Source: Myxococcales bacterium (GTDB lineage: Bacteria > Myxococcota_A > Polyangia > Polyangiales > Polyangiaceae). Taken from it: a stretch of DNA of 64,000 nucleotides. This document shows, in pieces, positions 1-64,000 of the stretch. The stretch lies in the NCBI GenBank assembly GCA_004193285.1, contig SECP01000027.1, positions 1 through 64,000 of the forward strand. Reading direction: 5' to 3'. Every line of letters starts with the position of its first letter. The first letter of the stretch is position 1. The notes below the pieces were generated by a model that saw only the letters and a list, made by a program, of their open reading frames with translations, ran no database searches and had not been told where the DNA came from. Both the position numbers and the translations under genes were made by a program.

Positions 1-520
1 TGGAGGCGCCGCCGCCCAAGCCGCCCGCACCGCCGCCACCCAAGCCGCCCTCACCTCCGGCACCTCCGCCACCGAAGCCTCCGGCACCTCCGCCACCGAA
101 GCCTCCAGCGCCTCCGCCACCGAAGCCTCCGGCGCCTCCGCCACCGAAGCCTCCGGCGCCATCACCCGCGCTTCCACCGCCACCAGCTACGCCACCGCGG
201 CCTGCGTCACCGCCGGCGCTGATGCCGCCAGTCCCCGCGGCCCCCGATTGGCCCCCACTCGCCTGCCCTGCGCTACCAGCGGCGGCGCCTCCACCGGCGC
301 CAACGGCACCACCGCCGCTGAAGCCCGCTTGGTTCGAACCAGTCCCCGCGGCGGCACCCGGCGCGCCAGAGTGCGACACGCTACCGCCAGAAGCGCCGCC
401 GTTGCCAGCTGCCCCGCTATCGAAGCCGATGGAATCGTCCCCGCAACCTGCTTGCGCGAGCAAGACACCGCTCACCGCGCACGCGCCCCACACCCGCCCC
501 GCCCAACTCCCGCTTTTCAT
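1..520 (-). CDS. Gly-rich repeat lipoprotein, 3' end outside window
   Basis: Reading from the ATG at 520 towards the window edge gives 173 codons without a stop. The N-terminus is a lipoprotein signal: a basic start, a hydrophobic core and a lipobox LAQAGC with the lipidated Cys near residue 26. The rest is very rich in Gly, Ala and Ser and ends in tandem GAGGFGGG octapeptides. It should be an envelope-anchored low-complexity protein, with any folded domain lying beyond the window. Such Gly-rich linkers after a lipobox are common in myxobacterial lipoproteins; two more in this window (3946 and 33823) have the same design. Function is unknown. The reading frame is well supported by the signal peptide. 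Confidence 0.75.
   Translation of the reverse strand, partial: MKSGSWAGRVWGACAVSGVLLAQAGCGDDSIGFDSGAAGNGGASGGSVSHSGAPGAAAGTGSNQAGFSGGGAVGAGGGAAAGSAGQASGGQSGAAGTGGISAGGDAGRGGVAGGGGSAGDGAGGFGGGGAGGFGGGGAGGFGGGGAGGFGGGGAGGEGGLGGGGAGGLGGGAS
59..154. repeat. 24-bp tandem repeat inside the Gly-rich lipoprotein gene
   Basis: There are four near-identical 24-bp units at 59-82, 83-106, 107-130 and 131-154. They differ only at single positions, and degenerate copies continue towards position 5. The period is a multiple of three and each unit encodes eight residues (GAGGFGGG on the minus strand), so copy number can change without a frameshift. Confidence 0.9.
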
Positions 521-680
521 GAGGCGGACTCTAAACGCCCTGCCCCCGATTGTCACGGCGCAGCAAACCGTACGAAACCGCCTGATTGTCCTCAAAAAAT
601 TTCGTCGCTTCGCCGGGCCACCCGCGCTTCCGCAGAGCGCACAAACCCAGAGAGTGATGCTCGACCGCCAACTCTCCGTG

Positions 681-723
681 CTGCTGCTCGCGGTGCTTCT
701 TCACCACTTCTTCCTGCTCTTGC
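681..723 (-). pseudogene. Remnant of a second EF-G gene C-terminus
   Basis: These 43 bases match 1193-1235, the 3' end of fusA, at 39 of 43 positions, on the same strand. Translated, the remnant reads QEQEEVVKKHREQQ against [14 protein letters not shown] in EF-G. The similarity fades on both sides and the surrounding frame has no EF-G sequence. It looks like the last trace of a tandem or paralogous EF-G gene. Confidence 0.65.
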
Positions 724-791
724 GGGCCTGCCCCCTGCTCATCACGGCACTGCACGGCCCGGCCGTGCTCGCTTCGCTTGCGCGCGGCCGG

Positions 792-834
792 AGCTCCCCC
801 AAACGCCGGGCCTTCGCCCGGACGTGGGGGAGCT
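792..834. terminator. Strong nested hairpin, possible terminator
   Basis: The outer arms AGCTCCCCC (792-800) and GGGGGAGCT (826-834) are perfect complements. They enclose a second perfect stem, CCGGGC (806-811) and GCCCGG (816-821), around a CTTC loop. No T-run follows on either side, so intrinsic termination is uncertain. It may mark the old end of the lost EF-G copy or act as an RNA processing structure. Confidence 0.35.
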
Positions 835-1110
835 AAAGCCCGGCCTGCGCCGCGGATCGTGGGGTCAAGGCGATGTCCTCACGACCCGCGTGGGCCGAGC
901 TCCGCGAAAGCGCGCACGCTCCGCGCCGCGCCCGATCTTGCGTCCGGCCCCACGCCAGTCGCTCGGAAGGCAACATGGCAAACGCAAACACACCCGTCAG
1001 GCTTCTCAAGCAGCGGCAGCTCGCAGCGCATGCGCACCCAGGCGCGAGGCGCCCTAGGAACTGGAGCGGCGGCTCTGGGCGACGCTGTGCAGCTCGCAGC
1101 TCGCAAACAG

Positions 1111-1142
1111 AAACGCCCCGCAGCCGGAGCCGCGAGGCGTTT
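1111..1142 (-). terminator. Likely fusA terminator
   Basis: It lies 24 bases past the fusA stop codon. The arms AAACGCC (1111-1117) and GGCGTTT (1136-1142) pair perfectly, with an inner GC-rich stem. On the minus strand the stem is followed by a short CTGTTTG tract. Position and structure fit an intrinsic terminator. Confidence 0.6.
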
Positions 1143-1165
1143 CTTACCGTAGAGACCCGTGAAGC

Positions 1166-3301
<2,136 letters not shown>

Positions 3302-3945
3302 GGTGGGCGCCCTCTTAGCACAATCCCGCCCGGCGCCAACCAGGGGCCGGGCTCTTTCAGTTTGCCTTGTAAATTCAGGGGGCTGCCAAAGCGCGGCCTG
3401 CCCTGCAGAGGCCAAGGCGCGGCTTTCGGTACCGCTTGGCGACGCGGATAAGCTCGGCGGGCCTGCAAGCGGTGCGTCCGCCGTCGGAGCCTCCCGCCGC
3501 TTCCATGCGAGGTCAGCGCGTCTTCTCACCGGCTCCGTCGTGCCCACGCGCGCCGGCCCGCTGCCGCTGCTGAGGAGCAGCGGCGCAGCAGCAGCGCAGC
3601 CGCGCCCAGCAGCAGAGCAGTAGCGACGGCATCGGCGGCTAGCGGGCGCGCGGAGGGCTCCACACCGCCCGATGCTCGCGCCATGCCGCCCTCCGGGCCG
3701 TAGTCGTGGTCGAGGCCCAACTTTCCCGCCCGCGCGAGCGACGGCCCCGGAGCGCTTCTTTTGCGGCGGCGCTGCGCAGCTCCCAGCCGCGAGCGGGCGA
3801 CGCGCTCGGCGTGCGCGCGGCTGCATCAGCGGATGCCGCGAAGTGTGAGATGTACGGTGTTCGCTCACAAGCGAGCACCACTGTTGCTGCGGAGCCTCCT
3901 GCGACCGCTTTACGATGCAGACAATCGACGGCAGACTGAGCGGTC
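3302..3945. other. 644-bp intergenic region between divergent fusA and a lipoprotein gene
   Basis: No supportable gene. It must contain the fusA promoter and that of the lipoprotein gene at 3946, but I could not pick convincing -35/-10 boxes. The one clear structure is a perfect 9-bp stem, GCCGCTGCT (3563-3571) and AGCAGCGGC (3576-3584), with a GAGG loop. Confidence 0.5.
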
Positions 3946-4851
3946 ATGCGTCTTCATCACGTCGCGGGGCCCGTTTTGCTTTCGTTCCTTGCGCTGGCTT
4001 GCTCGGACTCGGAGGGCGAGAGCAAGGTGGGGCCTGGCGACGGCGGCGGGGCGATGAGCAGCGGCGGCACGACGAATGGCACGGGCAACGGCGCGGCTGG
4101 CGCCGTCAGCCTCGGCGGCCGCGTGGGAGCCGGTGACGGCGGCGACGGCTCCGGCGAAGAAATGCCTGATTTGCCGTCGGAAGTGAACGTCATCATCACC
4201 GCCGACAATGCCTACGGCTTCGGCTACGGCACCAAGAGCAGGCTGGAAAACTACTTCGGCGGGGTGGAAAATCAGGAGTCCAGCGACATCTTCGATTGCC
4301 CCGTCGGCAATGGCCCGGAGCAGTACGTGGTGCCGGCGGAGGACGCCAACGCTGGCGGCTACCTCTACATCGTTGGCTACGCCGACAAGTCCACCACCCA
4401 AGGCGTGATCGCCAAGTTCTTCCGTGAAGGCGCGCAGCCCGTGTACACGGGCACCGGCAACTGGGAAGTCTGCGCGACGGGCGAAGACTACGACCCCGGA
4501 TCCGGCGGGCCCGACCGCGAGACGATAGACGAGTACATCGCCAAGTGTAACGCCGCCGAGCTCGACGCGGAGACCTCCAGCGTCGGCTGGGTCAACGCGA
4601 ATGGTAACGAGCACGGGCGCGTCGTGTTCGGTGAAGACAACGGCACCACGCGCGATGCTCCGGAGCCTGGCAACGAGTTTCTGATCGCGTGTGACATCGA
4701 GCCGAGCGCGCGCTGGATGTGGTTCGACTGGGTGGTAGATCGCCGAGACGGGAGCGCCTTTTTGTGGCCGGGCAGCACCGAAAACGTCACGAAGGACTTC
4801 TTGATCTTTCGGCTCGGCGCAGACCAAATCCCCAGCAAGCCGCCGAAGTAG
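3946..4851 (+). CDS. Secreted lipoprotein of unknown function with a beta-sandwich-like domain
   Basis: 301 aa. A signal peptide ends in the lipobox LALAC (Cys at 19). About 45 residues of Gly/Ser/Ala-rich linker follow, then a folded domain from roughly residue 72. The segments ITADNAYGFGYG, YLYIVGYADKSTTQGVIAKF and NWEVCATG resemble beta-sandwich modules seen in secreted adhesin-like proteins, a weak pattern-based guess. Several Cys residues (such as in FDCPVG, EVCATG and AKCNAA) could form disulfides. It converges with the lipoprotein gene at 4869, 17 bases away. Confidence 0.85.
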   Translation: MRLHHVAGPVLLSFLALACSDSEGESKVGPGDGGGAMSSGGTTNGTGNGAAGAVSLGGRVGAGDGGDGSGEEMPDLPSEVNVIITADNAYGFGYGTKSRLENYFGGVENQESSDIFDCPVGNGPEQYVVPAEDANAGGYLYIVGYADKSTTQGVIAKFFREGAQPVYTGTGNWEVCATGEDYDPGSGGPDRETIDEYIAKCNAAELDAETSSVGWVNANGNEHGRVVFGEDNGTTRDAPEPGNEFLIACDIEPSARWMWFDWVVDRRDGSAFLWPGSTENVTKDFLIFRLGADQIPSKPPK

Positions 4852-4868
4852 CGCTGAAAAGCGGCCGC

Positions 4869-5978
4869 TCAGTCGCTCAGCGTTTGCAAAAGCCGTCCGG
4901 CCCGGGCCTGCACTTCGGCGTCCTCGTTCAAGCCGGCCAGCTCCAGCTTGGCGCGGCTGAAGCGCCCGAGCACGCTCGGTACGTCGGTCGGCTCCAGCCC
5001 GTCTCGAAGTAGCGACAACACGTGCTGCTCCTCCACTGGCAGCACGACCTCCGCCTGAGCGATCACGAAGCGCCGCTCGGAGGCGAAGCCGCGCGGCAGC
5101 GCCACGACCCGTGGCGAGTGCGCGTCGTCCAACAAGTAGAGCAGCCGCAGCCCCGGCGTCTCCAGCAAGGGAATCGATTTCGACTGCGCCATCGCTCTCC
5201 CGAGCTCCGCGCCGGCAGCCTCCGAGAAGAACGCCTCCAGCTCCCCGCGCGCTTTGTCCAGCAGGTACGTCGGCGAACCTTCTTTGGGACCGGGGGTCGT
5301 CACTTTGCGCATGCCCGGCCCGAGCTCCGTCACCGAGCTGATGCCGATGCCGCCGGAGTGCGAATACACGAGGAGCGCCCGATTGATGGCCTGCGTGCTC
5401 CGGTTCGTGACCTGGATTTCGTCGCTGCCGTCCGACGTGAGCACGACTGGCGACTCGAAATCGAAGCGCTCGTGGTCGAGGGTGGCCGCGGGTGCGCGCT
5501 CGACGGAGCGCCCTGCGTAAGCGCGCCAGCCTTCCCACTCGGTCCACACTGCCTCCGCCGGGTCCGCTCCCTCCTCGCCCAGCACGATTGGCCAACGAGC
5601 GCCGGCTACGGCCGGAAAGAAATGCTGCGGTTTCACGCCGTTCAGCGTGACCTCGAAGCTCGCCGCACCCGGGCCGCGAAACAGCAGCGCGGTGTCCACC
5701 TTGACTCGGTTGAGCTCGACGCTCGGGGCCGGCACCGCGTCGCCCTCGAGCTCCGCGCTGGCTTCGACGTACGGGGGACGCTCTTGCTGCGCGCGGGGCG
5801 AGAGGAAGATGCCGGAGGCGCCCTGCACGGTGGTGACCGTGCTCACTTCTACGGCGGTCAGGCCGCTCACGTCCGAGCTCGGCTCACCCGCACCGGGCGC
5901 GGCCGATTCACTGCTGCAGCCGAAAACTCCAGAAGAAATCGCAAGAAGGAGCGCCCATGCGCACCGAAACCGAACCAT
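4869..5978 (-). CDS. Hypothetical lipoprotein
   Basis: 369 aa from the ATG at 5978. This start is chosen because it puts a classic lipoprotein signal (MVRFRCAWALLL, lipobox VFGC) at the N-terminus; the frame runs 20 codons further upstream without one. The body reads as a mix of beta-strands (residues about 40-220) and a helical C-terminus. I recognise no family. It is divergent from the LysR gene at 6050, so that regulator might control it; this is inference from position alone. Confidence 0.78.
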   Translation of the reverse strand: MVRFRCAWALLLAISSGVFGCSSESAAPGAGEPSSDVSGLTAVEVSTVTTVQGASGIFLSPRAQQERPPYVEASAELEGDAVPAPSVELNRVKVDTALLFRGPGAASFEVTLNGVKPQHFFPAVAGARWPIVLGEEGADPAEAVWTEWEGWRAYAGRSVERAPAATLDHERFDFESPVVLTSDGSDEIQVTNRSTQAINRALLVYSHSGGIGISSVTELGPGMRKVTTPGPKEGSPTYLLDKARGELEAFFSEAAGAELGRAMAQSKSIPLLETPGLRLLYLLDDAHSPRVVALPRGFASERRFVIAQAEVVLPVEEQHVLSLLRDGLEPTDVPSVLGRFSRAKLELAGLNEDAEVQARAGRLLQTLSD

Positions 5979-6049
5979 GTGGGTATGATACGAGCCGCTC
6001 CGCCACCGAGCCCATGCAAAAAAGACATGAATAGGCATTCCAAGCGCGC

Positions 6050-6922
6050 ATGAACCTCGAACGGCTCCAGCTTTTCCTGAAAATCGTGGACACGGGGTCG
6101 GTGAGCGCGGCTGGCCGCGAGTCGCACGTCACCCAGCCGGCCGTGAGCCGCAGCCTCAAGCTGCTCGAGGAAGACATCGGCGCGCCGCTCTTCGACCGGC
6201 AGGGCCGCGGATTGCAGCTCACGGCCGCCGGCCGCGCCCTCATTCCTTGCGCTCGTCAAATCTTGCGAGAGTCCGAGCGGGCCCGCGAGCAAGCGCAGCG
6301 AGCCGCCAAGGAGGGCTACTTCGATCTGCGCATCGGCGCGGTGGACAGCATCGGCACGCACATCCTCCCCGGGTGCTTGCCCGCGCTGCTACGCGAGCAC
6401 GCGGACCTCAAGATCAAATTGTGGATGGGTCGAACGCAGACGCTGCTGGAGCGCGTGGACAGGGGGTCGCTCGACTTGGCCATCGTCGCCTACTCGGGTC
6501 CCCCTTCCGAACGTGCGACGCGCGTCGGCAGCTACGGGCTCAAGTACTACGGGCTGAGTGAGCGCTTCGGCAGCATCGCGGCGCTGAGCTCGGAAGCAGA
6601 GCTGCGGGACCTGCCCATCGTGGAGATGGAGGCACTGCCGGGGCAGCCCTCCGTGATCCGAGACGACGCAGACGCCTTCGCTATCGCTCAGAATCTGAGC
6701 GCGGTGAAGGCGCTCGTGTTGGCTGGCCTCGGAGTGGGGCAGCTTCTGCCCTTCATGCTGACTAGCGAGGAGCGCGCGAGGCTCACCTGCGCCGAGCAGC
6801 TGATTCACGACCCGGACTGTGGCGTCTATGCAGTCCGCTCCTACCGTGAGCTTTCGAGCGAGGAGGCGCGGGTGCAAGAGCTGCTCTTCGCCAGCCTTTC
6901 GCGCCTCCTCGCCCGCAGCTGA
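6050..6922 (+). CDS. LysR-family transcriptional regulator
   Basis: 290 aa. The N-terminal winged helix-turn-helix (residues 1-60) carries the family signature SVSAAGRESHVTQPAVSRSLKLLEEDIGAPLFDR. The effector-binding periplasmic-protein-like domain spans about 90-285. LysR proteins usually autoregulate and control a divergent gene, here the lipoprotein at 4869. The next gene, at 6976, lies 53 bases downstream on the same strand and may be co-transcribed. The ligand cannot be told from sequence. Confidence 0.93.
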   Translation: MNLERLQLFLKIVDTGSVSAAGRESHVTQPAVSRSLKLLEEDIGAPLFDRQGRGLQLTAAGRALIPCARQILRESERAREQAQRAAKEGYFDLRIGAVDSIGTHILPGCLPALLREHADLKIKLWMGRTQTLLERVDRGSLDLAIVAYSGPPSERATRVGSYGLKYYGLSERFGSIAALSSEAELRDLPIVEMEALPGQPSVIRDDADAFAIAQNLSAVKALVLAGLGVGQLLPFMLTSEERARLTCAEQLIHDPDCGVYAVRSYRELSSEEARVQELLFASLSRLLARS

Positions 6923-6975
6923 GCCGAGGCAAAGCGGGCGCGTCGCCCGGTGCTAGGCTCGCGCTCGAGGCTCAC

Positions 6976-7842
6976 ATGAAGATCGCATGGCTTGGGCTCG
7001 GAAACATGGGCAGCGTGATGGCAGCGCGGGCGCTGGCCGCCGGTCACGAGCTCGTGCTCTACAACCGGACGCGCAAGAAGGCCGAAGGATTGCTGGAGCG
7101 AGGCGCTCGCTTCGCGGAAACTCCGGGTGGCGCAGTCACCGGCGCCGAGCTGGTCGTGACGATGCTGGCCGACGACGCCGCTCTTCGTGACGTGCTGGAG
7201 GCGGGCGGCGCGCTGGACGCGATGGCACCGGACAGCGTGCACGTGTCGATGAGCACCATCAGCCCCGCGTTGGCGCAAGAGCTTGCGGCGCGTCACGCCG
7301 CACGGCGAGTCGGTTTCGTCGGCGCGCCGGTCTTCGGTCGTCCGGATGCGGCAGCGGCCGGCAAGCTGTTCGTCCTCACCGGGGGTGACCCGGCAGCGGT
7401 GAGCCGCGCTCAGCCGCTCTTCGAAGCGCTCGCGCAAAAGGTGCTCTCCCTCGGCCCGGCTCCCGAGGCCGCGCATCTCACGAAGGTGCTAGGCAATTTC
7501 ATGCTCCTGTCGTCGGTGAAGGCGCTGGCGGAGGCGCTCGACGTCGCCCATTCGAGCGGGCTCGCTCCCCAAGCCTTGCTGGAGGCATTGACCGGGTCCG
7601 TCTTCAGCGCGCCCTTCTACGCGGGCTACGGCAAGCTGCTCGTCGAGCAAAACTTCGATCGTCCGGCCGCGTTCACGGTGGGGCTGGCCAAAAAGGACCT
7701 GGACCTTGCCGTCTCTGCCGCCCGGCGGGTGGACGCGCCGCTGCCCACGGCGATGACCGTGCTCGATAAGCTCGAGGAGCTGCTCGGGGCCGGTAGCGCG
7801 CAGCAAGACGTCACCGCCATCGGCCGCTTCACGAAACCGTGA
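6976..7842 (+). CDS. NAD(P)-dependent beta-hydroxyacid dehydrogenase
   Basis: 288 aa, 3-hydroxyisobutyrate/6-phosphogluconate dehydrogenase superfamily. The Rossmann motif GLGNMG is at residues 7-12. NRT at 30-32 after the second strand favours NADP, as in glyoxylate/succinic semialdehyde reductases. The catalytic Lys is in HLTKVLGN at about 170, and the substrate loop GAPVFGRP follows the family pattern. Likely role: reduction of a small 2- or 3-oxo acid or semialdehyde. The stop overlaps the start of the next gene (GTGA), so the two are translationally coupled. Confidence 0.92.
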   Translation: MKIAWLGLGNMGSVMAARALAAGHELVLYNRTRKKAEGLLERGARFAETPGGAVTGAELVVTMLADDAALRDVLEAGGALDAMAPDSVHVSMSTISPALAQELAARHAARRVGFVGAPVFGRPDAAAAGKLFVLTGGDPAAVSRAQPLFEALAQKVLSLGPAPEAAHLTKVLGNFMLLSSVKALAEALDVAHSSGLAPQALLEALTGSVFSAPFYAGYGKLLVEQNFDRPAAFTVGLAKKDLDLAVSAARRVDAPLPTAMTVLDKLEELLGAGSAQQDVTAIGRFTKP

Positions 7843-8441
7843 CGTCCGCGGCTACCATCTTCCTCATCTCGCCCGCTAGCCTGAGCGGCAAGCGCGGCAA
7901 GCTGCTCTTCAACCCCGAGGCGCGCTTCGAGCTCGCACGGCGCTTGCGCTCATCCGAGGGCGCTCCTCTCGGAGAGGTCTTCACGTTCGTGAGCGGGCTG
8001 TATTTCCGGGGGAAGATGGCGTACGCCCAGCGCTTTGGTCGCGCCGAAGCGAAGCCCGCCGCGTACGTCATGACCGCGGGCGGCGGCCTCTGGCAGTTGG
8101 GCGAGCCGGTGACGCTGGCAAGGCTCGAAGGCTGGCAGAAGGTGTCGGTCAGCGAGCACAACCCGCACTTCACCGCTCCCTTGATTCGGCAGGTGTGCGA
8201 GCTCTCGGATCAGGTAGGCCCCGGCGCTCGCTTCGTGCTGCTCGGTAGCTTGGCGAGCCACAAGTACGTCATTCCCCTGTCGGAAGCCGTGGGGGAGGCG
8301 CTGCACTTTCCGCCGCGGCTGGCGGGTCTGGGTGATATGAGCCGCGGCTCATTGCTGCTGCGCTGCGTAGCTCAAAACGAGGAGCTCGAGTACGCGCCCG
8401 TGAAGCTAGCCAGCGCAGCGACCGGGAACGGGCGCCGGTAG
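7839..8441 (+). CDS. Conserved hypothetical protein
   Basis: 200 aa. Starts at GTG 7839, inside a GTGA overlap with the dehydrogenase stop. Motifs that look conserved are SPASLSGKRGKLLFNP near the N-terminus, SGLYFRGKMAYAQRFG in the middle, VLLGSLASHKY and GLGDMSRGSLLLRC near the end. They suggest a compact alpha/beta fold with a charged binding pocket. I recall similar unnamed proteins in other bacteria but no function. Coupling to the dehydrogenase suggests a shared pathway. Confidence 0.85.
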   Translation: MTSAATIFLISPASLSGKRGKLLFNPEARFELARRLRSSEGAPLGEVFTFVSGLYFRGKMAYAQRFGRAEAKPAAYVMTAGGGLWQLGEPVTLARLEGWQKVSVSEHNPHFTAPLIRQVCELSDQVGPGARFVLLGSLASHKYVIPLSEAVGEALHFPPRLAGLGDMSRGSLLLRCVAQNEELEYAPVKLASAATGNGRR

Positions 8442-8497
8442 GCCGCCCTGCATCCGAACGGCGTCATGAGGTCGCCACAGCAGTGCCGGCTCGCCGC

Positions 8498-9121
8498 TCA
8501 GTGCCCCAGGAGCCGAGCCAAGAGCCGGAGCGGAAGGGAGCGGAACTGGAGCCCGCCCCGCAGAACGGTCGCGGCGACGCAATCTTCGTCCTTCTCGATC
8601 GTGAAGGCGTGCGCGGTACCGGCCTCCATGACGTGCAGGTCCCCGGTGGACCAGACGCGGCCGGTGCTCTCCGTGTACGAACCGGCCAGGATGAGCACCT
8701 GTTCCGCGCCGTCGTGCCGATGCGCCGGGAAGGTGACCCCCGCTGCGAAGCGCACCAGGTACGTTTGCGCATCCTGGCAGGAAGCTCCCGCGCGTACGGG
8801 CAGCTTTCGGATCCCAGGCAGCCCGGAGCGCTGCCACGCCCGCGGATCCGCGCTGCGCGTGAGCAGCTCGGCCACGGCCGGGCGCGGCAAGTCGTAGAGC
8901 TCCCTCAACCGCCGTGAAAACGGCGCATAGCGCTCCGGGGGGCGCGACGTTTCTTCCAAAAGCCGGGCCCGCAGCGACGCCGGCCCGCTCCCGAGCGGGA
9001 GCGCCTCCGGCAGCCGATTCACGACCTCCAGCAACGCGCGCCGATCTGCCGGGTCCGCCTCTTCGAGCGCCTCGAGCGCGAAGGCGGGGTGGAGGTCGTC
9101 GGTCACCGCTTTGATGGTCAT
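8498..9121 (-). CDS. ChrR-like cupin protein, anti-sigma factor family
   Basis: 207 aa from ATG 9121 (MTIKAV). The N-terminal half is helical and resembles the anti-sigma N-terminal region (EALEEADPADRRALLEVVNRLPEAL). The C-terminal half is a cupin with the metal-binding signature FPAHRHDGAEQVLILAG and the second motif GDLHVMEAGTAHAF. ChrR proteins bind an ECF sigma factor and release it on singlet oxygen or peroxide stress. The N-terminal zinc-binding His/Cys set of true ChrR is not visible, and no sigma gene is adjacent, so it may be a stand-alone cupin. Confidence 0.85.
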   Translation of the reverse strand: MTIKAVTDDLHPAFALEALEEADPADRRALLEVVNRLPEALPLGSGPASLRARLLEETSRPPERYAPFSRRLRELYDLPRPAVAELLTRSADPRAWQRSGLPGIRKLPVRAGASCQDAQTYLVRFAAGVTFPAHRHDGAEQVLILAGSYTESTGRVWSTGDLHVMEAGTAHAFTIEKDEDCVAATVLRGGLQFRSLPLRLLARLLGH

Positions 9122-9183
9122 GATGGCACGCCTCGAGGCGTCGTCGACTGCATGGACAGTACGAGCGCGGGCGGCGCTCGGAT

Positions 9184-9954
9184 TTAGGTGGGTGAAATCC
9201 CCCGATTTTTGGCGTTCTCTCGGATCGCAGCAACCAGGAAGGGTGTGAGCCCTGCGCCGTATTTGTCGATGTTCTGCGCGAAACGGGCGTCCTGCTCGTA
9301 CAGCCCCGCCAGTTTCGAGTGCATCTCGTGATCGCATGGGTAAAACCAGCGATGAATGCTGAGCCGGTGCCGCTCGGCCGCCGCGCAGGAAGGAGCCGCC
9401 GTGGGCGGCGTCCCAGCCACGAGGAGCCGGTGGAGCTCCGCGTAGATGGCTTGCTGCTCGGCGGCGAGCTCCTGCCAATCTTCCTGCGTAAAGCGCTGCG
9501 TGCGCCTTCGCGACTCTCGAAACGCCTCGGTTTGCCCCCAGCGCTGCTCCGCTTCCGCCTCGTAACGAGACGGCTCGAAGCCTTCGAAGATCTCCGACAT
9601 GTCCGTTTCCTGTCCTTCCAAGCGCGCGAGCGCAGCGTTCACGGCGCGCACCATTGCCGCCGTCTGCTCCGCTCGCTTCATCAGCTCCGCGCGCTGCGCC
9701 ATGAGCAGCCGCCGGCGATCGAATCCGGGCTCATCGAGCGACCGCCGAATGTCCTCGAGCGACAGGCCCAGCTCGCGACTGAGCACAATCTGCTGCAGCC
9801 TCAGCAAGTCCTCGTCGTCGTACAGGCGGTAGCCGGCCTCGGTGCGCTGCTTCGGCACCAAGAGCCCGAGCTCGTCGTAGTGATGCAGCGCTCGCACCGA
9901 GACCCGGGCAAGCTCCGCGACCTCTTTGATCTGGTACCAACGTGCGCGAGCCAT
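9184..9954 (-). CDS. MerR-family regulator with TipAS drug-binding domain
   Basis: 256 aa. The MerR DNA-binding domain is at residues 5-72 (WYQIKEVAELARVSVRALHHYDELGLL ... GYRLYDDEDL), followed by a coiled-coil dimer helix and a TipAS domain (about 130-250: WFYPCDHEMHSKLAGLYEQD ... IREN). TipAL/Mta relatives sense amphipathic drugs and activate efflux or their own gene. ATG 9954 is the true start: a MerR-type promoter ends so that the A of this ATG falls at the expected +1, and the longer frame (to 9975) would start inside the operator. Confidence 0.93.
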   Translation of the reverse strand: MARARWYQIKEVAELARVSVRALHHYDELGLLVPKQRTEAGYRLYDDEDLLRLQQIVLSRELGLSLEDIRRSLDEPGFDRRRLLMAQRAELMKRAEQTAAMVRAVNAALARLEGQETDMSEIFEGFEPSRYEAEAEQRWGQTEAFRESRRRTQRFTQEDWQELAAEQQAIYAELHRLLVAGTPPTAAPSCAAAERHRLSIHRWFYPCDHEMHSKLAGLYEQDARFAQNIDKYGAGLTPFLVAAIRENAKNRGISPT

Positions 9955-9960
9955 GCCCGT

Positions 9961-9991
9961 ACGGTGCTGCCTCACGCGGCGTGAGGGTCAA
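9961..9991 (-). promoter_or_regulatory. MerR-type promoter and operator, probably leaderless
   Basis: On the minus strand there is a TTGACC -35 box (9986-9991), a 19-bp spacer and a weak -10 CACCGT (9961-9966). The spacer holds the dyad CCTCACGC-N1-GCGTGAGG (9970-9986). A 19-bp spacer with a central dyad is the hallmark of MerR-activated promoters. The expected start of transcription coincides with the ATG at 9954. Confidence 0.75.
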
Positions 9992-10044
9992 GCCTCATCC
10001 CGCGTTTCGCGCTTTCTCGAGCACCATGCGAGGCGCGCTCGGGG

Positions 10045-10073
10045 TTGACATAGTTCTCCGCATCGTTAACTAT
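10045..10073 (+). promoter_or_regulatory. Promoter with overlapping dyad for the VOC-ArsR-SRPBCC operon
   Basis: -35 box TTGACA (10045-10050) and -10 box TAACTA (10067-10072), 16 bp apart; shifting the -10 by one gives AACTAT and 17 bp. The inverted repeat ATAGTT (10050-10055) / AACTAT (10068-10073) lies across both boxes. It is a natural operator for the ArsR repressor encoded in the operon. An AGGAG ribosome-binding site follows at 10091-10095. Confidence 0.7.
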
Positions 10074-10102
10074 TCGCGCACCCATCAACCAGGAGCATCG
10101 CG

Positions 10103-10540
10103 ATGAGAGCAACCCCCAAGGGCTGGCCGCGGCTGAGCGTTTCCGTTTACTACCAGGACCCGCGCGCGGCGATCGATTGGCTATGCCGCGCTTTCGACTT
10201 CGAGCTGCAGCTCAAGGTCGAGGGCGACGGCGGCGTGATCGTGCATTCGGAGCTGAAGTATGGCGAGGCGCTCATCATGGTGGGCGGCGAAGGCGGCAAG
10301 GAGCCCTGGCAATCGATGCAGCGCTCTCCGCGCGCGGTCGGCGGCGCGGTGACCACTTCGGCTTGCTTGTTCGTGGACGACGTGGACGCGCACCACGCGC
10401 GCGCGGTCGCCGCCGGTGGTCGAGTGTCGCGCGAGCCGGTGACGAACGACTACGGCGAGGAGTACTGGACCGATCGCAGCTATGGCGTGCTGGACCCCGA
10501 AGGCCACCTGTGGTGGTTCATGCAGCGGATGCGAGGCTAG
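10103..10540 (+). CDS. VOC (glyoxalase/bleomycin-resistance fold) family protein
   Basis: 145 aa, one vicinal-oxygen-chelate module pair (beta-alpha-beta-beta-beta twice). Conserved features are VSVYYQDPRAAIDWLCRAFDFE at the start, FVDDVDAHHARAVAAGG in the middle and YGVLDPEGHLWWFMQR at the end. VOC proteins bind a metal and act on glutathione adducts, quinones or antibiotics, or simply bind ligands; the substrate is unknown. AGGAG is seven bases before the ATG. First gene of a tightly overlapped operon with an ArsR regulator and an SRPBCC protein. Confidence 0.93.
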   Translation: MRATPKGWPRLSVSVYYQDPRAAIDWLCRAFDFELQLKVEGDGGVIVHSELKYGEALIMVGGEGGKEPWQSMQRSPRAVGGAVTTSACLFVDDVDAHHARAVAAGGRVSREPVTNDYGEEYWTDRSYGVLDPEGHLWWFMQRMRG

Positions 10541-10875
10541 TGCGCACGCTGGACCAAACCTTGCTGGCGCTCGCGGACCCGACCCGGCGCGGCGTGATCG
10601 AGCTCCTTCGCCAAGAGCCGCGCCGCGCCAGTGACCTCGCGGAGGCGCTCTCGATGACGCGGCCGGCCATGAGCCGGCACTTGCGGGTGCTGCGCCGCTC
10701 CGGCCTCGTGAGTGAAAGCGAGCCCGAGCACGACGCGCGGGTGCGGCTGTACCGCCTCGAGCCGGGACCGTTCGCGGAGCTGCGCAGCTGGTTGACGGAG
10801 GTCGAGGCGTTCTGGGGCGACCAGTTGTTGGCTTTCAAGCAGCACGCCGAAAAACGCGCCAAGAGGCCGAAATGA
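10540..10875 (+). CDS. ArsR-family transcriptional repressor
   Basis: 111 aa from GTG 10540; its first base is the last base of the preceding stop (TAGTG). Winged helix-turn-helix with the ArsR pattern LADPTRRGVIELLRQEPRRASDLAEALSMTRPAMSRHLRVLRRSGLV. No CxC metal motif is present, so it is not a classical arsenic or metal sensor. It resembles the subgroup paired with SRPBCC and VOC genes. It probably represses its own operon through the dyad at 10050-10073. Confidence 0.93.
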   Translation: MRTLDQTLLALADPTRRGVIELLRQEPRRASDLAEALSMTRPAMSRHLRVLRRSGLVSESEPEHDARVRLYRLEPGPFAELRSWLTEVEAFWGDQLLAFKQHAEKRAKRPK

Positions 10876-11369
10876 GCGCGGCCGCTTCCGGCGACGAGGC
10901 GCGAGTCAGTGTCCTGGTGCGGGTGGCGCCGGCGGAGGCGTTCCGCGTCTTCACCGAGGAGATCGACGGCTGGTGGCGGCCGGGCCTGCGCTACCGGATT
11001 GGCAAGAACCGGAGCGTGGTGCACCTGGAGCCGAAGCTCGGCGGTCGGCTGTTCGAGTCGTTTCAGACCGCCGCGGGCGAAAAGGTGAAAGAGACAGGGC
11101 GCGTCACCTGCTTCGAGCCGCCGTCACGCCTCGTGCTCACCTGGCGCGCGGTCAATTTCGCACCCGACGAGCATACCGAGGTCGAGGTGCTGTTCGCCCC
11201 GAGCCCGAGCGGAACGATGGTGACCGTCTGCCACCGCGGCTGGAGCCGCATCCGTCCGGACCATCCGGTCCGACACGGCGAGCCGCCGGCCGCCTTCTTG
11301 GCCACGATGGCCCGCTGGTGGGGCAGCCTCATGACGTCGCTCCGCGAACGAGTCGAGCCCGAAGACTGA
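10872..11369 (+). CDS. SRPBCC (AHSA1-like) ligand-binding protein
   Basis: 165 aa, START/Bet v1-like fold of the Aha1 C-terminal type. Characteristic segments are VAPAEAFRVFTEEIDGWW, LEPKLGGRLFES, GRVTCFEPPSRLVLTWR and TEVEVLF. Starts inside an ATGA overlap with the ArsR stop. Members of this family in ArsR operons are thought to bind small hydrophobic molecules; the ligand is unknown. Ends 138 bases before the convergent GST gene. Confidence 0.92.
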   Translation: MSAAASGDEARVSVLVRVAPAEAFRVFTEEIDGWWRPGLRYRIGKNRSVVHLEPKLGGRLFESFQTAAGEKVKETGRVTCFEPPSRLVLTWRAVNFAPDEHTEVEVLFAPSPSGTMVTVCHRGWSRIRPDHPVRHGEPPAAFLATMARWWGSLMTSLRERVEPED

Positions 11370-11449
11370 ATCGGGCGCGGCTCGAAGCGCGCTGACGAGC
11401 GCCACGCGGTAGCGAGGTGCTGGTGGGCAGACCAGCGGGGCTGCCCGTA

Positions 11450-11490
11450 ACCTCGGCCTCCCCGAACCGGACGGCAAGGGAGGCTGAGGT
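11450..11490. terminator. Inverted repeat between convergent operons
   Basis: Arms ACCTCGGCCTCCC (11450-11462) and GGGAGGCTGAGGT (11478-11490) pair over 13 positions with one G-T wobble and a 15-base loop. It lies between the SRPBCC gene and the GST gene, which face each other, and can serve as a bidirectional terminator. There is no clear T-run. Confidence 0.5.
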
Positions 11491-11507
11491 CTTGCTGAGA
11501 CCGAACC

Positions 11508-12116
11508 TCAGCGGCCCGCGATTTTTCGCCAGGTCTCGCGCTCACGCAGTCGACTGGACCAGGCGACCACGTGTGGGAACTTATCCAGCGAAGCTTGCAT
11601 CGGCGTCGTGGGTAGCAGCTCCAGGTACGGCATGTGACCGATGTCCGCAATGGTCAGCTTGTCCCCGACGAGGAACGGCTGGGTGGCGAGCGGCTTGGAG
11701 AGCGCCGCGAACGCGAGCTCCAGCGAAGCGCGGGCCGCGTCCAGGACCGCGTCCTCTTGGGCGCGCTTGAAGACGTAGTGGTAGATGAACTTCATCGCGT
11801 GCGGCGACACGTTGCTCTGCTCCACGCTGCTCCATTGATCCATGAGCGCGCGCTCACGCAGGCTAGTGGGGACGAGCGCGTCGTTCGCCTTCGCGCTCAA
11901 GTAGCGACAGATGGCGCGTGACTCGAACAGCACGAAACCGTCGTCATCGATAGCCGGCACCTGCCCGAACGGTTGCCGCGAGACATGCGGCTCCGTCTTG
12001 TGCTCGCGCTGGGCGAAGTCGATGACGTTCAGTTGGTAGGGCGTACCGGTTTCGAGCAAGGTCATGAGGACCTTGCGGGTACAGGTGCTGAAGGGGCTTC
12101 CGTAGAGCTGGATCAT
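11508..12116 (-). CDS. Glutathione S-transferase
   Basis: 202 aa. N-terminal thioredoxin-like domain (1-80) with SPFSTCTRKV near the active site, the cis-Pro motif GQVPAIDDDGF and the glutathione-binding ESRAICRYL. The C-terminal helical domain (90-200) carries LTIADIGHMPYLELL, the usual N-capping Asp segment. It resembles phi/theta-class enzymes, which conjugate glutathione to electrophiles or reduce peroxides. Faces the SRPBCC gene. Confidence 0.93.
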   Translation of the reverse strand: MIQLYGSPFSTCTRKVLMTLLETGTPYQLNVIDFAQREHKTEPHVSRQPFGQVPAIDDDGFVLFESRAICRYLSAKANDALVPTSLRERALMDQWSSVEQSNVSPHAMKFIYHYVFKRAQEDAVLDAARASLELAFAALSKPLATQPFLVGDKLTIADIGHMPYLELLPTTPMQASLDKFPHVVAWSSRLRERETWRKIAGR

Positions 12117-12182
12117 GGAAGCCCGTGATAGGCCGCCGGGCGCGCGCTCGAAAGCGATTAATCGGAAATGGGGCGGAGTGGC

Positions 12183-14705
12183 TCAGGCGCCGAGGTGGTC
12201 CAGCAGCAGGATCGGTCGGCGCTCCTCGCGGCTCCGCTTGAGGTCCACGCGCCCGCGCACGGAAAACTCCGTGGTTTCGTCGTTGGCCAAGATCGCTTGC
12301 GACACCGTCCAGTAGTCGGGCCCCATCTCCACCGTGAGGTGCTGCGGGCTGCGGGCGCTCTGATCCAGCTGAATGTGCTCGTTATCCGTATAAAACGGCT
12401 TGATCTTGCGCTGAAGCTCGGTCGTCGCCAGGTCTAGCTCTCCCGGCTCGGCCAGATCCGAGACCGTCTCGTAGTCGCCATACTCGATGGCGCGCAGGAT
12501 CCCGAACATCAAGTTGCGGACGAGGGCGGTGAAGCGCCGCGTGTCGGTAGTGATGTCGTTGGAGGGGCCGGCCGGCGCTTCTTCTTCTTCGCGCTGGGCG
12601 GGCTGGTACGTTGGGTCGCGGAGGCGCTCCCACTCGTCCAGCAGGCTCGAGTCCACCCCGCGGATCAACGTGCCGAGGTGCACGATGATGTCGTCGACCT
12701 GCTCCGTGCGCGACAGCTCCGGCACGGTCTGGTTCAGGGTCTTGTACACCTCGGACAGGTAGCGGAGGAGCAAGCCTTCCGACCGAGAAAGACCGTACTC
12801 TTTGATGTAGCCGCTGAACGAGTGGAGGTTTTCCACCATCTCGCGCGCCACCGACTTCGGCTTCAGCACCTCGCGCGCGACCCACGGGTGTTCCTTGGAG
12901 AATGCCTCGAACGCCGCGTACAGGAACTCGGCGTTCGGCTTGGGGTGCTCGACCTTCTCGAGCTCCGCCATGCGCTCGTCGTACTCGACGCCGGCCGCCT
13001 TGAGCTCGGCGACCTTCTCCCCCTTCAGCTTGTCCACCTGCTGGCGCAGCACGACCTCTGGATCCTCGCAGATGGATTCGACGAGGGTCAGCACGTCCAG
13101 CGCGTAGGTCGGGCTCTCGCGATCCAGTCGCTCTACCGCGTCCACGATGAACAGGCCGAGGGCTTGAAACAGCGAGAAGCCAGCCTGAAGCTCGGCGTTC
13201 AGACGAACCCCGCCGCCCTCTGCGGCAGAGCGGAACTCGATGATCCCCGCTTGCCACAACGAGCGCAGGAGCTGCAGCGCCTCCTGCTTGTGATGACGCT
13301 TGCGCTGCGGAGTCTCCAGGCTGTCCCGGACCAGTTGCTTCATTGCGTGGCAGCCGCCTCGAGGTCGGCCGAGCACGGAGAGCAGCATGCCGTGCGAGAC
13401 CTGGAAGCGCGAGGTGAGCGGCTCCGGCGCCGACTCCACCAGCTTCTCGAACACGGCCTTGTCGAAGTGCACGTAGCCCCAGTCGGGCGGCTTCTTGCGC
13501 ACGAACTTCTTGCGACCTTGGGCGGCGCTCTTCGCCTCCAAGCGCAGGTTCTCCACCGCGTGCTCGGGGGCCAAAGCCACGACGTACCCGTGAGTGTCGA
13601 AGCCCTTCCGCCCGGCGCGCCCGGCGATCTGATGAAAGTCGCGCGCGGTGAGGATGCGCACCTTTTCGCCGTCGTATTTGCAGAGCTTGGTGAACAGCAC
13701 GGTGCGAATCGGCACGTTCACGCCGACGCCCAGCGTGTCCGTACCGCAGATGATCTTGAGCAAGCCGCGCTGCGCCAGCTTCTCGACGAGCAAGCGGTAC
13801 CGCGGCAAGAGGCCGGCGTGGTGCAGGCCGATGCCGTGCCGCAGCAGCTTCTGCATCTCCTTACCGTGAGGGCTCCGGAAGCTCTCGCCCTTGATCGCCT
13901 CCGCGAGCGTCTTTTTCTCGTCTTTGCTCGCGAAATCTACGCTGAGTAGGCTTTGGGCGGCCTCCGCCGCGCCGCGCTGGGTGAAGTTCACCACGTAAAC
14001 GGGCGCTCGCCCCTGCTCGACCAGCGTCTGCACGGCCTCTTGCAGTAGCTTTTCCTGGTACTCGAAGCTGAGCGGCACCGGGCGCTGCGCGGTGCGCACG
14101 GTGATCGTCTCCTCACCGGTGTGCTTCTGCAGGAGCTGCTCGAACGCCGCGACGTCCCCGAGCGTCGCGCTCATGAGCACGAAGCGGCTACGCCACAAGG
14201 TGAGGAGCGGAACTTGCCAGGCGACTCCGCGCTCCTTGTCCGAGAAGTAGTGGAACTCGTCCATGACGACGTAGTCCACGTCTGCGTCTTGCCCCTCGCT
14301 CAGGGCCATGTTGGCCAAAATCTCGGCCGTGCAGCAGATGACGGGCGCGTCGCGATTCACGGTCGCGTCCCCCGTCATCATGCCGACGTGCTCGGGGCCC
14401 AGCTCCCGGCAGAGCTCGAAGAACTTCTCCGAGACGAGCGCCTTGATCGGGCAGGTGTAAAAAGAGCGACGCCCTTCCGCGACCGCCTTGAAGTGCACCG
14501 CCATCGCGATCAGCGATTTACCGGAGCCGGTGGGGGTGTGGACGATGACGTTGGTGTCCCCCATGACCGCCAGGACCGCCTCCTCCTGGTGCGGGTACAA
14601 GGACAAGCCGAGCTTCTCCACGTACTGCAGGAAACCATTGAGCACCGCGTCCGCATCGGAGCCGGGCGGCGGCAGGCAGGCGTAGAGCGGCGCAACGGCT
14701 ACCAT
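12183..14705 (-). CDS. Ski2/Mtr4-like superfamily 2 helicase (DUF3516 type)
   Basis: 840 aa, probably an ATP-dependent RNA helicase. Motifs: Q-like YPHQ at 37-40, Walker A HTPTGSGKS at 56-64, motif II DEFHYF near 150, motif III SAT, and motif VI QIAGRAGRKG. The long C-terminal part matches my memory of the DUF3516 domain found in bacterial Ski2-like helicases. The ATG at 14705 is preferred because GGAGG sits eight bases upstream; a GTG at 14726 would place that site inside the gene. The glycosyltransferase gene at 14763 lies 57 bases upstream, same strand, so they may form an operon. Confidence 0.92.
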   Translation of the reverse strand: MVAVAPLYACLPPPGSDADAVLNGFLQYVEKLGLSLYPHQEEAVLAVMGDTNVIVHTPTGSGKSLIAMAVHFKAVAEGRRSFYTCPIKALVSEKFFELCRELGPEHVGMMTGDATVNRDAPVICCTAEILANMALSEGQDADVDYVVMDEFHYFSDKERGVAWQVPLLTLWRSRFVLMSATLGDVAAFEQLLQKHTGEETITVRTAQRPVPLSFEYQEKLLQEAVQTLVEQGRAPVYVVNFTQRGAAEAAQSLLSVDFASKDEKKTLAEAIKGESFRSPHGKEMQKLLRHGIGLHHAGLLPRYRLLVEKLAQRGLLKIICGTDTLGVGVNVPIRTVLFTKLCKYDGEKVRILTARDFHQIAGRAGRKGFDTHGYVVALAPEHAVENLRLEAKSAAQGRKKFVRKKPPDWGYVHFDKAVFEKLVESAPEPLTSRFQVSHGMLLSVLGRPRGGCHAMKQLVRDSLETPQRKRHHKQEALQLLRSLWQAGIIEFRSAAEGGGVRLNAELQAGFSLFQALGLFIVDAVERLDRESPTYALDVLTLVESICEDPEVVLRQQVDKLKGEKVAELKAAGVEYDERMAELEKVEHPKPNAEFLYAAFEAFSKEHPWVAREVLKPKSVAREMVENLHSFSGYIKEYGLSRSEGLLLRYLSEVYKTLNQTVPELSRTEQVDDIIVHLGTLIRGVDSSLLDEWERLRDPTYQPAQREEEEAPAGPSNDITTDTRRFTALVRNLMFGILRAIEYGDYETVSDLAEPGELDLATTELQRKIKPFYTDNEHIQLDQSARSPQHLTVEMGPDYWTVSQAILANDETTEFSVRGRVDLKRSREERRPILLLDHLGA

Positions 14706-14762
14706 TTTCGGCCCTCCGCATGTCACAAGCGGTGCCGCGCCGCCAGCCGAATCGCGGCGCGC

Positions 14763-15830
14763 TCAGTTCCGGCTGGTGGCCTGCGCTATTTGCTCGTCCA
14801 GCGCCTGCAGCATCAGCCGGTTGCCGTCTTGCGAATAGCCCTCGAGGTTGCGTGCGCACCGGGGCACGTCCGCCAAAAACGAGTCCAGCGTCGGCTTGTC
14901 GAGCACCTCCGCGTGGTGCCCGTAACCGAGCTGCTGAAGGTAGAGCGCGTTCAAAGTCTGTTCGAACTGACCTTGAACGGGCAGGCTGAGCACCGGCTTG
15001 TGCAGGTAGACGGCCTCGCTCATCAGCGTGTAGCCCCCGCCGGCGACGACCGCGCGCGCGGTGCGCAAGTCCTCGATGAAGCCGGCCTCGCTGAAGGGGC
15101 GGAACGTGAGGTTACGCTGCACCTCGTCCGCCTGGATGCCGCGGCGCACGCCGTACACGCGGCAAGGCAGGCTGCTCTGTTCGAGGGCGCTCAGCAAGTC
15201 CGTGTTCGTGGTGGAGGTTTGATAAACGAGCAAGTGCTCGCCCGGCTCGGACTTGGCGGCCAAGATCTCCGGCCGCAAGATGGAGGGCACGAGCGTCGTA
15301 CGGTCCTTGCGCACCGGCGGGTAGAAGAAGGTCGCCACCAAGTAGTGAGCGCAGCCGGGGAGCTTGGTCTTGACGATGCTCTTCGTGAGCTCGAAGTTGC
15401 GCTCGTAGCCCGCGAGGAGGGCCGCGTCGTGCTGGCAGCGATTGATGACCTGCATGTTGTCCACGCTGATGACCGGCAGCAGGTGGTTTTTGGCGTACAA
15501 ATAGCTGAAGGACTCGAAGTCGCTCACCACTACCTGAGGCTTGAATTCGTCGATCAGGTCGAAGTACGCTTTCACGTTCTTGGGCAGGCCCGTGACCGCG
15601 CCCTTGAGGTTGTCCAGCAGCGTGCCGAGCTTGCGCACCGAGTTGCCCTCGTACTGGATCGTGAGGCCCCAGATTTTGTGCACGTTTTCGAAGCGCTGCG
15701 CCAAGTAGTCCCGAGCGCGACCAGACACGACGACGTGCACGTCGTGGTGCTGGGTGAGGTGGTCCAGAATGACGCTCGAGCGCGTCGCGTGGCCCATGCC
15801 TTCACCGACCACACCGTACAGAATCCTCAT
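14763..15830 (-). CDS. MJ1255-type glycosyltransferase (GT-B fold)
   Basis: 355 aa. The N-terminal Gly loop GVVGEGMGHATRSSVILDHL is typical of MurG-like/UDP-glycosyltransferase GT-B enzymes of the MJ1255 (TIGR00661) family. The donor-binding half contains VVAGGGYTLMSEAVYLHKPVLSLP, matching the GGxxT..E pattern of UDP-sugar enzymes. Acceptor unknown; envelope glycolipid or teichoic-like glycans have been proposed for relatives. Divergent from the hydrolase gene at 15865, with a 34-base gap. Confidence 0.87.
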   Translation of the reverse strand: MRILYGVVGEGMGHATRSSVILDHLTQHHDVHVVVSGRARDYLAQRFENVHKIWGLTIQYEGNSVRKLGTLLDNLKGAVTGLPKNVKAYFDLIDEFKPQVVVSDFESFSYLYAKNHLLPVISVDNMQVINRCQHDAALLAGYERNFELTKSIVKTKLPGCAHYLVATFFYPPVRKDRTTLVPSILRPEILAAKSEPGEHLLVYQTSTTNTDLLSALEQSSLPCRVYGVRRGIQADEVQRNLTFRPFSEAGFIEDLRTARAVVAGGGYTLMSEAVYLHKPVLSLPVQGQFEQTLNALYLQQLGYGHHAEVLDKPTLDSFLADVPRCARNLEGYSQDGNRLMLQALDEQIAQATSRN

Positions 15831-15864
15831 GCGGTCACGCTAGCTCAGTGGCACGCTCGGCCCA

Positions 15865-16488
15865 ATGGTCCAGACCGCTCCCGCGTTGCCGCTCGTGTTT
15901 TTTCCCGGCGCCGGCGGCCGCATCGAGTTTCTGCGCCCCATTGCGGACCGTCTTGCGCCCCGACGCCAGACGATTTTGTGCGAGTACCCGGGCCTGGGCG
16001 GGGTGGCGCCCAACCCTGATCTCGTCACGTTTTCGGACCTCCAGCGTTACCTCCTCGCACGGCTGCCGGCCCGCTTCGACCTGGTCACGATGTCGATGGG
16101 CGGCGTGCTCGGGCTGCGCATTGCGCTCGACCACCCCGAGCGGCTCCGCAAGCTCACGCTCCTTGCCACCTCCGGCGGGGTAGATGTCGCCGCACTCGGC
16201 GGTGTGGACTGGCGCGACACGTTCAAGCGGGTGCAGCCGAGCGCACCGAGCTGGTTCGTGGAGGACCGCACGGACGTGACCGAGCGGCTGAGCGAGATCC
16301 GGCACGACGCGCTGCTCATTTACGGCGACGCAGATTTGATCGCCCCCCCGGAGGTCGGCAGGCTGCTGGCCGAGCGCCTGGCAAGCGCTCGGCTGGAGAT
16401 CATCGCGGGGGCGACGCACGACCTGGAGATCGACCACCCGGACTTCATCGCGAGCCAGATCGAGGCTCACCTGCGCAAGCCGGAGTGA
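15865..16488 (+). CDS. Alpha/beta-hydrolase
   Basis: 207 aa, slightly short for the fold (cap domain missing). The oxyanion segment FFPGAGG is near residue 12. The nucleophile elbow is MSMGG with Ser77 (usual GxSxG with Met at the first position). The acid is Asp in YGDADLIAP and the base is His in ATHDLEIDH. The substrate is not deducible. The three residues are present and in order, so it should be active. Faces the membrane-protein gene, five bases apart. Confidence 0.9.
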   Translation: MVQTAPALPLVFFPGAGGRIEFLRPIADRLAPRRQTILCEYPGLGGVAPNPDLVTFSDLQRYLLARLPARFDLVTMSMGGVLGLRIALDHPERLRKLTLLATSGGVDVAALGGVDWRDTFKRVQPSAPSWFVEDRTDVTERLSEIRHDALLIYGDADLIAPPEVGRLLAERLASARLEIIAGATHDLEIDHPDFIASQIEAHLRKPE

Positions 16489-16493
16489 GCGCC

Positions 16494-17639
16494 TCACGCT
16501 CGCAGGTAGCGCGTCTCCGCGTTTTCACGCCGCCAGAGCGCGAAGTCCATGAAGTAGTGGTGCAGGTTCACGAAGGTGAACAGCGCCGCGAACCACGGCG
16601 TCGGTCCGAGGTCGGAGTAGCGCGCGGCGCGGCGATCCACCAGCGCTGCGTCCAGGGAGCCGGGCACGAGATGAAAGAGGAGCAAGCCGGCAATCACGGC
16701 CGCCGCCGCGTAACCGCCGAGGACAGTCGCGACCGGGCGCCCGAAGGCGGGAGCCCCCTCGTGGGCATGCGCCTCTCCGCGCTTCAAGAGCCACACGAAG
16801 TAGAGGTACTGCACGGAGTGGAGAGCGGGGATGACGTACACGAAGAGCGGGTCCAGCCCGCTGTACACCGTCCAAATCCATACCCCGCATAGAAAGCCAA
16901 GGAGCGGCGCGAGGCTCAATCGGCGCTCCCGGTGCCACTTGCGGGCGAGCGTGACCGCAAGCACCAGCGCGCTCGCCAAGAACACCGCCCGGGTAGCCTG
17001 CTCCAGCCACCCGGGGTGGGGCCAGGTGAAGTACACGACGCCCTTCTCTTCCACGTGCCGGCCAGGGTCCAGCGGGCTGGCCCAGGCGTAGGCCCACGCG
17101 GCGAAGCAATGCCCGACGAGCACGCGCCGCTCATGGAGCGAATACGCGTAGCCGCGCCGCGCCGAAAGAATCGTCAGCACTCCAAAGCTCTGTTTGACGT
17201 AGTGCCAGCCGACCAGCAAAAACATCGCCTGCGTCATCGCGCCGAGCGAGGCCGCGGAGCGCGTGAGCAGCGCGGAGAGCGCCCAGCCCGCGAGCAGCAG
17301 CGGAGCGAGGACGCCGGCGAGCCAGTAGCGTGCACGCTGCGCGAGCGGGACCTCCGCGCCGAGCAGCTTGCGCTTCAGGCCTCGGTAGAAGAGCAGGTAC
17401 GTGACCGAAAAATGCGGATCGTTGATCACGTGGGCGGCGTGAAACGTCAAAAACCCTACCGCGAGCTCCGCCGTGTCCCAGCCCACGAGAGCAGGGAGCG
17501 CGTGACACAGCGGTAGCGCAACGAGCGTTCCTCCGCCGGTGAGCAGTGCCTCCATGAGCCGGGACGGCGCTGACAGCGGAACCCGCTCGTCGGTCTGCCC
17601 TGGTGCGGCAGTCAGGGCTTCGGTGACCACGCTCGTCAT
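16494..17639 (-). CDS. Polytopic membrane protein with conserved His motifs
   Basis: 381 aa with about nine hydrophobic segments. His-rich motifs lie at membrane borders: FHAAHVINDPHFSVTYLL (about 68-85), GWHYVKQSF, PALHSVQYLYFVW and, near the C-terminus, NLHHYFMDFALWRR. Repeated His pairs at membrane edges are typical of integral-membrane metalloenzymes such as desaturases, hydroxylases and Blh-type dioxygenases, but spacing does not fit a family I can name. Possibly a membrane di-iron oxidase; this is a guess. Divergent from the HD-GYP gene at 17761. Confidence 0.85.
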   Translation of the reverse strand: MTSVVTEALTAAPGQTDERVPLSAPSRLMEALLTGGGTLVALPLCHALPALVGWDTAELAVGFLTFHAAHVINDPHFSVTYLLFYRGLKRKLLGAEVPLAQRARYWLAGVLAPLLLAGWALSALLTRSAASLGAMTQAMFLLVGWHYVKQSFGVLTILSARRGYAYSLHERRVLVGHCFAAWAYAWASPLDPGRHVEEKGVVYFTWPHPGWLEQATRAVFLASALVLAVTLARKWHRERRLSLAPLLGFLCGVWIWTVYSGLDPLFVYVIPALHSVQYLYFVWLLKRGEAHAHEGAPAFGRPVATVLGGYAAAAVIAGLLLFHLVPGSLDAALVDRRAARYSDLGPTPWFAALFTFVNLHHYFMDFALWRRENAETRYLRA

Positions 17640-17760
17640 GCGCAGTGACCATCATACGCTTTCCGGTGTCACCGGAACTACCCGGTTGCGCTCGGCTTCC
17701 GTAAGTGCTGCGGGAGCCCGATCCATAAAGCTGGCCGCCTCGTAGACGTAGAGTCTGGAA

Positions 17761-19110
17761 ATGGTTGGCAATGAGCTCAGATTGGCCGAGCTGATTGGGG
17801 CGCTGAGCTACGCGCTCGACATCACGGAGGGTCAGCCTCAGGGGCATTGCGTTCGGGCGTGCCTCATCGGCATGCAGCTCGGACGTCGGCTTGGCCTCTC
17901 GGACGAGTCCTTGGCGGAGCTCTACTACACGCTGCTCCTCAAGGACCTGGGGTGCAGCAGTAACGCCGCCCGCATCTGCGAGCTCTACCTGACCGACGAC
18001 TTGACCTTCAAGCGGGACGTCAAGCGGCTGGACGACGCGGACTTCCTCAAGACGGTGCAGTTCGCGCTGGACCACACCGCGCTCGGCTCCGGCTTGTGGC
18101 AGCGGTTCAAGGTCCTGCTCGGGTCGCTCCGCACCAAAGAGTCGGTCGCGCAGGAGCTCATCGTGACTCGCTGTCAACGAGGCGCTTCCATCGCGCGTCG
18201 GCTGCGGTTCCACGAGCGCGTCGCCCAGAGCATTCACAGCCTGGACGAGCACTACAACGGCCAAGGCCGCCCCGAGCGCCTGGCCGGAGCGAACATTCCC
18301 CTGTACGCGCGCATCGCGCTCCTTTCCCAAGTCGTGGAGGTATTTCACTCGCAGAGCGGGCTCGACGCCGCGCTGGAGGAGGCCAAGCGTCGCAGCGGCA
18401 GCTGGTTCGACCCAGAGCTCGTCAGCGCTTTGCTCGATATCGGCGCGCACGACGAGCTGTGGCGGCACCTCGCCTCCCCCAACGTGGCCGAGCACGTGTT
18501 CGCGGCCGAGCCCGCGCAATTCTCGATCGTGGTGGACGACGACTACCTGGACGAAATCGCGGTCGCCTTCGGGGAGGTGGTGGACTCCAAGAGCCCCTAC
18601 ACGGCCGGGCATAGCGCGCGGGTGGCGCTTTACACGGATGCGATCGCGGAGGAGCTCGGCCTCACCGCGGCGCGGCGCCGCTGGCTGCACCGCGGGGCGT
18701 TGCTGCACGACGTGGGCAAGCTGGGCGTCAGCAATGCGCTCTTGGACAAACCCGGCAAGCTCGACGCTCCGGAGTGGGAAGCCGTTCGTAAGCACGCGGT
18801 GTTCACCGAGCAGATCTTGAGCCGCATCCCACAGTTTCGCGAGCTCGCGCTGGTGGCGGCGGCGCACCATGAACGGCTGGACGGCGCTGGCTACCCGCGC
18901 GGGCTTCGCGGCGGCGAGATCCTGCTGGAGACGCGCATCATCACCACCGCCGACATCTTCGACGCGATCACCGCCGAGCGCCCGTACCGCGCCGCCGTTG
19001 CGGTGCCGCGCACCCTAGAAATCATGGAGCAGACCGTCGGCACCGCGCTCGACCCGGAGTGCTTCGCCGCGCTCCGGCGCGTGGTGGAGACGCTCGCCGT
19101 CGCCGCGTAG
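17761..19110 (+). CDS. Tandem HD / HD-GYP protein, likely c-di-GMP phosphodiesterase
   Basis: 449 aa with two HD-type domains. The C-terminal one (about 265-445) is canonical HD-GYP: GHSARVALYTDAIAEEL, LLHDVGKLG, HHERLDGAGYP and ADIFDAITAERPYR. The N-terminal one (about 1-215) is a degenerate copy: GHCVRACLIGMQL, then LLLKDLG where HD has become KD, and HYNGQGRPERL in place of the GYP motif. The enzyme should cleave c-di-GMP with its second domain, the first being regulatory. No membrane or receiver domain. Precedes the encapsulin operon by 105 bases. Confidence 0.92.
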   Translation: MVGNELRLAELIGALSYALDITEGQPQGHCVRACLIGMQLGRRLGLSDESLAELYYTLLLKDLGCSSNAARICELYLTDDLTFKRDVKRLDDADFLKTVQFALDHTALGSGLWQRFKVLLGSLRTKESVAQELIVTRCQRGASIARRLRFHERVAQSIHSLDEHYNGQGRPERLAGANIPLYARIALLSQVVEVFHSQSGLDAALEEAKRRSGSWFDPELVSALLDIGAHDELWRHLASPNVAEHVFAAEPAQFSIVVDDDYLDEIAVAFGEVVDSKSPYTAGHSARVALYTDAIAEELGLTAARRRWLHRGALLHDVGKLGVSNALLDKPGKLDAPEWEAVRKHAVFTEQILSRIPQFRELALVAAAHHERLDGAGYPRGLRGGEILLETRIITTADIFDAITAERPYRAAVAVPRTLEIMEQTVGTALDPECFAALRRVVETLAVAA

Positions 19111-19215
19111 GAATTCGGTCACAGCTGGGCCGTTCTGCCCCGGCGGCAAAGAGCGCGCGAAAAGCCCGCAAATGTTTCCGTCTGGGGTGGCGCGCTTCGC
19201 GCTATGTTCCGCGCC

Positions 19216-19599
19216 ATGAGCAGCGAGAGCTTACACGAGCCGATTGAGCTCCTGTCGGAAGACACGAAGAATCAACATCGCGCGATCGTTTCGCTGATGG
19301 AAGAGCTAGAGGCGGTCGACTGGTACCAGCAGCGCGCCGAGGCCTGCACGGACCCGGAGCTGAAGGCCGTGCTCATTCACAATAAAAACGAAGAGGTCGA
19401 GCACGCCATGATGACGCTCGAGTGGCTGCGTCGAAAGGTCCCCGTGTTCGCAGAGAACATCGGCACCTACGTCGGCTCCACCGGGCCCATCGTCAGTGTG
19501 GAGCAGGGCGCGACGGGTCATGGTAGCGCTGGCGGCGGCGCCGAAGCTCCCTCCAGCTCGGTCTCGCTCGGCATTGGTAGCTTGAAAGGAATGAAGTAA
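19216..19599 (+). CDS. Encapsulated ferritin-like protein (EncFtn cargo)
   Basis: 127 aa. Two-helix ferritin half-module that oxidises and stores iron inside an encapsulin shell. HEPIELLSEDTKNQHRAIVSLMEELEAVDWY and the motif NEEVEHAMMTLEWLRR match Rhodospirillum-type EncFtn. By alignment the ferroxidase residues are Glu30, Glu60 and His63, with Tyr37 nearby. A flexible Gly/Ser linker ends in the encapsulin targeting peptide SVSLGIGSLKG. A second ATG lies at 19204; the inner one gives the family's usual N-terminus. Its stop overlaps the encapsulin start (TAATG). Confidence 0.93.
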   Translation: MSSESLHEPIELLSEDTKNQHRAIVSLMEELEAVDWYQQRAEACTDPELKAVLIHNKNEEVEHAMMTLEWLRRKVPVFAENIGTYVGSTGPIVSVEQGATGHGSAGGGAEAPSSSVSLGIGSLKGMK

Positions 19600-20411
19600 T
19601 GGATCTCCTCAAACGCGAGCTTGCGCCGATCACCAGCGAAGCCTGGGAACAGATCGACGACGAGGCACGCCGCGTGCTCAAGCTGCACCTAGCCGGGCGC
19701 AAGCTGGTGGACTTTTCGGGGCCGCACGGCTGGCAGCTCGGCGCGGTGAACACGGGCCGGCTCAAGCACATCGAGGCGACGGCGCCGGACACGGTGGCGC
19801 ACGCGATCCGAGACGTGCGGCCCCTCGTGGAGCTGCGCAGCAACTTCAAGATCGAGACCTTGGAGCTGGACTACGCGGCGCGCGGCGCGGACGACCTGGA
19901 TTTGGATCCGGTCATCGCCGCTGCCGAGCGCATCGCGCGCGCGGAGGACTCGGCCATCTTCCGCGGTCTGGCCGCCGGCGGTATCCAAGGCATCATCGAG
20001 GCAAGCCCCCATGCCCCGGTGGACGTGAAGACGCCGAGTGATTGGCCCCGCGCAGTCAGCCGCGCGAAGGAGGCCCTGCGCCTCTCCGGGGTCAACGGCC
20101 CCTACGCGCTCGCGGCTGGCCCCAACGCGTACGCCGAGCTCACCTCCGAGGGTGACGACGGCTACCCCTTGCGAAAGCGCTTGGAGGAGAGCATCGCCGA
20201 GGGCTCCCTGGTGTGGGCTCCCGCGCTGGAGGAAGGCGCCGTGCTGCTCTCGACGCGCGGAGGTGACTACGAGCTCACGGTCGGGCAGGACCTCTCCGTT
20301 GGCTATGTCACGCACGGCACGGACGACGTGGAGCTCTTCATCACGGAGTCTTTCACGTTCCGGGTGCTGGAGAACAAAGCCGCGGTGCTCTTGCGTCGCG
20401 TCCCGGCGTAA
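19599..20411 (+). CDS. Encapsulin shell protein, family 1
   Basis: 270 aa, the usual length. HK97 phage-capsid fold that self-assembles into a protein nanocompartment. Typical sequence: MDLLKRELAPITSEAWEQID at the start, SGPHGWQLGAVNTGR, the E-loop region VRPLVELRSNFKIETLELD, and C-terminal LSVGYVTHGTDDVELFITESFTFRV. The ATG shares its first base with the end of the ferritin-like gene, so shell and cargo are translationally coupled. Role: iron storage and protection from oxidative iron chemistry. Confidence 0.95.
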   Translation: MDLLKRELAPITSEAWEQIDDEARRVLKLHLAGRKLVDFSGPHGWQLGAVNTGRLKHIEATAPDTVAHAIRDVRPLVELRSNFKIETLELDYAARGADDLDLDPVIAAAERIARAEDSAIFRGLAAGGIQGIIEASPHAPVDVKTPSDWPRAVSRAKEALRLSGVNGPYALAAGPNAYAELTSEGDDGYPLRKRLEESIAEGSLVWAPALEEGAVLLSTRGGDYELTVGQDLSVGYVTHGTDDVELFITESFTFRVLENKAAVLLRRVPA

Positions 20412-20433
20412 GCGTTCGAGCGCTGGTGCGCGT

Positions 20434-20463
20434 GGCGTGAGCCGGCTCTGCGCGGCTCACGCC
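20434..20463. terminator. Perfect 11-bp hairpin between convergent operons
   Basis: GGCGTGAGCCG (20434-20444) and CGGCTCACGCC (20453-20463) pair perfectly around an eight-base loop. It lies 22 bases past the encapsulin stop and 40 bases from the end of the facing response-regulator gene, so it can end both transcripts. It lacks a T-run. Confidence 0.6.
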
Positions 20464-20503
20464 TGGCTTCGTCCGGCTCAGCGGTGACCCGGCTCGCGCT
20501 CGC

Positions 20504-21880
20504 TCATTCTTCTTCGGGCCCCGGCGGCGGGGTCGTGCCGTCCAAATGGCGGTAGAGGGTCTTCCGCCCAATGCCGAGAACGCGTGCGGCCTTGCTCTTG
20601 TTGCCCGCGCACGCCTTGATGACCCGCGCGATGTAGCGACGCTCGACCTCTTCGAGAGGCAAGAGCTCGCTCGGGTCGTCCCCGGCGATGAGCACGTGAC
20701 CCGGCTGGAAATCCCGCACCTTTCGCGGCAGATCTTGAAGATCTACGACCTCCGCATGGCTGAGTGTCACCGCTCGCTCGACGCAGTTTCGGAGCTCCCT
20801 CACGTTGCCCGGCCAGTCGTAGGCGGCGAGCTTTTCGGCCGCGGCCGCGCTGAACTTGGCGATAGGCTTACCGCTCCGCACCGCCAGCTCCCCCAAGAAG
20901 GCCTGCGCCAGCAAGAGTACGTCGCCGCTTCTCGAGCGGAGCGGCGGCAGCTCCACGTGGATGACGTTGACTCGATAGAACAAGTCTTCGCGGAACCGGC
21001 CCTGCTCGACGGCGGCTTCGAGGTCGCGATTGGTCGCGGCGATGACTCGCACGTCGAACGGAACCTCGTGGTTGGAGCCGAGCGCCCGCACCGTTCGCTC
21101 TTCTAGCGCGCGCAGGAGCTTGCCCTGCAGGGCGAGGGGCATGTCGCCGATCTCGTCCAGCAAGAGGGTACCGCCCTGGGCGGACACGAGCAGGCCATCC
21201 CGCCGCGTGCGAGCGTCCGTGAAGGCGCCGCGCTCGTACCCGAACAGCTCGCTCTCCAGGAGCGTCTCCGGCATGGCCGCGCAGCTCACGGCCACGAACG
21301 GGCGGTCTTTGCGCGAGCCGCGCGCGTGGATCTCGCGCGCCACGAGCTCCTTTCCCGTGCCCGACTCACCCGTGATGAGCACGGTCGAATCGCCGGTCTG
21401 CAGGTGCTCGATCGTCGCGTAGAGCCGGCGCATCGGCTCGCTGCTGCCGATGAGCGACCCGTAGCGCTGAGACGTGTCTACCACGCGCCGTAGCGCGTCC
21501 ACCTCCGCGCGTAGCTCGTGATTTTCCACCGCGCGCTTCATCACCAGACCGATCGTGTCGATGTCGAACGGCTTGGTCACGAAGTCGTAAGCGCCGGCGC
21601 GCATGGCCGCGACCGCCGAGTCGATGCTGCCGAAAGCGGTCACCACCACCACCGGGAGGTGCGGCTTCATCTGCTTGACGCGGCTACACAGCTCGCTGCC
21701 GCTGACGCCCGGCATGTTCAAGTCCGTGACCACGACGTCGAACGGCTCTGTCTCGAGGCGCGAGAGCGCGGCCACCGGGCTCGTCTCCCACGCGGCCTCG
21801 AACCCGGAGTCACGGAGCGCGTCCGCGAACATTTCACATTCAGCGCGTTCGTCGTCGACGATCAATGCTCGAGGTTTCAA
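20504..21880 (-). CDS. NtrC-family sigma-54 response regulator
   Basis: 458 aa. Receiver domain 1-120 with phospho-acceptor Asp53 (VTDLNMPG) and Lys103. AAA+ domain about 140-375: Walker A GESGTGKE at 171-178, Walker B LLLDEIGDMP. C-terminal Fis-type helix-turn-helix GNKSKAARVLGIGRKTLYRHL. The sigma-54 contact loop reads GAFTDA (218-223) instead of GAFTGA. The start must be TTG 21880, which overlaps the kinase stop by four bases (TTGA) and puts the receiver domain at the N-terminus. Operates with the kinase at 21877. Confidence 0.93.
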   Translation of the reverse strand: MKPRALIVDDERAECEMFADALRDSGFEAAWETSPVAALSRLETEPFDVVVTDLNMPGVSGSELCSRVKQMKPHLPVVVVTAFGSIDSAVAAMRAGAYDFVTKPFDIDTIGLVMKRAVENHELRAEVDALRRVVDTSQRYGSLIGSSEPMRRLYATIEHLQTGDSTVLITGESGTGKELVAREIHARGSRKDRPFVAVSCAAMPETLLESELFGYERGAFTDARTRRDGLLVSAQGGTLLLDEIGDMPLALQGKLLRALEERTVRALGSNHEVPFDVRVIAATNRDLEAAVEQGRFREDLFYRVNVIHVELPPLRSRSGDVLLLAQAFLGELAVRSGKPIAKFSAAAAEKLAAYDWPGNVRELRNCVERAVTLSHAEVVDLQDLPRKVRDFQPGHVLIAGDDPSELLPLEEVERRYIARVIKACAGNKSKAARVLGIGRKTLYRHLDGTTPPPGPEEE

Positions 21881-23340
21881 GTGGCCACCGCCGGCAGGAA
21901 CACGGAGAAGGTGCTGCCCATTCCCCGCTGGCTGGTCACGGAAATACTGCCGCCGTTCTCCACGATGATACCGTGAGCGACGCTCAGACCCAGGCCGGTG
22001 CCCTGACCTACGTCTTTGGTGGTGAAAAAGGGCTCGAAGATGCGCGCTTTGGTTGCTTCGTCCATGCCGTGTCCGTCGTCGGTCACCCGCAGGTAGGCGC
22101 GTCGGCCTACGGACGGGGGGTCGTTCCGGTCGCCGCCAAAAGCAGGTTCCGTGCCACAGGTAATGCGCACCTTGCCTCCCGGGCTGCAAGCATGGATGCC
22201 GTTGACGACCAGGTTCGACAGCACCTGCTCGAGCTGAACCGGATCCCCGAGCGCCATGGCGCTTCCACCCTCGGCCGCTATCTCGACCTGGACCTCGTGC
22301 TTGCGCGCGATGGGCTCCACCAATCGGGCGATGACGCGCGCGATGTGGCGCAGGTCCGTGGGCGCCGGGCGAGGCTCTCGCCGACCCGCAAAATCGAGCA
22401 GCTGTCGGATGATGACGGTCATGCGCTCGGCTTGCTCTGCCACCGCAGCCAAGTACTCTGCGCCCACCTCGGCCTCCACCGTGCCGCGTCGAAGCATCTT
22501 CACCCGCCCCGCGATGACGTTGAGCGGCGTCCCGAGCTCGTGGGCGATGCCGGCCGCGAGCCGCCCGACCGTGATCAACCGGTCGGCGTGACGCAGCTGC
22601 TCGATGGCGTCGATGCGCGCGGTGGTCTCGGCCTGGGTCCTCGCGTTCGCCTCCGCGAGGCGCTCACACATGGCGTTCACCTCGCTCGCCAGCTCCGAAA
22701 TCTCGTCGCGCTGGGTGAAAGAAAGCGCGCCGGTCAAGTCGCCTTGGCCGATGCGCTGAGCCTTTGCGGCCAGCAAATTGAGAGGCCTGCCTACGAGCCA
22801 CACCCCCATGACGAGCACCACCATGCCGGAGAACCCGACCATCGCCAGGGTCGCGGCGAGCGTGCCGACGAGGTTCGAGCGGACGAACTCGTCGCGGATG
22901 CCGAGTCGCTCGCAAATCTCCACCGCGCCCAGGAGCTCACCCTTGTCGCCGTGCACCGGCACTCGAGAGACCAGAAACTCTTCGTTCGGCTCGCTCGGAT
23001 CCGCCATCACGAAATTCTCGAGGTGATTGACGACGCTGCGCTGCGGCACACGCCCCGGTGCAACTTCGTTTTGGCGCCCGCTCGGGTGCACGAATCCGAC
23101 GCGCATGTGCTGTCGCTCCTCGTCCGCTTGCCGCACGAGCTGCATCGCGCGCGCCTGCCCGGCGACGACCCACTCGTCCGCGACGCACACCGCGAGCGTC
23201 GTGCCAACGAGCAGGTGATCGCGGCGCATGTCCAAATCGAAAAGCTCGATCTCTTTTCGAGCGCGAACCCAGCCGAAGATGATCAGCACGGCCAGCGTTC
23301 CGAGCACCGTGGCCAGCACCAACTTGAGGGCGACTCTCAT
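21877..23340 (-). CDS. Membrane sensor histidine kinase
   Basis: 487 aa. Transmembrane helix 5-24, a periplasmic sensor region of about 130 residues, a second helix at 157-180, HAMP domain (185-240), HisKA with the phospho-His in AHELGTPLN (His267) and an HATPase_c domain with NLVVNGIHA (N box), DDGHGMD and GTGLGLSVAHG. The HELGTPLN form is typical of NtrB-like kinases that pair with sigma-54 regulators, as here. The stimulus is unknown; the periplasmic part has no family I recognise. First gene of the pair. Confidence 0.93.
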   Translation of the reverse strand: MRVALKLVLATVLGTLAVLIIFGWVRARKEIELFDLDMRRDHLLVGTTLAVCVADEWVVAGQARAMQLVRQADEERQHMRVGFVHPSGRQNEVAPGRVPQRSVVNHLENFVMADPSEPNEEFLVSRVPVHGDKGELLGAVEICERLGIRDEFVRSNLVGTLAATLAMVGFSGMVVLVMGVWLVGRPLNLLAAKAQRIGQGDLTGALSFTQRDEISELASEVNAMCERLAEANARTQAETTARIDAIEQLRHADRLITVGRLAAGIAHELGTPLNVIAGRVKMLRRGTVEAEVGAEYLAAVAEQAERMTVIIRQLLDFAGRREPRPAPTDLRHIARVIARLVEPIARKHEVQVEIAAEGGSAMALGDPVQLEQVLSNLVVNGIHACSPGGKVRITCGTEPAFGGDRNDPPSVGRRAYLRVTDDGHGMDEATKARIFEPFFTTKDVGQGTGLGLSVAHGIIVENGGSISVTSQRGMGSTFSVFLPAVAT

Positions 23341-23479
23341 GCGAAGGGTGGGCTAGCCTTGCCTCGCCCCACTGCCGAGTCGATGCCTGGCCGCGCTACC
23401 TCGCGTTGGCCGCCGCTTCCGAACGACACAGGTGTGTCAATTGGATACACCCACTAGGGAACAGATGGCAGAGGCGAGC

Positions 23480-23644
23480 TCAGCCGTCGTCGTCGCTCTG
23501 CGCCGCTCGCTCCGCTTCCGCGAGCTTTCGCTCGACCTCTTTCAGATGCTGCTGGTCGAGCATGCCGCGCATCTCCCCCAAGGCGCGCTTGGCCTCACGT
23601 AGCTTGAGCGAGCCTCGGTCGAAGTCGATGCAGATGAGGCACAT
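23480..23644 (-). CDS. Small conserved protein with N-terminal CxxC
   Basis: 54 aa: MCLICIDFDRGSLKLREAKR at the start, then a long charged helix ending in a run of three Asp. ATG 23644, TGA 23480-23482. Two Cys in a CxxC at residues 2-5 could bind metal or act in redox. The rest is amphipathic helix (EMRGMLDQQHLKEVERKLAEAE) suited to coiled-coil pairing. Strong third-position GC bias and a clean stop support coding. I recall similar short MCLICI proteins in myxobacteria, but without function. Sits 15 bases before the Dabb-type gene on the same strand. Confidence 0.7.
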   Translation of the reverse strand: MCLICIDFDRGSLKLREAKRALGEMRGMLDQQHLKEVERKLAEAERAAQSDDDG

Positions 23645-23659
23645 GGCCGAAGCTTACCA

Positions 23660-23959
23660 CTAGAGCTCGTAGTCGACGACGCGCCGCTCCGTGCGAAGCT
23701 GACCGATCAGCTTTTTGGCCGGCTCGTGCGCGGGGTGCTCGGAGTACTCGGCGAGCGCTTGCCAGCTGTCGTGCGTCGTCGTCAGCACCAGGTCAGCCTC
23801 CTGCTCGCCGCTGGTCAGGCCGATTCCGACCTCCATCTTCGTCAAGCCTGGCACCTGGCCGAACATGCCAAGTAGCGCCTGGCGCGCTTGCTCTGCCTGA
23901 GCGCGGCGGTCCTCGGCGGTTGGGCCCTTGAGCTTCCACATGACGATGTGACGAATCAT
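23660..23959 (-). CDS. Dabb-family stress-responsive alpha/beta-barrel protein
   Basis: 99 aa from ATG 23959. The start MIRHIVMWKLKG, the middle VPGLTKMEVGIGL and the HPAHEPAKKLI segment are the standard Dabb pattern (dimeric ferredoxin-like barrel). Members range from stress proteins of unknown role to small cyclases and decarboxylases. The frame continues upstream, but the family begins at this Met. Probably co-transcribed with the 54-aa gene downstream. Confidence 0.88.
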   Translation of the reverse strand: MIRHIVMWKLKGPTAEDRRAQAEQARQALLGMFGQVPGLTKMEVGIGLTSGEQEADLVLTTTHDSWQALAEYSEHPAHEPAKKLIGQLRTERRVVDYEL

Positions 23960-24115
23960 CGCGGCGCACGCTACCACGCGCAGGCCGACAGCCGCCGCGG
24001 AACTTTCCGGAGGGAGCGCCATGTTCGCGCGCCTGGGCGAGCCGCCGCCGCTGCTACCTCCTCAAAATCTCAGCTCAAAAACTGATCGGTTGGGAGAGCG
24101 GGAAGCTACAACGGT

Positions 24116-25555
24116 ATGCAGTTGCCTCGTGTCTGCCCGATGACTCCCGCATGCAGTTTCAGTGACAGATTCCGGGGATTGTCCTCCCCCACCCACCTCG
24201 GATTGCTGCTCGCGCTACTGCTCGGCTCGCAAACCGCGCACGCGCAGGTGCCGGCCGCTCCTGCCGAAACGGCGCCGCCCGGCGGCTCCTACGCCTCGCC
24301 GCCGGCTGCCCCGGAGCCCGCGGTCGAGCCCGCGGCGGACGAGCCTGCCCCAGCGCCCGCGGACGACGCAGGCGGCGTGGACGAGACAGGCGGCGGCAAA
24401 AAGAAGAAACGCAAGCACCGCAAGCCGACCGATGACGACGCAGATCCCGCGCCCGCGTCGGCGCTGCCGAAGGCGGAGAAGGTCGACAAGAAGCGCGACA
24501 AGGCGGGCAAGCACGACTTTCGTCTCAAGGGTCGCGTGCTCGCGCTCGCCGAGCTGTCGCATCGGCGCGAGCGGGTCGTCACCGTGGAGAGCGGCATCGT
24601 CGATCGTAACCGCGACGCGCTCGATCTCGAGCTTCAGAGCGCGCGCATCGGCGTCGACTACCGCTCCCCACTCCCGTGGCTCTCGGCGGAGGTAGAAATC
24701 GAGGTCGCCGGCAAAGTGGAAGCGAAGGACGCCTTCGTGAAGGCGGGCCAGCTGTTCTTCGTGAAGGCGGGGCGATTCAAGGTGCCGGCTCCTTCGCTCG
24801 AGCTCGCGTCGCCGTGGACCATCCCGCAGGTGCGGCGCGGCCTCGTGCACAACCTGCTCGTAGACTGGATGGACGTCGGGGGGCGCGCGCCGGGCGTGGC
24901 CTTCGGCTACCACCAAAAATCCGGCCTGCGTCCGCGGCTCACGCTGGGCGTGTTCCAAGGCTCCACGCTGGATACGGTGGTGCCCGGCGATCGCGACGTG
25001 CGGCTCATCGACCACGCGTCGCTCCACGCCCAAACGTACGCCGCGCGCGCCGAGATTTCACCGTTCGGAGTGGCGCTGGGCGTTTGGTACCAGCAGCGCG
25101 TGAACTCCATCGTCGTCAATCGCATCGAGCACTACGCCACGTTCGGTTTGGACGCGACCATCGACCGGAGCTTCGAGCACGGCGGGGTACGCGCATGGGT
25201 AGACGGCGGCGCCGGGCAGAGCCCGTACTTGCACGCCGACAAGCCCGGCAACGGCGACGCGGCGTGGTTCGCGTTCGGCCGCGCGCAGGTCGCCTACCGC
25301 TTCGGCGGCGTCGCGCAGGGCGATCCGTACCTGGAGCCCTTCGGTTTTTTCGCGGTCATGGATCCGGACACCGAGGTCGTTTCGGACCGGGTGACCGAGG
25401 CGGCCCTGGGCGTGAGCGTCGGCTTTTGGGACCGTGCGCGCCTCACCCTGCAAGGGGAGACGACGGCGGGGCAGCGCAACCTCCCCGCCGGCTTCCTCGG
25501 CGGGCAAACGCCGGATCACCAGAGCCTGCTGCTCCAGGCAGGAGCGCGCTTCTGA
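24116..25555 (+). CDS. OprP/OprO-like outer-membrane porin
   Basis: 479 aa. Signal peptide ending AHA-Q, then a Pro/Ala/Glu-rich stretch and a Lys-rich patch (GGGKKKKRKHRK), then a beta-barrel from about residue 130 to the C-terminal aromatic (ARF). Segments such as RIGVDYRSPLPWLSAEVEIEVAGK and VKAGRFKVPAPSLELASPWTIPQVRRGLVHN resemble phosphate-selective porins O/P. Alternating strands and a terminal Phe support an outer-membrane barrel. A second in-frame ATG at 24140 gives a tidier signal peptide. First gene of a five-gene unit; its stop overlaps the next start (TGATG). Confidence 0.85.
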   Translation: MQLPRVCPMTPACSFSDRFRGLSSPTHLGLLLALLLGSQTAHAQVPAAPAETAPPGGSYASPPAAPEPAVEPAADEPAPAPADDAGGVDETGGGKKKKRKHRKPTDDDADPAPASALPKAEKVDKKRDKAGKHDFRLKGRVLALAELSHRRERVVTVESGIVDRNRDALDLELQSARIGVDYRSPLPWLSAEVEIEVAGKVEAKDAFVKAGQLFFVKAGRFKVPAPSLELASPWTIPQVRRGLVHNLLVDWMDVGGRAPGVAFGYHQKSGLRPRLTLGVFQGSTLDTVVPGDRDVRLIDHASLHAQTYAARAEISPFGVALGVWYQQRVNSIVVNRIEHYATFGLDATIDRSFEHGGVRAWVDGGAGQSPYLHADKPGNGDAAWFAFGRAQVAYRFGGVAQGDPYLEPFGFFAVMDPDTEVVSDRVTEAALGVSVGFWDRARLTLQGETTAGQRNLPAGFLGGQTPDHQSLLLQAGARF

Positions 25556-27261
25556 TGTTCGTCGTCTTCGAAGGTATCGACGGCAGTGGGAAGACCACCA
25601 TCTCCAACCGGGTCGCGGCCGCGCTCACGGCCGAGGGGCTCTCGGTCAAGCACCTGCGCGCCGAGGGCAAGTTCGTGTCCCCGGTGTCGGAGGGAATCCG
25701 CGAGTTCGGGCGCAATTCCCAGAATTGGGACCTCTCCTGGCAGGCGGAGTTCTTGCTGTACGTAGCGCGCGACGTGCAGCTGATTCACGAAGCCTTGCGG
25801 CCGGCGCTCGCGGATCACGACCTGGTGCTGGCGGACCGCTTCCTCTACACGCCCGAGGTACTCGGCCGTCATGGCCGCCGCCTGCCAGAGAGCTTCACGC
25901 GGCCCATCCTCAGCGCGGCCGCCGACGGCCTGGAGCCAGACCTGGTGATCTTGGTGGACGTGGATCCCACGTTCGCGCGCGCTCGCCGTAAGTTGCGCAA
26001 GCTCTCCGAGCAACAAGCCAAGCCACCGTCGCGAAAAGGGCTCTCGGGCGTCGGCTTGCAGCAGCGACTGCGGCGCGGCTACCTGGAGATGGCGAGTGAG
26101 CACCCGGAGCGCTGGGTGGTGCTCGAGAACGAGGACGCGCTGGAGCGCAGCGTGGAGCGCGCGGTGGGCCTGATTCGCGCGGCGCACCGCGAAGGCGCGT
26201 CGCGCGCCATCGCGCGATTTCGCGCAGAGACGAAGCTCGCCCGGAGCACGACCCCGGTCTCCACCACGAAAGAGGCGCTCTCCGCCTTCTTGAAGGTGGT
26301 GGACGACGTGAGCGACCGCGAGCCGCGCGTGGCCGCCTACTTGCTGGGCGGTATGTTCGGGCCGCAGGTGGACGAGCGCCGCCAAGCGCTCTACGAGCGC
26401 GCGCCGGACGCCGTCCTGGCTGCCTCGCGTGACTTGCCGGACCCGGCGAGCTTCGAGCTCAGGCGCCGGGCTCGGCGCGAGCACCCGGGCCTTTCGCTGC
26501 GCTCACTCGGCCTCGCGCTGCGCAGCCCGGGGGGCTGGGAGCTGTGGGAAGAGCTGGCGGAGCTGGCTCCCGCCGACGCGCTGCTTTGCCTGACCGCGGT
26601 GGACGACGAGCGCGCTTGGCGCGCGCGAGAGCGCTTCTACGAAGCGAGCCCCGCCCTCGCAGAGCTGGCGATCGCGAGCCTGGTCGGAATCGGCTCCGCG
26701 CGCGCGGAGCAGTTGAGGAGCCGCCTCTTCGAAGAGCGCGGCCGTGAGCTGAGCCTCGGTTACGACGTCTCGCGCGCACTGGCCCGCTCCGTAACCGGTC
26801 TGGGCGACGAAGCGGCGTGGCGCTTTCGGCGCGCCGCCCGGCCCGCGGCGCCGGTGGCCGCGCTGGCTTCGCTCGTCGGCGTGAGCGACACGGAGAGCTG
26901 GAGCTGGCGCACGGAGGCGCTGCGTCGAGCGCCCAAGGTCGTGATGGCGACGCTGCGCGAGCGCACCGAGGAGGCGGCCTGGCGCCTGAGGCAGAGCGTC
27001 GTCGCGGACTGCAAAGAGGCGCTGGACGGCTTGCAAGGCGTGGACAGCGAGCCCGCGTGGGCCTTGCGAGAGGCGAGCCAAGACGTCTGGCCCTCCACGG
27101 TCGTGAAGACGCTCGGAAGGCTCGCGGACGGCCCGCGCGGCGACGCGCTCCTCGAGCGGCAACTGCAAAAATATCCCGACAACGTTTCGCTCCTCAAGCA
27201 CGTGTCGAGCATCGCGCTCGGCCTGCATCGCCTCGACCTCAACCCCGACGAATCAAGCTAA
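25555..27261 (+). CDS. Thymidylate-kinase-like P-loop kinase fused to W-x-x-R repeats
   Basis: 568 aa, against about 210 for ordinary dTMP kinase. Residues 1-210 are a dTMP-kinase-like domain: P-loop GIDGSGKTT at 7-15, the DRF motif (LADRFLYTPEV) and a basic lid RKGLSGVGLQQRLRRG. Residues about 260-560 are some ten helical repeats of 26-30 residues (one longer) with the pattern aW.lRe.a....P..v..sL.gv.d, best seen in AAWRFRRAA, ESWSWRTEA, AAWRLRQSV and PAWALREAS. They should form an alpha-solenoid. Because it sits in a phosphate operon, the kinase may not serve DNA precursor synthesis; its substrate is open. Start overlaps the porin stop by one base. Confidence 0.85.
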   Translation: MFVVFEGIDGSGKTTISNRVAAALTAEGLSVKHLRAEGKFVSPVSEGIREFGRNSQNWDLSWQAEFLLYVARDVQLIHEALRPALADHDLVLADRFLYTPEVLGRHGRRLPESFTRPILSAAADGLEPDLVILVDVDPTFARARRKLRKLSEQQAKPPSRKGLSGVGLQQRLRRGYLEMASEHPERWVVLENEDALERSVERAVGLIRAAHREGASRAIARFRAETKLARSTTPVSTTKEALSAFLKVVDDVSDREPRVAAYLLGGMFGPQVDERRQALYERAPDAVLAASRDLPDPASFELRRRARREHPGLSLRSLGLALRSPGGWELWEELAELAPADALLCLTAVDDERAWRARERFYEASPALAELAIASLVGIGSARAEQLRSRLFEERGRELSLGYDVSRALARSVTGLGDEAAWRFRRAARPAAPVAALASLVGVSDTESWSWRTEALRRAPKVVMATLRERTEEAAWRLRQSVVADCKEALDGLQGVDSEPAWALREASQDVWPSTVVKTLGRLADGPRGDALLERQLQKYPDNVSLLKHVSSIALGLHRLDLNPDESS

Positions 27262-27277
27262 ACTCAGAGACTTGCCG

Positions 27278-28021
27278 ATGAAGCTTCGCTCACTCTTGCC
27301 CCTAGTCATGCTCACGCTGGTCGGTTGCGGTACCGTGGATCCTTCGAAGCCTGACCCCCAGGGCGCAGGGGGCGAAGGAGCGGGCGGCTCCGGAGGCGAG
27401 ACGCCGGGGCCAGACGGGCCCCTCTTGCCATGGGCGCAAGGCAACGAGTGGACCTATCGCATCACCAAAGACGGCTTGACCAGCGTCAAGACCACGACCA
27501 TCGGCGAGCTGGAAGCGGTCGGTGGCAAGGGTCCGAACGCGGAGCTCATGGCCTACCACGTGGTCACCGCCAAAGGCGCGGAGCTCGCGGATCGCACCGA
27601 GAGCTGGCAAGCGCAGGATCCAGACAACGAGGACCGCATCATCCGCTACCGCGAGCAATCCTTCGACGCGACGAGCGGCGACCTCGAGCTGGAGGAGTAC
27701 TGGGACCCGGCAAAGCTCCACATCGACGGCAGCGCCGAGCGCACCGTCAAAGAGGCGAGCTGGCTCGAAACGTACCAGGAGCACAAGCTCGAGGTCGGCC
27801 TCTCGCCCACCGAGCACGAAGTGCGAGAGCGGTGGACGGTGCTGGACGACGACGCCACCGTGACGGTGCCGGCCGGCACCTTCGAGCACGTGATCCACTT
27901 TCAAAAAATCGGCGGGAGCAGCACCAAGGAATATTGGTACCTGCGCGGAGTCGGCAAGCTGAAGGAGACGGGGTCGCAGACCGAAGAGCTCACGGAGTAC
28001 TCGGTCGAGGAAGCGCCGTGA
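27278..28021 (+). CDS. Lipoprotein of the phosphate/polyphosphate operon
   Basis: 247 aa from ATG 27278; a TTG two codons earlier is less likely. Lipobox LTLVGC, a short Gly-rich linker, then one domain of about 200 residues starting LPWAQGNEWTYRITKDG and containing TVTVPAGTFEHVIHFQKI and YWYLRGVGKLKETG. These last segments are typical of periplasmic beta-sandwich lipoproteins that report on total surface or cell-wall state; no enzymatic motif is visible. Its stop overlaps the VTC gene start (GTGA), so it belongs to the unit. Confidence 0.88.
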   Translation: MKLRSLLPLVMLTLVGCGTVDPSKPDPQGAGGEGAGGSGGETPGPDGPLLPWAQGNEWTYRITKDGLTSVKTTTIGELEAVGGKGPNAELMAYHVVTAKGAELADRTESWQAQDPDNEDRIIRYREQSFDATSGDLELEEYWDPAKLHIDGSAERTVKEASWLETYQEHKLEVGLSPTEHEVRERWTVLDDDATVTVPAGTFEHVIHFQKIGGSSTKEYWYLRGVGKLKETGSQTEELTEYSVEEAP

Positions 28022-28872
28022 GCGTCCCCTCGCCCGCCCTGGATCGCGCGCGCGCGGCGCTGGCCGACGCGGCGATCACGGCGGAGCGAGAGGAGACCAA
28101 GTACCTGGTAGAAAAGCGGGATTTGCCGGGCCTGCTGCGGCAGATTGCGGCCGAGCTCGAGCCTCATCGCTTCACCGGTGAAGCCGCGAACCGGCTGCCG
28201 GGCGCCGAGCACTTCGTCACCACCATTTATTTCGATACGCCCGGGCTCCGCTACTACCGGGCGTCGCAGCAGAACCAGCACCACAACCTCAAGATCCGCG
28301 CCAAGGAGTACTACGACCTGCACCCATCGCTGGCGGAGCTGGCGACCGATCCCGAGCAGATCCTGCGCTACCAGCCGTGGCTCTGGTTCGAGCTGAAGCG
28401 CCGCGAGGGCTCGGTCACCAGCAAGCGCCGCTTCCGGTTCCCCAAGGCCGCCGCCGCCACCCTCTTCGAGCAGCGCGGGTTCGCCTGCGAGCTTCCGTCA
28501 CAAACCGCGGAAGAGCGCGCGGACGCAGAGGCGCTGGTGGAGCACGTGCGGGCTCAGGACGAGCCGGTCGTGCCGAGCGCGGTCGTCAACTACCGGCGCT
28601 TGTCGTTCCAGAACGCGGACGGCACGCTGCGGGTCACGGTGGATCTCGCGCTGTCGTACTTTGCGGTTCCGGCGGACCTGTTTCGCCGCGCTCGCCCCCT
28701 CTCGCGGAGCGAGCTCGGCAAGCCGCTCGGGGTCGAGCCACGTGCGGTGGTGGAGGTGAAGCGCCGTACCGACCTGCCCACTTGGCTCGGCAGCGCCCTG
28801 AACGCCGCCGCCGGCCCGCCCGTCACCTACAGCAAGTTCGTGGCTGCGAGCGGAGCTCTGCATGGCGGCTGA
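28018..28872 (+). CDS. VTC-domain protein, probable polyphosphate polymerase
   Basis: 284 aa. The VTC domain is a triphosphate-tunnel fold that in yeast Vtc4 polymerises the gamma-phosphate of ATP into polyphosphate. Tunnel residues are visible in order: EREETKYLV, TTIYFDTPGLRYYR, NLKIRAKEYYD, WFELKRREG, VVNYRRLSF, RVTVDLALSYF and VVEVKRR near the end. No transmembrane helix or SPX domain, so it is probably cytoplasmic or held by a partner. Start GTG 28018 overlaps the lipoprotein stop. Ends 11 bases into the transporter gene. Confidence 0.9.
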   Translation: MSVPSPALDRARAALADAAITAEREETKYLVEKRDLPGLLRQIAAELEPHRFTGEAANRLPGAEHFVTTIYFDTPGLRYYRASQQNQHHNLKIRAKEYYDLHPSLAELATDPEQILRYQPWLWFELKRREGSVTSKRRFRFPKAAAATLFEQRGFACELPSQTAEERADAEALVEHVRAQDEPVVPSAVVNYRRLSFQNADGTLRVTVDLALSYFAVPADLFRRARPLSRSELGKPLGVEPRAVVEVKRRTDLPTWLGSALNAAAGPPVTYSKFVAASGALHGG

Positions 28873-30952
28873 GCCGACGAGCGCGCGCGGCAGCCGCTCG
28901 GGGAAGCTGCGGCTCCTGCTCGCGTGGCTGCTCACCGCCCTGATGGTCGGCGTCTATTTCAGCCTGCCGGACGGCGAAGACGCGCCGAGCCTGCAGACCG
29001 AAGGAGCGGCGCAGGAGCCAGACCCATCGCGCATCGAGGTCCTCGCGGTCACACCGGAAGCGGCCACGCCCGGCAGCGCCATCACGGTGCAGTTCGCGGG
29101 CGCGGCGCACGCCCGCGCCGTGACCGCCTCCGTCGGCAAGACGGAGCTGGAGGTGCTCTCGCGGTTGGACGACGCGCTCGTGGTGCGCCTCCCCCAAACC
29201 TTGGCCCCCGGTCACGTCAAGCTGCGCGTCGCGGACGGCCAAGAGCGCAGCAAGCCATATTACCTACGGGTAAAGCTCGAGAACTGGCGCAAGCCGTTCC
29301 GAAGCTTGGTCGGCGGCTTCGCTCTGCTCATCTTCGGGATCGGCGTGCTCGGTCGCGGCGCGCGGGAGGCGGTGGGGCTGCGCAGCACCCACGCGCTGGC
29401 GCGCTGGGCTCAGCGTGGTCCGGCCGCGCTCGGCATGGGCATCGGCCTCGGCGCGCTTTCGCAGTCCACCACCGCGGCCGCGAGCGTGCTCTCCGGCCTC
29501 GTGAGCGGCGGCCTTTTAGCGCTAGGCCCAGCCGCGGCGGCGTTCCTGGGCGCACAGCTCGGCACCGCGAGCGCGCCGCTGGTGAGCGGCCTCTTCGACC
29601 CACGCGAAGGCTTGCTGCTCGTGGCGCTCGGCGTGATGTGGCTCGCCTTCACCACCACCCGGCGGGGCACCGCGCTCGCTCGGCTCACGCTCGGCGTGGG
29701 TCTCATCGCCTTCGGTTTGCAGACGCTCCGTCCCGGTTTCGAGCCGTTCGTGCACGATTCCGCGCTGCTCTCGCTGGTGCTGGAGCTGCGCGCCGCGAGC
29801 GTGCTCGGCGTCGCCACTTGCGCCCTGCTCGGCGCGGCGCTCGTCGCGATCTTCCAAGGCCCGGCGCCGGTGTGCGTGCTGGTTCTCGTGCTCGCCCAAA
29901 CCACCGCGCAGTGGGACCTGCGCACCGCGCTCTCCGTGCTCGCAGGCTCGGGCCTGGGCGCGGCGGTTGGCGCCTCCATGGCCGGTCTCTCCAGCAAGCG
30001 CTCACGCAAGCTCGTGCTGCTCAACTTGATGCTCGGCCTCGCCAGCACGCTGCTCGCCGCCTCGCTGGTAGACGTGGTCGCACACGTCGCGGATCTGCTC
30101 GTGCCCGGCGTGCCTCACGAGGTGCGCTGGGGTAAGCGCGTGCTCCTACCCCACCTCGGCTTGCACCTCGGCGTGGCTTTCGCGCTCTCTCAGCTGAGCG
30201 CCGCGCTGGTGCTGCTCCCGGCCAGCTTTCCGCTCGCGCGCCTGGTCGAGCGCTGGTTTCCGCAAGACGCGAAGACGTCGCTACCGAACGTGGGCGACGC
30301 GCTGCGCGTCACTCGGGTCCGCCTGCTGGAAGTGTGCGAAGCGCAGCTCGCCGCGCTCACGCCGCTGCGCGAGCTCGTCCTCGCCGGCGATCGCGACGCC
30401 GGGGAGCGAGTGGAGCACGCGCTCGGCAGCGCTCAGGCGCTGCTGGACGAGCTCATCGCGGGGCCCATGTTGGCGCTCGGCGACGCGCCGAATAGCCAAG
30501 CGCTACGCGGCGCCGCGCTCACGAGCGTGCAGCTGCAGCGCAGCCTGGAGGGGCTCGAGCGGCAGGCGGCGCGCTTCGTGGACGCACGCGTCGCCCTCTC
30601 CACGGACGCGCGCCACGCGGAGCTCGCCCCCGGAGACCTGAGCGCGCTCGAGCAAATGCACGACCTCTTGGCCAGCGCCGGCGCCGCCGTTCGTGACGCC
30701 TTGCGCGATCGCGCTACGGTGGATCTGGACTCGGCGCGGGCCAGCGAGATCGCGATGAACGCGCTCGAGGCCCGGTTGCGCAAGGGCGTGCTCGAGGGCG
30801 ACGCTCAAACCGTGCGCAGCCACTTGCTCGTGCTGAAGCTCGCCGACGCCTACGAGGCCACCGGCAACCAAGTCTATCGCCTCAGCGAGGCTCTCGCGGA
30901 GGGGGCTGCCGACCCGCAGCACGAATTGCAGAAGCTCACGGGGCGTCCCTAG
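28862..30952 (+). CDS. Na/Pi-cotransporter-like protein with TIG and PhoU-like domains
   Basis: 696 aa. A transmembrane helix (18-36) leads into a periplasmic IPT/TIG Ig-like domain (about 38-117: VTPEAATPGSAITVQF). The PNaS transporter region (about 140-460) has the first motif pair GALSQSTTAAASVL and GAQLGTASAP. In the second half the expected QSS has become FQGPAP and the GT motif GSGLGAA, so one substrate half-site is degenerate. The C-terminal 210 residues are helical like PhoU. It may import phosphate for polymer synthesis or have turned into a sensor. Overlaps the VTC gene by 11 bases. Confidence 0.88.
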   Translation: MAAEPTSARGSRSGKLRLLLAWLLTALMVGVYFSLPDGEDAPSLQTEGAAQEPDPSRIEVLAVTPEAATPGSAITVQFAGAAHARAVTASVGKTELEVLSRLDDALVVRLPQTLAPGHVKLRVADGQERSKPYYLRVKLENWRKPFRSLVGGFALLIFGIGVLGRGAREAVGLRSTHALARWAQRGPAALGMGIGLGALSQSTTAAASVLSGLVSGGLLALGPAAAAFLGAQLGTASAPLVSGLFDPREGLLLVALGVMWLAFTTTRRGTALARLTLGVGLIAFGLQTLRPGFEPFVHDSALLSLVLELRAASVLGVATCALLGAALVAIFQGPAPVCVLVLVLAQTTAQWDLRTALSVLAGSGLGAAVGASMAGLSSKRSRKLVLLNLMLGLASTLLAASLVDVVAHVADLLVPGVPHEVRWGKRVLLPHLGLHLGVAFALSQLSAALVLLPASFPLARLVERWFPQDAKTSLPNVGDALRVTRVRLLEVCEAQLAALTPLRELVLAGDRDAGERVEHALGSAQALLDELIAGPMLALGDAPNSQALRGAALTSVQLQRSLEGLERQAARFVDARVALSTDARHAELAPGDLSALEQMHDLLASAGAAVRDALRDRATVDLDSARASEIAMNALEARLRKGVLEGDAQTVRSHLLVLKLADAYEATGNQVYRLSEALAEGAADPQHELQKLTGRP

Positions 30953-31010
30953 GTTTCGCTCGTCGGCCGCAAGAGCGGCATTCGCTCGCAGTTGCGCACC
31001 TTGGCCGCGC

Positions 31011-31895
31011 TCAGGTCTCGCCGGCACGGCAGAGCGCGAGCCAGCTGGCGAGCGCGCGGCTCTGGAATTTTTGCCGGTGCACGACGAAGAAGAAGAAGCG
31101 TCGAAAATCTCGGCCCGGCACGCGACATGGGACCAAGCTCTGGTGCTTGAACGCGTCGGTCAGCGCGACGTGCGACACGCAGCCCAGGCCCAAGCCGGCC
31201 TTGACCGCGCTCTTGATCGCCTCGGTGTGCTCGAGCTCCAGCACGACCGTGAGCTCGGGCAAAAGCCCGTGCATGGCCCGCTCGAAGGTCTGACGGGTGC
31301 CGGAGCCCTGCTCCCGCAAGATCCAAGCGGCGCTCTTCAAGTCCGCGTCGGAGAGGCGCGCGCGCCGCGCTAGCGGGTGGCTCGGCGCGGCGAACACGCA
31401 CAGCTCGTCATCGCGCCAGCGCGTCACCTCCAGCTCCGCGTCCGAGACCTCACCTTCGACCAGTCCCACGTCGATCTCGAAGTTTTTTACCTGTCGGGCG
31501 ATCTCCACCGTGTTCGCCACGTGCAAGCGCACTTTCGACCCGGGGTGCTCGATCATGAAGCGCGCCATGAGCGGCGCGCACAAGTAGTTACCGATACTGA
31601 GCGTCGCCCCGACCCGTAGCTCCCCCGCCTGAGTCTCCCCGGCGAGCCCCGCCTCCAGCTGGCGCGCTTGCTCACACAGCGCCTCCGCCCGGGGGCGCAG
31701 AGACCGCCCCACCTCGCTCAGCTGCAACCGCTTACCGACCCGCTCGAACAGCCGCACGTCGAAGTGTCGCTCCAGCTCGGCGAGGGAGCCGCTGACCGCA
31801 GACTGCGACATCGCCAGCTCCTGAGCCGCCCGGCTCACGCTCTCGCCCCGCGCCACCGCCGTAAACACCTCTAATTGCCGCAGGCTGAAGCGCAT
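31011..31895 (-). CDS. LysR-family regulator, FinR-like
   Basis: 294 aa from ATG 31895 (MRFSLRQLEVFTAVA). Winged helix-turn-helix 1-60 with SVSRAAQELAMSQSAVSGSLAELERHFDVRLFERVGKR, then the effector domain. It is divergent from an fpr gene, the same arrangement as finR-fpr in Pseudomonas, where FinR activates fpr under oxidative stress. The name rests on context plus general likeness of the N-terminus. The frame extends upstream but would run through the operator. Confidence 0.9.
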   Translation of the reverse strand: MRFSLRQLEVFTAVARGESVSRAAQELAMSQSAVSGSLAELERHFDVRLFERVGKRLQLSEVGRSLRPRAEALCEQARQLEAGLAGETQAGELRVGATLSIGNYLCAPLMARFMIEHPGSKVRLHVANTVEIARQVKNFEIDVGLVEGEVSDAELEVTRWRDDELCVFAAPSHPLARRARLSDADLKSAAWILREQGSGTRQTFERAMHGLLPELTVVLELEHTEAIKSAVKAGLGLGCVSHVALTDAFKHQSLVPCRVPGRDFRRFFFFVVHRQKFQSRALASWLALCRAGET

Positions 31896-31917
31896 ATCGG
31901 TTTTCCCGCAGAACGTT

Positions 31918-31933
31918 ACCTGAATATCCAGGT
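31918..31933. promoter_or_regulatory. LysR-type dyad between finR-like and fpr genes
   Basis: ACCTG (31918-31922) and CAGGT (31929-31933) with a six-base AT-rich centre, giving a T-N11-A-like box in the 73-base divergent gap. It is well placed as the binding site of the LysR protein controlling both genes. Confidence 0.55.
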
Positions 31934-31968
31934 TTGCCGATGGGTTTCTTTGCGCTAGAGACAGCGCC

Positions 31969-32742
31969 GTGGCTGCCCTGAACCGAGAGACCGTCCTCAC
32001 CGTCAAGCACTGGAACGACACCCTTTTCAGCTTCACGACGACCCGTGATCAGGGAATGCGCTTCAAGAACGGGCATTTCGTGATGATCGGGCTCGAGGTC
32101 GAAGGCAAACCGCTGCTGCGCGCTTACAGCGTGGTGAGCCCCAACTACGAAGAGCACCTCGAATTTTACAGCATCAAGGTGCAAAACGGCCCGCTCACCT
32201 CGCGGCTCCAGCACCTCAAGCCCGGCGACCAGGTCCTCGTCGGCACGAAGCCAACCGGCACGCTCGTGACCACGACGCTGCTCCCCGGCAAGCGCCTCTA
32301 CATGCTCGCCACCGGCACGGGGCTCGCCCCCTTCATGAGCATCATCCGCGATCCGGAGACGTACGAAGGCTACGAGCACGTCATCCTCGTGCACGGGGTG
32401 CGCACCATCTCCGAGCTCGGGTACGCGGACCACATCAAGAACGACCTGCCGCAGCACGAGTTCATCGGGGACCTGGTGCGCGAAAAGCTCCGCTACTACC
32501 CGACCGTGACGCGCGAGGAATTCGCGAACCAGGGCCGCATCACGGATCTCATCCGCAGCGGCAAGCTGTGCAATGACCTAGGCCTTCCTCAGCTCGACCC
32601 CGAGCACGATCGCGTCATGATCTGCGGCAACCCCGGCATGCTCGACGAGCTCGCGGTGGAGCTGCGCGGCCGCGGATTCGTGGAAGGCGCGACGCACGAC
32701 CCCGGCCACTACACGGTCGAGCGCGCCTTCGTCGAAAAGTAA
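31969..32742 (+). CDS. fpr: Ferredoxin/flavodoxin-NADP+ reductase
   Basis: 257 aa, FAD-dependent, bacterial subclass I. FAD motif RAYSVVSPNYEEHLEFYSIKV, the pyrophosphate loop after NGPLTSRL, NADP-binding ATGTGLAPFMSIIRDPETYE, and VMICGNPGMLDEL. It moves electrons between NADPH and ferredoxin or flavodoxin for biosynthesis and oxidative-stress defence. The start is GTG 31969; the N-terminus MAALNRETVLTVKHWNDTLFSF fits the family. A clean terminator follows at 32766. Confidence 0.94.
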   Translation: MAALNRETVLTVKHWNDTLFSFTTTRDQGMRFKNGHFVMIGLEVEGKPLLRAYSVVSPNYEEHLEFYSIKVQNGPLTSRLQHLKPGDQVLVGTKPTGTLVTTTLLPGKRLYMLATGTGLAPFMSIIRDPETYEGYEHVILVHGVRTISELGYADHIKNDLPQHEFIGDLVREKLRYYPTVTREEFANQGRITDLIRSGKLCNDLGLPQLDPEHDRVMICGNPGMLDELAVELRGRGFVEGATHDPGHYTVERAFVEK

Positions 32743-32765
32743 CGAAGCTCGGGTCCGAAACGCAC

Positions 32766-32801
32766 AACGCGCGCCCCGTTTCCGGTGGCGCGCGTTTTCG
32801 T
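32766..32801 (+). terminator. Rho-independent terminator of fpr
   Basis: AACGCGCGCC (32766-32775) pairs perfectly with GGCGCGCGTT (32787-32796) over an 11-base loop. The tract TTCGTTTTCG follows directly. It lies 23 bases after the fpr stop. The best intrinsic terminator in the window. Confidence 0.85.
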
Positions 32802-32882
32802 TTTCGCCGACGAGCAATCAGAAGCCGAGTCGAGCCCGGCTCAGGCCGGCACGCGGAGCGCGGCCGTAAGCCGCGCCACCGC

Positions 32883-33116
32883 TCACGCGCAGGCGCTCCA
32901 ATCCTCCAGGCCGACGATGGCGAGGACGTCGCGGCACTCCAGACCGGTCTCGCTGTGGAGGACGCGCGCCGCGGACTTGAGGGCCTGAATGCGAAGCTCG
33001 GGAGGGCTCGCCTGGGCCGCGAGGAGCGCGCTTTTGGCGCCCGCGGAGACTGCGCTGCTGTGCACGAGTAGCGGCAGCATGGAAAACCCGGGGTCGCTGC
33101 CTTTGACTGCTGACAT
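32883..33116 (-). CDS. Small hypothetical protein
   Basis: 77 aa, ATG 33116. The N-terminal half is weakly hydrophobic and Ala/Ser-rich; the C-terminal half (PELRIQALKSAARVLHSETGLECRDVLAIVGLEDW) looks like a folded helical unit with one Cys near residue 60 and one at the end. Third-position GC is high throughout, which supports coding. No family recognised and no partner gene; it stands alone between fpr and a DUF952 gene. Confidence 0.5.
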   Translation of the reverse strand: MSAVKGSDPGFSMLPLLVHSSAVSAGAKSALLAAQASPPELRIQALKSAARVLHSETGLECRDVLAIVGLEDWSACA

Positions 33117-33145
33117 GCCTGGAATCTGGGGCGCGACCGGGAGCC

Positions 33146-33182
33146 GTCAAGGGTCGCGGGCAGCGAGGAGGCTGCCCTTGAC
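33146..33182. terminator. Hairpin between small gene and DUF952 gene
   Basis: GTCAAGGG (33146-33153) pairs with CCCTTGAC (33175-33182); an overlapping alternative pairs GGGCAGC (33158-33164) with GCTGCCC (33171-33177). It lies downstream of the DUF952 gene at 33311 on the minus strand and could be its terminator, though 130 bases away. Confidence 0.35.
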
Positions 33183-33310
33183 GCTTCTTAAGATTGGGAA
33201 ATGGCCGGCATCAGCGAGTTTTGGTCGACCTTCCTCCCCCGCGCACCACTGAGTTTCACCCGCGGCAACGAACGACCCGCAGCGGCCCGGCGGCTGGGGC
33301 CCCGCGCGGC

Positions 33311-33664
33311 TCACTCTAGCGCGCTCGGAAAACGATGGTTGCCCTCCACGTCGAGCGAAAGCGGCTCGGCGCGCTCGACCGCTGACACGGGGAGCGGACC
33401 GTACAGGTGAGGAAACAGCGCCCCTCCGCGCGACGGCTCGAAGCGGAGCGAAGCACCGAGCTCGGCGGTCTTCACCCACAGGAGGAGCAAAGAAGGCTGC
33501 CTCGCGTAGTGGCGCGCAGCGGTCTCGGCGACCTGCTCGGCGGTGGAGAGGTGGATGAAGCCGTCGCGCTCGTCGTGCTCGGACCCGAGAAAATGGCCTT
33601 CGCTTTGGGCGCGCTGCCAAGCTGCGATGGAGAGCAGACGGTACACGAAACGCGGCGGATTCAT
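33311..33664 (-). CDS. DUF952 family protein
   Basis: 117 aa, the normal length. The family signature is complete: RDGFIHLSTAEQVAETAARHYA, LLLLWVKTAELGASLRFEPSRGG and LFPHLYGPLPVSAVERAEPL. DUF952 has a fold like RNA 2'-phosphotransferase/ADP-ribosyltransferase, but its reaction is not established. Single gene, no operon partner. Confidence 0.92.
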   Translation of the reverse strand: MNPPRFVYRLLSIAAWQRAQSEGHFLGSEHDERDGFIHLSTAEQVAETAARHYARQPSLLLLWVKTAELGASLRFEPSRGGALFPHLYGPLPVSAVERAEPLSLDVEGNHRFPSALE

Positions 33665-33822
33665 GGCGCGAGCTTAGCAGCACTATCTGTCCGAAAATAT
33701 GGAACGAATTCCCGCATGGCGAAGGCTCGGTTGACGATCCCGCCGGCCAGCGTCATGACGCGTCTCGTCCAACCCTGCGCCCTCGCCTGGTCGGAGGGCG
33801 CCCCCGGAGCTCGCTACCGATC

Positions 33823-35097
33823 ATGCTCGCCCGCCACGTTCGTCCCCTGCTCTCCCTGCTCGCCGCCATCGGCGCGAGCACGCTGATTTCGGCGTGTGAT
33901 ACCGGCGGAGAGACGCCCCTCGGACCCGGCGGCAACGCGTCGACGGGAGGAAGCGCGAGCGCGGCCGGAACCAGCAGCGGCGCCAGCACGGGTGGAAGCG
34001 GTGGAGCGGCGACCGCAGGAGCGGGGTCGAGCGGCGCCGCGGGCAGCAGCGCCGGCGCCGCCGCCACGGACTCGCTCGCGGCCAAGTACGCAGGCATCTT
34101 CCCGATCGGAGCGGCGGTGAGCGATTTTCACCTCACCGCGCTGGAAGACGTCCTGATTCGGGACTTCAACCACCTCACTTGTGAAAACGCGATGAAGATC
34201 GCGGACATTCACCCGAGCGAAGACACGTACGATTGGGCGAGCGCGGACCGCATTGCGGACTTCGCGCGCTCGCACGGCATGAAGCTCACCGGGCACACGC
34301 TGCTGTGGCACCGGCAGACGCCGGCGTGGATGTTCGCAGGCGTAACCGCCGGCGACGCAGCGAGCCTGGAGCTGCTCAAGAGCCGGCTGAAGTTGCACAT
34401 CGAGACGGTCGTGGGCCGCTATGCGGACGTCGTCGACAATTGGGACGTCGTGAACGAAGCCATCAGCGACACCGCCGACAAGCAGTACCGGGACGGCCCC
34501 GAGGGCTCGAAGTGGTTCGAGGTCTTCGGTAGCGAGGAGTACATCTACTGGGCCTACCAATTCGCCAAGGACGCGCTCGAAGCCAAGGAGCCGGGCAGCT
34601 CTGCGGGCAAGCTCTATTACAACGAGTACGTAGCGACGGTGAAAGCAGACAAGATCTTGAAGCTGCTGGCGTGGCTGAAGGACGACAAGGGCATCACGCT
34701 CGACGGCGTTGGGTTCCAAAGCCACGAGAACATGACCTGGCCCACCGTGACCGATCTCCAGACCGCGATCGATAAGGTCAAGGCCGCCGGCTACAAGGTG
34801 AAGATCAGCGAGCTGGATGTGACCGTGTACAGCGACTATGCGACCGGCCCCTTCGTGCCTCAACCGGCCGTCACCTACACGCCGGAGCTCGCGGCGCGTC
34901 AGGCCCAGCGCTTCGCGGATCTGTTCACCCTGTACCGAAAGAACAAGGACGTCGTCACGAGCGTCACGTTCTGGGGAGTGTCGGACGATCAAACGTGGCT
35001 CGACAACGAGCCGGTGCCGAGTCGGGACGACTTTCCACTGCTCTACGACGATCTGCACCAGCCGAAGCCCGCGCGCGCGGCGATCATGAATTTCTGA
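33823..35097 (+). CDS. GH10 endo-xylanase lipoprotein
   Basis: 424 aa. Lipobox LISAC (Cys25), a Ser/Gly/Ala linker to about residue 85, then a complete GH10 barrel. The acid/base Glu212 is in WDVVNEAI and the nucleophile Glu330 in KISELDV. Other family marks are FNHLTCENAMKI, GHTLLWHRQTPAW and TFWGVSDDQTWL. It should cut beta-1,4-xylan at the cell surface. No other glycan-degrading gene is nearby, so it is an isolated gene. Confidence 0.95.
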   Translation: MLARHVRPLLSLLAAIGASTLISACDTGGETPLGPGGNASTGGSASAAGTSSGASTGGSGGAATAGAGSSGAAGSSAGAAATDSLAAKYAGIFPIGAAVSDFHLTALEDVLIRDFNHLTCENAMKIADIHPSEDTYDWASADRIADFARSHGMKLTGHTLLWHRQTPAWMFAGVTAGDAASLELLKSRLKLHIETVVGRYADVVDNWDVVNEAISDTADKQYRDGPEGSKWFEVFGSEEYIYWAYQFAKDALEAKEPGSSAGKLYYNEYVATVKADKILKLLAWLKDDKGITLDGVGFQSHENMTWPTVTDLQTAIDKVKAAGYKVKISELDVTVYSDYATGPFVPQPAVTYTPELAARQAQRFADLFTLYRKNKDVVTSVTFWGVSDDQTWLDNEPVPSRDDFPLLYDDLHQPKPARAAIMNF

Positions 35098-35132
35098 TTG
35101 CTGGGGCGGCGCAACTGCCGTAGCGAAACCGG

Positions 35133-36419
35133 GTGACGCAGAGCGACGTCGAGCGCGCGATCCATACGGTTTTTCGGATGGAGTCCGCGCGCCTGATCGC
35201 CGGCCTCACGCGGATGGTGCGGGACGTAGGCGTCGCGGAAGAGCTGGCGCAGGACGCGCTCGTTACCGCGCTCGAGCATTGGCCCGAGCAAGGCGTGCCG
35301 GACAACCCTGGGGCGTGGCTGATGGCCACCGCCAAGCGCCGCGCCATCGACGAGCTGAGGCGAAGCAAGCGACTCATCCGCAAGCACGAGGAGCTGGGCC
35401 AAGACCTGGAGGCGGACGCAGTCGCCGAGCGCGAGGGGCTGATGCGCAGCTTGGAATCGCGGCTGGACGACGCGGTCGGCGACGACCTCCTGCGGCTCCT
35501 CTTCATCTCGTGCCACCCGGTGCTGTCGATGGAGGCGCGCGTCGCCCTCACGCTGCGATTGCTCGGCGGGCTAACGACGGACGAGATCGCGAGGGCGTTC
35601 TTGGTGCCGGAGCCGACGGTCGCGCAGCGCATCGTCCGCGCCAAACGCACCCTGGCCGAAGCGAAGGTGCCCTTCGAGCTGCCGCCCGCGCCGGAGCTGG
35701 CGGACCGGCTGTCCTCCGTGCTCGGCGTGATCTACCTCATCTTTAACGAGGGTTACGCGGCCACGGCAGGGGACGACCTGATGCGGCCCGGTCTCTGCGA
35801 GGACGCGCTTCGGCTTGGCCGAATTTTGGCCCAGCTGGCGCCTCAGGAGCCAGAGGTGCACGGCCTCGTGGCGCTCATGGAGATTCAGGCCTCGCGCTCC
35901 AAAGCGCGGGTAGGCCCCGGTGGGGAAGCGATCTTGCTTCTGGAGCAGAACCGGGGCCGCTGGGACCAGCTGCTGATTCGGCGCGGCCTGGCCGCCCTCC
36001 AGCGAGCCGAGCAACTCGGCGGTGGGGAGGGCTCGTACACGCTGCAGGCGGCCATCGCCGCGTGTCATGCGCGCGCGCGGAGCGCGGAAGAAACGGACTG
36101 GCGGCGCATCGCGCAGCTGTACGCAAAGCTGGTAGAGCGCACACAGTCTCCCATCGTGGAGCTGAATCGCGCCGTCGCGGTGGCGATGGCGGAGGGGCCC
36201 GCCGCGGGGCTCGTGATCGTGGATGATCTCGCGAAAGAACCGCTACTTTCGAGCTACCACCTGCTCCCCAGCGTGCGGGGTGACCTGCTGCAAAAGGTGG
36301 GGCGCTCGGCCGAAGCGGCGCGAGAGTTCGAACGAGCCGCCTCTTTGACTCGAAACGTTCGGGAGCGCGATGTCTTGCTCGGCCGCGCTGCCGCGAGCCG
36401 TGCCGACGCTGAAAAGTAG
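35133..36419 (+). CDS. ECF42-type sigma factor (orphan)
   Basis: 428 aa. The sigma2 region (FRMESARLIAGLTRMVRDVGVAEELAQDALVTALEHWP ... DNPGAWLMATAKRRAIDELRR) and sigma4 region (MEARVALTLRLLGGLTTDEIARAFLVPEPTVAQRIVRAKRTL) are followed by the long C-terminal extension (DUF6596-like plus TPR-like helices) that defines ECF42. In studied ECF42 proteins the extension is needed for activity. Unlike the second copy at 43550, no DGPF gene adjoins it. Start GTG 35133. About 65% alike the second copy by eye. Confidence 0.93.
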   Translation: MTQSDVERAIHTVFRMESARLIAGLTRMVRDVGVAEELAQDALVTALEHWPEQGVPDNPGAWLMATAKRRAIDELRRSKRLIRKHEELGQDLEADAVAEREGLMRSLESRLDDAVGDDLLRLLFISCHPVLSMEARVALTLRLLGGLTTDEIARAFLVPEPTVAQRIVRAKRTLAEAKVPFELPPAPELADRLSSVLGVIYLIFNEGYAATAGDDLMRPGLCEDALRLGRILAQLAPQEPEVHGLVALMEIQASRSKARVGPGGEAILLLEQNRGRWDQLLIRRGLAALQRAEQLGGGEGSYTLQAAIAACHARARSAEETDWRRIAQLYAKLVERTQSPIVELNRAVAVAMAEGPAAGLVIVDDLAKEPLLSSYHLLPSVRGDLLQKVGRSAEAAREFERAASLTRNVRERDVLLGRAAASRADAEK

Positions 36420-36451
36420 GTGCGGCCGGCCGTCGGTAATCATGCCATCGT

Positions 36452-36471
36452 GCCAGTCGGAACCGACTGGC
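36452..36471. promoter_or_regulatory. Perfect 20-bp palindrome, candidate operator
   Basis: GCCAGTCGG (36452-36460), two A bases, CCGACTGGC (36463-36471). A two-base centre cannot form a stable hairpin loop, which favours a dimeric protein site. It lies 32 bases past the ECF42 stop and 73 before the lipoprotein start at 36544. Confidence 0.5.
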
Positions 36472-36543
36472 CGGTTCGCGCGCGCACGAAAAGGCTGGTT
36501 CCCGGGGGCTCGACGGTTAGAATCCGCGAGCCGTTTCGGCAGC

Positions 36544-37434
36544 ATGGTAACAAGGCTTTATCTTCCCCTGGGCTTAGCGGCGTTGGCATTCAGTCTAGGC
36601 GGAGGCGTGCTCTCCGGCTGCTCCGTGCTGATCGATGTCGACACCAAGCAGTGCACGACCGACGCCGACTGCGAGGCACTCGGCCCCGCCTTCGTCGGCG
36701 CGACGTGTGAGGCAGACTTGTGCGTCCTACCGGCCGCGGGCGCCGGCGGCAGCGACGCCGGTGGCGCGCCGGGCATGGAAGACGACGAGCTGGTCTGCGA
36801 AACGCCAGAGAAGAGCACCGAGGAGCGGGTCAAGTACACCTTCGCCCCAATCTACGTCGTCGGTAGCGAGCCGGATGATCCGGAGCCATTCGAGATCCAG
36901 GCGTGCCTCCCCGGTGACCTGGACTGCACCAGCCCCGTTTACGGTCCGGTGATGGTGAACGCGGGTGAGCCGAAGGACTTCCTCGTTCCCCCCGGCTTCC
37001 AGGGCTACTTCTTCATCACCAACAAAGACTCGCTCGACGCGCTCGTCTTCATGGGGCGCCCCATCCTCCAGGACACGGTGGGCTGGAACGTGACCATGCC
37101 GACGCCCACGCTGGTCAAGCAGCTGAGCGTCGCGACGAGCGAGAACGTAGACACGAGCCTGGGCCTCATCATCGCGGTGGCGCGGGACTGCGACGCGGTC
37201 CCGCTGGAAGGCGTGAAGTTCACGAACAGCAAGGAGGGCTTGCAGTTCTACTTCGTGAACAATTTCCCCGACACGTCGCTCATGGAAACCGCCGCTCAAG
37301 GCGCAGTCGGCTTCGCCAACGTGCCGATCAGCACGACGACGCTCCGCGCCCAGCTGCCCTCCGGCCAGGAGCTGAAGGAAGTGATCATTCGGGTCAAGCC
37401 GAACACCGCCTCTTTGGTGGAGTTGTTCCCGTGA
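36544..37434 (+). CDS. Lipoprotein of unknown function, first gene of STPK operon
   Basis: 296 aa from ATG 36544. Signal peptide with lipobox VLSGC, then a Cys-rich stretch (CTTDADCEALGPAFVGATC and DLCVLP) of the kind seen in other myxobacterial lipoproteins, and a beta-rich body of about 200 residues. PPGFQGYFFITNKDS and repeated short strands suggest a sandwich domain. The gene after it codes for a Ser/Thr kinase and starts inside its stop (GTGA), so they are made together. No family recognised. Confidence 0.87.
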   Translation: MVTRLYLPLGLAALAFSLGGGVLSGCSVLIDVDTKQCTTDADCEALGPAFVGATCEADLCVLPAAGAGGSDAGGAPGMEDDELVCETPEKSTEERVKYTFAPIYVVGSEPDDPEPFEIQACLPGDLDCTSPVYGPVMVNAGEPKDFLVPPGFQGYFFITNKDSLDALVFMGRPILQDTVGWNVTMPTPTLVKQLSVATSENVDTSLGLIIAVARDCDAVPLEGVKFTNSKEGLQFYFVNNFPDTSLMETAAQGAVGFANVPISTTTLRAQLPSGQELKEVIIRVKPNTASLVELFP

Positions 37435-39104
37435 ACGCAGGCCTGTCGCCGCAAAAGCCGAGCACCCTGCTCGGCCGCTACCGACTGCTCATGGAGCTCG
37501 GTCACGGCGGCATGGCTCACGTTTACCTGGCGCTCGTCAGCGGCCTCGCTGGCTTCAGCAAGCTCGTGGTGCTGAAGGTGATGCGCGACGAGCTGCGGGA
37601 GCACCCGGCGTCGCTCAACATGTTTCTGGGTGAAGCGCGCCTCGCGGCTCGCATGAATCACCCGAACGTGGTCCAGACCACGGAGGTGGGTGAAGACGGC
37701 GGCCGCTACTTCATCTGCATGGAGTACCTGGAGGGGCAAACGCTGAGCCGACTCCTCAAAAAGACGATCGATGGGTCGCTGCCGCTCGCCGCGCGCCTCG
37801 AGATCATGTGCCAGATGCTGGAGGGCCTGTCTTACCTGCACGCCTTCAGTGATTTGGACGGCACGCCGCTGGGCCTCGTGCACCGCGACATCAGCCCCAA
37901 CAATATCTTCGTCACGTTCGACGGCGGCGTGAAGGTGCTGGACTTCGGGGTCGCCAAGGCGGCCGGCATCAGCCACGTTACGGAGGCCGGCACGTTCAAA
38001 GGCAAGCTCGGCTACGCGGCGCCGGAGCAGATCGTCGGGCGCAGCGATCAACGGTCGGACGTGTTCGCCGCCGGGGTGCTGCTGTGGGAGATCCTCACCT
38101 ACCGTCGCCTCACTCAAGACCGCACCCAGACCGAGATCGTGCAAGGGCGCATCGCGGGGGCAGAGTCCGAGCTCATGCTGCAGAAGGGCGCAGACGTGCC
38201 CCCGGAGCTGATGGAAATCTGCGGAAAGGCGGCGTCGAAGTCGCCCGATGACCGCTATCCGACCGCGGGCGCGATGCGCGACGCCATCAAGCAGTACGTC
38301 GCCGGGCACTCGCTCGACTACCCGAGCCAGAAGCTGCGCGACCTGCTGCAGACTCTCTATCAAAAAGAGCGCGCGGAGATGCGCCGCCAGATCGACCTGC
38401 GCATGAAGCAGGCAACGCTGGAAGACGAGAACCCCTCCGACTTCACGCGCGGGCCCTACGTGCCGGCCGCGAGCACGATGTTCGGTGGCACCAGTAGCGG
38501 CACCAATCCCGGCGGCAGCACGCCCCCCCCCGTCTCGCGCGGCAAAATGTTCGTCGCGGCCGGCGCGCTCGCGCTTTTGGCGGGCGTCGCAGGGGCGTTC
38601 GCCACGCGGCTGCGCCCGGTCGCGGAAGCCGCTACCGGTTCGGCCGCGGTGGCGTCCACGCCTGCGCCCACGGAGTTGAGCAAGCCCACCGTCACGACCC
38701 CGCAGCCACTGGTGCAGCTGCGCATCTCGGCGGAGCCGCTTGGCGCGGAGCTCTTGCTGGACGGCGCCAAGCTGGAGGGCAATCCGTTTCACGGCCAGCT
38801 CACCAAAGACAGCGCGCTCCATCGCCTGGAGGTGCGCGCGCCGGGTCGCAAGAGCGACGTGCGGATGATCCACCTCGATCACGATTTGCAGCTGCACGTC
38901 GAGCTGCCCTACGGCGCGGCTGGTGCCGCCGCCCCCGCCGGCGCCACTCCGGCTTCGCCGCCGCCGGTAGCGGCCGCCGCCGCCCCCGCCGCGGCCAAGC
39001 CCGCCGCCGCCAAGCCGACGAGCACCTCGGAAGATTTCGTGCACAAGCCGCGCGACGGCAAGACCGCGCGCCCCATCGACAACTCGGACCCCTACGCCAA
39101 CTGA
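37431..39104 (+). CDS. Membrane Ser/Thr protein kinase with PEGA domain
   Basis: 557 aa. Eukaryotic-type kinase domain 15-290: Gly loop at 24-29, Lys49, catalytic HRD at 151-153 with Asn158, DFG at 171-173 and GYAAPE. A linker leads to one transmembrane helix (about 378-395), then a periplasmic PEGA domain (about 420-490: LRISAEPLGAELLLDGAKLEGNPF) and an Ala/Pro-rich tail. All catalytic residues are present. It may phosphorylate targets in response to envelope signals sensed by PEGA. Coupled to the lipoprotein before it and the PEGA-TPR gene after it (TGATG). Confidence 0.94.
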   Translation: MNAGLSPQKPSTLLGRYRLLMELGHGGMAHVYLALVSGLAGFSKLVVLKVMRDELREHPASLNMFLGEARLAARMNHPNVVQTTEVGEDGGRYFICMEYLEGQTLSRLLKKTIDGSLPLAARLEIMCQMLEGLSYLHAFSDLDGTPLGLVHRDISPNNIFVTFDGGVKVLDFGVAKAAGISHVTEAGTFKGKLGYAAPEQIVGRSDQRSDVFAAGVLLWEILTYRRLTQDRTQTEIVQGRIAGAESELMLQKGADVPPELMEICGKAASKSPDDRYPTAGAMRDAIKQYVAGHSLDYPSQKLRDLLQTLYQKERAEMRRQIDLRMKQATLEDENPSDFTRGPYVPAASTMFGGTSSGTNPGGSTPPPVSRGKMFVAAGALALLAGVAGAFATRLRPVAEAATGSAAVASTPAPTELSKPTVTTPQPLVQLRISAEPLGAELLLDGAKLEGNPFHGQLTKDSALHRLEVRAPGRKSDVRMIHLDHDLQLHVELPYGAAGAAAPAGATPASPPPVAAAAAPAAAKPAAAKPTSTSEDFVHKPRDGKTARPIDNSDPYAN

Positions 39105-40081
39105 TGATTCGCCTCCACTCGCCAATCTCACGCGTCGCTACCCTGCTCTGCCTCGCGGGCGCTGGCCTCGTCAGCGCGCCGGCCTGGGCCCAGAGCGCAG
39201 ACACGGCCAGCGCGGACGCCGAGGTCGAGCAGGCCCGCAAGCACTTCAGCCAGGGGCTGAAGCTGTACAAAGAGGGGGACTTCGACGCCGCGCTCGTCCA
39301 ATTCGAGCGCGCCTACGCGATCAAGAGCAACTTCAAGGTCCTCTACAACATCGCGCAGTGCTACTTCGAGCTGCACCAGTACGTGGAGGCGCGAGACGCG
39401 CTTTCCCGCTACGTCAAAGAGGGCGCCAGCAACATCGAGGCCGAGCGCAAAGCGCAGGTGGACACGGACCTGAGCGAGCTGCAGAAGCGAATCGCGCACC
39501 TGAAGCTCAGCGTCAACGTCAACGGCGCGACCGTTTACGTGGACGGCAAGAAGGCGGGCGTGACCCCGCTCACGAGCGCTATCGACGTGAACGAGGGTCA
39601 GCGCACCATCTCGGTCGAGGCGCAAGATCACGGGAGCAAGCAGCGCGTCGTACGGCTCGCCGGCGGCGAGGAGCAAGCGGTGACGCTGAACTTCGAAGAG
39701 CTCAGGCCGAGCGCGGCGGCGGGCAGCGGCTCGAGCCCAGGCGGCGCGGCCCGTGCGCCCAGAGGCCTCGGCGCCGGCTTCTGGGTAACCGGCATCGGCG
39801 CGCTCGCGCTCGGCGCCGGCGCGGGCGTTACGGGCTACCTCGCGCTCCAGGCCCAGAGCGATCGCGAGGACAACCTCAAGCGCCCCGGCGTGACCGCAGC
39901 GGAGCTAGACGACGACGCCAGCAAGGCCAAGACGTTCGCGCTCACCACCGACATCCTCGCTGGCGGCGCGATCGTATTCGCAGGCATCGCCACCGTGCTC
40001 CTCGTCACGAACGACTCCGGTAAAGAGCAGGTAGGTCTCGGCGTTGGCCCCGGCAACGTGAGCCTGCGCGGCACCTTTTAG
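39104..40081 (+). CDS. Periplasmic TPR-PEGA protein
   Basis: 325 aa. Signal peptide ending in AWAQS, TPR repeats at about 40-135 (ARKHFSQGLKLYKEGDFDAALVQFERAYAI), a PEGA domain at about 140-205 (LSVNVNGATVYVDGKKAGVTPLTSAIDV) and two C-terminal hydrophobic segments (about 225-247 and 285-303). Such TPR-PEGA proteins often lie next to PEGA kinases in myxobacteria and probably act in the same envelope complex. Last gene of the operon; its end faces the transporter gene at 40108. Confidence 0.92.
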   Translation: MIRLHSPISRVATLLCLAGAGLVSAPAWAQSADTASADAEVEQARKHFSQGLKLYKEGDFDAALVQFERAYAIKSNFKVLYNIAQCYFELHQYVEARDALSRYVKEGASNIEAERKAQVDTDLSELQKRIAHLKLSVNVNGATVYVDGKKAGVTPLTSAIDVNEGQRTISVEAQDHGSKQRVVRLAGGEEQAVTLNFEELRPSAAAGSGSSPGGAARAPRGLGAGFWVTGIGALALGAGAGVTGYLALQAQSDREDNLKRPGVTAAELDDDASKAKTFALTTDILAGGAIVFAGIATVLLVTNDSGKEQVGLGVGPGNVSLRGTF

Positions 40082-40107
40082 GGAGAGCGCGGCTCGCGCG
40101 AACCGCG

Positions 40108-42219
40108 TCAATCCGGGTCGCCCGCGAGAGCTTGGGGGGTGAAGTCCGCGCGGATGGAGCGCTTGAGCTCGTCGAGCAGCTGCGTCTCCGTGCGCGATAT
40201 GTCCCCGCGCGGCTCCGGGCGCTCCGCCAGAGCTTCCACCAGCGGTGAGCGCACCGCTTCCGGCAAGAGGCTCTCGAGGTATTCGAGCGCGGTGCCGCGC
40301 AGCTTGCGGTCGTCCGTGCGGAGCCCTTGCCGGACCAGCTCCATCGAGCCGCGGGTGAGGGACAAGGAGAGCAGCGCGAACACGTGATCGCTGGCGTCTT
40401 GTGAGAGGGGGCCGCGCTCCAGCTCGGAGAGCGCCAGCGCGAAGACCTCTTTGCTGTCGGGCAGGAGGGCGCGGTCTTCTTGCGTCACTTCTGCCAAGGC
40501 CAGCGCGGCCCGGTAACGCACCTCCAGCGCCTCCGCCCCGAGCGCGCGGGTGAGCGCGGAGACGACGCGCGGACCTCGGAGGGCGCGCAGCACGTGCGGT
40601 ACGCGACGGCGCACCGCCAGCGGCGGGGAGCTACTGAGCATGACGTCCGCGAGCTGACCGACCACGTCCGGGCCCATCGAGCGCAGGGCGGAGAGCGCGG
40701 CTTTAGCGAGCTGGTCGGAGGCCAGGTGGGGGATCACGAAGGCGGCCAGACGCGGGTCCAGCGATGGCCGGCTGAGCACACTGCGGATCGCGGTTAGGTC
40801 GTGGCCGAGCAGCATTCGCACGTCGGCGACCAGCTTTTCTTGCTCGGCCGCGGTAGGGGGGGCCGCCTGTGCGCGAGCGGCTCGGTCCGCACGAGCGCGC
40901 TCGATCTCCGCGCGCAGCTTGTCACGATCGATGCCGAGGGTGGTGGCCGAGAGCGTGAGGCGCGCGGCCGGATCCTCGACCTCGACCGCTTCCACGCTGA
41001 CGGTGCCCGCGCGCAAGCTCGCCTCGAGCTCCGCAACGTAGCCCTGCCGAGCGCGTAGCGAAAGTAAGAGCGCGAGCGCGAACGCGAACGTGGAGAGGAG
41101 CAGCGGCACCCGCTCGATCAAAAGCGGAGTGCCCAGTGAGACGAGCAAGATGGCGAGGCTCGCGGCCGCGTCCCCCCCCTTGTCGAACACGACGTCGATG
41201 AGGGACTTGGTGGCGCGCTTGGTCGCGGACGGCAACGGCGTGAAGAGCGGCTCGAAAGCGCTCCGAAACAGCGACGGCCCGAGCGCCAGGTCCGCCCCGC
41301 GCAGGGCGCCCATGGACCCGAAGGACGGCGAAAGCGACGCAAACGCGCCCAGTCCCACGCCGAGGGCCGGAGAAACCGCCAAAGTGCCGCCCAAACCCAA
41401 GGTGTCGAACAGGGGTCTGGAGACGAAGGCCTGGAGCAGAAAGCTGAGCAGCGACCCGCCCGTGTAAAACACCGCGAAGAAGCGCACCAAGGACTCGGCG
41501 CTCCCGAAGCGTGCCTGCGCCGCTTGCTTGAGCGCGAAGTCTGCAAAAGCGGAGGCAGCCGCGGTGCTGCTGACGAGCAGCGCGAGGGTCCACAAGTAGC
41601 CGCTGAACTTGACCGGCTCCTGGACGCGGCTGGCGGGACCGCTCGAGGTGCTCTCGGTCGCAGCGAGGCGCTGCGAGCACGCTGCCGAGAGCAAGCAGAT
41701 GCCACCAACGAGCAGCAGGGTGCTGCGAGCGTCGAACCAGTGGGCGCCGCGCTCCATGGCCACGCCTCCCAGGAGGCCTCCCAGCGTCGCGCTCGCGGTG
41801 ATGCGACCCACCGCGCGCTTCATGGCGTGGGGATCGAGCCGCTCGTTCACCAACGACCAAAAGGCGCTGATCATGAGCGCACCGCCGATTGACACGTGCA
41901 GGTAGACGGTGAGCGCGATCGCGTGGGCCGCGACCGGCAGCAAGAGGTACTCGGTGAGCGACAGCCCGGCGCTGACCACGAACAACAAGGGAGTCAGCCG
42001 GTCCGGGCCGTGCCGCGTCATCAGCCGCGAAACCAACAGCACGATGGGGATGGCGAACAGCGCCGAGCCCAGCATCACCTTGGGCAGGTCCTGGACCTTG
42101 AAGATGGAGAGGAATAGCCCCTCGCGCAGCGACTTGCCCGCCACCTGGTGGGCGATGGCCAGGGCCGCCGTGAGCATCGCGAGCCGGACGGCGTGCCCTT
42201 CGGCGCGTGAGCTATCCAC
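40108..42219 (-). CDS. MFS/ATP:ADP-antiporter-like transporter with HEAT-type tail
   Basis: 703 aa from GTG 42219. About twelve hydrophobic segments fill residues 10-400 and resemble the NTT/MFS-related nucleotide transporter group. The rest, to 700, is helical repeats (LAAFVIPHLASDQLAKAALSALRSMGPDVVGQLADVML ... PHVLRALRGPRVVSALTRAL) like HEAT. NTT proteins with HEAT tails are known in some bacteria; free-living species probably do not use them for ATP theft. Substrate unknown. Divergent from the SRPBCC gene at 42589. Confidence 0.87.
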   Translation of the reverse strand: MDSSRAEGHAVRLAMLTAALAIAHQVAGKSLREGLFLSIFKVQDLPKVMLGSALFAIPIVLLVSRLMTRHGPDRLTPLLFVVSAGLSLTEYLLLPVAAHAIALTVYLHVSIGGALMISAFWSLVNERLDPHAMKRAVGRITASATLGGLLGGVAMERGAHWFDARSTLLLVGGICLLSAACSQRLAATESTSSGPASRVQEPVKFSGYLWTLALLVSSTAAASAFADFALKQAAQARFGSAESLVRFFAVFYTGGSLLSFLLQAFVSRPLFDTLGLGGTLAVSPALGVGLGAFASLSPSFGSMGALRGADLALGPSLFRSAFEPLFTPLPSATKRATKSLIDVVFDKGGDAAASLAILLVSLGTPLLIERVPLLLSTFAFALALLLSLRARQGYVAELEASLRAGTVSVEAVEVEDPAARLTLSATTLGIDRDKLRAEIERARADRAARAQAAPPTAAEQEKLVADVRMLLGHDLTAIRSVLSRPSLDPRLAAFVIPHLASDQLAKAALSALRSMGPDVVGQLADVMLSSSPPLAVRRRVPHVLRALRGPRVVSALTRALGAEALEVRYRAALALAEVTQEDRALLPDSKEVFALALSELERGPLSQDASDHVFALLSLSLTRGSMELVRQGLRTDDRKLRGTALEYLESLLPEAVRSPLVEALAERPEPRGDISRTETQLLDELKRSIRADFTPQALAGDPD

Positions 42220-42389
42220 CCGACTTGTTTAGCCTAGTCTGACGCTTTGCCGCAATTCTGGCTGATTTGGCGCCGAAATGCCTGGAGCCAGATCTGAAGC
42301 GCCCGGCTCCAGCGGAGCGCGCTGGCCAGAGACCCGCTCGACTCGGCCGCCCGCGAGCGGGGAACGGCGACAGGCGGAGCGCGAGTGAT

Positions 42390-42405
42390 CTGGTAACGAT
42401 ACCAG
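42390..42405. promoter_or_regulatory. 6-4-6 dyad, candidate operator
   Basis: CTGGTA (42390-42395), four bases, TACCAG (42400-42405), perfect. Upstream of both divergent genes; binding protein unknown. Confidence 0.4.
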
Positions 42406-42437
42406 GTGACCCCGCCTTACCGACGACGGATGAATAG

Positions 42438-42457
42438 TAAGTAAATTCAGATACTTA
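42438..42457. promoter_or_regulatory. 6-8-6 dyad, candidate operator
   Basis: TAAGTA (42438-42443), eight AT-rich bases, TACTTA (42452-42457), perfect. It is an AT-rich island in GC-rich DNA and stands 29 bases before the ECF42-like -35 box. Confidence 0.45.
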
Positions 42458-42486
42458 TGTGGACAGGACAGAAAGATCGGCAGCGG

Positions 42487-42516
42487 TGTCGATCGGCGAG
42501 GGTCCCGTTTGACGTG
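42487..42516 (+). promoter_or_regulatory. ECF42-type promoter of the SRPBCC-DGPF-ECF42 operon
   Basis: TGTCGATCG (42487-42495), 14 bases, TGACGTG (42510-42516). The same two blocks with the same 14-base gap occur before the second DGPF gene at 44835-44864. TGTCGA matches the -35 motif I recall for ECF42 sigma factors. Confidence 0.7.
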
Positions 42517-42588
42517 TCTGCAGAGTCCACCTCCGCTTGCGGACGCGCCCGTCCGCCGGAGCTCATAGGAAGATCCAGGAAGGTAGTC

Positions 42589-43146
42589 ATGCTCAAGAAG
42601 ATTTTGCTCGGCGTCGCAGCGCTGCTCGTGGCGCTGGTGATCGTGATCGCGCTGCAGCCCTCGACTTTTCATGTCGAGCGCTCCACGGTCATCGCGGCTC
42701 CGCCCGAGGCCGCTCACGCGCAGGTGAACGACTTTCACGCGTGGCAGGGCTGGTCACCTTGGGAGAAGCTGGACCCGGACATGAAGCGCACCTTCGAAGG
42801 CGCGCCGAGCGGGGTGGGCGCCAGGTACGCCTGGGTCGGTCGCAAGGAGGTCGGCGAGGGTCGAATGACCATCGAGAAGAGCGAGCCCCAAAAGGTCGTA
42901 ATCAAGCTCGAGTTCTTGAAGCCATTCGAAGCAACGAACACCGCGACCTTCACGTTCGAGAGCATCCCGAGCGGCACGAAGACCACCTGGGCCATGGACG
43001 GCAAGAACGACTTCATGGGCAAGGCGTTCCACCTCGTCATGGATATGGACAAGCTGGTCGGCGGAGACTTCGAGCGCGGTCTCGCCAACCTGAAGGCCAA
43101 GGCCGAGGCCTCCTCCAAGCCGCCGGTAGCGTCCGCTGCCCCCTGA
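42589..43146 (+). CDS. SRPBCC family protein with N-terminal membrane anchor
   Basis: 185 aa from ATG 42589, with AGGAAGG upstream. One hydrophobic helix (5-23) and then a START/Bet v1-like domain: FHVERSTVIAAPPEAAHAQVNDFHAWQGWSPWEKLDPDMKRTFEGAPSG is the classical polyketide-cyclase/SRPBCC pattern. It may bind a hydrophobic molecule at the membrane. First gene of the ECF42 operon, 16 bases before the DGPF gene. Confidence 0.92.
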   Translation: MLKKILLGVAALLVALVIVIALQPSTFHVERSTVIAAPPEAAHAQVNDFHAWQGWSPWEKLDPDMKRTFEGAPSGVGARYAWVGRKEVGEGRMTIEKSEPQKVVIKLEFLKPFEATNTATFTFESIPSGTKTTWAMDGKNDFMGKAFHLVMDMDKLVGGDFERGLANLKAKAEASSKPPVASAAP

Positions 43147-43162
43147 CCCAAGGAGTCGAACG

Positions 43163-43516
43163 ATGAAGTTCTTGATGACCTATCAAGGCGCTACGACCGC
43201 CCCGCCCTCGCCGGAGACGCTCGCGGCGCTGGGTAAGTACACGCAGGAAATGCTGGCGAAAGGCGTCGTGCTGATGACCGGCGGCCTGGTGCGGCCCGAC
43301 CACGGCACGAAGCTGAAGCAGGTCGGCGGCGACTTTTCGGTGACGGACGGCCCCTTCCCCGAGACCAAAGAGTTGATTGATGGCTTCGCCCTCGTGCGCT
43401 GCGACTCTCGCGAGGCGGCGATCGCGATCGCCAAGGAGTTCATGAGCGTCGCCGGGGACGGCGAGGGGGAGATCTTGCAGGTCTTCGACGCCGCGGACCT
43501 CCCGCCCCGCGGCTGA
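43163..43516 (+). CDS. DGPF-motif (YCII-related) protein
   Basis: 117 aa. Dimeric alpha/beta-barrel fold with the signature VTDGPFPETKELIDGFAL that names the DGPF family, which is the standard genomic partner of ECF42 sigma factors. Its role is not established; YciI relatives include small hydrolases, and DGPF proteins are assumed to be targets rather than regulators. AAGGAG ribosome-binding site; lies 33 bases before the sigma gene. Confidence 0.94.
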   Translation: MKFLMTYQGATTAPPSPETLAALGKYTQEMLAKGVVLMTGGLVRPDHGTKLKQVGGDFSVTDGPFPETKELIDGFALVRCDSREAAIAIAKEFMSVAGDGEGEILQVFDAADLPPRG

Positions 43517-43549
43517 CGACGCCGCGAAGACGTGCTGTGATGCGCCGGC

Positions 43550-44818
43550 ATGAGCTCCGAGACCCATCGCGCCATTCACGCGGTCTGGAGCATCGAGTCG
43601 GCGCGCGTCATCGCCACCCTATCGCGCATCGTGAGGGATGTCGGGCTGGCGGAGGAGCTAGCCCAAGACGCGCTGCTCGCGGCGCTGGAGCAGTGGCCCG
43701 AGCAAGGCATTCCGGACAACCCCGCGGCCTGGCTCACCGCGACGGCGAAACACCGCGCGCTGAACACCCTGCGCCGCGGAAAGATGCTGCAGCGCAAGCA
43801 CGAGGACTTGGGCTACGAGCTGGGGGCGCTGCAGGAGCCGGAGCGGCTGATTGCTCAGCTGGAAGCGGCCATGGACGACGAGGTAGGGGACGACCTGCTG
43901 CGCCTGATTTTCACCTCGTGCCACCCCGTGCTGGGCACGGAGGCGCGCGTCGCCCTCACCTTGCGCCTCTTGGGCGGCCTCACGACCGACGAGATTGCGC
44001 GAGCGTTTTTGGTTCCGGAGCCAACGATCGCCCAGCGCATCGTCAGAGCGAAGCGCACGCTGGCGGAGAAGCAGGTCCCCTACGAGGTCCCGCGGGGTGA
44101 GGAGCTTTCGGCCCGGCTCGCCTCGGTGCTGGAGGTCGTGTACCTCGTGTTCAACGAGGGCTACTCAGCGAGCGCAGGAGACGACTGCATGCGTCCGGCG
44201 CTCATGGATGAGGCGCTGCGGCTGGGGCGGGTCCTCGCCGGTTTGGCTCCCGAAGAGCCGGAGGTGCACGGGTTAGTGGCCCTGATGGAGCTCAACGCTT
44301 CTCGCGCTTCCGCGCGGACCAACGCTGCCGGTGAGCCAGTGCTCCTGCTGGATCAGGATCGCGGCCGTTGGGACCAGCTCTCGATCCGCCGTGGGCTGGC
44401 CGCCCTGTCGCACGCGGAGGGGCTGGGGCAGCCGCCGGGTCCGTACGTCTTACAGGCGGCGATCACCGCCTGCCACGCGCGCGCGCGCACCCCAGAGCAG
44501 ACGGATTTTCAGCGCATCGCCGCGCTCTACGGTGAGCTTTCGGCGATGCTGCGGTCGCCGGTGGTGGAGTTGAACCGCGCGGTCGCGGTCGCGATGGCAG
44601 ACGGCCCGGCGGCGGGCTTGGCTTTGCTGGAGCCGCTGCTGGCCGAGCCTGCTTTGCGCAGCTACCACCTGCTGCCGAGCGCTCGCGCGGAGCTCCTCGA
44701 GCGGCTGGGGCGCTTTTCGGAGGCGCGCGACGAGTTCGAGCGCGCCGCAGGCATGACCCAGAACGTACGTCAGCGCGAGCGGCTGCTCGCGCGCTCACGG
44801 GCCTGCGGCGCGAGCTGA
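43550..44818 (+). CDS. ECF42-type sigma factor
   Basis: 422 aa with the same layout as the copy at 35133: sigma2 (WSIESARVIATLSRIVRDVGLAEELAQDALLAALEQWP), sigma4 (TEARVALTLRLLGGLTTDEIARAFLVPEPTIAQRIVRAKRTL), then a C-terminal extension with FNEGYSASAGDDCMRP and TPR-like helices ending LSHAEGL to RSRACGAS. It lies between two DGPF genes and probably transcribes both from the shared motif upstream of each. No anti-sigma gene is near; ECF42 proteins are controlled by their own extension. Confidence 0.94.
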   Translation: MSSETHRAIHAVWSIESARVIATLSRIVRDVGLAEELAQDALLAALEQWPEQGIPDNPAAWLTATAKHRALNTLRRGKMLQRKHEDLGYELGALQEPERLIAQLEAAMDDEVGDDLLRLIFTSCHPVLGTEARVALTLRLLGGLTTDEIARAFLVPEPTIAQRIVRAKRTLAEKQVPYEVPRGEELSARLASVLEVVYLVFNEGYSASAGDDCMRPALMDEALRLGRVLAGLAPEEPEVHGLVALMELNASRASARTNAAGEPVLLLDQDRGRWDQLSIRRGLAALSHAEGLGQPPGPYVLQAAITACHARARTPEQTDFQRIAALYGELSAMLRSPVVELNRAVAVAMADGPAAGLALLEPLLAEPALRSYHLLPSARAELLERLGRFSEARDEFERAAGMTQNVRQRERLLARSRACGAS

Positions 44819-44834
44819 AGATTCTTTGAGGCCG

Positions 44835-44864
44835 TGTCGATCGCGCCGCCGCTCAGGTGACGTG
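44835..44864 (+). promoter_or_regulatory. ECF42-type promoter of the second DGPF gene
   Basis: TGTCGATCG (44835-44843), 14 bases, TGACGTG (44858-44864); both blocks and their distance equal those at 42487-42516, while the 14 bases between differ. Starts 16 bases after the sigma stop. Confidence 0.7.
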
Positions 44865-44907
44865 CGCTCGAGGCGACGAGCGCCGCCGCCACGAAAGGAC
44901 CGACACC

Positions 44908-45258
44908 ATGCGTTTTCTATGCGTTTACAAGCCCGGAGTAGCCGAGTCACACACACCGCCCACCGCCGAGGAGCAAGCGGTGATGGGCAGGCTCATCGGG
45001 GACATGGCCAAGGCCGGCGTGCTGCTGGGCGTGGAAGGCTGCTTGCCGAGCAACTACGGCGCGCGCGTGACCTTGGAGGGTGGAAAGTACTCCATCACGG
45101 ACGGCCCATTCCCGGAGACGAAGGAGCTCATCGCGGGGCTGTGCCTACTGCAGGTCAAGAGCAAGGACGAGGCCCTGGAATGGACGAAGCGCTTCCTGTC
45201 GGCCGTCGGCCACGGCACCTCCGAGGTGCTGCAGCTTCACGAGACGCCCGCGGGCTGA
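44908..45258 (+). CDS. Second DGPF-motif (YCII-related) protein
   Basis: 116 aa from ATG 44908, with GAAAGGA upstream. Signature ITDGPFPETKELIAGLCLL, start MRFLCVYKPG and end TSEVLQLHE are typical of the family. It is only moderately like the first DGPF protein, so they are not a recent duplication. It has its own ECF42-type promoter. Its last 22 bases overlap the end of the facing RND gene. Confidence 0.93.
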   Translation: MRFLCVYKPGVAESHTPPTAEEQAVMGRLIGDMAKAGVLLGVEGCLPSNYGARVTLEGGKYSITDGPFPETKELIAGLCLLQVKSKDEALEWTKRFLSAVGHGTSEVLQLHETPAG

Positions 45259-48200
45259 AGCGGTGGGGCCGGCGCGCGGTGATGACGACGGCGCGCCGCC
45301 CACTCGCTGAAGCGCTCCATGTACAGGTAGAAAACGGGGGTAACGTACAAGGTGAGCAGCTGCGAGAAGAACAAGCCGCCCACCACCGCCAAGCCCAGTG
45401 GCTGCCGCGACTCTGCACCCGCGCCGATGCCGAGGGCGATGGGCAAGGTCCCGAGCAGCGCGGCCATGGTCGTCATCATGATCGGCCGAAAGCGCACGAG
45501 GCACGCGTCCGTGATGGCTTGCTCCGGGCTCACGTTCGCGTCCTTGCGAGCTTCGATCGCGAAGTCCACCATCATGATGCCGTTCTTCTTCACCAAGCCG
45601 ACGAGCAGAATGACCCCGACGAACGCGTACACGTTCAAGTCGATGTCGAAGATCATGAGCGTCACCACCGCTCCGAAGCCCGCGAATGGCAGCGCGGACA
45701 AGATCGTGAGCGGATGGATCAAGCTCTCGTACAGCACGCCTAGCACCAGGTAGATCACCAGCACCGCGATCAACAGCAAGGAGCCGAGGCCGGTGAGAGA
45801 AGACTGAAATGCCTCCGCAGAGCCCTGAAATCTGGCGGTGATGTTCTCCGGCAGCATCCGGTTGGCGGCGCCCTGCGCGACCGCCACCGCTTCGCTCAGC
45901 GAATGGCCCGCTTGCACGTTGAACGAGACGGTCGCGGCCGGCAGCTGCCCGGAGTGGCTCACCGTCAGTGGCCCCGCGCTCTGACTCACCTTGGCCAGCG
46001 AGGTGAGCGGGACGAGCGCCCCGGAGGCGGCGCGGACGTACAAGGACTCCAGCGCGGCGGGCTCGCGCTGCGTGCGCGGATCCAGCTCCAAGATGACCTG
46101 GTACGTGTTGTTGCTGGCGAAGATGCTGGAGACCTGGCGCGCGCCATAGGCGCTGTAGAGAGTGTCCTCCACTTTGGCGACCGTGATGCCGAGCTCGGCC
46201 GCTCGGCGGCGGTCCACCTCCACGTTTAGCTCCGGGTTCAGGAGCTGTACGTCGGTCGTTACGTCCTTGAGGACGGGGGACTTGGCGAGCTCCGCCGCGA
46301 GCTTGGGCGTGCTCTCGTAAAGGCTAGCGGTGTCCGTGCTGCGCAGGGTGAGCTGGTATTCGCTCTTGGTCACGCGACCACCGAGCCGAATGGGCGGCGG
46401 CGGCTGCACGAACGAGCGCATGCCGGCGACCTTGTTCATCTGCTTGGACAGCTCGGTCGCGATCTGGTCGGCGCTCTTGCTGCGATCCGCGCGCGGCTTC
46501 AGACGAATCATGAAGCTGCCCTGGTTGGCGCCGCCCCGGCCTTGCCGCGCCCCGACGTTGGACATGAACGCGTCCACGTCCGGATGTTTGCGAGCGATCT
46601 GCGCGACCTGTTGCTGCCGCTCCGCCACCGCTTCGTAAGAGATGCCTTGGACGGCCTCGGTCGTGACCTGCAGCTGGTCCGTGTCCTCACTCGGTAAGAA
46701 GCCCTTCGGCATGCGCATGAAGAGCACGACCGTGACCGCGAGCACGACTCCGGAGAGCGCCATCATCAGCCGGCGGTGGCCCAGCGACCACAGCAGCGTC
46801 CTTCGGTACACCGCGAGCCAGGAGTCGAACATGCGCTCGATGGCCTGATACACGCGCCCCTGCTGCTCCCCTTCGTGGCCCGGCTTGAGCATGCGCGCCG
46901 ACATCATCGGCGTGAGGGTGAGGGAAACGAACGCGGAGACGAGGATGGACACCGCGATCGTGACCGCGAACTCCTTGAACAAGCTGCCCAAGATGCCGCC
47001 AAAAAACAGGAACGGCACGAACACGGCGACGAGCGAGATCGTCATCGAGACGATCGTGAAGCCTATCTCTTTGGTCGCGTCGAACGCCGCCTGCATCGGC
47101 GTCTTGCCCATCTCGATGTGACGAACGACGTTCTCCAGCACCACGATCGCGTCGTCCACCACGAAGCCGACGCTGAGGGTGATCGCCATGAGCGAAAGGT
47201 TGTTGAGCGAGAAGCCGAGCAGGTGCATCACCGCGAAGGTGAAGAGCATCGCCAGCGGCATCGACAAGCTGGGAATGATGGTCGCGGTGAGCCGGCGCAG
47301 AAAAAGAAAGATGACGAGCACCACCAGCGCCAACGTGAGCAAGAGGGTGAGCTCCACGTCGTGCACGGAATCCTTGACCGTCTGAGAGCGGTCGAAGATC
47401 ACGTCCAGGTCCACGGAGCCCGGGATTTCCTGCCGAAAGGCCGGCAAGAGGCCCATCACCTCTTTGACGACCTCGACCGTGTTCGCCCCCGGCTGCTTCT
47501 GGATGCCGAGCACCACTGCCCGCGGCATCCCGTTCTTGTCCCCACGCCAGGCCGCGGTCTTGTCGTTCTCCACGCTGTCGATGGCGCGCCCGACGTCCTT
47601 GATGCGAACGGCGCTGCCGTTGCGGTACGCGACGACGATGTCCTCGTAGGGCTTGGCGTTCGTGAGCTGGCCGTTGGTCTCGATCGCGAAGGCAGTGCGC
47701 GGACCATAGAGCGCGCCCGTCGGCAGGTTGACGTTGGCGCCTTGAATGGAGGCGGCCACTTCGTCCAGCCCGATGCCGAGCGTGGCGAGCTTTTGCGGAT
47801 CCGCCTGCACGCGCACCGCGTACTTCTGCGACCCGAACACGCTCACCTGCGCCACGCCGCGCGTCTGCGAGATCATCTGCGCGAGGCGTGTTTCCGCGTA
47901 TTCGTTCACGACGTACAGCGGCAGCGTCGTGGAGCTGAGCGAGAGCAGCAAAATCGCCTGATCCGCGGGGTTCACCTTGCGGTAGCTGGGCGCCTGCGGC
48001 ATGTCCCGCGGCATGCGCGGGATCGCGCGGGCGATGGCGGCCTGCACGTCTTGCGCGGCGGAGTCCAGATCTCGCCGCAGGTCGAACTGTAGGGTGACGC
48101 TGGTCGCCCCCAGCGAGCTCTCCGAGCTCATGCTCGCCATGCCGTCGATCGCCGAGAACTCGCGCTCGAGCGGCGTCGCCACCGAGGACGCCATCGTCTC

Positions 48201-48368
48201 CGCGCTCGCGCCGGGCAAGGACGCGCTGACCTGAATGGTCGGAAAGTCCACGTCCGGAAGGGCGGCGACGGGGAGCTTCAGGTACGCCATCAAGCCGAAC
48301 AGCAGGATCGCCACCATGACCAAGCTGGTGGCGACCGGCCGCTTGATGAACGGCTCGGAGATACTCAT
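45237..48368 (-). CDS. RND multidrug efflux pump, HAE1/MdtBC type
   Basis: 1043 aa, full length. Inner-membrane proton antiporter with two repeated halves of six helices and large periplasmic loops. MSISEPFIKRPVATSLVMVAI is the usual N-terminus; the proton relay GFVVDDAIVVLEN with its Asp pair is in helix 4. It exports drugs, bile-type detergents or metabolites with an adaptor and an outer-membrane channel. The adaptor gene lies just upstream, sharing ATGA. No TolC-like gene is in the window, so the channel is supplied elsewhere. Confidence 0.95.
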   Translation of the reverse strand: MSISEPFIKRPVATSLVMVAILLFGLMAYLKLPVAALPDVDFPTIQVSASLPGASAETMASSVATPLEREFSAIDGMASMSSESSLGATSVTLQFDLRRDLDSAAQDVQAAIARAIPRMPRDMPQAPSYRKVNPADQAILLLSLSSTTLPLYVVNEYAETRLAQMISQTRGVAQVSVFGSQKYAVRVQADPQKLATLGIGLDEVAASIQGANVNLPTGALYGPRTAFAIETNGQLTNAKPYEDIVVAYRNGSAVRIKDVGRAIDSVENDKTAAWRGDKNGMPRAVVLGIQKQPGANTVEVVKEVMGLLPAFRQEIPGSVDLDVIFDRSQTVKDSVHDVELTLLLTLALVVLVIFLFLRRLTATIIPSLSMPLAMLFTFAVMHLLGFSLNNLSLMAITLSVGFVVDDAIVVLENVVRHIEMGKTPMQAAFDATKEIGFTIVSMTISLVAVFVPFLFFGGILGSLFKEFAVTIAVSILVSAFVSLTLTPMMSARMLKPGHEGEQQGRVYQAIERMFDSWLAVYRRTLLWSLGHRRLMMALSGVVLAVTVVLFMRMPKGFLPSEDTDQLQVTTEAVQGISYEAVAERQQQVAQIARKHPDVDAFMSNVGARQGRGGANQGSFMIRLKPRADRSKSADQIATELSKQMNKVAGMRSFVQPPPPIRLGGRVTKSEYQLTLRSTDTASLYESTPKLAAELAKSPVLKDVTTDVQLLNPELNVEVDRRRAAELGITVAKVEDTLYSAYGARQVSSIFASNNTYQVILELDPRTQREPAALESLYVRAASGALVPLTSLAKVSQSAGPLTVSHSGQLPAATVSFNVQAGHSLSEAVAVAQGAANRMLPENITARFQGSAEAFQSSLTGLGSLLLIAVLVIYLVLGVLYESLIHPLTILSALPFAGFGAVVTLMIFDIDLNVYAFVGVILLVGLVKKNGIMMVDFAIEARKDANVSPEQAITDACLVRFRPIMMTTMAALLGTLPIALGIGAGAESRQPLGLAVVGGLFFSQLLTLYVTPVFYLYMERFSEWAARRRHHRAPAPPLQPAGVS

Positions 48369-49528
48369 AGACCCTCGGGTCGCTTCTGCTCGGAGCTGGT
48401 GCTCGCCGCCAATTTTGCCGGCGGCGCCGCCTCGGCCACCTTCGTGCCCTTGCGTAGCCTCAGGAGGCCGTCAGTCGCGACCCGCTCGCCCGGCTCCAGG
48501 CCGTAGGCGATGAGCGCCTGCGTCTCTGTCGTTCGCAAGACGTTCACCGGGCGAGGCGAAGCGCGGCCGTCTTGCCCGATGACGAACACCAGCGTGCCCG
48601 ACTGGGAGCGCTGCAGTGCTGGCTCCGGGACGACGGTCGCACCTTCGTCCTTCCCCATGACGAGCACGACGTCTACCGACGAGCCGGGCCAGAGCTCCTG
48701 CTCGGCGTTCAGGTACGTGGCCTTGAGCTGGATCGTGCCGGTGGAGGCGTCCACCGTGTTCTCCAGGAAAGTGACCGGCGCCTCGATGGTCTTGGCACGC
48801 TCGCCGCGAGGCGTGACGCGCGCGGTGAGCGGCTCTTTGCCGAGGCGCTCGCGAATCGTGCTCAGGTGCTCTTGAGGCACGGAAAAGCGGATATATACCG
48901 GGGAGATGCTCCGCAGCACGACCAGCGGCTGCGCGTCAGTGGCGTTGACCAGGTTGCCTGGGTACACGAGGAGCGCGCCGGTGCGCCCGTCCATCGGGGC
49001 GGTGATCCGCGTGAACGCCACGTTCAGGCTCGCGCTCGCGGCCTGGGCCTGACCGAGCTTGACCTCGGCGGCGCTGGAAGCGGCGTCCGCGTTGGCCTTG
49101 GCCACGTCGCGATCACTGGCGATGCCCTCTTGCCGTAGAGCGTTGGCGCGCTCGGCCTCGACGCGCATTTGCTCGGCGATGGCTCGGTTGCGCAGTAGCT
49201 CCGCCTGCGCGGCCGCGAGCGAGGCGCTGTACGGGCGCGTGTCCACCGTGAACAGCAGCTGGCCGCGCTTCACGAAGTCACCTTCTTTGAAGTGCACCTC
49301 CGTGACGAGCCCTTGCACCTGCGCCCGCACGTCGACGGTGCTGCTGGCGTCCACGCTCCCGAACGCGCGCACCTCGCGCGGCACGTCCTTCTTTTCCGCG
49401 ACCGCGATGGAGACCGGCACTGGGTCTTCGCCCTTTGCAGCTTTGGAGCGGCTTTCGCACCCGAACGACAGCGTGCATAAAGAAAGGAGGAGCCACGTCT
49501 GAACGCGGCAGGGGAACGCGGTCGCCAT
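48365..49528 (-). CDS. RND periplasmic adaptor (membrane fusion) lipoprotein
   Basis: 387 aa. Lipobox LSFGC anchors it to the inner membrane. Barrel-sandwich halves (VDVRAQVQGLVTEVHFKEGDFVKRGQLLFTVD and FTRITAPMDGRTGALLVYPGNLV) flank a helical hairpin (about 105-165), followed by beta-barrel and membrane-proximal domains. ATG 49528 is chosen over GTG 49537 because AGGTGA stands just before it. Its stop overlaps the pump start (ATGA). Divergent from the two-component system at 49628. Confidence 0.93.
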   Translation of the reverse strand: MATAFPCRVQTWLLLSLCTLSFGCESRSKAAKGEDPVPVSIAVAEKKDVPREVRAFGSVDASSTVDVRAQVQGLVTEVHFKEGDFVKRGQLLFTVDTRPYSASLAAAQAELLRNRAIAEQMRVEAERANALRQEGIASDRDVAKANADAASSAAEVKLGQAQAASASLNVAFTRITAPMDGRTGALLVYPGNLVNATDAQPLVVLRSISPVYIRFSVPQEHLSTIRERLGKEPLTARVTPRGERAKTIEAPVTFLENTVDASTGTIQLKATYLNAEQELWPGSSVDVVLVMGKDEGATVVPEPALQRSQSGTLVFVIGQDGRASPRPVNVLRTTETQALIAYGLEPGERVATDGLLRLRKGTKVAEAAPPAKLAASTSSEQKRPEGL

Positions 49529-49560
49529 CTGGTTCACCTAAGCTCTAGCGCTTTCAGGGC

Positions 49561-49587
49561 TGTGTGAACAATGTGTCGGTTTGTGTA
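49561..49587. promoter_or_regulatory. Three direct repeats, probable OmpR-type regulator site
   Basis: TGTGTG (49561), TGTGTC (49572) and TGTGTA (49582) recur every 10-11 bp, one helical turn. OmpR/PhoB-type regulators bind such head-to-tail repeats. They stand in the 99-base gap between the efflux operon and the regulator gene. Confidence 0.6.
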
Positions 49588-49627
49588 GGTTTCGCCAGCG
49601 CCGAACGCGTCGTGTACGCTTTTCGCC

Positions 49628-50326
49628 ATGGCCGGCATTCACGTGCTCCTCGTCGAAGACGACGCAAAACTGGCGCGGCTCACCAGTGACTATTTGGAGC
49701 ATCAGGGCATCGCTGTCACACGAGCTGCGGACGGCCCCGCCGCGATCCGCGAGGGCGTCCGGCCGGACATCGACGTGGTCGTGCTGGACCTCATGCTGCC
49801 TGGCTGCGACGGATTCGAGGTCTGCCGCGAGCTCCGCAAGACCTCGCACGTGCCCATCATTGCGGTCACGGCGCGAGTAGAGGTGGCGGACCGCGTACTG
49901 GGTCTCGAGCTCGGGGCGGACGACTACATGACCAAGCCATTCGCCGCTCGCGAGCTCCTGGCGCGTGTCCACGCGGTCGTTCGGCGGGCCCGGGGCAAGG
50001 CCGGGCCCCCGCCGCGCGAGCTCACGGTCGGCAAGCTGGTCCTGGACGTCGCGAGCCTGAACGCCTCGCTGGACGGCCGCTCGCTGCACCTCACGTCGTA
50101 CGAGTTCGCGCTGCTCCGCGTCCTCGCGGACCACGCGGGTCGCGTGCTGAGCCGCGAGCAGCTGCTGGAGCTCGCCAAAGGCAACGCAGACGAAGCCTTC
50201 GACCGCTCGATAGACGTCCGCATCTCCAGGCTGCGCCACAAGCTGGGTGACGATTCGCGCCACCCGCAGCTCCTGAAGACGATCCGCGGCTCGGGCTACA
50301 TGCTCACGGCAGGCGAAGACCGGTGA
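49628..50326 (+). CDS. OmpR-family response regulator
   Basis: 232 aa. Receiver domain 1-120 with Asp54 (VVLDLMLPG), Thr in AVTARV and Lys in MTKPF; winged helix about 132-228 with LTSYEFALLRVLADHAGRVLSREQLLELAKG and IRGSGYML. Similar to RstA/CpxR-type regulators. Likely controls the divergent efflux operon through the repeats at 49561-49587. The kinase gene starts in its stop (GTGA). Confidence 0.94.
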   Translation: MAGIHVLLVEDDAKLARLTSDYLEHQGIAVTRAADGPAAIREGVRPDIDVVVLDLMLPGCDGFEVCRELRKTSHVPIIAVTARVEVADRVLGLELGADDYMTKPFAARELLARVHAVVRRARGKAGPPPRELTVGKLVLDVASLNASLDGRSLHLTSYEFALLRVLADHAGRVLSREQLLELAKGNADEAFDRSIDVRISRLRHKLGDDSRHPQLLKTIRGSGYMLTAGEDR

Positions 50327-51690
50327 ACCGCCCGCGCTTCGCGCGCTCGCGGCTGCTACTGCGAGTGTACCTGTACGGCGTGCTGATGCTGGCGCTCGCG
50401 GGGGGCGCGAGCTACGTCGTCAGCCGGTTCGTCTTCGCACCCGCCGTGCAGCTACCGGCGCGCCCCGCGACCGCGTGGATCGCTTGGCACCTGCTGGAGA
50501 CAGTCGACGACCCGGCGCGCGTGCAGAGCGAGCTTGCGGACCTGAAGAAGCGGGTACGGCTCGAAATGAGCTTGTTCACGGCCGAGGGGCACCTCATCGC
50601 GAGCAACGCCACCAGCCCGCCGCCGCCGCTCCGCCCCGCAGAGCTGAACGCGCTGCGAGGCCGTACCTCTCAGTTCGACTCCGGCTCCGGCCGGGTGGCG
50701 CTGCGCGACGGCACCGGCAAGCTGCTGCGCTACGCCCAAATCACCTTCCCGATGCCGGAGCTACCCCTGGGCGCGGCGATGGCGCAGCTCGCGGCGGCGC
50801 TGGCCGTGCTCGCGCTTTTGTCCATCCCCCTCGCGCGCTCCATCACCGCGCCGCTGGAGCGCTTGGCGGTCGTGGCCCGCGCCTTCGGGGACGGAAACCT
50901 CACCGCGCGCAGCGGGCTCGTCGGCGGCGACGAGATCGCGGACTTGGGTCGCTCCTTCGACGACATGGCCGAGCGCGTGATCGGCCTGCGCAAGGCGGAG
51001 AAGGAGCTGCTCGCCAACATTTCGCACGAGCTTCGGACGCCACTGCAGCGCATCCGCATGGCGCTCGAGCTCGTGCGTGAAGGCGAACGCGAGCGCGCCG
51101 CCGGCTACTTGTCGGACATCGAAGACGACCTGCAAGAGCTCGAGCGTTTGCTGGACGACGTGATGACGGCGGCGCGGCTGGATCTATCGCGCGGAACCGG
51201 CCGCGACCCGCTGCCCCCGCTGCGTCGACAGCGGCTAGGCGCCGCCGAGCTGGTGGAAGCGGCTCGGCTACGCTTTCAACGCCGCGCCGCCCCTCGCAAG
51301 CTCACGGTGGAGGTGTCTCCGCAGGCTCCGGAGGTCGAAGCGGATCCGACCCTCTTGCGGCGGGTGCTCGATAACCTGCTCGACAACGCGGCCAAGTTCT
51401 CCGAGCCGGAAACGCCCATTACCCTGAGCGCGGTCGCGGCGCCCGAAGGCGCCTTGCTGCTCGAGGTGCACGATCAAGGCATCGGCATCGACTCAGCCGA
51501 GCTGGAGCGAATCTTCGAGCCGTTCTACCGCACCGATCGGAGCCGGGCGCGAGCGACGGGCGGCGTCGGGTTGGGCCTCGCGCTCGCGCGCCGCATCGTG
51601 GAGGCCCACGACGGCCGCATCGTGGCCGAGAGCGGGCCCGAGCGCGGCAGCCTCTTCCGCGTCACCATCCCGGCCGCGGCTCAGCCCTGA
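50323..51690 (+). CDS. Sensor histidine kinase partner of the OmpR-type regulator
   Basis: 455 aa. Transmembrane helices at about 12-35 and 150-172 enclose a periplasmic sensor of about 110 residues; HAMP 173-225; HisKA with His235 in ANISHELRTPL; HATPase_c with NLLDNAAKFSE, DQGIGI and GGVGLGLALARRIVEAH. CpxA/RstB-like layout, consistent with an envelope-stress or drug signal. Its end overlaps the facing transporter gene by 10 bases. Confidence 0.94.
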   Translation: MNRPRFARSRLLLRVYLYGVLMLALAGGASYVVSRFVFAPAVQLPARPATAWIAWHLLETVDDPARVQSELADLKKRVRLEMSLFTAEGHLIASNATSPPPPLRPAELNALRGRTSQFDSGSGRVALRDGTGKLLRYAQITFPMPELPLGAAMAQLAAALAVLALLSIPLARSITAPLERLAVVARAFGDGNLTARSGLVGGDEIADLGRSFDDMAERVIGLRKAEKELLANISHELRTPLQRIRMALELVREGERERAAGYLSDIEDDLQELERLLDDVMTAARLDLSRGTGRDPLPPLRRQRLGAAELVEAARLRFQRRAAPRKLTVEVSPQAPEVEADPTLLRRVLDNLLDNAAKFSEPETPITLSAVAAPEGALLLEVHDQGIGIDSAELERIFEPFYRTDRSRARATGGVGLGLALARRIVEAHDGRIVAESGPERGSLFRVTIPAAAQP

Positions 51691-52637
51691 CGCGAAAGCC
51701 TGCCCGCTATCCAGCCGCCCACCACGAGCTGGAGCGGATGGTAGATCATGATCGGCAGCAGCACGATCGCCAGGCTCGGCTGCGAGCCGAAGATGAGCCG
51801 CGCCATCGGCACCCCGCTCGCGAGCGTCTTCTTCGAGCCGCAGAACAGCGCCGCGATGCGGTCCGAGCGCTCGAAGCCCAGCAGCTTGCTCGCGGTCCAC
51901 GTCGACGACAGCGCCGCCGCCAGCAGGACGACGCTGGCCGCGGCAGAAACCACCAGAGCCGTGACCCCGCTCCGCCACACGCCGCCCTGCACCGAATCGC
52001 AGAAAGACGTGTACACGAGCAGCAAGATCGTGAGCCGGTCCGCGACGTGGATGCCGGCCTTGTGGCGCGCCGCCCACCCGCCCAAGAGCGGCCGGAGCGC
52101 TTGCCCAATGCCGAGCGGCAACACCAGCCACAAGCAAAGGTCGAGCACGACCGCGCCGAGCGGCAGCGGTTGCCCGCCCGTTCCGAGGACGACGCTGAGC
52201 CAGAGCGGAGTCAACAGGACGCCGAGCAGGCTGGATAGCGTGGCGTTGAACACCGCCGCGGCGACGTTGCCGCGCGCGGCCGCGGTGAGCGCCACCGATG
52301 AAGATACGGTGGAGGGCAGCGCGCACAAGAAGAACAAGCCGGTCCGAAGCTCGGTGGACAGACGCGCCCCCACGAGCAGGAGTAGGGCGACCCCGAGCAG
52401 CGGAAAGAGCAAGAAAGTCGATCCCTGAATCAGCAAGTGCAGGCGCCACTTGCGCGTGCCCGCCGCCAGCGCCTGAAGCGATAGCGAGAGCCCGTGCAGA
52501 AAGAAGATCAGCGAAACCCCCGCTTTGTTGACCAGCTCCGGGTGCAAGCTGCCGCCGGTGGCGCCCGGCTCGGGCAGCGCCCAGGCCAGCGCCACCGCGG
52601 CCACCATCCCGGTCAAGAACCAATCGGGCTTCTTCAT
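51681..52637 (-). CDS. SBF-like (YfeH type) transporter
   Basis: 318 aa from ATG 52637 (MKKPDWFLTGM); the frame extends upstream without homologous sequence. About nine to ten membrane helices. FFLCALPSTVSSSVALTAAARGN and FCGSKKTLASGVPMARLIF are diagnostic of the bile acid:sodium symporter-like group (PF13593). Substrate unknown; relatives are linked to arsenite or organic-anion transport. Lies 31 bases after DoxX on the same strand. Confidence 0.9.
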   Translation of the reverse strand: MKKPDWFLTGMVAAVALAWALPEPGATGGSLHPELVNKAGVSLIFFLHGLSLSLQALAAGTRKWRLHLLIQGSTFLLFPLLGVALLLLVGARLSTELRTGLFFLCALPSTVSSSVALTAAARGNVAAAVFNATLSSLLGVLLTPLWLSVVLGTGGQPLPLGAVVLDLCLWLVLPLGIGQALRPLLGGWAARHKAGIHVADRLTILLLVYTSFCDSVQGGVWRSGVTALVVSAAASVVLLAAALSSTWTASKLLGFERSDRIAALFCGSKKTLASGVPMARLIFGSQPSLAIVLLPIMIYHPLQLVVGGWIAGRLSRQG

Positions 52638-52668
52638 TGCGCGCGGGGCGCTCGTAGCAGCTCCTGAC

Positions 52669-53193
52669 TCAGCGGCCCAGGCCCGGGCGCAGTTTGGAGG
52701 CGAGCCACGCGTCCAAGCTCGCTCGCCCGCCACCCGAGATGACGAGCGACGCCGCCATCGCCATCGCCAGTACGTGGAGCTCGTAGCCCTCGCCCTGGGG
52801 AGCGCCGCCCCAGTTCATGAAGAAACCGTTCGGCAGGTGCACGATGAGCGCGGCGCCGAGCATGACCGCGAACGCAGCGGCGGCGGAGAAGCGCGTCGCA
52901 ACCCCGAGCAGGAGCGCGAGTGAGCCGAAAAAGTCCGACGCGATGACGAGCGCTCCCACCGGAGCCGGGATCCCCACCGACCCGAAGAAGCCCATGGTGC
53001 CCTCGAGGCCGTAGCCGCCAAACCAGCCGAACACCTTCTGCGCGCCGTGGGCCAAGATCACGCCGCCCAGCGCGACTCGAAGCAGGGTAGGCACCGGGCT
53101 CGCCGTCGTCGCGAGGAACCGCTCCAAGAGTGGCGAGGTAGTGCGAGCCGGGCTCGAAGCGGTGCCTTCAATCAAAGAATCGATGTGTTGCAT
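52669..53193 (-). CDS. DoxX family membrane protein
   Basis: 174 aa from ATG 53193, with GGAGA upstream deciding the start. Four membrane helices with family marks LRVALGGVILAHGAQKVFGWFGGYGLEGTMGFF and GEGYELHVLAMAMAASLVI. DoxX proteins take part in thiol and redox balance at the membrane. It follows the nitrite reductase genes by 109 bases, which contain a palindrome. Confidence 0.93.
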   Translation of the reverse strand: MQHIDSLIEGTASSPARTTSPLLERFLATTASPVPTLLRVALGGVILAHGAQKVFGWFGGYGLEGTMGFFGSVGIPAPVGALVIASDFFGSLALLLGVATRFSAAAAFAVMLGAALIVHLPNGFFMNWGGAPQGEGYELHVLAMAMAASLVISGGGRASLDAWLASKLRPGLGR

Positions 53194-53258
53194 GTGAGGT
53201 CTCCTTCGCCGCACAACCTGCCGGTTTCGGAGACAACACTCCAACTCATGTTACTGAT

Positions 53259-53287
53259 GCCAGATATGGTCTCAGCTTATATCTGGC
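53259..53287. promoter_or_regulatory. Long inverted repeat between nirD and doxX
   Basis: GCCAGATAT (53259-53267) and ATATCTGGC (53279-53287) are perfect 9-bp complements 11 bases apart. It could be a terminator stem after nirD (no T-run) or an operator for doxX. AT-rich tips in the arms suit protein binding. Confidence 0.5.
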
Positions 53288-53302
53288 GCATGCGCTCTGC
53301 CT

Positions 53303-53638
53303 TCAGAGCTCTACGAGCACGTGCCCATTGCCGGATAACTTGGCGGGGTACACGCGCAGGTGGCAATCCCCGCTGTGGGCCTGGCCCGTCGCGAGGTCGA
53401 ACTTGAGCGAGTGCAGGGGGCAGATGAGGGTGCCGGTGCCGAGGAGGCCGTCCGCGAGGGGACCGCTTTTGTGCGGGCAATCCGCTTGGGTGGCGTACAC
53501 GGCGCCGTTCCGGGCCCGGAACACTGCGAGGCGCGTGCCGCCGACGTCGAAGGTGCGCCCCTCGCCTTCTGGAATTGCGCTGAGCGGCCCTAGCGTGACC
53601 CAGGAGCTAGCGACGGGCAGGGAACGGGCGGCTTGCAT
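53303..53638 (-). CDS. nirD: Nitrite reductase small subunit (Rieske type)
   Basis: 111 aa. Rieske [2Fe-2S] ligands are all present: Cys54 and His56 (CPH), Cys73 and His76 (CPLH). Partner of NirB in NADH-dependent assimilatory nitrite reduction to ammonium in the cytoplasm. Follows nirB by nine bases on the same strand. Confidence 0.93.
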   Translation of the reverse strand: MQAARSLPVASSWVTLGPLSAIPEGEGRTFDVGGTRLAVFRARNGAVYATQADCPHKSGPLADGLLGTGTLICPLHSLKFDLATGQAHSGDCHLRVYPAKLSGNGHVLVEL

Positions 53639-53647
53639 GCGGTGCTC

Positions 53648-56110
53648 CTACTGGATGACGGGAAGGTGCGACGCGAACTGGTTCGCGGTGGCAGGCTTGC
53701 TGGCTTCTAGCCACGGGTCTCGATAGGCATCGACCGAGCTCTGCAGCGCGGCGTCCAATCGCTCGGCTTGATGCTCGCTGTCGTGCACGACGACCGCGCG
53801 GACCTTCTCGATGCCAACGCGCTCCACGAAACCGTAGGTGCGCTCCAGGTACTTGGCGTTCTCGCGGTAGTACTGGATGAAGCGGCCCGAGATGCGGAGC
53901 ACGTCCGCATGGGTGGCGACGGTGCAGAGCAGGTCCCCCTTGCGGACGTGCGCGCCGGCGGCCCCACCGACGTAAATCTCCCACTTGCCGCCCTCGACCG
54001 CGACCGCCCCGACGTCCTTGACCATGGCCTCCGAGCAGTTGCGCGGGCAGCCGGCGGTGGCGAGCTTGAGCTTGCCGGGCGTGTCTAGCCCCTGGAAACG
54101 CCCCTCGATTTCTAGGGCCAGACCCATGCTGTCCCCGAGCCCGAAGCGGCAATACTCCGTACCGATGCAGCTTTTGCAGGTGCGGTAGCTCTTGCTGTAA
54201 GCGTACCCGGACGGCATGTCGAGGTCGCGCCACACGTTCGGCAGCTGGTCGCGGGGAACGCCTACCAGGTCTATTCGCTGGCCGCCGGTGAGCTTGACGA
54301 GCGGAACTCGGTACTTCTCCGCGACGTCCGCGATGCGCCGGAGCTGGGCAGGGGTGGTGATGCCGCCGGGGAGCTGAGGAATGACGGAGAACGTGCCATC
54401 CTTCTGGATGTTGGCATGGACGCGATCGTTGATGAAGCGCGCGTCCCGCTCGTCCTCGTAATCGCCCGCCCAAATCGTGCGCAAGAGCGAGGCAAGCCCG
54501 GGCTTGCTACCCGCGTCCTCGTGGCCGCCCGCCAAAGCCGCGAACACCGATGACACGGACCGCAAGCCCAGCTCGCGGATCTTCGTCACCAGGTCGGGCT
54601 TCGACAGGGGCACGCCGGGCACGTAGTAGTCGGCCGCGGGATCGACCTCGGCCGCGCCGCCACAGGCCCACGCCACCACGTCAGCCACCAAGGACTTACA
54701 AGCGCCGCAGCCCATGCCTGCGCGCGTGCCCTCCATGACCGTCTTCAGGGTGCGTTTGCCTGCAGCGACGGAGCCGATGACGGCGCCCTTCGTGACGCCG
54801 TTGCAGTTACAAACCTGCATATCTTCCGGCATTTCATCGATGGTGGCGCGCCCCTGGGGCGCACCGATGTCGAACAGCAGGGACAGCCGCTCCTCCGGTA
54901 GCGGCGTGTTGCGATCGAATGCCTGCGTCAGGTACGGCGCCTTGCTGATGTCGCCCAGCAAGATGCTCCCGAGCAAGCGACCATTGCGAATGATCAGCTT
55001 CTTGTACGTTCCTTTCTTCGGCTCGGTGAACTGAACCACCTCGTCACCCTCCTCGGTAGGCTCCGTGACGCCCATCGAGGCTACTTCGACGCCCATGACT
55101 TTGAGGCGCGTCGAAACCTTGGAGCCGAGGTACGCGGCTTCCGCGTTTCGGCCCGTGATGTGATCGGCCAGCACCTTGGCCTGTTCCCAGATGGGCGCGA
55201 CGAGGCCGTAGACCTGGCCGCGGTGCTGCACGCACTCGCCAATCGCGTAGATGCGCGGGTCGTCCGGCGAGCGTAGCTGGTTGTCCACGACGATGCCGCG
55301 CTCCACGCTGAGCCCGGCGCGGACCGCAAGCTCGCTGTTCGCCTTGATGCCGGCGGCGATCACCACCAAATCACAGTCCAGCTGCTGGCCGTCCGCGAAC
55401 TCCAGCCCGGTGACGCGCTCATCCCCGAGCACGCGCTTCGTGTCCTTCTTCAGGAGCACGTTGATGCCCAGATTTTCCAGGGTTTTCTTGAGGATTCCGC
55501 CCGCCGCGCGGTCCAACTGCTGGCTCATCAGCGTGTCGCTGCGCTGAATGACGTGCACGTCCAGCGAGAAGTTTTGGAGGCCGCGCGCCGCCTCCAACCC
55601 GAGCAAGCCTCCGCCTACCACCGCGCCGGCCTTCTTACCCATGGCGTAGCTGGTGATGCGCCGGCAGTCGTCCAAGTTGCGAAAGAAGAAGACGCCCGGC
55701 TTGAGCTGACCGTCTTCGAAGCGCACGCCCTCCATGGGCGGAATGAACGGCACGCTGCCGGTGGCTATGATCAGCTGGTCGTAGGGCTCCAGGACGCCGC
55801 CCTCCCCCATCACGGTCTGGGCGTGACGCAGAATCTTGAGCACCTTCACGCCTGCATGGAGCTTGATGCCGTGCTCGTCGTACCAAGCGAGCGGGTTGAG
55901 GAAGATGTCCGACTCTTCGTGCGACCCGTTCAGCACGTCCGAAAGCAGGATGCGGTTGTAGTTGCCGTACGGCTCTTCGCCGAACATGACGATCTCGAAC
56001 GAGTCCGCCCCGCCGCGCGCCAGGATTTCTTCCACCACCCGGGCTCCCGCCATGCCGTTGCCGATCACGACGAGCCGGCGTTTTCCCGAGGACGGCGCAG
56101 GGCTCTTCAC
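53648..56110 (-). CDS. nirB: Nitrite reductase large subunit
   Basis: 820 aa. FAD domain (VVIGNGMAGARVVEEIL), NAD domain (GAVVGGGLLGLEAARG), a BFD-like [2Fe-2S] domain (VCNCNG ... GCGACK, about 430-480), then the siroheme/4Fe-4S half with SCIGTEYCRFG and AGCPRNCSE ligands. It reduces nitrite to ammonium with six electrons from NADH. The start is GTG 56110, two bases after the preceding stop, with GGAGGT six bases before it. The frame extends into the upstream gene but that part is not NirB. Confidence 0.95.
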   Translation of the reverse strand: MKSPAPSSGKRRLVVIGNGMAGARVVEEILARGGADSFEIVMFGEEPYGNYNRILLSDVLNGSHEESDIFLNPLAWYDEHGIKLHAGVKVLKILRHAQTVMGEGGVLEPYDQLIIATGSVPFIPPMEGVRFEDGQLKPGVFFFRNLDDCRRITSYAMGKKAGAVVGGGLLGLEAARGLQNFSLDVHVIQRSDTLMSQQLDRAAGGILKKTLENLGINVLLKKDTKRVLGDERVTGLEFADGQQLDCDLVVIAAGIKANSELAVRAGLSVERGIVVDNQLRSPDDPRIYAIGECVQHRGQVYGLVAPIWEQAKVLADHITGRNAEAAYLGSKVSTRLKVMGVEVASMGVTEPTEEGDEVVQFTEPKKGTYKKLIIRNGRLLGSILLGDISKAPYLTQAFDRNTPLPEERLSLLFDIGAPQGRATIDEMPEDMQVCNCNGVTKGAVIGSVAAGKRTLKTVMEGTRAGMGCGACKSLVADVVAWACGGAAEVDPAADYYVPGVPLSKPDLVTKIRELGLRSVSSVFAALAGGHEDAGSKPGLASLLRTIWAGDYEDERDARFINDRVHANIQKDGTFSVIPQLPGGITTPAQLRRIADVAEKYRVPLVKLTGGQRIDLVGVPRDQLPNVWRDLDMPSGYAYSKSYRTCKSCIGTEYCRFGLGDSMGLALEIEGRFQGLDTPGKLKLATAGCPRNCSEAMVKDVGAVAVEGGKWEIYVGGAAGAHVRKGDLLCTVATHADVLRISGRFIQYYRENAKYLERTYGFVERVGIEKVRAVVVHDSEHQAERLDAALQSSVDAYRDPWLEASKPATANQFASHLPVIQ

Positions 56111-56112
56111 CG

Positions 56113-56463
56113 CTACACCTCCACCAGCCCCATATCCACCAAGACTTGCCCGTTCGCGCCCTCCGGCGCGCCGACGCACAGCTCCAGGTTGGACTCGGGC
56201 TCGATGTCGTCCACGATTGCCAAGGGCACGTGAACGGAGCCTTTGGCGCCGATCGGGAAGTAGCGCATGGGCTTACCGTCCCGCATCAGCACGAGGTAAA
56301 TCATCTCCGGGAGCGCGTTGCCCGCCCGCAAGTAGATGAGCTGGGTGCGCTTGTCGAAAGGCACCGTGTACTTCACGGGCGGAGACAACGGCACGGCGCG
56401 CTTTAGGCCCGCGCCGCTGAAGTCATAAAGCCCTTGAATGAATCTCGAAGTCTCGAGCGCCAT
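56113..56463 (-). CDS. Small conserved protein ahead of nirB
   Basis: 116 aa from ATG 56463. Reads as an all-beta protein: RAVPLSPPVKYTVPFDKRTQLIYLRAGN, EMIYLVLMRDGKPMRYFPIGAKGSVHVPLAIVDDI and a short hydrophobic end LVDMGLVEV. No cofactor motif. The stop is two bases from the nirB start, so translation is coupled. It may help assembly or electron delivery in nitrite assimilation; this is inferred only from position. I recognise no family. Confidence 0.82.
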   Translation of the reverse strand: MALETSRFIQGLYDFSGAGLKRAVPLSPPVKYTVPFDKRTQLIYLRAGNALPEMIYLVLMRDGKPMRYFPIGAKGSVHVPLAIVDDIEPESNLELCVGAPEGANGQVLVDMGLVEV

Positions 56464-56516
56464 CGATCTCGAGTCTGCCGGCGCGTCGTTTCCAACTCTT
56501 TTCCGCCGCGAGACTC

Positions 56517-59417
56517 TTAGTCGATTCGTAGGTGCTCGGCGCGCAGCACGCTGGGGGTGGGAGAAAATGCCATAGCGCGCTCGATCACGTTGCGTAGCTC
56601 GCGCACGTTGCCCGGCCAATGATGCGCAGACAGCTTGGCAAGAGCGTCAGGCGCCAGCACCGGCGGCTCTCCGTGGCGGGTCAGCTCCCTCAGGAAATGC
56701 CGCGCCAGGACCGGAATGTCTTCTCGCCGCTCCCGAAGCGGGGCAACGAAGATGGGCACGACTTGCAGCCGGTAGTACAAATCCTCGCGGAATTTGCCGG
56801 TTCGCACCAGCTCCGCGAGGTTTCGGTGGGTGGCCGCCAGGACGCGCACGTCAACGCGCAGCGGTCGCCGCTCGCCGAGCGGAAACACCTCTCCGTTTTC
56901 CAGGAACCGCAGGAGCTTGGGCTGAATGTCCAGCGGCAGCTCGCCAATCTCATCCAGGAAGAGCGTGCCGCCCGCCGCCGCTCGGATAACGCCAGGGTGG
57001 TCGGAGGTAGCGCCGGTAAAAGCGCCACGTCGGTAGCCGAAGAGCTGGCCTTCGAATAACTCGCGCGGCACCGTCGCGCAGTTGAAGGCGACGTAAGCCT
57101 TGCCGGAGCGATCCGACAAGTCGTGGATGGCGCGCGCCACCACTTCTTTACCGACGCCCGACTCGCCCGTGATGATGACGGTGGCGTTGGATCCCACGAG
57201 GCGGCCCAGCTCCGCGCGGAGCTTGCGCATGGCCGGCGAGGCGGCCAGGAATCCGGGGAGCTCCGGCAAACGCTCGTCGCTCGTCACGCTGGCGCGGCGT
57301 TCGTCGTAGCCGCGGAGCGTCGCGGCCTCGAGCGAGAGCGACGCGACGGTGCCGAGCACCGAGAGCAGCGCTCGGTCCGCGCTCGTGCCGTCGCCGCTGA
57401 CGCTGAGCCGAAAAGTGCGCCCCGCACCGTCGCCGAGCTCGATCGCAGTCGAGGAGGGCGGCGCGGTGCCTCCCAGCAGCTCGCGAGGCGCCCCCGTGGA
57501 GTCCAGCTCGTCCAGCCTCACCCCGCGCTCCGGGAAGAAAGACTGCGCGATAGAGACCAATTCGCGCAAGATCAGCGTCGGCAGCGCGCCGCGCACGGAA
57601 AGGCGCTGCAGGGGCACGACCAGCGCCTCCACGGAAGCGGCAGCGCGCCCGCGCCGGTGCTCGGGCTGTTGGGCGCGCTTTTCGCGGAGGCGCGCCATGC
57701 CGAGGCCCATGGATTTGGGCGGCGATAGCCCGATGCCGCTGAGCGCCTCTCTCGCTTTCTCGAGCTCCTCCCGCGAGCCGGGCTCGTCGTAGGCCTCGGC
57801 GAAGGAGGCGAGCAGGTAGCGAACGAGCGTCGCGTCGCAGCGGTCCTTGGCGAGGTCGAACGTGGCGGTCGCGGACTCGAGCAAGTGACGGCCTTCGCTC
57901 CATTGGCCGCCCGCGGAGAGCAACGTGCCTTCCACGCGCCGCAACACCGCGGTGACCCACGGAGCGGGAAAAGCATCCATCAGCCGGTGCGCGCGCCGCA
58001 GGGTCAACCGCGCCGGGCCGTCTTGCCCGGCGACTACCAGCGCCAGCACGGCGTGCGGCATCACGTGCCGCAGCAAGAATGGCCAGCGCTTCGCCTCCTG
58101 CTCCGCTCGCTCGAAGGCCGCTACCATCACCGCTGGCTCCGCGCCGACGCACAGGCTCTCCACTGCCTCCAAGAACGCCAAGTAGGCGCGGCAAATGGGC
58201 TTGAGTGCCGGTACGTCGCAATCGCGCAGGCGCGTCATCAGCGCGCCGAAGCCGAGCTCCCCGCCGGAGAGATGCAGCACCCGTGACCAAGTCGGGATCG
58301 CGGAGAGCGGCGGCAAGCCGGTCTCGTTGCACCACGCGTCCAGACCGCTCAAGGCCGCGAGGGCCGCTTGAGGACGACCAGCGCGCAGCTCCGCTTCCGC
58401 CTCCGAGCGAGCGAGCAGCAGCTCTTGAACGCCCGGCGCAGTACGGGCGCCGAGCAGCTGGCGAGCGCGCCGCACCAGCTCGAGCACGTGCTCCGGATCT
58501 CCCAAGTTGTCCAGATCGCTCTGCGCCTGGTGCGCGAGGGTTCGCGCCGCCAAGATGGGGTAGCCGGCTTCGCGCGCGCGCTCGGACAGCGTCTCGAAGC
58601 TGCGAGTCGTAGCGGTGGCTTTGCCCGCCATCATCGGACGAAGGCCCTGAAACTCCTCCAAGTGGAGCGCCACCAAAGGCCGCAGGCCCAGGACCGGCAC
58701 CTCCTCCAGGCGGGCGTATCCGCGCTCCAGGAGATCGCGGTCACCGACGAGCATGCCGGCCGAAAGAGTGGCCAGGATGCCCAGCGTGAGCGTCTCCGGG
58801 TCCGAGCCAGCGAGCAGAGCGTCGGCCCGCGCCGCCAGCGCGTGCACGTAGCCGTTATCGAACAGGCGCGCCTGCGGCAGCGAGCGGGCCAGCGCCGCGA
58901 TCGCGAAGACGCGCCCGGCGATGGACGGGTCGAGCCGATTCGCCTCGGCGTCGCTCAAGGCGGAGGAGATCGTCACGAGCGCGCTCTGGGCGTCCCCGGT
59001 GAGCACGAGCTCCGCGAGGGCCACGCCATAAGCAGCGAGCGCCCTCGCGTTTTCGGACAGCCCGCGCTGTCGGGCCAAGAGCAGGGCCAGGTCGTTCTGG
59101 CCGCGACGCGCCTCGCCGGAAAGCACCCGCTCGACCCCGAGCAATGCCTGCGCCCAGTCGTCCGCGGGCGCGCTCGGCGTGGCCAAACTGGCTGCTCCCG
59201 TAGCCGGCACGCGCTCGGCGCCGGAGAGGCTCGCGAGCCTCTCGAGCTGCTCGCCCCGTGGGCGGCGTGCTTCCGCCGCCGTCTCCGGCAGCTCCCACCG
59301 GTAGACGGTGTTCGCGGTGACGCCGAGCCGCCGTGCAAAAGCGGCGCGGCTCTCTCCGCCACGAAGCTCCCGGACGCGCTCCGGAGAAACGGAAGTCATG
59401 GATTGGAATACTTCCAT
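56517..59417 (-). CDS. Sigma-54 activator with N-terminal XRE domain
   Basis: 966 aa. Residues about 8-62 are an XRE-type helix-turn-helix (RVRELRGGESRAAFARRLGVTANTVYRWE). A helical TPR-like region of about 500 residues follows, then a GAF-like part, then the AAA+ sigma-54 interaction domain (about 730-965) with GESGVGKE, an intact GAFTGA and FLDEIGELP. It ends right after the AAA+ domain, with no C-terminal Fis helix-turn-helix, so DNA binding has moved to the N-terminus. ATG 59399 is an alternative start. Divergent from the efflux pair at 59551, its likely target. Confidence 0.93.
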   Translation of the reverse strand: MEVFQSMTSVSPERVRELRGGESRAAFARRLGVTANTVYRWELPETAAEARRPRGEQLERLASLSGAERVPATGAASLATPSAPADDWAQALLGVERVLSGEARRGQNDLALLLARQRGLSENARALAAYGVALAELVLTGDAQSALVTISSALSDAEANRLDPSIAGRVFAIAALARSLPQARLFDNGYVHALAARADALLAGSDPETLTLGILATLSAGMLVGDRDLLERGYARLEEVPVLGLRPLVALHLEEFQGLRPMMAGKATATTRSFETLSERAREAGYPILAARTLAHQAQSDLDNLGDPEHVLELVRRARQLLGARTAPGVQELLLARSEAEAELRAGRPQAALAALSGLDAWCNETGLPPLSAIPTWSRVLHLSGGELGFGALMTRLRDCDVPALKPICRAYLAFLEAVESLCVGAEPAVMVAAFERAEQEAKRWPFLLRHVMPHAVLALVVAGQDGPARLTLRRAHRLMDAFPAPWVTAVLRRVEGTLLSAGGQWSEGRHLLESATATFDLAKDRCDATLVRYLLASFAEAYDEPGSREELEKAREALSGIGLSPPKSMGLGMARLREKRAQQPEHRRGRAAASVEALVVPLQRLSVRGALPTLILRELVSIAQSFFPERGVRLDELDSTGAPRELLGGTAPPSSTAIELGDGAGRTFRLSVSGDGTSADRALLSVLGTVASLSLEAATLRGYDERRASVTSDERLPELPGFLAASPAMRKLRAELGRLVGSNATVIITGESGVGKEVVARAIHDLSDRSGKAYVAFNCATVPRELFEGQLFGYRRGAFTGATSDHPGVIRAAAGGTLFLDEIGELPLDIQPKLLRFLENGEVFPLGERRPLRVDVRVLAATHRNLAELVRTGKFREDLYYRLQVVPIFVAPLRERREDIPVLARHFLRELTRHGEPPVLAPDALAKLSAHHWPGNVRELRNVIERAMAFSPTPSVLRAEHLRID

Positions 59418-59428
59418 TTGCCGTCACT

Positions 59429-59438
59429 GGATGCATCC
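59429..59438. promoter_or_regulatory. 10-bp palindrome upstream of the sigma-54 activator
   Basis: GGATGCATCC, perfect, 12 bases upstream of the activator start on the other strand. It is a possible site for the activator's own XRE domain. Confidence 0.35.
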
Positions 59439-59520
59439 GAAGTTCATCCATCTGGCCGCGGCGCTGACCAGTGCCGCCGTAACTAATTGATCTTATTAGG
59501 CTCGGAAGGGTGCACGGCAC

Positions 59521-59534
59521 GGCACGCGGTCTGC
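59521..59534 (+). promoter_or_regulatory. Candidate sigma-54 promoter of the efflux operon
   Basis: GGCACG with GG at 59521-59522 and GC of CTGC at 59533-59534, exactly 10 bases between the two, as required for -24/-12 recognition (consensus TGGCACG-N4-TTGC). An inverted repeat CTAAT (59483-59487) / ATTAG (59495-59499) lies upstream. The predicted start is near 59546, only a few bases before the ATG at 59551. Confidence 0.5.
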
Positions 59535-59550
59535 AATAGGGCCAGCCATC

Positions 59551-60774
59551 ATGGTCAGTGTCGCAGAATCGGGTGGTCCCCTCCTGGAAGCAACCTCGGG
59601 GAACGTGAAGCGTGCGCCTCGCCGCAAGGCGCTCGTCCTCCTTCCGCTGCTCGCAGCGGTCGCGCTCGGGGGCGGCACCCTCGCCTACTTCGCCGGAGTC
59701 GGCACCGAGACGACCGACGACGCTCAGATCGAGGGGCACGTGGCCTACGTCGCGCCGCACGTCGCTGGCCAAGTGAAGCGCGTGCTCGTGAAGGACAACC
59801 AACACGTGCAAGCCGGTGACGTGCTCGTGGAGCTCGACGACCGCGATCTGAACGTTCGGCTCGCGGCCGCGCGGGCGGATCTGGCCGCGGCCAAAGCATC
59901 CCTTCGCGCCAGCGAAACGCAGCTGGCCGTCACCCGAAAATCCGTGGACTCCAACTTGGTCGTTGCCCGCGGTGGCCTGACCCAGGCCGCTTCCGTGCAG
60001 GGCACGACGCGCGCCGGCATCGAGCAGGCCAAGGCCGAGCTCGTGGCCGCGCAATCGCGGCAAAAGCTCGCGCAAATGGATTTCGAGCGGAATCAGCAGC
60101 TTTACCGGTCGAACGTCATCTCCAAGGCCGCCATGGACGCGGTGAGCGCCAGCTTGGAGCAAGCGGACGCCAACGTGGCCCAGACCGAAGCTCGGGTCGC
60201 CAGCGCGGAAGCTTCGCGTCAAAACTCCTCCGGTACGATCGAGTCGGCGCGAGGCCGGGTCATCGCCGCCGAGGCGGGCCCCGAGCAAATCGAGGCTTCG
60301 CAAGCGGCGGTGGAGCTCGCCAGCGCCAAGCTAGCTCAAGCTCAAGCCGCGTTGGAGCAAGCCGAGCTGAACGTCAGCTACACTCACATCAAAGCCGAAG
60401 TCGCGGGCGTGGTTTCGAGGCGCTCGGTGGAGGTTGGGCAGATGGCGTCGCCCGAGAAGCCGCTCCTGGCGCTCGTACCGTTGAGCGACACCTGGGTCGT
60501 AGCGAACTTCAAGGAAGACCAGATCGCGCACATGAAGCCGGGCCAGCCCGCGGATATCGAAGTGGACGCCTTCGACGGCCACGCTCTGAAGGGCCATGTG
60601 GACAGCCTGGCCGGAGGCACGGGCTCACGTTTCTCGCTTTTGCCGCCGGATAACGCGTCTGGGAACTTCACCAAGGTCGTCCAGCGGGTGCCGGTGTTGG
60701 TCCGATTGGACGGCGCCGCCGGCCTCGAGCTGCGCCCCGGGCTGAGCGCCAAAGTCACCGTCGACACCAAGTAA
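59551..60774 (+). CDS. HlyD/EmrA-type efflux adaptor
   Basis: 407 aa. One N-terminal transmembrane helix (about 28-48), then TTDDAQIEGHVAYVAPHVAGQVKRVLVKDNQHVQAGDVLVELD (lipoyl half), a long coiled-coil (about 100-280, Ala/Gln-rich) and the second lipoyl half plus barrel (TWVVANFKEDQIAHMKPGQPADIEVDAF). It links the MFS pump to an outer-membrane channel. If the sigma-54 promoter is right, GTG 59605 (after GGAAGC) is another possible start. Followed by the pump gene 49 bases on. Confidence 0.93.
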   Translation: MVSVAESGGPLLEATSGNVKRAPRRKALVLLPLLAAVALGGGTLAYFAGVGTETTDDAQIEGHVAYVAPHVAGQVKRVLVKDNQHVQAGDVLVELDDRDLNVRLAAARADLAAAKASLRASETQLAVTRKSVDSNLVVARGGLTQAASVQGTTRAGIEQAKAELVAAQSRQKLAQMDFERNQQLYRSNVISKAAMDAVSASLEQADANVAQTEARVASAEASRQNSSGTIESARGRVIAAEAGPEQIEASQAAVELASAKLAQAQAALEQAELNVSYTHIKAEVAGVVSRRSVEVGQMASPEKPLLALVPLSDTWVVANFKEDQIAHMKPGQPADIEVDAFDGHALKGHVDSLAGGTGSRFSLLPPDNASGNFTKVVQRVPVLVRLDGAAGLELRPGLSAKVTVDTK

Positions 60775-60823
60775 TCCACAGGCATCCACAAGTAATCCCC
60801 CGGGGTTATGTAAGAGCGTTACC

Positions 60824-62374
60824 ATGGAAGCGGAGCAAGTTTCTGGCTCGAAAGCGGGCATCACGGCGGTGGTGATGACGGCGGCCCTGATGGCGATGAT
60901 CGACATCACCATCGTCAACGTCGCCCTCAACGACATCCGCGCCAGCTTTGGCACCCCCATCGATCAGATTGGTTGGGTGTCGACTGGCTACATGATGGCC
61001 AACATCGTCATCATCCCGATGACAGGCTGGTTCCAGCGACGCTTTGGTTACAAAAACTACTTCGCGGGGTCGATTGCGCTCTTCACGGTGGCGAGCGCGC
61101 TGTGCGGGCTCGCCTGGAACCTGCCCTCTCTCGTGCTGTTCCGAGCCCTACAAGGGCTCGGCGGGGGCGCCATCATCCCCACCGCCCAGAGCCTGCTGTT
61201 CGCCCGGTACCCGCAAAAAGAACACGGCATGGCGGCGGCGCTCTTCGGCCTGGGCGCCATCACGGGGCCGCTCTTCGGCCCGACCATCGGCGGTTACCTG
61301 ATCGAGTGGTTTAGCTGGCACTGGATCTTCATCGTCAATGTCCCGCTCGGCTGCATCGCGGCCTTGTTGGCGCTGCGCTTCATTCGTGAGCCGGGCTTCG
61401 AGGCGCCGCGAGGCGAGGCGGCGAAGATCGACGTATTCGGGATCACGCTCCTCGCCGTCGGCATGGCCTCGCTGCAGTACGTGCTGGAGGAGGGTAACCG
61501 CGAAGGCTGGTGGGAGAACCGCCTCGTCGTCGCGCTGGCGGCGGTCGCGGCCATATCTCTGGTCACGTTCATCGTTCACGAGCTGGAGAGCCCTCACCCG
61601 GTCGTCGATCTACGGGTGTTCGGGAACCGTTCGTACACCGCCGGCACGGGGCTGAACTTCCTCACCGGCTTCGCGCTGTTCAGCGGCTCCTACATGTTTT
61701 CGCTGTTTGCGGGCTCGGTCATCCACTACTCGGCCCTCGACATCGGCAAAGTGTTTCTGGTCGCGGGCACGGTATCCGTCTTCATCATGCCCCTGATGGG
61801 CCGGCTCGCGCCGCGCATGGATGGCCGAATCCTGCTCACGATTGGGGTGACGGTGGTCGCGCTCTCGCAGTACGTGGCCTCGCACTTGACCCAGAAGGCC
61901 GGCTTTTGGGACATGGTCGAGCCCAATATGATCCGCAGCTTCGGGCTCGGCTTCATCTTCATTCCGGTGAGCGTGATGGCCTTGTCTGGGCTGAGCGCGA
62001 GCCAGCGCGGCAACGCGACCGGCTTGTTCAACCTGACGCGCGAGTTGGGCGGGTCCCTCGGCACCGCGCTGATGGGCATGCTGGTCACCAATGACATCAA
62101 GCGCTTCGGCTCGTACCTGAGCGAGAACGCCTACGCCTCGAACCCGCTCGCGCAGGAGCGGCTGGCGATGCTGTCGTCCTCGCTCGGCAACCAGACGGTT
62201 CAAAAGGAGCTCGTGGCCGAGAGCGTTCTGAAGCTGCAAGTCACGACCCAAGCCATGGTCCAGAGCTTCGAGAACGGCTTTCGCTGGACCGCGCTCGCGA
62301 TGTCGCTCGGCTTGGTCTTGATCCTGCTCTTGAAGCGGCCCCAGCCGGGCGTGGTCGTCGAAGGCGCGCACTAG
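60824..62374 (+). CDS. MFS multidrug transporter, DHA2/EmrB family
   Basis: 516 aa, fourteen membrane helices. The motifs are those of EmrB: MIDITIVNVALNDIRASFG in helix 1, GRxxGxK-like FQRRFGYKNYF in loop 2-3, the antiporter motif C-like LGAITGPLFGPTIGGYLIEWFSWHWIFIVN, and LFNLTRELGGSLGTALMG. It exports hydrophobic drugs by proton antiport with the adaptor at 59551. Converges on the aminotransferase gene at 62431. Confidence 0.94.
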   Translation: MEAEQVSGSKAGITAVVMTAALMAMIDITIVNVALNDIRASFGTPIDQIGWVSTGYMMANIVIIPMTGWFQRRFGYKNYFAGSIALFTVASALCGLAWNLPSLVLFRALQGLGGGAIIPTAQSLLFARYPQKEHGMAAALFGLGAITGPLFGPTIGGYLIEWFSWHWIFIVNVPLGCIAALLALRFIREPGFEAPRGEAAKIDVFGITLLAVGMASLQYVLEEGNREGWWENRLVVALAAVAAISLVTFIVHELESPHPVVDLRVFGNRSYTAGTGLNFLTGFALFSGSYMFSLFAGSVIHYSALDIGKVFLVAGTVSVFIMPLMGRLAPRMDGRILLTIGVTVVALSQYVASHLTQKAGFWDMVEPNMIRSFGLGFIFIPVSVMALSGLSASQRGNATGLFNLTRELGGSLGTALMGMLVTNDIKRFGSYLSENAYASNPLAQERLAMLSSSLGNQTVQKELVAESVLKLQVTTQAMVQSFENGFRWTALAMSLGLVLILLLKRPQPGVVVEGAH

Positions 62375-62430
62375 CGGCGCGCAGGTGCGGCGCTGCACTA
62401 GCCGGGCGAGCAGAGGCTCACCGTGGAGCT

Positions 62431-63606
62431 CTACGTGCGGGCGGCAGTGAGCGCGGAGTCCAGCACCGCTACCGCTTCGTCGACCTCGGCGCGGCTCACG
62501 TTGAGCGCGGGCATGAAGCGGAGCGCGTCTTCGCGGGGGGAGTTGACGAGCAGGTTCCGCTCCGCCGCTTCACGCACCACCGCTTGACCGCTGAGGCCCC
62601 GCAGCGCGAGCGCCAAGAGCAGACCGCGACCGCGCACCTCTCCTTGGCCGTGACGCGCAGCAAGGTCCCGCAGGCGGCTTTGGAAGTATTCGCTCGTCGC
62701 GCGGACCTGCGCGAGAAATTCCGGCGCACCGACCGTTTGCAAAACCGCCAGCATCACCGCCCCGATGACCGGGCCGCCGTTGAACGTGCCGCCCTGGTCC
62801 CCCGGCTCGAACACGCACAGATCTTCCCGGGTGACGAGCGCGGCGGCGGGCAAACCGCCACCCAGGCCCTTTCCCAGGGTCATGATGTCCGGCTCGACGC
62901 CGCTCGCCTCGTAACCCCACATTTGGCCGGTGCGGCCCACGCCGGTCTGGACTTCGTCCGCGATGAGCAGGAGGCGCTTCTCCCGCGTGAGCGCGCGCAA
63001 GCCGCGAAGGAAGTCTTCCGAAGCGGGCACGACTCCGCCCTCGCCTTGAATCGGCTCCAGCATGACCGCGACCGTCTTTGGACCTATCGCCGCCTCCACT
63101 GCGGCGAGGTCGTTCAGCGGAACGTGTACGAAGCCCGGGACCTTGGGCTCGAAGAGCTCGCGCCACTGCGGCTTGCCGGTGGCGGACATGGTCGCCAACG
63201 TGCGGCCGTGAAAAGCGCCCGTCATGGTGACGATCTCGAACGCGCCGCGGGGCTGGCCCCACTTGCGCGCCAGCTTGATGGCGCCTTCGTTCGCTTCCGC
63301 GCCGCTATTCGTGAAGAACGTGCGATTGCCGAAGGACAGACGCGCGATTTGCTCGGCGGCGCGCGCAGCGGGCTCGTTGAAGTAAGCAGGGCCGCAGTTG
63401 ATGAGGCGGCTCGCCTGCTGGGTCAGGGCCTCCACCACGACGGGGGGAGAATGGCCGAGGCAGTTGACGGCCCAGCCCTGCACGAAATCCAGGTAGCGAC
63501 GACCCGTGCTGTCGGTGAGCCAGGAGCCGCTGCCCTCGCGCATCACGACGCTCGGGCGGCGAGCGGTGACCATCAAGTAACCGAGATCGAGCCCCGTTTC
63601 ATTCAT
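62431..63606 (-). CDS. argD: Acetylornithine/succinyldiaminopimelate-type aminotransferase
   Basis: 391 aa from ATG 63606. Class III PLP enzyme: TNSGAEANEGAIKLARKW binds the cofactor phosphate, LLIADEVQTGVGRTG holds the PLP Asp, and the Schiff-base Lys is in TLGKGLGGGLPAAA. MLEPIQGEGGVVPA is typical of acetylornithine aminotransferase, which makes N-acetylornithine in arginine synthesis; the succinyldiaminopimelate reaction in lysine synthesis is also common. No other arg gene is near, so the substrate is not fixed by context. Confidence 0.92.
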   Translation of the reverse strand: MNETGLDLGYLMVTARRPSVVMREGSGSWLTDSTGRRYLDFVQGWAVNCLGHSPPVVVEALTQQASRLINCGPAYFNEPAARAAEQIARLSFGNRTFFTNSGAEANEGAIKLARKWGQPRGAFEIVTMTGAFHGRTLATMSATGKPQWRELFEPKVPGFVHVPLNDLAAVEAAIGPKTVAVMLEPIQGEGGVVPASEDFLRGLRALTREKRLLLIADEVQTGVGRTGQMWGYEASGVEPDIMTLGKGLGGGLPAAALVTREDLCVFEPGDQGGTFNGGPVIGAVMLAVLQTVGAPEFLAQVRATSEYFQSRLRDLAARHGQGEVRGRGLLLALALRGLSGQAVVREAAERNLLVNSPREDALRFMPALNVSRAEVDEAVAVLDSALTAART

Positions 63607-63904
63607 TGTCGGCCCGCGCAACTTGCCACGACCTCCCCTTCGCGGCGAGCGCTCGTCCAGGAATTTCGCGGCGGTCAGGGTGGCCTCGCAGCGGCTGCCG
63701 CTGCGCTCTCGTCTGCAGCAGCCCGCTCGATGGCGCGGCGCGCGGTCACTCGCACGAAAGCGCGGCGGCGCGCCGCTCGCTGAAGGGCCGCCGGTTTGGC
63801 GCCGCGGCCGGCCGGTGCCGCCGCCGGCACGACGAGGTCGCGCGGCCCGCGGTAGACTTCCGCATCCTCCGCTGTATGGTTGTAGCGAGGAGCCGATTTT
63901 CGTC
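63607..63904. other. 298-bp region between argD and a lipoprotein gene
   Basis: Divergent region that should hold both promoters. I see no gene with a start codon; one Ala/Arg-rich minus-strand frame is open but has no start. The GAGGAG at 63887-63892 probably serves the gene at 63905. Confidence 0.4.
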
Positions 63905-64000
63905 GTGGGCCCGTTCGGAGTGAGCGAGACGTGGTGGCGCTGGGCCGGGTGGGCGCTCGTGGCCGCGGCCGGTTGCTCCTCGGCGCCGCCAGCCGCCCCA
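63905..64000 (+). CDS. Start of a lipoprotein gene, cut by the window end
   Basis: From GTG 63905 (or GTG 63920) the frame reads a signal sequence WWRWAGWALVAAAGC and then SSAPPAAP at the edge. The lipobox VAAAGC and Ala/Pro after it are as expected for an exported lipoprotein. GAGGAG at 63887-63892 lies upstream. Nothing of the mature protein is visible. Confidence 0.55.
   Translation, partial: MGPFGVSETWWRWAGWALVAAAGCSSAPPAAP

Follow-up and report, generated by a model that had tools for sequence, protein, structure and literature searches.

Five genes encoding a porin, a P-loop kinase, a lipoprotein, a VTC-domain protein and a transporter follow one another in the window (the whole stretch of DNA that was analyzed, 64,000 nucleotides from a Myxococcales bacterium), and this locus raises the question of whether they form a system that captures phosphate and turns it into polyphosphate, as an initial annotation had proposed. 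The coordinates of the open reading frames (Table 1) bear out the arrangement that it described on one strand, with inter-gene spacings of -1, +16, -4 and -11 bases. The porin gene was also correctly recognized but not its start: the nearest relative, whose porin is 76% identical, does not keep the ATG at 24116 but does keep the one at 24140 (MTPACSF...), and therefore the latter is probably the true start. The VTC gene begins with a GTG. The flanking genes are in the opposite orientation: upstream lie a gene for a Dabb-domain protein and a two-component pair of the NtrC type, downstream a LysR regulator. Neither a sigma-70-like promoter nor a Pho-box-like site above background was found upstream of the operon, and the second of these results leaves the predicted induction at low phosphate without support.

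Table 1. Genes of the five-gene operon, with the evidence for each assignment
Feature	Position	Strand	Evidence
Porin, outer-membrane beta-barrel of the Porin_O_P kind; signal peptide and long Pro/Ala/Lys-rich N-terminal linker	24140..25555	+	Start conservation; PF07396 in aligned orthologues
P-loop kinase of thymidylate-kinase fold (residues 1-205) with C-terminal alpha-solenoid	25555..27261	+	Pfam, TIGR00041, AlphaFold2/Foldseek
Lipoprotein, lipobox LVGC, DUF3108-like via orthologues	27278..28021	+	ORF, lipobox, orthologue profile
VTC-domain protein (triphosphate tunnel enzyme) without SPX or TM parts; polymerase-type active site	28018..28872	+	PF09359, alignment to Vtc4, hydropathy
Transporter: TM helix, periplasmic TIG/IPT-like domain, PNaS (Na_Pi_cotrans) core, PhoU-like cytoplasmic tail	28862..30952	+	PF02690, AlphaFold2/Foldseek

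Of 146 relative genomes, window genome included, 11 possess a VTC orthologue (E below 1e-50), and full-length kinase orthologues with the helical tail are present in these same 11 genomes and in none of the other 135 (Fisher p = 9e-17 in a test that ignores phylogeny). A scan of the GTDB contig collection with two short patterns, and therefore not exhaustive, revealed 18 loci whose titles designate Myxococcota or unplaced delta/Proteobacteria MAGs, one of them coming from a cultured species, Paraliomyxa miuraensis, which possesses PPK1 as well. A search of the phylum added two further genomes with an operon-type VTC gene (G448 and G458). Among the 20 Myxococcota genomes of the operon-type VTC set (the window, L024, L033-L037, L040-L050, L096 and L097), 10 carry all five genes together, confirming the expectation that the five families would be neighbours in related genomes; the kinase adjoins VTC in 17 of the 20, and so does the transporter in 17. 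Gene content and order recur at about 25-86% identity across several Myxococcota families, with some variation: the kinase comes last in L041, L044, L049 and L050, the transporter is inverted in L047, the kinase lies on a separate contig from VTC in G002, G122 and G448, and the transporter is away from VTC in G002 and G150 and absent from G046. Arsenic genes (ArsA, ArsD) occur near L049 and L050, only in that one family pair. VTC, kinase, transporter and lipoprotein diverge in parallel, their pairwise distances being correlated (r 0.67-0.93; 0 of 2000 permutations as high). A chance neighbourhood is ruled out by the conservation in 20 genomes and by this correlated divergence. Judging from these comparisons of sequences, the five-gene unit is a real, conserved and inherited operon of myxobacteria.

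The VTC protein matches the VTC family PF09359 (E = 1.1e-26), as do all 11 of its 11 orthologues, and the profile of these orthologues reaches Vtc4 structures at E 3.5e-12, a much stronger match than that to Vtc2 (0.0019), a subunit devoid of catalytic activity (PMC12526157). Residues K28, R94, K127, K136, Y192, R194, E246, K248 and K273 of the window protein align to K200, R264, K281, K294, Y359, R361, E426, K428 and K458 of Vtc4, and these nine are invariant in the 11 orthologues; the position of Vtc4 R266 is occupied by K96 in the window protein and by K or R among the orthologues. The R264A/R266A/E426N enzyme of Vtc4 is catalytically impaired (PMC9911596). TTM phosphatases hold a second metal by three glutamates, E2, E4 and E171 in AtTTM3 (PMC4641920). 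The positions of this metal site, mapped through K200 and E426, are R24, E26 and K248 in the window protein, so that two of the three ligands are basic and E26 is kept. Because the catalytic residues of Vtc4 are retained and two of the three ligands of metal site 2 are basic, the protein looks like a polymerase; at the sequence level, the polymerase-type assignment of the initial annotation is thus upheld, and it is quite probable that the protein has polyphosphate polymerase activity. The main reason in the sequence to doubt this assignment is E26, which corresponds to the second glutamate in the ExExK signature of TTM phosphatases and is replaced by Thr (T198) in Vtc4. The window protein has no Pfam match to an SPX domain and no transmembrane segment by hydropathy. 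With neither of these parts detected, its features are those of the bacterial type and not of a eukaryotic-type subunit.

The kinase matches Thymidylate_kin (PF02223; E = 7.5e-20) and TIGR00041 (92.9 bits for a cut-off of 83.25). Its AlphaFold2 model (pLDDT 91.5) consists of a TMK domain and a C-terminal alpha-solenoid, and its best Foldseek matches are thymidylate kinases (TM-score 0.77-0.89 on target). A PPK2 identity is ruled out, since Pfam and Foldseek both give TMK. Operon kinases carry a DRFLYTPEVLG-type sequence in place of the base-binding motif DRYxxSSxAYQ, DRYxxSSxxYQ being intact in eight canonical Tmk of the same group (8 of the 14 loci read in frame); they keep the phosphate-binding Arg and are devoid of the base-binding Gln. 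Furthermore, 14 of 15 genomes examined encode a separate normal Tmk, the exception (G005) being 88% complete. The lost motif and the separate Tmk rule out a housekeeping dTMP kinase. The role of NDP/NTP recycler that had been proposed for this protein is not supported either, as the thymidylate-kinase fold acts on monophosphates and the base-binding motif is lost; an NMP other than dTMP is our first guess for its substrate. The solenoid carries near-invariant Arg residues at positions 276, 303, 358, 388, 425, 479, 505 and 528 (one in most repeats) and one invariant acidic residue. Its net charge is almost neutral (48 K+R against 51 D+E), which does not support a basic, polyphosphate-binding solenoid; by analogy with HEAT repeats, the regularly placed Arg may be structural.

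The transporter matches Na_Pi_cotrans (PF02690; E = 6.2e-17), whose core is present in 15 of 15 members, and SLC34A2 structures are matched at 2e-8 by a profile built from 15 orthologues. TIG and PhoU-like domains were not found by Pfam in the window transporter. The AlphaFold2 model (pLDDT 80.6, pTM 0.59) comprises an N-terminal helix, a seven-strand domain, the membrane core and a helical tail. According to Foldseek, the seven-strand domain resembles IPT/TIG structures and the tail PhoU structures, with weak E-values (0.002-0.1) and, for the PhoU matches, TM-scores of 0.61-0.78 on target. Transporters of the SLC34 family have QSSS in both repeats. Here, repeat 1 has QSTT (the sequence of the window protein) or a similar sequence and repeat 2 has QGP, not QSSS, in 15 of 15 members. 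Therefore, Na+/Pi cotransport in the manner of NptA or SLC34 should not be taken for granted and, since the PNaS protein YjbB exports phosphate (PMC11389368), either direction of transport is possible; YjbB overproduction is reported to lower polyphosphate (PMC11389368 and the title of its reference 43). Of the fusion proposed by the initial annotation, the PNaS-PhoU architecture is thus retained on the basis of PF02690 and of the model, but not Na+/Pi uptake, given the loss of the second QSSS and the export by YjbB.

The window porin gave no Pfam match, whereas 5 of 9 aligned members match Porin_O_P (PF07396; best E 2.6e-9). Membership of the Porin_O_P family is accordingly supported through orthologues, the window protein itself being below threshold. 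OprO-type members take up pyrophosphate. Among the lipoprotein orthologues, five match DUF3108_like.

A cluster CotH-VTC (polyphosphate polymerase)-DUF4956 has been described beside pel genes (PMC7112168), and the DUF4956 and VTC profiles match the same three control genomes. The window locus carries neither CotH nor PPDK_N nor DUF4956, and DUF4956 (PF16316), which commonly accompanies VTC, has no match in the whole window genome. The order in G046 is CotH-like, porin, kinase, DUF4956, lipoprotein and VTC, and no transporter orthologue was found genome-wide; by its gene content, DUF4956 came in and the transporter is gone in this genome. In G448, porin-kinase-lipoprotein genes lie beside DUF4956 and CotH, and lipoprotein-VTC-transporter genes at another place. 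Two extra VTC copies of G146 adjoin CotH and group with the operon VTC copy of that genome. The loci of distant VTC genes contain DUF4956 and HlyD and, in many cases, TolC as well, and a PPDK_N lipoprotein adjoins VTC genes of both the operon-type and the distant clade. G412 and G191 have the porin, the kinase and a PPDK_N lipoprotein without any operon-type VTC, and both still have a distant VTC. Taken as a whole, these gene contents suggest that VTC needs a membrane partner, for which PNaS-PhoU and DUF4956 would be alternatives; this is the most useful new hypothesis of our analysis. In yeast, synthesis by VTC is coupled to translocation across the membrane (PMC9911596).

PPK1 is absent from 5 of the 11 operon genomes (G016, G052, G097, G119 and G122) as against 11 of the remaining 135 (Fisher p = 0.0026 whether genomes or genera are counted, in draft genomes and with a test that ignores phylogeny). 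It is also missing in two of seven further operon genomes, one of which is a small MAG. A search for PPK2 likewise gave nothing in G016, G052 and G097, and neither G119 nor G122 is among the matches. As far as can be judged from gene content, no polyphosphate synthase gene other than the operon VTC was found in several myxobacterial species, and the operon may give bacteria a second means of storing or handling phosphate. In the window genome, whose estimated contamination is 7.8%, there are two matches to PPK1 and four to PPK2; because both are present, VTC is an addition there and not a replacement.

The best explanation of the locus, on which our own judgement is evenly balanced, would be a vertically inherited phosphate/polyphosphate operon. 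As its family suggests, the porin would pass phosphate anions through the outer membrane. The PNaS-type protein would move phosphate across the inner membrane, with gating by its PhoU-like tail if the modelled domains are correct, and the soluble VTC enzyme would build polyphosphate from ATP in the cytosol next to it. The transporter would be the membrane partner of VTC in place of DUF4956; gene content points to the replacement, and a physical partnership may go with it. In what is the weakest step, the TMK-like kinase could phosphorylate an NMP other than dTMP, restoring pools drained by the polymerase, or use the polymer itself. The lipoprotein would be an envelope accessory and, in several lineages, the operon would stand in for PPK1 as the only polyphosphate synthase gene found. 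Points counted against this explanation are E26, the lost second QSSS, the missing Pho box, PPK1 and PPK2 in the window genome, and the porin-kinase sets of G412 and G191 that lack the operon-type VTC. Phosphate handling is likely the theme of the operon; the full chain from uptake to polymer drawn by the initial annotation seems somewhat doubtful.

It is also conceivable, although unlikely, that the polyphosphate is directed to the envelope: VTC would make the chain, PNaS-PhoU or DUF4956 would move the chain or phosphate outward, the porin and the lipoprotein would act outside, and the product would serve the envelope and its associated kinases (CotH and the PPDK_N lipoprotein, for instance). 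The replacement of the transporter by DUF4956 in G046, the CotH genes adjoining operon-type VTC or its partners, the PPDK_N lipoprotein beside both VTC clades and the distant loci in which DUF4956 accompanies HlyD and TolC all agree with such a direction, as do the coupled translocation of yeast VTC (PMC9911596) and the export of phosphate by YjbB (PMC11389368). However, passage of polymers is not known for a PNaS fold, the operon is devoid of HlyD and TolC, and CotH, PPDK_N and DUF4956 are all missing from the window locus.

The two other readings that we considered concern the VTC enzyme and the unity of the operon. If VTC were a tripolyphosphatase or another TTM enzyme trimming short polyphosphates delivered by the porin, the operon would scavenge phosphate. 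This appears quite improbable: E26 does recall the TTM phosphatases (PMC4641920), but R24 and K248 replace two of the three metal-site-2 glutamates, K273, matching the catalytic K458 of Vtc4, is invariant, and the orthologue profile matches Vtc4 (3.5e-12) far above the inactive Vtc2 (0.0019; PMC12526157). The uptake of pyrophosphate by OprO-type porins would also suit a scavenging role. There is similarly little probability that two sets merely travel together, with VTC-PNaS devoted to phosphate storage and the porin, kinase and lipoprotein to some unrelated function in the envelope or with nucleotides. Such independence could be read in G412 and G191, where porin, kinase and PPDK_N lipoprotein occur without operon-type VTC, and in G448 and G002, which hold the genes at two separate places; however, the latter two genomes still keep both halves, the former two still have a distant VTC, and kinase and VTC co-occur exactly across the 146 relatives.

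A broader proposal, to which we give a low probability, is a PPK-independent polyphosphate system in which a soluble VTC would work on a membrane partner (PNaS-PhoU here, DUF4956 elsewhere) carrying phosphate or polymer outward, thereby supplying the envelope and extracytoplasmic phosphotransferases (CotH and the PPDK_N lipoprotein of relatives). In recent papers, PPK1 and PPK2 are named as the source of polyphosphate in bacteria, and VTC is assigned to eukaryotes (PMC13318637, PMC12526157). An inherited VTC operon with the sole synthase gene found in some myxobacteria devoid of PPK1 and PPK2 would point to a second bacterial route, and also to a simple version of the yeast VTC machine. The operon further suggests a function, open to testing, for the recurring association of VTC with DUF4956 and CotH and for an offshoot of thymidylate kinases.

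None of the papers found by literature searches describes this set of five genes, in agreement with the initial claim of novelty; this claim has to be tempered by the described CotH-VTC-DUF4956 cluster, which overlaps the system in some relatives. The cluster and the operon share a VTC-domain enzyme and a membrane protein, and CotH and/or DUF4956 lie beside operon-type genes in G046 and G448, whereas the window operon has a porin, a TMK-like kinase, a lipoprotein and PNaS-PhoU but no CotH or DUF4956. With yeast Vtc4 of the eukaryotic VTC complex, the operon enzyme has in common the TTM tunnel family, PF09359 and the nine catalytic residues; it differs by the lack of SPX and of its own TM domain, by E26 and K/R96 in place of T198 and R266, and by its putative membrane partner, a separate PNaS-PhoU protein. 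The transporter resembles the PNaS transporters NptA of S. aureus, with its PhoU tail, and YjbB of E. coli in its PF02690 core and C-terminal PhoU-like domain, to which it adds a periplasmic TIG-like domain, the invariant QGP instead of the second QSSS and the linkage with VTC. The kinase has the fold, the P-loop and a TIGR00041 score above cut-off in common with bacterial dTMP kinase (Tmk), but lacks the SSxAYQ base-binding motif, has an extra solenoid and coexists with a separate normal Tmk in the genome. PPK1 and PPK2 share only the proposed product, polyphosphate, with the operon VTC, which is an unrelated enzyme. Overall, the operon is best filed as a variant of bacterial VTC systems.

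Both clades of VTC genes, the operon type and the distant one, are recurrently adjoined by a gene for a lipoprotein with a PPDK_N ATP-grasp domain at its C-terminal end and, upstream of this domain, an SH motif similar to a phosphohistidine site (Table). It would be unusual for a dikinase-like protein to be secreted. The distant VTC genes of four loci from related genomes (L029, L030, L100 and L101) are clustered with DUF4956 and HlyD genes and, in most cases, with a TolC-like gene, a gene set that looks as if it were directed towards export.

Table. Features of the window and of related loci (coordinates of the window, or own coordinates of related loci)
Feature	Locus	Coordinates	Pfam match
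PPDK_N lipoprotein	L034	1817-3976	
PPDK_N lipoprotein	L035	3955-6069	
PPDK_N lipoprotein	L037	1036-3207	
PPDK_N lipoprotein	L042	4353-6713	
PPDK_N lipoprotein	L105	4357-6312	
PPDK_N lipoprotein	L106	3953-6448	
PPDK_N lipoprotein	L030	9153-11240	
PPDK_N lipoprotein	L100	8982-10439	
EncFtn-like cargo	window	within 19204-20411	PF22277, E=4e-38
Encapsulin shell	window	within 19204-20411, directly after cargo gene	PF04454, E=2e-88
Histidine kinase, NtrC-type response regulator	window	20504-23340	
GH10 glycosyl hydrolase lipoprotein	window	33823-35097	
FL481 kinase copy	L048	7562-9184	

In the window, the two-gene encapsulin locus is an already known type of iron-storage locus, and the GH10 lipoprotein is likely a xylanase. 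The histidine kinase and NtrC-type regulator genes lie upstream of the operon on the opposite strand; among the loci examined, only the closest relative has this pair at the same position. In both L049 and L050, the operon is adjoined by ArsD (identified by Pfam in one locus and by similarity in the other); L050 also carries ArsA, and L049 a PHO4 phosphate transporter and an SBF-family transporter.

In the FL481 copy of the operon kinase, the P-loop is degenerate (GIEGSRKHA) and the DR motif is missing, so that this copy may be inactive. In those canonical thymidylate kinases of this group that were read (L052, L053, L055-L057 and L062-L064), the P-loop Lys is replaced by Ser or Thr (EGIDGxG[ST]TT); the operon kinases, in contrast, retain the Lys.

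Follow-up and report, generated by a model that had tools for sequence, protein, structure and literature searches.

The 64,000-nucleotide stretch of DNA analysed here, referred to as the window (positions 1 to 64,000 of contig SECP01000027.1, Myxococcales bacterium assembly GCA_004193285.1), carries at 25555-27261 on the + strand a gene for a 568 aa product that joins a thymidylate kinase (TMPK)-like domain (residues 1-212) to a C-terminal repeat region. The stop codon ends at 27261. The gene is the second in a tightly packed + strand run encoding, in order, a porin, the TMPK-repeat protein, a lipoprotein-like protein, a VTC protein and a Na/Pi-cotransporter-like (NaPi) protein. The start codon (ATG) at 25555 shares one base with the TGA that ends the porin gene, and the lipoprotein and VTC genes overlap by 4 bases and the VTC and NaPi genes by 11. 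The features are as follows.

24116..25555 (start at 24116 or 24179), + strand: Porin_O_P-type outer-membrane porin (PF07396 of homologues, HMM link to the window gene)
25555..26190, + strand: TMPK-like kinase domain, residues 1-212 (PF02223, TIGR00041, fold match with 4edh)
25567..25599, + strand: P-loop FEGIDGSGKTT, residues 5-15 (sequence, family alignment)
25768..25779, + strand: R72-D73-V74-Q75 (R-[D/E]-x-Q), replacing the thymine-binding Arg of TMPK (family alignment, TMPK comparison)
25834..25866, + strand: DR motif (residues 94-95), then FLYTPEVLG instead of the S..AYQ of TMPK (alignment)
26032..26049, + strand: lid signature RKGLSG, residues 160-165 (R160, K161, G162, L163 and G165 in 21/21 members)
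26320..27198, + strand: 27-residue two-helix repeat region, residues 256-548 (autocorrelation, unit profile, AlphaFold helix pairs)
27308..28021 (alternative start 27272), + strand: lipoprotein-like protein (neighbour kept at 17/26 loci; homologue match)
28018..28872, + strand: VTC-domain polyphosphate polymerase (PF09359; profile match with Vtc4 3g3q)
28862..30952, + strand: Na/Pi-cotransporter-like membrane protein (PF02690, E 6.2e-17, over the cut-off)

The window copy of the porin has no Pfam match over cut-off, and PF07396 (Porin_O_P) is at or over cut-off in three of the four syntenic porin homologues scanned. The homologue of the lipoprotein-like gene at locus L017 matches PF21347 (DUF3108_like). 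A search of 23900-31100 gave no sigma-70-like promoter, a result of little weight for a genome of this kind. The closest named relative, a Polyangiaceae MAG, is 83% identical across all 568 residues and has the same neighbours, which makes an origin of the window in the Polyangia probable.

The gene at 28018 matches PF09359 with 94.3 bits (cut-off 23), and its product is a bare 284 aa catalytic domain. With the NaPi gene at 28862 it bears out the polyphosphate operon of the preliminary description. A profile of 15 operon VTC copies matches yeast Vtc4 (3g3q) over the catalytic domain (E 1.2e-17), and the invariant residues include E109-x-K111, K120-x-R122, Y176-x-R178 and E230-x-K232. E230 aligns with the Glu of the EVK motif of Vtc4, which we take to be E426. 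An excerpt of PMC9911596 reports impaired catalysis for Vtc4 with changes at R264, R266 and E426. The operon protein shares the Vtc4-like catalytic domain of the yeast Vtc4/Vtc3/Vtc1 complex but is without its SPX or membrane domain, and nothing in the yeast complex, as that excerpt describes it, corresponds to the TMPK-repeat protein.

The kinase domain

Residues 5-199 match the Pfam family Thymidylate_kin (PF02223; E 7.5e-20, 71.8 bits, cut-off 27) and residues 1-197 the dTMP kinase family TIGR00041 (92.9 bits, cut-off 83.25). The predicted model superimposes on the TMPK of P. aeruginosa (4edh) with Z 25.5 over 206 residues at 1.9 A, the full-length fold search being informative for residues 1-215 only.

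Twenty-six loci were compared, namely 25 including the window, plus L015, the one relative, a close one, given by a contig scan for relatives. Twenty-one were aligned, with identities to the window protein down to 29%; those left out were one gene over two contigs (L021 and L026), had a broken frame (L157 and L161) or lacked the P-loop pattern (L155). The P-loop residues F5, E6, G7, D9, G10, G12, K13 and T15 are fixed in 21/21 aligned members, which had been selected by a P-loop pattern requiring Lys, so that K13 and the P-loop letters are no independent evidence. R35, S42, R49, R72, D/E73, Q75, D94, R95 and R144 are likewise fixed in all 21. With Tmk the fusion kinase shares the fold, the P-loop, the DR motif and the catalytic and phosphate-binding arginines, but it has D/E for the thymine-binding Arg, no AYQ and the lid motif RKGLxG, it carries about 350 extra repeat residues, and it is a second copy in the genome.

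According to an excerpt of PMC3619541, Arg74 and Asn100 of M. tuberculosis TMPK bind thymine, Phe70 stacks and Arg95 binds phosphate. By our own reading of the profile and viral-TMPK alignments, Arg74 would correspond to position 73, which is D/E in 21/21 members, Asn100 to position 100 (A/P/Y/S), Phe70 to Y69 (20/21) and Arg95 to R95, kept in 21/21. Position 103 is L/I/M in 21/21, and the thymine-recognition residues equivalent to Arg74 and Tyr103/AYQ are therefore both missing. Comparison with eight TMPKs of viral contigs and with ordinary class tmks shows three features to be absent: EPGG, the FAADR-motif Arg and the post-DR AYQ. As the R49/R95 grip is kept and the thymine-pocket residues are changed, the acceptor phosphate would still be held and base recognition would be altered. 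An acceptor other than dTMP is likely, because the thymine-pocket Arg is D/E in all members and AYQ is gone. Judged by its sequence, the fusion kinase is probably catalytically active.

N-termini were also read for four of the five loci outside the alignment. Three (L026, L157 and L161) keep the P-loop and R-E-x-Q, and that of L155 is degenerate, with a broken P-loop and no DR. The genome concerned, G457, has two copies: the VTC-side copy (L155) has a wrecked kinase site and retains the repeats, and the copy elsewhere (L154) is intact, so that the two resemble an active/inactive pair. With a wrecked kinase beside VTC, what the operon requires may be something other than catalysis.

PF02223 picks out two genes in the genome of the window (G000; 8.66 Mb, 119 contigs), the fusion and a better-scoring ordinary tmk on contig C41; the second tmk to be looked for according to the preliminary description is therefore present. 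An ordinary tmk was found in 13 fusion genomes (13 of 25 read); none was found for L164, and none for the kinase tree for L232. In a tree of 72 kinases all 21 fusion kinases group together in a single clade (FastTree support 1.0, branch 0.81). Given the ordinary tmk, this single clade and the occurrence of the fusion in 25/192 class genomes, the fusion is a paralogue of thymidylate kinase and not the housekeeping enzyme.

PPK2 (PF03976) resembles the fusion kinase in its related P-loop kinase architecture and polyphosphate context; an excerpt of PMC8776046 gives it ancestry and architecture in common with TMPK, with polyphosphate bound between core and lid. PF03976 matched one of ten members scanned (E 0.0051), and the window protein, with no match at E 1, is not recognised as PPK2 by this profile. 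In hhalign the kinase domain scored 99.9% with Tmk and 6.8% and 31.9% (two subgroups) with PPK2, as against 6.2% for ordinary Tmk with PPK2, so the main fusion subgroup is no closer to PPK2 by profile than ordinary Tmk is. PPK2 occurs in 12/25 fusion genomes versus 117/167 others (p 0.04), with four matches in G000, and its presence in those 12 rules out the fusion as a PPK2 replacement.

The C-terminal repeat region

In column-profile autocorrelation, residues 255-555 give a peak at a lag of 27 (0.164) and harmonics at 53 and 55, and 500 column shuffles reached no more than -0.071; the kinase part has no such peak. A unit profile recognised 150 units of at least 8 bits in 21 family proteins, versus one in 420 shuffled C-termini and none in 21 kinase domains; having been built on the same family, it measures internal consistency and not independence. 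The unit consensus is P-x-x-V-L-x-S-L-x-G-L-D-D-E-x-[AS]-W-x-L-R, then about seven residues, and its R, A/S and W are conserved in 99%, 99% and 71% of units, respectively. The spacing and consensus of the preliminary description were right, and its TMPK-like domain with undescribed repeats is supported; its figure of about ten repeats was slightly high, the window protein having seven clear units and one weak one, and the members five to ten.

The repeat region of the window protein has 45 basic and 47 acidic residues, and most members are alike, hence near neutral. Since the Arg is 99% conserved at one fixed helix place in a near-neutral region, it fits a structural role, and its earlier assignment as a polyanion binder, one per unit, is weakened.

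The best of five full-length AlphaFold models is of moderate confidence (pLDDT 75, pTM 0.43; the other four 55-62). It displays short helix pairs in a 27-residue rhythm; block pLDDT is about 66-88 as far as residue 460, then 59-73 until about 550. The C-terminal region modelled alone did poorly, at pLDDT 60.8. That the repeats form an alpha-solenoid docking arm is reasonably probable.

Nothing in the repeat region of the window protein exceeds a Pfam or NCBIfam cut-off. The 21 C-termini gave no curated repeat match in Pfam, the best E being 0.0058 (XTBD, 5 members), and the window C-terminus, the one member for which cut-offs were checked, had a single match, FliX, at 13.6 bits (cut-off 25). 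Foldseek with the C-terminal model returned no match at E 0.001. The best VIA score was Z 8.3 for importin alpha 3 (rmsd 14.9, 313 aligned), which is the noise level of helical repeats, as are importin-4 (Z 8.0, rmsd 5.6, 255 aligned) and alphaRep (about 7-8). ARM, HEAT, TPR and designed repeats appeared at noise level among Pfam families, PDB sequences and PDB folds; HEAT_2 scored 5.6% in hhalign.

The best remote profile match was MgtE_N (PF03448), at 25% over 94 columns in hhalign (E 7.7e-4 in a single comparison; not significant). None of 100 column shuffles reached this value (at most 2.7%), the reversed alignment gave 0.2%, and the kinase, VTC and NaPi profiles gave 0.2% or less. A PDB profile search was headed by four FliG chains (E 0.04-0.21; best HMMER E 0.043), FliG being an independent hit and presumably of a repeat type similar to MgtE_N. 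Both have short two-helix repeats like those of the fusion, but MgtE_N units are of about 24 residues (our reading of L192) versus 27 and have no Trp/Arg signature. These matches hint at a distant MgtE_N/FliG-like solenoid, short of membership, and at profile level the statement that no named repeat family fits still stands.

Distribution and association with VTC

In the phylum sample C-terminal matches occurred in 11/377 genomes, and in 10 after G082 was dropped for an in-frame stop, as were L013 and L025, the latter holding an ordinary tmk. A separate phylum search also gave 11/377, the same ten plus G172 (E 5.6e-4, 64 columns). Present in 10/377 genomes, the fusion is no standard feature of the phylum, which bears out the preliminary description on this point. 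In the class sample, where the call was a match better than 1e-60 counted from the match table, 25/192 genomes carry the fusion, spread over eight family labels (f1, f7, f10, f12, f13, f14, f17 and f71); these include G455 and G456, whose flanks lie outside the 26 loci. A phage origin was rejected, the 61 viral contigs found matching residues 1-221 only, and so was a plasmid origin, no plasmid record covering 80% of the query.

VTC genes are present in 182/377 phylum and 76/192 class genomes. All 25 fusion genomes have one, versus 51/167 others (Fisher p 5e-12, uncorrected for relatedness). At 17/26 loci VTC lies within 2.2 kb of the fusion, usually with phosphate-porin-like, lipoprotein or Na/Pi-cotransporter-like genes. 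Within 4 kb, a porin is found at 18/26 loci, a lipoprotein at 17/26 and NaPi at 11/26, and at least one of these or VTC at 23/26; the neighbour matches are all on one strand at 24/26. Such neighbours are missing at L148 (a contig end) and L154, and at L153 the sole one is a broken VTC at a distance of 8.1 kb. In 7/25 genomes, some at contig ends, the fusion has no VTC next to it. At L019, L020, L151 and L161 the NaPi gene adjoins the kinase with VTC beyond, and with gene order varying in this way the VTC link cannot be put down simply to a single block inherited unchanged. It is very likely that the fusion protein and VTC serve a single process. Because its gene sits beside phosphate-uptake and polyphosphate genes, the protein is probably a new component of phosphate storage.

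A conventional dTMP kinase whose C-terminal extension is of no consequence, serving as back-up for a tmk without P-loop Lys, would agree with the TIGR00041 score and with housekeeping Tmk lacking the Walker A Lys in 16/16 read; it is very improbable in view of the operon context, the thymine-pocket residues gone in 21/21, and a class in which most genomes do without the fusion (present in 25/192) and hence rely on the Lys-less Tmk. Somewhat less improbable is an NMP kinase of other specificity (e.g. CMP, dCMP or AMP), in which D/E73 would read an exocyclic amino group and the polyphosphate operon would merely supply the context of ATP/ADP balance. The retention of R49, R95 and the stacking Y69 (20/21), with D/E for the thymine-binding Arg throughout, speaks for such an enzyme, which leaves the VTC link (25/25) and the repeats unexplained.

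Proposed role of the TMPK-repeat protein

The fusion is real, conserved and non-standard, has a clear genomic partner and falls into no named repeat family; its function is what we infer. The best explanation, at somewhat under an even chance, is a TMPK-derived phosphotransferase working with VTC, the solenoid being an adaptor. A TMPK paralogue would have been taken into a module for phosphate uptake and polyphosphate (VTC), and its kinase domain would move a phosphoryl group to a non-dTMP acceptor. By analogy with PPK2, a TMPK-like fold that handles polyphosphate, the likeliest reaction would link nucleotides with polyphosphate, or with another phosphate-rich acceptor, next to VTC; polyphosphate itself as the direct substrate is rather doubtful. 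The C-terminal 27-residue alpha-solenoid may be a protein-binding arm tethering the kinase to VTC or to membrane partners.

Sequence gives no firm choice between this phosphotransferase and an adaptor or regulatory subunit, which is a serious rival, if on balance unlikely. The TMPK domain would then be a platform for nucleotide sensing or dimerisation, with the solenoid as the arm that activates or positions VTC, a role like that of SPX domains and Vtc3 for yeast Vtc4, with the chemistry secondary or absent. The bare catalytic domain of the operon VTC, the G457 operon copy that lost the P-loop and DR and kept its repeats, and the charge-neutral repeats, which look like a protein-interaction solenoid, all point this way. 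Against it, the P-loop and R-[DE]-x-Q are kept in 24/25 N-termini (21 of them P-loop-selected) and the lid is fixed in 21/21, a conservation that suggests selection on the chemistry.

In the excerpts given by a search of the CC-licensed PMC literature, no bacterial VTC partner was found described. The TMPK-repeat protein could tentatively be VTC's dedicated partner in a new bacterial polyphosphate module, either as a polyphosphate/nucleotide phosphotransferase separate from PPK2 or as a VTC switch. The switch would couple VTC to the nucleotide and phosphate state, a bacterial answer to SPX control, and some genomes would hold active and pseudokinase copies. A conserved kinase-solenoid partner is a concrete starting point for testing how VTC is supplied or regulated in bacteria. 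It may also mean that the fold of an essential DNA-precursor enzyme was turned to polyphosphate on two occasions, the other branch being PPK2.

Disrupted and duplicated TMPK-repeat loci

Genome G457 carries two copies of the TMPK-repeat gene, which encodes a thymidylate-kinase-like domain followed by helical repeats; the copy adjoining VTC, the gene for a VTC-domain polyphosphate polymerase, has a degenerate kinase site (locus L155), and the second copy is intact (L154). At two further loci, L157 (genome G406) and L161 (G449), the gene was found split between two frames, as a result of either assembly error or decay. At locus L153 of genome G475 it is VTC that is broken, and about 8 kb separates it from the TMPK-repeat gene; a further VTC match is present elsewhere in this genome.

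L153 (G475), 18248-18886, strand opposite to the TMPK-repeat gene: VTC gene, in two pieces

HEAT_2 matches in the genome of the window

Matches to the helical-repeat family HEAT_2 number 68 across this genome (G000), one of them lying in the window.

About 40474-40638, (-) strand: weak HEAT_2 match

Walker A motif of the housekeeping Tmk

Tmk is an essential enzyme. The ordinary tmks examined were as follows.

L001 (G000, contig C41); L162-L177 and L233-L261 (other genomes): ordinary tmks

The Walker A lysine is mostly missing from the housekeeping Tmk of the phylum, GxDGxGTTTQ standing in place of GKTT. This was the case in all 16 ordinary tmks read in the class and in 26 of the 29 read in the phylum sample, two genomes being common to both readings. 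Among the papers listed by one search of CC-licensed PMC literature, none dealt with how Tmk works without this lysine. The dTMP motifs are retained in the lysine-less enzymes.
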